A DNA stretch of 16,652 nucleotides from contig MU631452.1 of the NCBI GenBank assembly GCA_026770615.1, forward strand, positions 44,470 to 61,121, written 5' to 3'. Below are positions 1 to 16,652 of the stretch, in pieces. Within the stretch, counting starts at the first letter, position 1. Every line of letters starts with the position of its first letter. The DNA comes from Pavlovales sp. CCMP2436 (taxonomy: Eukaryota > Haptophyta > Pavlovophyceae > Pavlovales). The notes beneath the pieces were generated by a model. That model was given only the letters and a program-made list of their open reading frames with translations. It was not told the origin of the DNA and did not search any database. The position numbers and the translations under genes are program-made.

Positions 1-116
1 ATCGGCTCCCGTAGCTAACTTAAATCAGGATGGCGTGAAATTAAACCGGTTATCTATCTGGTTGCGCCACAATTTTATAAACTGAGTGTTTCCAAACTGG
101 TTTGAGCTCATTTACC
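1..116. other. Left flank, no gene seen
   Basis: No supportable coding region is visible here. The stretch carries the first copy (about 79-103) of a sequence of about 25 bp, AACTGAGTGTTTCCAAACTG, that recurs just beyond the MITE at about 298-322, so the MITE at 119-284 sits between two direct copies. Confidence 0.5.
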
Positions 117-118
117 TA

Positions 119-284
119 CAGGGGATCGCAGGCAATAAGAACGGCGCTTTTTGAGGCTGAGGCTGAGTTTCATAGCAAATTACATACAAACAATGCTTAA
201 ATCTGCTTAATTACATACTAACCATGAAAAAAAAAGAGGCTCAGTTTCTTAACACGACGATTTCTTATTGCCCGCGATCCCCTG
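119..284 (+). mobile_element. MITE copy 1, 166 bp, TA target duplication
   Basis: A short non-coding element with terminal inverted repeats of about 23 bp that begin CAGGGGATCGC and end GCGATCCCCTG. It is flanked by TA dinucleotides at 117-118 and 285-286. Three more copies lie at 2856, 3153 and 8135. The TIR-plus-TA structure is that of Tc1/mariner-type non-autonomous elements, which is family knowledge. No transposase is encoded, so it would depend on one elsewhere. Inside the TIRs the arms share GAGGCTGAG / GAGGCTCAG motifs and TTACATAC repeats around a central AT-rich part. Confidence 0.9.
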
Positions 285-286
285 TA

Positions 287-411
287 TGGCTATTTATGAA
301 CTGAGTGTTTCCAAACTGGTTTTGGTTTTTTACGTATTGAGCTATGCATTTACATAGAGTTTACATTGCTTGTACCGCCGCCACGCGCAGACAAATAACC
401 GTATAAAATTA
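287..411. other. Spacer between MITE 1 and LINE copy A
   Basis: AT-rich, non-coding sequence. It contains the second copy of the direct repeat described at 79-103 and ends in an AT-rich stretch directly against the 3' terminus of LINE copy A. I see no gene. Confidence 0.5.
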
Positions 412-413
412 GA

Positions 414-537
414 ATGACGTGCGCTAATGTGCAGCTCGCCTAACCGCCGGGGGCGGCAATCTCCCGCTCTTTGTCTAGTTCCAGGCGGCGGGGTAGCTCA
501 ATAATCCTCCACTTATCTTAAAAAACTCTCTCCTCAT
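414..537 (-). repeat. LINE 3' UTR tail, copy A
   Basis: On the minus strand this tail runs from GGATTATTGAG near the ORF stop to the terminal GCGCACGTCATT followed by an AT-rich stretch. The same tail occurs at 5434-5594 (copy B), 8760-8884 and 16356-16490. A short hairpin-forming segment near the end (GCGAGCTGCGCAGAGCGC in copy B) is conserved in placement. Such conserved 3' structures are usually what the element's reverse transcriptase recognises, which is family knowledge. Confidence 0.75.
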
Positions 538-1300
538 CTAAGGTAGTTGCGGTTGTTGGCCTGGGATAAGTGGTTTGGTTCCTCTGTAGTGTGAGCCGAT
601 GTTGCTGTGTATCACGCGAATGGGCGTGGGTCCGAGGTCTGTTTGTCTGGGTGTGTTTATCAGTGTGACTAGTGAATGTTGTCGGAGCCTGCGTGCCCCT
701 GGTCTTGGTGCTGCTGGTGGCGCCCATTGGACGCTTAAAAGTTGATTTGGTAGTGGATGGGTTGGGTGAGGTAGATTGGGGTCTGGGCCTGCCATATGAA
801 TAAATAAGGTTGAGGTCACGTCTATTCGCACTTGCTTGTGGGTGGTTATTGCTATGTCGATCCGTAGGATGGTTGCTATGCTGTAGAATTGTTGTGTATC
901 CAACCGTCTTCCTTTGCCTGGTATGCCATCGACCACATGGGAGCGGTGCTGTTGCCACAGGGCTCTGTTGGGTCTTCGTCGGGCCGTCTGAGGTCCAAGT
1001 GGTTCTGGATGGTTTCGGGTAGCGCCCGGGCGTGAGCTATGGCTCGTTCGCGGAGGTTCGCTACTGCTTGTTTGAGACTTGCACCGCTGCCGTCGATTCC
1101 CATGGCTGCGTAGAGGAAACAGTTCCCGTCACCCACAACGTTCATGTCCATGAGGTTTACGGTAGCATAGAGCTGTTCGATTTCCTAGGCTCTTGCTGGT
1201 GTCCATTTGATGGTTGGCTTGGGTTTCCCATGGCGGCCCTTTTGAACGCGTGGGCGTTTCGAGGGGTTGTCGATGGTTAGTGTGTTGCTTCCGCCACTAT
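538..1300 (-). pseudogene. OTU-type cysteine protease domain of LINE copy A (degenerate)
   Basis: On the minus strand the sequence reads LMDMNVVGDGNCFLYAAMG (about 1095-1155), with the OTU signature D-G-N-C that supplies the catalytic Asp and Cys. It is followed by RERAIAHARALPE and, after a frameshift near 895-935, by FYSIATILRIDIAI and a terminal IGSHYRG that fits the catalytic His (His-Tyr) of the family. An in-frame TAG interrupts it upstream (ARA-stop-EIEQ, near 1187), where copy B has an uninterrupted GAHALKQ. The ORF ends at 538-540. OTU proteases remove ubiquitin or act as polyprotein proteases; which applies here is unknown. Copy B has the same domain, so the order is not a chance insertion. 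Confidence 0.65.
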
Positions 1301-1468
1301 CTTCTATCGGAGTGTTGTTGGTAAGTGTGCTGCTTCCGGCTCCATTTCCTGTTGGGGGGTTGGGTATGCCTGTACCCTTTTTTGTGCGAGGTCGTTTGGG
1401 GGGGTTGGGGGGTTGGAATTCCGCCCCTGGGCAGCCCGTCTGCCTTTCTTTTATTGTTTTCGTTGAGT

Positions 1469-1726
1469 GTGTGTAAGTTTCTAGTTAAAGGTCCGTCCCC
1501 GAGGGGATCTTACAGGATCTAAGTGTTGAGAGACACTCAGATCCAGGGATCCACCCCGAGCACACGAATACCGTCCCCACCGCTGATCAGTTCAGACACA
1601 CGACGATCGACAACTGACGACTCTCGACTGGCGCGCTGACCGACCTCCACTGCTCTCCCTCGCGTCGTCTGGAAATGCAGCACCGTCTGCGAGCGCGGCA
1701 CACCTGCGCGACTCACAAAACATTAC
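1469..1726 (+). repeat. 258 bp dispersed repeat (introner-like family), copy 1
   Basis: It begins GTGTGTAAGTTTCTAG and ends AAACATTAC. An inverted copy of the same 258 nt length lies at 8981-9238, and diverged or partial copies lie at 13716, 14652 and 16052. Inside is a conserved hairpin: GGATCTAAGTGT pairs with ACACTCAGATCC at about 1514-1543. The first bases resemble a 5' splice site (GTAAGT). It is nested in LINE copy A between the proline-rich linker and the OTU domain. No open reading frame is conserved between copies, so it appears non-coding. Confidence 0.8.
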
Positions 1727-1814
1727 TTCTTCACTAGCCTGTATCACATATATTGCGATTCTTGCCCTGAGGGACAGAAATCGCAAATATACGCGGCTTT
1801 TCTGCTGGCCCAGT

Positions 1815-2737
1815 CTATCCCACCCCTTGCCGGGGGTGGGCCTCGGGCGCAGGGCTTTGGGATGCAGGAAATCGCGGGCTTGCTGGCTCATGATTGTGTT
1901 TTGGCAACTTTGAGTTTGCTGGCTCATATTTGGTTTTGGGTTTCTTGCCGCCCGAGTGGTGTGTCAGCGTGGTTGACTGGATGGTCTCAAAGGCCCTTTT
2001 GGTAGACGAGCGCATTGTGCGAGGGTAAATTACGTGCATGAATATGACGGCTTGTCCGAACTTAATGCGTGTTTGTTCGACGGGCCTGCTACAGATTCGT
2101 GGTGTATGGTGGGACTAGATGGTCCTGTTTTGGGTTTCTGATGTATAGCGGGACTGGCTGCTCCTGGTAGTGCTGGGGGTGTCGCTCGAGACGGTCTCTT
2201 CTGGATGCGCTTTGGGGGTATGACTCGAAGCGATATTTTCTGGATTTGTTTTTTCACGATTGGTATGCGTAAGCGTGGCTGTCCTCGGTTGGGCCTGAGG
2301 GTGGGCTCAGGCTGCATGGGGGGTATGGTCGGGTCTGCACTTAGGAATGAGGCTTCGTCTGGTAGTGCTGAGGGTGTGACTCGGGACAAGCTCTTCTGGA
2401 TGCGCTTTGAGGGTATGACTCGAGGCGGTCTCTTCTGGATTTGTTTTTTCCCGATTGGTATGCGTAAGCGTGGCTGGCCTCGGCTGGGCCTGAGGGTGGG
2501 CTCAGTCTGCATGGAGGGTATGGTCGGGTCTGCACCTGGGAGTGAGTCTTCGTTATTCGGAGGTTGATTGCGGGTCAAGCGTATTCGTTTGGCAGGAGTT
2601 ATCTGTGTGCTGGTGTCCTTTGGAGGTATGGGCTCATGCTGCATAGGTGATATGGCCGCTGGTAACTCGTTTTGAGCGATGCTGTCCGTTGGGGGTATGG
2701 GTTCGTAATGAATGGGTGGTAAGGATGATGGTACCAT
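1815..2737 (-). pseudogene. Proline-rich linker of LINE copy A with tandem duplications
   Basis: A minus-strand reading frame (2737 to 2030, continued in another frame to 1815) rich in Pro, Arg, Lys and Ser. A 195 bp block is duplicated in frame: 2161-2355 and 2356-2550 encode near-copies containing RGQPRLRIP and PPKRIQK- or PSKRIQK-type motifs, a 65-residue period. Further right, shorter units encode variants of PPIHYEPIPPTDS. Low-complexity basic/proline-rich stretches are common linkers in such elements, but I know no function for this one. Frame changes between 1815 and 2039 show decay. Confidence 0.5.
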
Positions 2738-2855
2738 ATTGTGCTGTCCGTTGGGGGTATGGGTTCGTAATGAATGGGTGGTAAGGATGATGGTACCATA
2801 TTGTTTTGGGCGGTGCTGTCCGTTAGGGGTATGGGCTCATACTGCATAGGTGGTA

Positions 2856-3021
2856 CAGGGGATCGCGGGCAATAAGAACGGCGCTTTTTGAGGCTGAGGC
2901 TGAGTTTCTTAGTGAATTACATAGAAACAATGCTTAAAGTTGCTTAAATTACATACAAACAATGCAAAAAAAGAGGCTCAGTATCTAAACACGACGGTTT
3001 CTTATTGCCCGCGATCCCCTG
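2856..3021 (+). mobile_element. MITE copy 2, 166 bp, TA target duplication
   Basis: TIRs CAGGGGATCGCGGGCAATAA / inverse at the other end, with TA at 2854-2855 and 3022-3023. Joining the flanks gives GCATAGGTGGTATGGCCGC, matching the intact tandem-repeat unit at about 2641-2660 (GCATAGGTGATATGGCCGC). This shows precise insertion at TA with duplication. It is the same family and orientation as copies 1 and 3. Confidence 0.93.
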
Positions 3022-3152
3022 TATGGCCGCTGGTGCTTCTTTTTGGGTGATGTTGTCAGTTGGGGGTATGGGCGCATACTGCATAGGAGGTGAGGCTGAT
3101 GGTTCCTTGTTTTGAGCGATGCTGTCCGTTGGGGGTATGGGCTCGTATTGTA

Positions 3153-3320
3153 CAGGGGATCGCGGGCAATAAGAACGGCGGGTTTTGAGGCTGAGACTAA
3201 GTTTCTTAGCAAATTACATACAAACAATGGTAAAGTTTTGGTTAAAATTACTATTGAAGGGCTAAAAAACGAGGCTCAGTTTCTTTAACACGACGGTTTC
3301 TTATCGCCCGCGATCCCCTG
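3153..3320 (+). mobile_element. MITE copy 3, 168 bp, TA target duplication
   Basis: Same TIRs as the other copies, flanked by TA at 3151-3152 and 3321-3322. Removing the element and one TA restores GTATTGTATAGGTGG, aligned with CATACTGCATAGGTGG in neighbouring units. The internal part is more diverged than in copies 1 and 2 (AAAATTACTATTGAAGGGC near the middle), so it is probably an older or different subtype. Confidence 0.92.
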
Positions 3321-3360
3321 TATAGGTGGTATGGCCGCTGGTGCTGTGTTTTGATTCAGT

Positions 3361-4043
3361 TTCCTTGCTGCCCGCTCAACTGTCTAGGCGGCCCACATGG
3401 CTACCTTAAACTTATACGCGTCGTATATAGATGTAATGTACTTGGTTGACGCCGCTGATGCTTCGATTGCCGCTTCGCGTGATTTGTGCATGCTGAGGCT
3501 GTCGCGTAGGAGAGTGTACCGTAGTGTTAGTCGCCGGGCTTGGGTGCATCACCGGTGTCGACGTCCTTCTTTCTGAGCTCTTCTTTGACACTTAATCCTA
3601 CCCTTCCGGTGAAGTAGTCCGGCCGAGAAAGCATGTGTGTCGCCATTGAATTTGGTTTGGCGGGTCCCAGGCGCTGGGATGGTTCCTTGCAGAGAGAGCG
3701 GTGGAGGTCGTGGCGGTGCTTTTCCGTTGACGAGCACTCGTGGTATAGGTGATGCTTTGTATCTTGTGAGTTGGGAGTGTCTGTGTATTGTTCATGGTGG
3801 CAGCTGAGAACGGCTGCGAACGCGCCAACATCGTGGGTGCTTGCCAAGTTTGTTGCTTTGCGGTGGCTGGGTTGGTGGTGTGGAAGGGTCGATTTCCGTG
3901 TCCAATGGGTCATCCGGGTCGTTTATGGGCTCATCGCCCTTAATGAGCTTGGTTCGTTCGGCATTTAAAGCTTTAGTGGCTGCTAGGAGGACCCCTAGTA
4001 TGGTGCCCGTCTTGTACTCCCAGATTGGGTTCAGTTTGAGCAT
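3361..4043 (-). pseudogene. Linker downstream of the zinc knuckle, LINE copy A (frameshifted)
   Basis: Minus-strand frames continue the knuckle ORF. IWEYKTGTILGVLLAATKAL (about 3978-4037) matches copy B FEYKTGSIQGILLAATSAL, followed by NAERTKLI / VDERTKLI. Further on, THDVGAFAAVL matches copy B THDVNAFYVKL in a different frame, and EAAIEASAASTKYITSIYDA near 3430-3490 still looks coding. The frame changes at least twice, so this copy is not translatable as one protein. Function unknown; it is an alpha-helical, basic linker before the OTU domain. Confidence 0.5.
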
Positions 4044-5104
4044 TCCTCGACTAGCTCCTGGGTCTGTATCGAGACGCTCCCGGCGTGCGCGTCCGGGTGG
4101 CTGAGTGCAGAGTCGGCAATGGCGCGTAATTCCAAGTTGGTGCCGAGTCCTCCGAGTTTTTTCATGATTACGGTATATCGAAGGTCACGTTGGTCGGCGG
4201 TTGCTGGGCAATGTTTCATGATATGTTCGACTGAGTCCGTATCGTCCGCTGGGTTCAGGCTTTTCATGATGCAGAAGGGGCATTTGGTGCTAAGTTTAGG
4301 GCCACCTTCGTAAAGGGTAATATCGAGGAGCTTTGGTTCGTCTCTTGCATGTTCTGTGTTGTAATTCGCGGTGCTTGTCATGTATCGAACGTATGTGTGT
4401 TGGGTAGCCTCTGAGTTTCCCCCCATGGGTGGCCTTAGGGAGGCTGTTGACTCCTTCATCCAGAGGTCGGTTCGGTCTCTTAAGCGGATGGCATGTTTTT
4501 GTGTGCGTCTAGTGAGGTTCCGGGAGTCTTTGCGGGCATGGATGTTCATAGCTTGGGTTCCCGCTTCTTCTATGACTGCCCTGCGGATGGTGGATGGTGC
4601 GTGGTCGATAAAGTTCCCGTCTTTATCTGTGGCGCTGTACCTTGCTGGCGGCCAAGCATATGGGCCCAGGTCGTGAAAGGGGGGTTGGTTCTCCAATGCC
4701 ACTTGTCTGGCGGCCCAGTCAGCGCAGACGTTGAGTGTCACATACACTGCGTCATAGGCTGGCGTTGGTGCTCCTCCTGCCGTGAGTGGTGGTTGTATCT
4801 CATTGGCCTTCTCGTTTGCCTTGGCGATGAGGGCATCGGTTCCCGCGTTGCCAATAATGTAGACTTGGCTGGCCGTGTCGATTCTTGGGTCTTGTATCAG
4901 TGGCCTAAGGAAGGAGTCTGCTTTGTGAGCTTCCTGGTGCTTGAAGCTGTGGGTTTTGCCGGCGTGGGTGTTGCGTGTGAGGAGTTCGCTGAGTCTTCGG
5001 AGTTGTGACTGTCGGTTTGGCGTGGCTATTTCGTCCGTGCCTTGGTGTTGGGGTTGTGAGTCAGTGTTTGCGACTGTGTTGCAGTTGGGGTTTAAGCGCC
5101 ACAA
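4031..5104 (-). pseudogene. RNase H-like plus CCHC zinc-knuckle region of LINE copy A
   Basis: A 357-residue minus-strand frame, the longest in the element. Around residues 140-150 it has LNVCADWAARQVALE, an N-x-x-A-D pattern typical of the last helix of retroelement RNase H. Residues of about 200-240 are basic (RRTQKHAIRLRDRTDLW, ESTASLRPP). Near residue 280 lies CPFC-x15-H-x4-C with a Glu before the His, a knuckle seen at LINE C-termini. Copy B shares the same motifs at 6617-7648. The MWRLNP start is only the first ATG after upstream stops and is probably not the true protein start. It is called a pseudogene because the downstream frames are broken and reverse transcriptase is missing. Confidence 0.6.
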
Positions 5105-5290
5105 ATTCCTGAGTGGGTTGAGGCAGTCCCAAGAGGTGGTGACTGTCGTCTGTGTTTGGAGGGATTTAAGGTGGAGGCTGAGTGTTGCAGCTGTGAGCTT
5201 GCTGTCTAGAGCGTCTTTGTCCCCTGGAGTCCTGGACGGATGGCGTTGGTCATGTGTATTTCCCGTCTCCCGTCTGGTTACTTAATTAGG

Positions 5291-5431
5291 TATGCGACGC
5301 GACGCCTCCTGCTGTTTTCCCTGTCATCTCCTTGTGGGAGCCATCGACTGCTACGTCGGTGACTGTTGAGCGGGCGCGAGCTGGGTACCAGAGAAAACGA
5401 ACTTTTCATAGGTTCACCAGGATAATATTTT
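5291..5431. other. Junction between LINE copies A and B
   Basis: About 140 bp lies between the last sequence I can relate to copy A and the 3' terminus of copy B. No coding region or known motif is evident. It may be the far 5' part of copy A or the target into which copy B inserted. Confidence 0.35.
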
Positions 5432-5433
5432 TA

Positions 5434-5594
5434 ATGACGTGCGCTCTGCGCAGCTCGCCCAGCCTGAGCCTCACTAATGAGGTCGGCAATCTCCTTCCCC
5501 CGGCCCCGAGACCCCCCATTGGGGATTTCTGGCCGGTGGGCAAGGATGACTAATAATCCACTTCTTATCTTAATACTCTTCCGTTCTTCTTCTT
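5434..5594 (-). repeat. LINE 3' UTR tail, copy B
   Basis: It runs on the minus strand from the ORF stop (TAG, 5595-5597) through CCCACCGGCC and GGCCGGGGGAAGGAGAT to GCGAGCTGCGCAGAGCGCACG, followed by TCATTAAAAATATT. It is colinear with the tails at 414, 8760 and 16356. Confidence 0.75.
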
Positions 5595-6461
5595 CTAGGT
5601 TGCGGTTGGTGGTTGTTGGTCGAGGGTGAGTGGTTTGGGTGCTCGGAAGTGTGATCCGATGTCGGTGTGTATGACGCGAGTGGGGATCCGTTCGGTGTCT
5701 GTTTGTCTAGGAGTGTTTAGCAGTGTGATTAGGGAGTATCGGTGTAGTCTCTTTGTGCCCGGTGGTGGTGGTGGCGTTCATTGGCAGCTTTTTTCTAGTG
5801 GCAGAAGGTCAGCTGGGTGTGGTATGGCGGGGGGTGGGCCGTGCGGTGTAGCAGAGATCAGTGTTTGGCAAACTTTCGTTCCTTTGTCCAAATGACGTGT
5901 AATTACTATGTCAATGCGTAGGACGGTGGCTATGCTGTAGAACATGTTGCTGTTTATCCAGGCTTTCTCTCCTTCCTGGTGGTCCATCGACCAAGTGCAT
6001 GTGGTGTCAATATCCCCGTAGGGGTCTGTTGGGTGTTCTGCCGGTCGTCTGATATCCAGGAAATTTGGACGGTCATCGGTAGCGAGCGGGCGTGGGCTAT
6101 AGCTTGCCTGCAAAGGGTCGCTGCTACTTGCGGGTGGCCCGTGCCGTGGCCGTTTATACTCAGGGTGGCGTAAAGATAGAAAGCAGTTCCCGTCGCGGCA
6201 GACGTCCATGTCTTCAAGGCTTACAGTCCTGTAGAGTTGTTTGAGCGCATGAGCCCCCGTTGGTGTCCACGGGATTGTTATAAATCCCCTGTGTTTCTTG
6301 GTCACCTTGCCTGTCGGTTCCTCTTGGGTGCGTTTGCGTTGAGTGGGTTTATTGCTGGTTGGGGTGGGGTTGTCGACGCGGTCTTTCGTTGGGTTGTTGG
6401 GTATCGGCCTCTTAGGTGGATTATTCTGGGGTGAGGTTTTTCTGGGCTGTTCGTTTGGCAC
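5595..6461 (-). pseudogene. OTU-type cysteine protease domain of LINE copy B (frameshifted)
   Basis: The minus strand reads LEDMDVCRDGNCF (about 6180-6220), carrying the OTU D-G-N-C signature. The homologous continuation YLYATLSINGHG and RQAIAHARSLPMTV lies in another frame. The first frame then resumes with FLDIRRPAEHPTDPYGD, WSMDHQ and MFYSIATVLRIDIVITRH. At the end HTDIGSHFRAPKPL fits the catalytic-His segment, ending at TAG 5595-5597. The N-terminal part (6300-6461) is a basic Pro/Thr/Lys linker. At least two frameshifts break it. OTU folds in retroelements are taken to be proteases or deubiquitinases; activity here is unlikely. Confidence 0.65.
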
Positions 6462-6616
6462 CGGGTGCAGGCTGCCTCTTGGGCGGGTTATTTGGTGGTG
6501 GAGTTCCGCTGGGCTGCTCGTTTGGTCGCCTTCTTGTGTGCTTGTTGGGCAGCTGTGCGTGCCTTCAGTTGGAGTTTGCGAAGCTTGACATAGAAGGCGT
6601 TGACATCGTGCGTCTG

Positions 6617-7648
6617 CTAGGTTTCCTGTGTTGTCCTGTCGTGAATGGCCTGGTTATGTCGTAGGGTGTCCTTCTCCTTCGCTATCGCTGTCCATTCCTT
6701 CTGACGGTCTTCCGGGTCGATGGTGGGCGCGGCCCCTATTATGAGCTTGGTGCGTTCGTCGACTAGGGCTGAGGTGGCTGCTAGGAGTATCCCTTGGATA
6801 GAGCCTGTCTTGTACTCGAAGTCTTTGTTTTGCGTTTGGCATTCCCGGACCAGGTCACGGGTCTGTACTGGGACGCTTCCGGCGTAGGCATCAGGGTGGT
6901 TGAGCGTAGAGTCTGCGATGGCATTTAATTCCGGAGTAGGTGCGAGGCCTCGGAATTTGTGCGTGATGGCGTCTCGGCGTTGGTTTCGTTGTTCAGCGGT
7001 TGACGGGCAAGTGATCATGATGTGTTCTAATGAGTCTGTGCCCTCTTCTGGATGCAGGCCTTTCTTGAGGCAGAAGGGGCACTTGGTGCTGAGTTTGGAT
7101 CCTCCTTCGGAGAGTGTAACGTCTAGGAGTTGGGGCTCGTCTCTAGCCCGTTCAGTGTTGCAGCTTAGGGTGCCTGACATGCATCGGATGTATGTGCGTT
7201 GTGTGGCCTCTAAGTTGGCACCGCAGGGTGGTCTTAGGGAGGCAGTTGACTCTTCGGCCCAGAGGTCTGTCCGGTCTTTGATGCGGCTGGCATGTTTTCG
7301 TGCGCGTCTATCGCGGTCTCTGGGATCTTTTTGGATGTGGGCACGAAGTGCATCGGCGCTTGTTTCCTCTATGACCGCCTTGCGTATGGTGGATGGGTGT
7401 GGTCGATGAAAATCCCGTTTTGGTTTGTGGCGCTGTATGGTGCGGGTGGCCAGGCGCATGGGCCTAGGTAGGTCATGGAAGGGGGTTTTCCCCTCGACTG
7501 CTACTTGTCGGGCTGCCCAGTCTGCGCATACGTTCAGTGTCACATGGATTGGGTCGTAGGCTGGTGTGGGTGCTGCTCCGGCCATGGGCGCTGGCTGTGC
7601 CTCAATGGCCTTGGCGATGAGAGCCTTCGTTGTATCAGAGTTGACCAT
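6617..7648 (-). pseudogene. RNase H-like plus CCHC zinc-knuckle region of LINE copy B
   Basis: A 343-residue minus-strand frame parallel to 4031-5104. It has LNVCADWAARQVAVEGK, RKHASRIKDRTDLWAEEST, ASLRPP and DEPQLLDVTLSEGGSKLST. These are followed by the knuckle CPFC-x15-H-x4-C (CPFCLKKGLHPEEGTDSLEH) and TGSIQGILLAATSALVDERT. Residue-level conservation with copy A, while the DNA differs at many third positions, indicates that this was a selected coding region in the parent element. Upstream sequence (7649-7745) has an in-frame stop before the MVNSDTT start. It ends TTQET at 6617, then homology continues into a linker toward the OTU domain. Confidence 0.6.
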
Positions 7649-7745
7649 CTAGATTTGGTTGGCTGTGTCTACTGTTGGGTTTGTCATCAGTGGTCTGAGA
7701 TGTTTGTCCATTTTGGTGCTTGAAGGTATTGGTTTTGCCCGGTAA

Positions 7746-8132
7746 GCTAACTCCCGCCAGTAGACAGCAAACCGCCACTGACGCAGTTTCCATGGGCAAG
7801 GACAGTTCGCTGTGGGATTCGAGGATCAATACCACGCGGAAGAGTCCGCCAGCGACCATCAACTAAAGGAGCACGAAAGCTAGGAAGCGCACCCAGCGAA
7901 ACCCCATGATATCCGCTGCAAAGGTCCGCCTGCCCTGGGGCATGCCAGCATCGGTGATCGCCGTGAGCGCACGTAAAACGCTGTTCTTGTTCTTGGTGAT
8001 CAGCGACCTAGTCTCCCCCACGTCGCCGTCGGTGCGCCTAGATTCGACATGCAATTCTCTATATCTCTCGATGAGCAGCCCCTTCTGGTTGCCGTCGGCC
8101 GACAGCGATGCGGAATATCGCTGCGATAACTC
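7746..8132 (-). pseudogene. Fragment of an unrecognised membrane protein gene
   Basis: The minus-strand frame reads from ELSQRYSASLSADGNQ (just inside MITE 4) through a soluble, charged stretch (RYRELHVESRRTDGD) to two or three hydrophobic segments: VRFLAFVLL, then after one in-frame TAG (7863-7865) LMVAGGLFRVVLIL, then ASVAVCCLLAGVSL. It ends where LINE copy B begins. Hydrophobic segments continuing in frame on both sides of a single stop suggest a once-intact membrane protein truncated by the LINE and flanked by the MITE. I do not recognise the family. It could also be an intron-containing gene in which the TAG lies in an intron. Confidence 0.35.
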
Positions 8133-8134
8133 TA

Positions 8135-8300
8135 CAAGGGATCGTGGGCAATAAGAAACCGTCGTGTTAAGAAACTGAGCCTCTTTTTTTGCATTGTTTG
8201 TATGTAATTTAAACAAATTTGAGTATTGTCTGTATGTAATTTGCTAAGAAACTCAGCCTCAGCCTCAAAAAGCGCCGTTCTTACTGCCCGCGATTCCCTG
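8135..8300 (-). mobile_element. MITE copy 4, 166 bp, inverted relative to copies 1-3
   Basis: The termini CAAGGGATCG and CGATTCCCTG are slightly mutated versions of the family TIRs. TA flanks lie at 8133-8134 and 8301-8302. The internal order (AAACCGTCGTG, then GAGCCTCTTTTTTTGC, then TTGCTAAGAAACTCAGCC) is the reverse complement of copies 1-3. It lies next to the membrane-protein fragment. Confidence 0.9.
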
Positions 8301-8306
8301 TAGACG

Positions 8307-8390
8307 TAGAATTTGACGGAGAACAACTTTGTTAGTGTTGTTTGACACCTGATTTGGACGGGAATGACGAGAAAATGGCCACTTTAGCCA
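8307..8390 (+). repeat. Partial, diverged copy of one arm of the fold-back element
   Basis: It contains ATTTGACGGAGAACAA, GTTTGACACCTGATTT and GACGGGAATGAC, which match the outer-to-inner order of the right arm (reverse complement) of the fold-back element at 8432-8690. It is a solo arm or a decayed second copy. Confidence 0.6.
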
Positions 8391-8431
8391 GTTTGAACTG
8401 ACCATTTTACCTTAAATCAATAATGAATCTA

Positions 8432-8690
8432 AGATGAACCTTGGAGACACTTTAAGACGCAAAATTGAACGGGGAACAGATTCAGTGCTTGGCCCGACAC
8501 CTGATTCCGAAGGGAAGGACATGAACAGAGCCTCCAAAGAGAGGGTGGTATTTTCAGCGCTGAGTCTAAATACCACCCTCACTTTGGAGGCCATCTTCAT
8601 GTCCTTCCCGTCGGAATCAGGTGTCAAATTGAATTACTGAAATTGTTCCCCGTCAAATACTACATTTAGGGGTGCCTCCAAGGTTTCCCC
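8432..8690. mobile_element. Fold-back (long inverted-repeat) element, about 259 bp
   Basis: Two long arms pair around a short centre near 8553-8567. The left arm has ACCTTGGAGACAC, then ACGGGGAACAG, then GACACCTGATTCCGAAGGGA, then GCCTCCAAAGAGAGGGTGGT. The right arm carries the reverse complement of each in mirror order, with scattered mismatches. Such fold-back MITEs are non-coding; open frames read through it (for example 8412-8627) exist on both strands only because of the symmetry. I could not define a clear target-site duplication. Confidence 0.8.
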
Positions 8691-8759
8691 CAAAACTTAA
8701 TTATCACCAATTAATTTATCCCGGAAACTACTCGCAGGGTCCGCGCCCGGGTAGAAGGA

Positions 8760-8884
8760 ATGACGTGCGCACTGCGCAGCTCACCTTGCCGGCCCTCTAT
8801 AGCGAGGGTGGCGATCGCCTTCCCCGGCCACGATTCCCACCAGGGGGTCTCTAGCCGGTGGGCAAGGGTGACTCGATAATCCTC
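8760..8884 (-). repeat. Stand-alone LINE 3' tail, copy C
   Basis: About 125 bp matching the 3' UTR of LINE copies A and B. On the minus strand: GGATTATCGAGTCACCC, CCACCGGCTAGAGACCCC, GGCCGGGGAAGG, and the end GAGCTGCGCAGTGCGCACG plus TCATT. No LINE coding sequence precedes it; next to it are a 27 bp near-tandem pair (8919-8972) and the inverted 258 bp repeat. It is either an extreme 5' truncation or the tail of a SINE that borrows the LINE's machinery. Confidence 0.7.
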
Positions 8885-8918
8885 GCTTCGGGCTGCGCCG
8901 TCGCCATGGGTGCAGATG

Positions 8919-8972
8919 CAGTGTGGGCAGAGCTCCAAGCGTGTGCAGCGTGGGCAGAGCTCCAAGGCGATC
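8919..8972 (+). repeat. 27 bp direct repeat, two units
   Basis: Two adjacent units begin at 8919 and 8946. Both contain GTGGGCAGAGCTCCAAG and differ at a few flanking bases. They are small and lie between the stand-alone LINE tail and the 258 bp repeat copy. Confidence 0.7.
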
Positions 8973-8980
8973 ACTTCGAC

Positions 8981-9238
8981 GTAATGTTTGGGATGCGCAA
9001 AGGTGGGCCGCGCTCGCAGACGGTGCTGCATTTTCAAACGACGCGAGGGAGAGCAGTGGAGGTCGGTCAGCGCGCCAGTCGAGAGTCGTCAGTCGTCGAT
9101 CGTCGTGTGGCTGAAGTGATCAGCGGTGGGGACGGTTTCCGTGTGCACGGGGTGGATCCCTGGATGTGAGTGTTTTTTCAACACTTAAATCCAGTGAAAT
9201 CCTCCCGGGGACGGACGTTTAACTAGAAACTTACACAC
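8981..9238 (-). repeat. 258 bp dispersed repeat (introner-like family), copy 2
   Basis: The reverse complement begins GTGTGTAAGTTTCTAG and ends AAACATTAC, the same ends and length as copy 1 (1469-1726). The internal hairpin is kept with changed bases on both sides (GGATTTAAGTGT against ACACTCACATCC). The shared blocks GGGATCCACCCCG, ACGACGATCGAC and GCGCGCTGACCGACC are nearly identical to copy 1. The two copies are inverted and about 7.5 kb apart. Confidence 0.85.
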
Positions 9239-9240
9239 TA

Positions 9241-10321
9241 CTAATAATATGAATATCATATACCCACCCTCTCACGAGTTCTCGACATTCAAAATCCCAT
9301 CGCTTCCCAGCGATACGTCACCGGTGGGATCACCAATGGACTCGCTTGCTCGCGCACTGTCGGGCGGCCCCGCGTTGCGCAGCGAGGCCAGCGCTTTGTT
9401 TCCGGCTTCCTCATCATCCACCACTTCTACCAGCTCCCCACCTCGGCGTAGCGCGTAGGAACCTGCGTTGGAGCGCTAAGATCAGCCTGACTTGAACTTG
9501 AAACGTACCACCAGCCAGAACCCCCCTACATTAATATACCCACCCTCTCAGCTCCCTTCCCACCCCTCCCCTCCCTGTGCCGCCGCCCTCACCTCGCCGC
9601 GCAGCCAACGGGTTCCCAGGCGCCTCTGCGAGATCAGCATCGCTGCGCTGATCTATTTATTTACATTTATTTTGGGTATTATCGCAAGTCCTGAAGTGCG
9701 ATGCGCATTAGCGGTGCACATGGTCATGGGCGGGCCTCTCGTCGCCTGGCTCCGACGGGTCGCAATGACGACCAAGACGAGTGCACCTGCTAAAAGATGA
9801 GATGAACAAATGGAGGAGCTGAAAGCTGGTAGCCATGGAAGCTAGAGCGATATTATTTTTATATGAGAGGCTGATCCAAGGGGGAGTAGCTGATCCAAGA
9901 GGTAGCTGGAATTTCTGCCAAATAACAAAAACCCCAAATAAAAAAAACCTCCTCATACCAACGTTTGTGCGTGTATAGCAGACATTATTCCCGGCGAGGT
10001 CCCCGCCGCCAATTATTAAAAAACATTAAGTTCTAGCCAGTCGCCTGGATTTAGTCTTGGAACCTGCTGGGGTACATTTGACGCAAAGGCTGAACATACA
10101 GCATTGTGATGACTCCACGCCAGCTTCCGCGGCCGGTTACAATTACATCAGAGAGGTAACTCGGGTGAGCTCCGCACTGTGAGCAAAGACGCCTCGCTAT
10201 ACGCTTGTGGGCTTCTGCTTAAGGGGGTAGAAGCGGCAACTATTTTAAAGGAAATATATACGCAAAACGAAACTTCGTAAAGTTTGAGCCGTGAACGATT
10301 TTATAGATATTTACACACGCT
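9241..10321. other. Intergenic stretch, no gene supported
   Basis: No confident gene. A short frame at 9335-9458 (MDSLARALSGG, then a Ser/Thr/Pro-rich end) lies behind a pyrimidine-rich CTTCCCAG and could be an exon remnant, but there is nothing to compare it with. ATACCCACCCTCTCA occurs twice, at about 9260 and 9537, as a direct repeat. The part from about 9650 on is AT-richer with A- and T-runs and no coding signal. Sequence at about 10215-10300 resembles part of the repeat at 12625-12705. Confidence 0.45.
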
Positions 10322-11554
10322 ATGCTGCACCTGCAAAGGCAAGTACCCCCTCTCGCAAAAGTGTCGACGAAGGCGTTTTACCTTAAAGACGTGCAGGTGC
10401 GGCGCGCGGTCGCGCCCTTGTTCGCCTGGGAAGGGGGGGAACGATCAGGCGGGTCTTCGGAGCAGAAGGTGACATGGCTCGCCTATGAGGTACGCGACTG
10501 CCACCAGCCTGCCTTACGTGCCTTCTCTCCACTCGTGGCCCCGCTCGCTCGGCTGCGGCCCGGGCCCGGCTCTGCGCCCCCCGAAAAACAACTTCACTCG
10601 GGGCAGCATGGCGGAAGGGGCCCCGAGCTCGGCGCTCGCCCCAGGCGTGCGAGCGCGCAGCTCGAGGCTGCGGCCGAGGCGGCGCTTCCGCCGTTGCTCC
10701 GCACCCTCGCTTACGATCCGCTCCGCACCATCCTCAAACTCCTCGGCGGCGTCGACCTCACGTGCGCCCGGCTCGCGTGCAGGGACTTCCGCGACCACTC
10801 GAGCCCGGCCCTGGAGGCGATGCCCCGCTCAGGCTTCCTCCGCACAAGCACGCTCGCGGTTTTCGCAGTGGAGTGCATGGCCGGATTCTTCGTGGACCCG
10901 CCGCGCATGCTCCGCCTCGCCGCTTCCGTCGGCTGTGTGAGCGTCCTCGAGGAGCTGGTCGACAACCGGCAGTGCGAGCTCACCGCGCGCGCGTGCTCGG
11001 CTGCTGCTGAGAAGGGGCAGCTAGGCGAGCTGACCTGGCTCCACTCGCGCCGCTGCCCGTGGGACATCATCACCTGCTACGAGGCTGCTGATGGAGGGCA
11101 CCTCGAGGTGCTGCGGTACGTGCACGAGCACGGCTGCCCGTGGGATAGCCTCGTATGCTCCGGGGCTGCTTGCGGAGGTCATCTTGAGGTGCTGCGGTAC
11201 GCGCAGGAGCACGGCTGCCCGCTGCACAGCGACACCTGCCGCAATGCTGCTTTCGGAGGATATTTTGAGGTGCTGCGGTACGCGCACGAGCACGGCTGCC
11301 CGTGGGACAGCGACACCTGCTACGCGGCTGCTACGGGAGGGCACCTCGAGGTGCTGCGGTACGCGCACGAGCACAGCTGCCCGTGGCACATCTACACCTG
11401 CGACCGCGCTGCTCGTGAAGGGCACCTCGAGGTGTTGCGGTACGCGCACGAGCACGGCTACCCGATGAATGTGGACAAATGCCGTTCTGCGGCTGAGCAA
11501 AACGGGCACGCTGCGGTGGTGGAGTACTTGAACGCGATGCAGCCGCCCGCATGA
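10322..11554 (+). CDS. F-box-like / ankyrin-repeat protein
   Basis: A single-exon GC-rich frame of 410 residues. Residues of about 128-160 (LAYDPLRTILKLLGGVDLTC, then CRDFRD) resemble an F-box. From about 192 to 407 there are seven or eight repeats, the best five with an exact 27-residue period (GGHLEVLRYAHEHGCPWDSD type; 81 bp in DNA). These short ankyrin-like repeats with a Cys-Pro-Trp turn are widespread in algae and in large DNA viruses infecting them. F-box plus ankyrin proteins usually present targets to an SCF ubiquitin ligase; that role is inference. The start is uncertain: the N-terminal 100 residues look non-domain-like. A better start context (GCAGCATGG, ATG at 10608) is in another frame, so an intron or indel near 10620-10680 is possible. 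The stop is TGA, 11552-11554. Confidence 0.75.
   Translation: MLHLQRQVPPLAKVSTKAFYLKDVQVRRAVAPLFAWEGGERSGGSSEQKVTWLAYEVRDCHQPALRAFSPLVAPLARLRPGPGSAPPEKQLHSGQHGGRGPELGARPRRASAQLEAAAEAALPPLLRTLAYDPLRTILKLLGGVDLTCARLACRDFRDHSSPALEAMPRSGFLRTSTLAVFAVECMAGFFVDPPRMLRLAASVGCVSVLEELVDNRQCELTARACSAAAEKGQLGELTWLHSRRCPWDIITCYEAADGGHLEVLRYVHEHGCPWDSLVCSGAACGGHLEVLRYAQEHGCPLHSDTCRNAAFGGYFEVLRYAHEHGCPWDSDTCYAAATGGHLEVLRYAHEHSCPWHIYTCDRAAREGHLEVLRYAHEHGYPMNVDKCRSAAEQNGHAAVVEYLNAMQPPA
11016..11500 (+). repeat. 81 bp coding tandem repeats in the ankyrin gene
   Basis: Units containing CACCTCGAGGTGCTGCGGTAC-type sequence recur every 81 bp, with GG codon pairs at protein positions 258, 285, 312 and 339 and an EG pair at 366. 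DNA-level similarity between units is high, which implies recent expansion or gene conversion. Confidence 0.85.
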
Positions 11555-12056
11555 TCAGCTGCCGAGCGGCTACGCAGCTCGTGCGTTGCCGCTGCGTCGG
11601 CCGGGTGCACATGCTGCGAATAACGCTCGCTGGCGATGCACGCGCCGACGTGCAGCTGGCCACGCACGTGCTGTCGTCTGATTGAGACCTGGCCGTTTAG
11701 TTATTAAGCGGGGGCAATAACTAATCACGGAATAGGACAGGCTGCGCACGTGCTTATCGGCCCGCGCTCGGCTGTCATTCGCATGCTGCCGAGGATTGGA
11801 TTCGTCCAATCGCATGCCTCCTACTGCTGCATTCCCCGGCGTCGCAAAACTACTGTTAAGGCGTACAGCAGTAGGCACAGGGCTCGCAGCCTTCAGGTAC
11901 GCATCGAGCAGACCTTCGCGGACAGCTACGACAATCTAAATCTTTCTCAACAAGACTCCTTCCTCCCCAGTCTCCGCGCGCCCAACAAGTGAGCAACCGG
12001 TCCGAACTGATTGATTTCGATGGGTACACGAATTACGTTCATATCTTAATATATAT
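11555..12056. other. Intergenic region after the ankyrin gene
   Basis: I see no convincing gene. Sequence just after the stop is GC-rich (to about 11690), then mixed. A frame at 11750-11992 has no recognisable features. No poly(A) signal could be assigned with confidence. Confidence 0.4.
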
Positions 12057-12215
12057 TGACTGATAGGGATTCAAGCTGGCGTCTGACTGTTCTGAATGTT
12101 TTGCTGGTTTGAGCGCTGCGTCGCCCATTGCCTACTGCGTGCCTTAGTCGGCTGCGCTGGCTTGGGCGCCACCGCGCGTGCCGATGGATCTCCGGTAGTG
12201 TGCCCGGCCAAGGGC
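12057..12215 (+). mobile_element. 159 bp element, copy 1
   Basis: It runs from GACTGATAGGGATTC to CGGCCAAGGGC. The reverse complement of 14430-14588 matches it over the full 159 nt with only two differences that I can see (at GGTTTG/GGTCTG and CCTACTG/CCTGCTG). The left side is preceded by AATATATATT; the right side passes directly into coding-like sequence (minus-strand exon). It has no obvious inverted termini, coding capacity or pol III boxes. A further partial copy starts at 16555. Confidence 0.85.
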
Positions 12216-12221
12216 GTTTAG

Positions 12222-12492
12222 GGAGATGATCTGCTGGTTGCTGTTTGTCGTGTTCCCACGCTGGGCAGCGATCGGGGCCAGCGCGCTCAAGTGCGCAAGC
12301 AGCAGCTGCGCATGGCCGCGTGCCGCGATCGTACCGATCGTGTCGATGAGCTGCTTCTTGATGCGCTCGGCCGCCTCCATCGGACTTACGCCCATCAGCG
12401 CGTACATCTTGCGGCCTCCCTGCGCCGCGATTTCTTTGACGAGCGAGTGCGTATCGGCGCTGACCTCATCAAAAGCGCCGATGACGATCCTG
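12222..12492 (-). CDS. Unrecognised coding-looking exon
   Basis: The minus strand reads without stops from about 12492 to 12222 and on into the 159 bp element: IVIGAFDEVSADTHSLVKE, then MYALMGVSPMEAAERIKKQ, LIDTIGTIAARGHAQLLLAH and NSNQQIISL. It has high GC at third positions, balanced composition and predicted amphipathic helices, unlike its AT-rich flank, so it is probably a true exon or exon remnant. An AG (TATAAAGCAG, near 12493) could be its 3' splice site. The transition into the 159 bp element at 12215-12221 is abrupt and the other end is unknown. I do not recognise the family. Confidence 0.4.
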
Positions 12493-12574
12493 CTTTATAT
12501 AATTTATTAATGTAAATTAAGACCTTACTGGCATCTCTGCCGCCGGCTAGTGAAGTATAACGCCACGTCGGCTT

Positions 12575-12800
12575 GGAACCTGACGGACCCTGGGGACATA
12601 AACCCGATATAGACTAAGGCTGAGTTGAGCCTTGAGGGATAGAAGCGGTGCATATTTAAAATAAAGTGGTTCATACGCCGCAAAGAGATTCAGACCCGTG
12701 ACCCAATCTGCGAGGCAAAGCTGCTTGCAGCGTAGCCCCCTTTGCGCAGCATCCGTCGAAAGATTCACATCACCCCGATCACCCCCCCCCCCTTCCCCCC
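12575..12800 (-). repeat. Dispersed SINE-like repeat
   Basis: Segments of this stretch recur elsewhere: TTTGCGCAGCATCCGTC plus a C-run at 15448-15485, CTCTGCGAGGC at 15432, and a body of GATAGAAGCGG, TATTTAAA and ATACGC resembling 10215-10300. On the minus strand TCACGGGTCTGAATCTC resembles a tRNA T-arm/B-box, preceded by TTTGCCTCGCAG where an anticodon arm would sit. I infer a tRNA-related SINE, but pairing is imperfect. Confidence 0.35.
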
Positions 12801-12812
12801 CCACCCCCCACC
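12781..12812 (+). repeat. Poly-C tract
   Basis: An interrupted homopolymeric C run (eleven or more C, TT, then further C). Similar C runs lie at about 13940-13972 and 15475-15487; two of the three accompany the GCAGCATCCGTC repeat. Confidence 0.8.
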
Positions 12813-12900
12813 TAAGTGATTCCTAGTCTAATGGTTAAGGACCCCAACCCTTTGGGTCAAGGTCCCGAGTTCAGATCCAAATCTTGGTCCTTTACGCCTT
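12812..12900 (+). repeat. tRNA-like SINE head
   Basis: CCTAGTCTAATGGTTAAGGA matches a tRNA D-arm/A box (compare the usual TAGTCTAATGGTTAGGA pattern). GAGTTCAGATCC at the right spacing resembles the B box GGTTCGAATCC, with the perfect stem GACCC...GGGTC between them where an anticodon arm would be. The anticodon loop is 9 nt and the acceptor stem does not close, so it is not a working tRNA gene. A tRNA-derived SINE promoter is the best explanation. The body may run on to about 13100. Confidence 0.5.
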
Positions 12901-13104
12901 TGGCCCCCGTAGGTGGGCACCCTTTGGTTATATCGGTTTGGCTTCGCACCTCCCTTCCCAGTCAGCACCCTCCGGCGGTTATCTGCCTACGCTTCAATGG
13001 GCGCGTGCAAACGGTTGCCCTCACGACGCTCGGGATCAAAATCCGAATTAGTGGCCAGTCCGGGGAAAATCGAAAAAGTCCGGTGAAAATCCTTCGGAGC
13101 AAGT

Positions 13105-13206
13105 CAGGAACCGGAGGTGGTGCCGCGGAATTAGCTGCAGATTCGTGAATGGAACCGCCCCATCCACGAATCTGCAACTAACTCCGCGGCACCACTTCGG
13201 GAACCA
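13105..13206. repeat. Hairpin, arms of about 46 bp
   Basis: The left arm (GGAACCGG, GGTGGTGCCGCGGA, TTAGCTGCAGATTCGTG) pairs with the right arm (CACGAATCTGCAACTAA, TCCGCGGCACCACTT, GGGAACC) around a loop of about 6-10 nt (ACCGCC). It lies directly upstream of the damaged ankyrin gene. It is most likely a small fold-back MITE; a single copy in this window prevents confirmation. Confidence 0.75.
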
Positions 13207-13230
13207 TGACTTTCTTTTCGCTTTCGAACG

Positions 13231-13517
13231 TTGAGAATCGGAAATGTTAGTTACACGAAGTATGTTGTCGACCCTAGTGGCACCTGGGAGGCACACGAGG
13301 TGGGCTCTGACCGTCGAGGAGGGCTCTATTTGACATCAGCTATCGACACTTTGCGCGCAGGGGTGACCAATGTCTACTTCTTTGTCCCGGCCACTACTTT
13401 TCCCCCTCCCCAGCGCGGAATCGCGCCACTAATTCGGATGTTGACCCCTCGAGGAGATTTGCGCGAGCGCCGCGAGTGGAGGCCACCAAGCCGTGCTGAC
13501 GTGGATGCGTGCCAACG
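13231..13517 (+). pseudogene. 5' exon(s) of an ankyrin-repeat gene with GGLY-T domain (damaged)
   Basis: The frame at about 13240-13395 encodes SYTKYVVDPSGTWEAHEVGS, then RRGGLYLTSAIDTL and NVYFFVPATTF. This resembles the GGLYFT-type domain found N-terminal to repeats in some algal and giant-virus proteins (from memory, not searched). The ankyrin frame that follows (EEICASAASGGHQAVLTWMR, 13451-13510) is one base off, so a base near 13450 is extra or a very short intron is hidden; CTCCCCAG at 13412 is a possible acceptor. The exon ends AAC-G | GTAAGG at 13517, phase 1. There is no in-frame ATG; the beginning is unknown. Confidence 0.5.
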
Positions 13518-13610
13518 GTAAGGGGTGGGTAGGTGGGGTGGGTGGGGGAGAGGGGTGGCGGGGGATTTCTACCGCCATTTTTTTTTGAAGTAATAATGCT
13601 AATTTTATAG
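13518..13610 (+). other. Intron, 93 bp, of the ankyrin gene
   Basis: GTAAGG donor, G-rich body, T-run, a branch-point-like TGCTAAT, and acceptor TTTTATAG at 13601-13610. Removing it joins RANG to CSWSA, restoring the repeat pattern ANG-C-x-W in frame (phase 1). The protein-level fit supports both sites. Confidence 0.8.
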
Positions 13611-13711
13611 GATGCTCGTGGAGTGCGCGGTGCTGCCAGGCTGTAGCCGCCGGTGGGCAATTGACAATCCTCAAACGGGCGCGTGCCAACGGGTACAATT
13701 GGGACGAAGAG
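13611..13711 (+). CDS. Internal exon of the ankyrin gene
   Basis: It encodes (G)CSWSARCCQAVAAGGQL and TILKRARANGYNWDEE, that is one repeat of the C-x-W ... AA-x-GG-x-L-x-x-L-x-x-A-R-A-N-G type. Flanks are TTTTATAG | GATGC and GAAGAG | GTGCGT. The reading frame that matters is not the one with the longest open stretch; it is found only by splicing. This piece alone shows no damage, but the exons on both sides have single-base frame errors. Confidence 0.7.
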
Positions 13712-13715
13712 GTGC

Positions 13716-13937
13716 GTGTGTAAATATCTATAAAAAACGTCCGGTCCCGTTCGCGGTCTCCCAGGTAAAACTGGGACCAGCTCCCGAGCCCCCGGATACC
13801 GTCCTCCACGCTAAGACTGATCAGACACACGACTGTCAACGAAACTCGACTTGCGCTCTGATCAACCTCTGCTGCATCTCGCTCGTCTCGAAAAGCGGCT
13901 CGCCTGCACACGGCAACGCACCTGCAGCACATAATAC
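13716..13937 (+). repeat. Introner-like repeat, copy 3 (diverged)
   Basis: It starts GTGTGTAAATATCTA four bases inside the intron and has ACGTCCGGTCCC, a hairpin (GGTCTCCCAG / CTGGGACC), GGATACCGTCC, CTGATCAGACACACGAC and an end like CACATAATAC. The block order is the same as copies 1 and 2 but with many differences, so it is an old copy. Confidence 0.65.
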
Positions 13938-14061
13938 AGGCAGCCCCCCCCCCACCCCACCCCCCCTCCCACCCTCTCCTTGTTTGTCAGTTGCTCTACT
14001 AAATTTCTCGTGTCGCCTCGAAGTGTGTCATGTTGGCGTCGATGATGAGTACGCATATTTA

Positions 14062-14301
14062 TCAGCCTTGCACGCTGCGCGATGCCGTGAGCAATTTGCC
14101 GAGGGTCTTATTCTGCCGTGTTCTGCCTCCTGTAGTAGTTCTGTGTATCCATGTGGTACTGCCGATCCGCGGTTGGTGCGAGGTGTATGCGTAATATAGG
14201 TCGATAATGTCACCCACTTTGTCGGGGTCTCTGCTTAGTTTCAGCACCGCGATGTCTGTTACCATGACTGTCGTTATGCTGTGGAGAATGTTATCTGACA
14301 T
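14062..14301 (-). pseudogene. Possible fragment of an OTU/LINE-related reading frame
   Basis: The minus strand reads MSDNILHSITTVMVTDIAV, then KLSRDPDKVGDIIDLYYAY. It is loosely comparable with FYSIATVLRIDIVI of the OTU domains in copies A and B. Similarity is limited to this pattern and the C-terminal His motif is not clear, so this may be a diverged LINE remnant inside the intron or chance. Confidence 0.25.
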
Positions 14302-14409
14302 TCATGCGACCTGGTTCGCTGAGAAGTGAGGAAGGCCGTGTTTTGCCTGCGCTGCTATTGGCCAGAAGTTTCGTCGCTTACTATGGTGTAGGTCATTCCC
14401 CATGTGCGT

Positions 14410-14429
14410 GTATATATATATATATATAT
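14410..14429 (+). repeat. (TA)n microsatellite, left of the 159 bp element
   Basis: About ten TA units. A second run (14589-14607) lies on the far side of the 159 bp element, as if the element had inserted into one longer (TA)n tract. Confidence 0.9.
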
Positions 14430-14588
14430 GCCCTTGGCCGGGCACACTACCGGAGATCCATCGGCACGCGCGGTGGCGCCCAAGCCAGCGCAGCCGACTA
14501 AGGCACGCAGCAGGCAATGGGCGACGCAGCGCTCAGACCAGCAAAACATTCAGAACAGTCAGACGCCAGCTTGAATCCCTATCAGTCA
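14430..14588 (-). mobile_element. 159 bp element, copy 2, inside (TA)n
   Basis: The reverse complement of 12057-12215, 159 nt with about two differences. It is flanked on both sides by (TA)n. Near-identity indicates recent movement or duplication. Micron elements of rice are a known case of microsatellite-targeting MITEs; relation to them is not implied. Confidence 0.88.
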
Positions 14589-14607
14589 ATATATATATAT
14601 ATATATA
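14589..14607 (+). repeat. (AT)n microsatellite, right of the 159 bp element
   Basis: The second half of the split TA/AT tract described at 14410-14429. Confidence 0.9.
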
Positions 14608-14651
14608 GCGGCTCAGCATGGTTCTATAAATACCATGTACTGAATCTAGAA

Positions 14652-14818
14652 GTAAATATCTAGGATTACGTCCGTCCCCTGACAGGTCTCCACCGGACCC
14701 AAGCGTTGAGAAACACACGGATCAAGGAACCTTTTCAGAGCACGCGGATATCCTCCCCACCACAGAGGCGCGCTATGTATTCAACACACACTTTTTTTCT
14801 TTTTTTTATCGACGACAG
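14652..14818 (+). repeat. Introner-like repeat, copy 4, ending at a splice acceptor
   Basis: GTAAATATCTAGGATTACGT, CCGTCCCCTGACAGGTCTCC, a hairpin (GGACCCAAGCGTT / AACACACGGATCA-type), GAGCACGCGGATATCC, ACACACAC, a T-run, then ATCGACGACAG, where the intron ends. In copies 1 and 2 the corresponding bases are ATCGACAACTG and ATCGACGACTG, so a single T-to-A change would make the AG acceptor. Confidence 0.7.
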
Positions 14819-15165
14819 GTCTGCGTTGGCGCCGCTCGATTTGGCATTTGGCCGTTCTGAAGTGGGCACTTGCCAACGGCTCCGAATGGGACGAAGACAC
14901 CATCAGGGCTGCCGTGCGAGGTCGGCACTTGGATGTGCTGCAGTGGGCGTGTGCCAACGGTTGCGAGTGGGGCTCGCTCACGGTCGCTCGTGCTCGCAAC
15001 AGGGATCTCATCGTCCAGCGTGGGCTTGCGTTGAAGCTGGATGCACGGGTCCCGCAAGTCCCAACTCCCGCGTGCGGCGCCGGCGGGTGGCCAAGTTGCA
15101 GTGTTATTTTACACGGGCGCCTAATAACTAAGTTACAGACAGTCGAATTAGCGACAAGCGCGTAG
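14819..15165 (+). pseudogene. 3' exon of the ankyrin gene (one-base deletion)
   Basis: After the acceptor the frame reads VCVGAARFG, then needs one extra base at 14844/14845 to continue HLAVLKWALANGSEWDED, AAVRGRHLDVLQWACANG and CEWGSLTVARARN, ending at TAG 15163-15165. As it stands, translation would hit TGA within a few codons. Together with the frame break near 13450 this argues for a pseudogene, though two sequence errors would give the same picture. The last repeat decays into a non-repeat C-terminal tail (VQRGLALKLDARVPQV). Confidence 0.65.
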
Positions 15166-15583
15166 GGAGGGGCTTTCAAAATGACGCGCAACGGCAATGT
15201 ACGTAAATTACTATCGTAAATGCCAGTTTATTGCGCAGCAAAAAAAGGTTCAGTGTTTGGCTAGCGAGCAGGACCAGCGTAATACCGGACTTGCAAGTTG
15301 CAATGAACTCAAAAAATGCAGTTACTTTGTGAGCTCCGTCCAGTTCAGAATTGCACTTGCGCTCGACTCTACGCTGCGTCTGCTCGCCAACTTCAGTCTA
15401 TTGATTAATTGAAGACTTTTGAGCTCAACCACTCTGCGAGGCGTCCCTTTGCGCAGCATCCGTCAAAATATGCACCCCCCCCCCCTTCAATACTTATGCA
15501 TCCGTCAAATGTGGTTTCACGCCCGGTGTCGAAGTCCACCCACTGTGGTCGGTGCCAGCGAGTTGCCGCCCCGACCGCCCACG
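15166..15583. other. Intergenic region between ankyrin and thioesterase genes
   Basis: No gene seen. 15409-15490 holds a partial copy of the SINE-like repeat (CTCTGCGAGGC, CCCTTTGCGCAGCATCCGTC, poly-C), and ATGCATCCGTCAAAT follows as a short echo. The promoter of the thioesterase gene should lie here, but I see no clear TATA box or initiator. Confidence 0.4.
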
Positions 15584-15760
15584 ATGCTGCTCGTGATCCT
15601 CGCCCTGGGCGGCACAAGCGCCCTCCGTCCCGAGGAGAAGCTGGTCGAGAAGCTGGCCGAGCTCGTCGGGCAGGACCACTCGCTGCACGCTCCTGTCATC
15701 TCGCTCAAGCGCGCGCTCGTCAGCCCGGCCGAGTCGGCCGACGCAACGCCGGTCGTCTTC
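15584..15760 (+). CDS. PPT1: Palmitoyl-protein thioesterase 1-like, exon 1
   Basis: 59 residues starting at ATG 15584. MLLVILALGGTSAL is a clear signal peptide, then a charged helix (RPEEKLVEKLAELVG), then SADATPVVF. It joins in phase 0 to exon 2 (MHGMGDAG), giving PVVFMHGMGD, the conserved N-terminal strand and oxyanion region of palmitoyl-protein thioesterases. These lysosomal or vacuolar enzymes remove fatty acids from S-acylated proteins during turnover. The leader fits entry into the secretory pathway. Donor: TTC | GTGCGT. Upstream in-frame sequence without a stop exists, but the signal peptide decides the start. Confidence 0.8.
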
Positions 15761-15970
15761 GTGCGTCGCTGCCCTATGCCACTCGACGCTTTGCTGCCTT
15801 GCACGCCGATGCCATTGCCGTGTGTCCTGTGTCTGTGCCCGATGTATACTTGAACTTACAGGCTAACCTACCTCCCTTTTCTCACTCCCCCCCTCTCTCT
15901 CCTCCCTTTGTTGCACCCGTCACTGGCCTGTTCACACCCACCACTGTCACTCTCCACCACCCACCACCAG
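15761..15970 (+). other. Intron 1 of the thioesterase gene, 210 bp
   Basis: GTGCGT donor (the same hexamer as the large ankyrin intron) and a pyrimidine-rich 3' half ending CACCACCAG at 15970. Splicing restores the continuous PVVF-MHGMGD motif in phase 0. Confidence 0.85.
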
Positions 15971-16051
15971 ATGCACGGCATGGGGGACGCAGGCCCGAAC
16001 CCGGGCATGCAATCCCTCGCACGGTCAGTGAGTGAGATGTACCCACAAAAG
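15971..16051 (+). CDS. PPT1: Palmitoyl-protein thioesterase 1-like, exon 2
   Basis: 27 residues, MHGMGDAGPNPGMQSLARSV then SEMYPQK. HGMGD with N-P-x-M-x-S downstream is the family's N-terminal signature; the catalytic Ser, Asp and His of the alpha/beta-hydrolase fold would be in later exons. Exon 3, expected to begin with YV-type sequence, is not found before 16652, so the gene continues beyond the window or is broken. Donor AAG | GTGTGTAAATATC is itself the first base of an introner-like repeat copy. Confidence 0.82.
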
Positions 16052-16190
16052 GTGTGTAAATATCTAGAAATACGTCCGTCCCCTGACAGGTCTCCACATG
16101 ACCCAAGCGTTTAGAAAACACTCGGATCATGGGACCTCAGCAGAGCACACGGATACCGCCACCACCGCTTAGACACGCCATTGGCTCATA
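16052..16190 (+). repeat. Introner-like repeat, copy 5, at a splice donor
   Basis: It begins exactly at the inferred exon 2 donor of the thioesterase gene: GTGTGTAAATATCTAG, ACGTCCGTCCCCTGACAGG, hairpin (TGACCCAAGCGTTT / AAACACTCGGATCA), GAGCACACGGATACCG. It is closest to copy 4. The 3' part of the longer family members is not recognisable after about 16190. Confidence 0.75.
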
Positions 16191-16355
16191 CACGATACCC
16201 CCGCACGGACGCGCTCGCCGCGTCACGTCATGCGCTGTGCTTATACGGTGGCCTTCTATCCACTGCCACAGTTCATCTCCCGCCCGACCACCGCTCGCCA
16301 CACCGCCACCTGTATCAATATATGTCGCGCCATTATATAGTAATATAATATTAGA
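16191..16355. other. Presumed intron sequence of the thioesterase gene
   Basis: No motif or coding signal beyond AT-rich ends near 16315-16355. It lies in the intron that opened at 16052, for which no acceptor is visible in the window. Confidence 0.4.
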
Positions 16356-16490
16356 ATGACATGCGCTCTGCACAGCTCGCCGAACCTGCTCCTTTTATGG
16401 CGGCGGCTGCTATCTCCTTCCCCCGGCCACGATTGTCAGCAAGGGGTCTCTATCCGGCCGCACAGGGCAACTTAATGATCCTCCTCTAAA
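16356..16490 (-). repeat. Stand-alone LINE 3' tail, copy D
   Basis: The minus strand ends with GGCGAGCTGTGCAGAGCGC, then ATGTCATTCTAAT, after GGCCGGGGGAAGGAGATAG and CGGCCGGATAGAGACCCC. It is colinear with the 3' UTRs of LINE copies A and B and tail C. No LINE coding region precedes it. Confidence 0.75.
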
Positions 16491-16554
16491 ATAGCTATAC
16501 AGGATGAACGTATTACACTGACCCTGGCCCGGGGCACCTGACAAGGCATATTTC

Positions 16555-16652
16555 AGGTAGGGATTCAAGCTGGCGTCTGACTGTTCTGAATGTTGTGCTG
16601 GTCTGAGCGCTGATAGGGATCCAAGCTGGCGTCTGACTGTTCTGAATGTTGT
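16555..16652 (+). repeat. Tandem head of the 159 bp element, 56 bp units
   Basis: TAGGGATTCAAGCTGGCGTC begins at 16558 and again (with one change) at 16614, period 56 bp; the second unit is cut by the window end. The same unit is the first third of the 159 bp elements at 12057 and 14588 (minus), where it occurs once. The head can therefore be multiplied. Confidence 0.85.

Follow-up and report, generated by a model that had tools for sequence, protein, structure and literature searches.

The origin of new spliceosomal introns is a long-standing question, and a 16,652-nt stretch of the genome of Pavlovales sp. CCMP2436 (contig MU631452.1, positions 44,470 to 61,121; hereafter, the window) raises it in a concrete form: do the copies of a dispersed repeat that begin at or next to exon ends supply the 5' splice sites of the introns in which they lie, and did some of these introns arise by insertion of the repeat? 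The original prediction, made from the sequence of the window, described a five-copy repeat family with copies starting at the 5' splice sites of a thioesterase gene and an ankyrin gene, and proposed that this family is a candidate introner, that is, a mobile element that brings its own splice sites. Following a search of 703 contigs totaling 119.35 Mb, we consider it probable that the repeat derives from an introner-like LINE the antisense end of which is used as a donor, such that some insertions become new introns and others take over older ones.

The repeat family itself is real. All five copies were refound at the positions given originally (read from 1469, 13716, 14652 and 16052 on the plus strand and from 9238 on the minus strand); they are related to each other and fall into three subfamilies (Table 1). 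The genome contains 777 instances (382 + 395) of the exact tip, GTGTGTAARTWTCTA, compared to zero occurrences of the reversed-pattern control, so the tip is not a product of chance; a longer form of the tip, GTGTAARTWTCTAKNNANACGTCCG, occurs 561 times, again with none in the control. A first look at the genome yielded 1340, 1436 and 721 candidates for subfamilies A, B and C, respectively, which are overlapping sets and not copy numbers, and a further subfamily, the one found in intron 2 of the LrgAB gene, accounts for 469 candidates. Scanned against Rfam (E <= 0.5), the window gave three matches to microRNA families, all below the gathering score and none on the repeat.

Table 1 Element copies, exons and target duplications in the window
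Feature	Position	Strand	Basis or remark
Subfamily A copy	1469..5104	-	minus coding strand with 3' tip at 1469; ORF at 4031-5104 related to RT elements
Subfamily A copy, truncated at about 259 nt	8980..9238	-	tip at 9238, minus-strand reading
Ankyrin-like exon end (…RANGYNWDEE)	13656..13711	+	repeat D17, translation
Target duplication, upstream, GTGCGTGT	13712..13719	+	includes donor GTGCGT; 4-nt overlap with element tip
Subfamily C copy, truncated, antisense	13716..14403	+	in donor region of the intron of the ankyrin-repeat gene
Target duplication, downstream, GTGCGTGT	14404..14411	+	followed by TATATATA (non-coding)
Subfamily B copy, decayed tip	14652..14769	+	in the ankyrin intron together with the 13716 copy; aligned part only
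Next ankyrin-like exon	14819..15000	+	frame change required soon after start
Palmitoyl-protein thioesterase exon 1, as far as seen (…TPVVF)	15584..15760	+	host donor GTGCGT; alignment to P0023
Palmitoyl-protein thioesterase exon 2 (MHGMGDAGPNPGMQSLARSVSEMYPQK)	15971..16051	+	27 residues identical to P0024; PF02089 present in P0023
Subfamily B copy	16052..16172	+	short truncated antisense 3' end; tip serves as donor of thioesterase intron 2; alignment end

Element tips at exon ends, candidate new introns and older donors

The use of the tip as a 5' splice site is well supported by the comparison of protein and genomic sequences. In the thioesterase gene, the tip starts at 16052, directly after the end of exon 2 at 16051. 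The protein P0024 (257 aa, from a 1070-nt JGI contig that, judging by its length, we infer to be cDNA) reads ...SVSEMYPQK|YSIAVSVADG, whereas the genome runs on GTGTGTAAA; P0023, which comes from another source, agrees with P0024. Because P0024 continues with YSIAVSVADG where the genome enters the element, 16051/16052 is apparently a used donor, and the original placement of the copy exactly at this splice site was correct. Of P0024, the assembly yielded just the first 29 residues, and the 1479 nt following the window read N there.

An example with two such introns is the LrgAB gene (locus L063, C373), which is laid out in four blocks over 2.8 kb of the genome. When two introns starting with the element are taken out, a stretch of 442 residues is predicted, all 442 of which match P0010 (a protein of 515 aa, the longest contig measuring 1819 nt); the P0010 contigs are presumably cDNA as well, given their lengths. 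The matches listed for the LrgAB protein include none from CCMP2436. In intron 1, GTGA precedes the tip and splicing takes place at a GT located 4 nt upstream of it; in intron 2, the tip is located at the exon edge. Altogether, three introns, one in the thioesterase gene and two in LrgAB, have protein-level splice support, P0024 and P0010 lacking the respective introns. Pfam-supported exon ends coincide with tips also in the genes for SIR2, DapF (DAP epimerase) and ETF alpha. The DapF intron is 190 nt long with the in-frame joint TADGMVK|VDMGEP, and the ETF alpha intron is 249 nt long with the in-frame joint AVGIS|GAIQHL; in the case of SIR2, the sequence read ends before the acceptor. Wherever the splice sites are seen (LrgAB, DapF and ETF alpha), they are GT-AG.

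Two introns are likely cases of creation by insertion, to judge from the arrangement of the sequences around them. LrgAB intron 2 is only 156 nt long and consists almost wholly of the element; CCAAG precedes both joints and GTG, which is common to the element tip, follows both, so that the single-copy form of the duplicated bases reads CCAAGGTG. In the Myb gene (L032), the intron is flanked at either end by GGTGCGT, of which the downstream copy is part of the coding sequence, and an unbroken Myb domain results when the exons are joined. It is the position of these duplications, flanking the whole intron at a coding joint, that suggests creation of the intron in both genes. In Pfam searches, LrgA, Myb and Cyt-b5 scored above the cut-off and the LrgB exon just below it. 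A blind scan for duplications at AG detected 2 of the 119 copies (those in Myb and LrgAB) vs 33 of 2380 control positions, that is, no excess; the two cases count nevertheless because their acceptors are fixed by a cDNA-like protein or by a protein family. The scale of intron creation is likely small, involving two genes. The Myb intron also harbors another repeat that is nested inside it and splits the element copy.

The insertions into the ankyrin gene of the window and into a cytochrome b5 gene are of a different type. The copy at 13716 indeed starts 4 nt into the intron, past the exon end at 13711, as noted originally; the donor at this site, however, was there already, with GTGCGTGT on both sides of the copy. 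The donor is older than the copy because the second GTGCGTGT, at 14404-14411, leads into TATATA, which is non-coding; the insertion thus hit an intron that was already present, within its donor. The tip of the 14652 copy has decayed to AGAAGTAAATATC. At the acceptor of the same intron (14818/14819), the first nine residues (VCVGAARFG) fit the ankyrin repeat, and then a one-base frame change is needed, so the gene may be damaged or misassembled. In the cytochrome b5 gene (L056), a GGTGCGT duplication is followed by sequence without a continuation of the domain in the 900 nt read; here, too, the duplication includes an older donor, and the intron was present before the element was inserted.

Such cases are what one would see if the LINE never creates introns and all exon-adjacent copies are insertions at the starts of existing introns that were kept because the tip works as a donor. 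The absence of a convincing duplication at the element introns of DapF and ETF alpha, along with the outcome of the blind scan, fits this explanation as well. In Myb and LrgAB intron 2, however, the downstream duplication is itself coding and lies directly at the exon start, and there is hardly anything in LrgAB intron 2 apart from the element. We therefore regard capture of existing donors as an unlikely explanation for the entire set of exon-adjacent copies, and favor an element that both generates introns and takes over older ones.

A probable LINE-like source read in antisense

The original prediction further held that the repeat is a 258-nt unit, with two window copies of the same length and ends. 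This view had to be abandoned. The consensus sequences of subfamilies A and C are clear to about 800-900 nt, the 1469 copy tracks its consensus for at least 909 nt, and the 8981-9238 copy ends at about 259 nt. Across individual copies, the far end is found from about 110 nt to more than 900 nt, a few weaker alignments ending earlier. The aligned copies thus have a fixed tip in common and far ends at many different lengths, the pattern of 5' truncation with a fixed 3' end. The copy at 1469..5104 is broken up by MITE-like inserts and is presumably continuous past about 2380.

We interpret the GTGTGTAA end as the 3' terminus, in antisense, of a LINE-like retrotransposon that encodes an RT, based on the ORFs on the opposite strand, their register with the RVT_1 domain, and the arrangement of tips relative to RVT_1. 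Long open frames are located on the strand opposite to the GTGTGTAA reading. The window ORF at 4031-5104 has nine relatives, five of which are hypothetical proteins of Pavlovales sp. CCMP2436, with 58-84% identity between the element ORF and the CCMP2436 relatives over the matched part; the CCMP2436 protein P0002 reaches at most 93% at the genome places listed. Proteins of the genome as a whole have their nearest relatives among pavlovophyte haptophytes. For pairing, we used 72 of the 90 places that match one CCMP2436 relative (18 secondary pieces were dropped) and 150 RVT_1 places (among the 151 matches listed). RVT_1 lies 5' of the C-terminal ORF on the same strand in 13 of the 13 pairs within 5 kb, among the matches listed. 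For the 205 tips, 13 of the 25 tip/RVT_1 pairs within 7 kb show the arrangement that a 3' end should have, the rest dividing into three further arrangements with 5, 4 and 3 pairs, and one complete series of RVT_1, C-terminal ORF and tip is present on C4. The RT is accordingly assigned to the element by position, from pairs in register.

Among seven window ORFs, Pfam gave nothing convincing in the element ORFs, and one ORF of subfamily C together with three of its relatives produced no Pfam match. The element ORFs contain DGNC and CPFC motifs, which we take to be OTU-like and zinc motifs, respectively, with no Pfam match. A search of the PDB with an element ORF at E <= 1 yielded no match, and a search with an exon peptide yielded a single weak one (E 0.086) that was left unused. 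Outside the element ORFs, Pfam detected ankyrin repeats in the window ORF at 10322-11554.

Clear target duplications are those of 14 bp in L054 and of 8 bp in the window. In a scan without a control, the best duplication was 6-15 bp long in 13 of 89 loci, part of which are certainly due to chance or to the consensus ends. The target preference in front of GTGTAA is weak (101 flanks), with T at -7/-5, G at -4, A/T at -3 and GT at -2/-1.

A DNA-transposon (MITE-like) introner of fixed length, corresponding to the 258-nt unit, would account for the two window copies that look about 258 nt long, and most of the introner families in the accessible part of a survey show signs of DNA transposons (PMC9860276). 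With a consensus that extends past 258 nt, many end points, and opposite-strand ORFs with RVT_1 in register, we consider such an element very improbable and retain the LINE-like source.

Frequency of tips at exon ends

Most tips lie away from splice junctions. AAG or CAG precedes the tip in 24 of 777 cases (3.1%), which equals the prediction from flank base composition alone, and the count of copies near genes covers exon-adjacent tips only, in this same context. On the test that the original prediction had set for its own refutation, most copies turn out to lie off donors. Thirteen tips have the form GGTRMGTGTAA. Tips of the form AAATATCTA make up 22 of the 24 AAG/CAG sites vs 55 of the first 100 tips listed (hand count; p = 5e-4, with relatedness ignored).

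We inspected 19 of the 24 AAG/CAG sites, namely, those in the thioesterase gene, LrgAB and L044, and 16 others that were fetched. Twelve of the 19 have the look of an exon end, which is based on a cDNA-like protein in two cases, on Pfam in three, on a weak Pfam match in one, and on the reading frame only in six. Broken down for the 16 fetched sites, three have Pfam matches above the cut-off, one has a weak FHA match (E 0.049, below the cut-off), six have a long frame with high GC3, and six show no good sign; L044 has no clear exon at the tip. At least three of the 101 flanks that were unselected for gene context have Pfam-supported exon ends at the copy, these three being the only ones given to Pfam.

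As a marker of exons, we used open frames ending at the tip that span 39 codons or more and have GC3 >= 0.80. Such frames are found at 7 of 16 AAG/CAG tips vs 4 of 101 other tips (p = 6e-5), although the marker is loose because antisense frames with GC3 >= 0.80 also pass, at 3 of 16 and 5 of 101. With GC3 >= 0.75, the numbers are 7 of 16 vs 9 of 101, and with GC3 >= 0.70, 9 of 16 vs 18 of 101. Of the four other-tip cases at GC3 0.80, three have Pfam support, namely, Myb, cytochrome b5 and LrgAB. As a rough guess, 2-4% of the copies are located at exon ends.

That a common repeat starting with GT lies beside a few exons by mere coincidence agrees with the overall AAG/CAG share and is nonetheless scarcely credible, given the difference in high-GC3 frames, the protein-level joints at the tip or 4 nt before it in two genes, and the joining in frame of the DapF and ETF alpha exons that flank the element, all of which contradicts coincidence for the genes concerned.

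A proposed priming model and relation to known introners

What endures of the introner proposal is that the end of a mobile element apparently supplies a 5' splice site, as indicated by P0024 and P0010 and by the Pfam-supported exon ends in SIR2, DapF, ETF alpha, Myb and cytochrome b5. What changes is that this end seems to be the antisense 3' end of a LINE-like element and not a 258-nt unit, that most copies lie off donors, and that the ankyrin copy sits in an existing donor.

The coding strand of the element ends ...TAGATATTTACACAC, and the opposite strand reads GTGTGTAAATATCTA, which the spliceosome of the host uses as a donor, with protein-level support in three introns. A priming model is suggested by the tip in combination with the target preference and the duplications. 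With its 3' end (..CACAC), the element RNA would pair with a primer ending in GTG at the nick, and cDNA synthesis would write ..GTG+TGTAAATATC onto the target; insertion at an AG|GTG within an exon or at a donor already in place (such as GGTGCGT) would therefore rebuild a donor. Truncation would define the far end of the copy, the target duplication would return AG|G or G as the acceptor and exon start, and the C-rich antisense sequence could serve as a pyrimidine tract. Splicing out of the element would then restore the coding sequence. Most insertions are found elsewhere; among those at exon ends, some probably formed new introns (Myb, LrgAB intron 2), and others took over the start of an older one (ankyrin gene of the window, cytochrome b5).

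More tentatively, and with somewhat less confidence than doubt, we envisage a retrotransposon-powered introner in which ..CACAC/GTG priming writes the donor at AG|GTG, one RT machinery both makes introns and replaces donors, and a short, intron-prone subfamily of the LrgAB/DapF/SIR2 type is spreading in coding exons. If true, target-primed reverse transcription building a donor would be a third, testable route to introns beside DNA transposons and RNA-borne fungal introners, and insertions in exons as well as in donors already present would follow from a single mechanism.

Chrysochromulina is a haptophyte, and dinoflagellate introners were reportedly described by Roy and colleagues in 2023. 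As presented in the accessible text of Gozashti et al. 2022 (PMC9860276), introners resemble the present family in being similar introns of unrelated genes, with TE insertion and target duplication giving rise to splice sites, and the Chrysochromulina introner resembles it in that the 5' splice site comes with the element and the 3' site from the target. The introner families in that part of the survey are mostly DNA-transposon-like, and those of ascomycetes lack duplications and are argued to be RNA-borne (PMC9860276). In the present family, by contrast, the introns apparently stem from the 3' end, in antisense, of an element that encodes an RT; truncation is variable, and the majority of copies lie outside splice junctions. 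The introner elements of Amoebophrya, according to the available portion of PMC7789003, are likewise repeated introns with short direct repeats at exon edges; they differ in having inverted repeats and often non-canonical splice sites, in contrast to the GT-AG sites seen here. No LINE-derived introner was found in the accessible text of the literature searched, which included PMC9860276, PMC7789003, PMC11782384 and PMC11453091 and covered few subscription journals.

With respect to similarity of introns in unrelated genes, by which introners are recognized, the resemblance reaches the 5' boundary in the thioesterase gene, LrgAB intron 2, DapF, SIR2 and ETF alpha; it extends nearly to the 3' boundary in LrgAB intron 2 and Myb alone. 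The element shares with LINEs and other non-LTR retrotransposons an RT in register, a fixed 3' end, many truncation points and, possibly, short duplications of variable length in some copies, and differs from them in that its antisense 3' end apparently also provides some host exons with a 5' splice site that is used.

Flanks of the retrotransposon tips

At two loci fetched from the genome, L035 and L051, a GT microsatellite lies ahead of the tip (the fixed 3' end of the LINE-like element, read antisense), which fits a model where GT-rich ends serve as primers. In L050, the flank ahead of the tip carries a 20-nt palindrome built from the tip's own sequence, GTAAATATCTAGATATTTAC; it looks like a head-to-head meeting of two tips. 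The palmitoyl-protein thioesterase gene, with a tip as its intron 2 donor, is not traceable past the window end because the next 1479 nt (L091; 61122-62600 of contig C146) are all N, either masked or a gap.

Other repeats and hairpins in the window

A separate repeat, starting ATGACGTGCGCTCTGCGCAGCTCGCC, occurs four times (at about 413, 5434, 8760 and 16357) and may represent the 3' terminus of another LINE-like family, one that includes minus-strand ORFs. The window also harbors four copies of a MITE-like element of ~170 nt with 25-nt terminal inverted repeats, TACAGGGGATCGCGGGCAATAAGAA; two of these lie within the subfamily A retrotransposon copy. All microRNA matches at the two long hairpins were sub-threshold in the Rfam scan. 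A 41-nt unit related to the inverted pair recurs at 16554-16650.

Repeats, hairpins and ORFs in the window
Feature	Position	Details
MITE-like element copies	116-290; 2853-3027; 3150-3326; 8126-8303	
ORFs, candidate part of second LINE-like family	5778-7648	minus strand
Long, near-perfect hairpin	8496-8625	arms 58 nt, 91%
Long, near-perfect hairpin	13111-13201	arms 42 nt, 88%
Inverted pair	12041-12220 and 14425-14604	180 nt, 96% complementary
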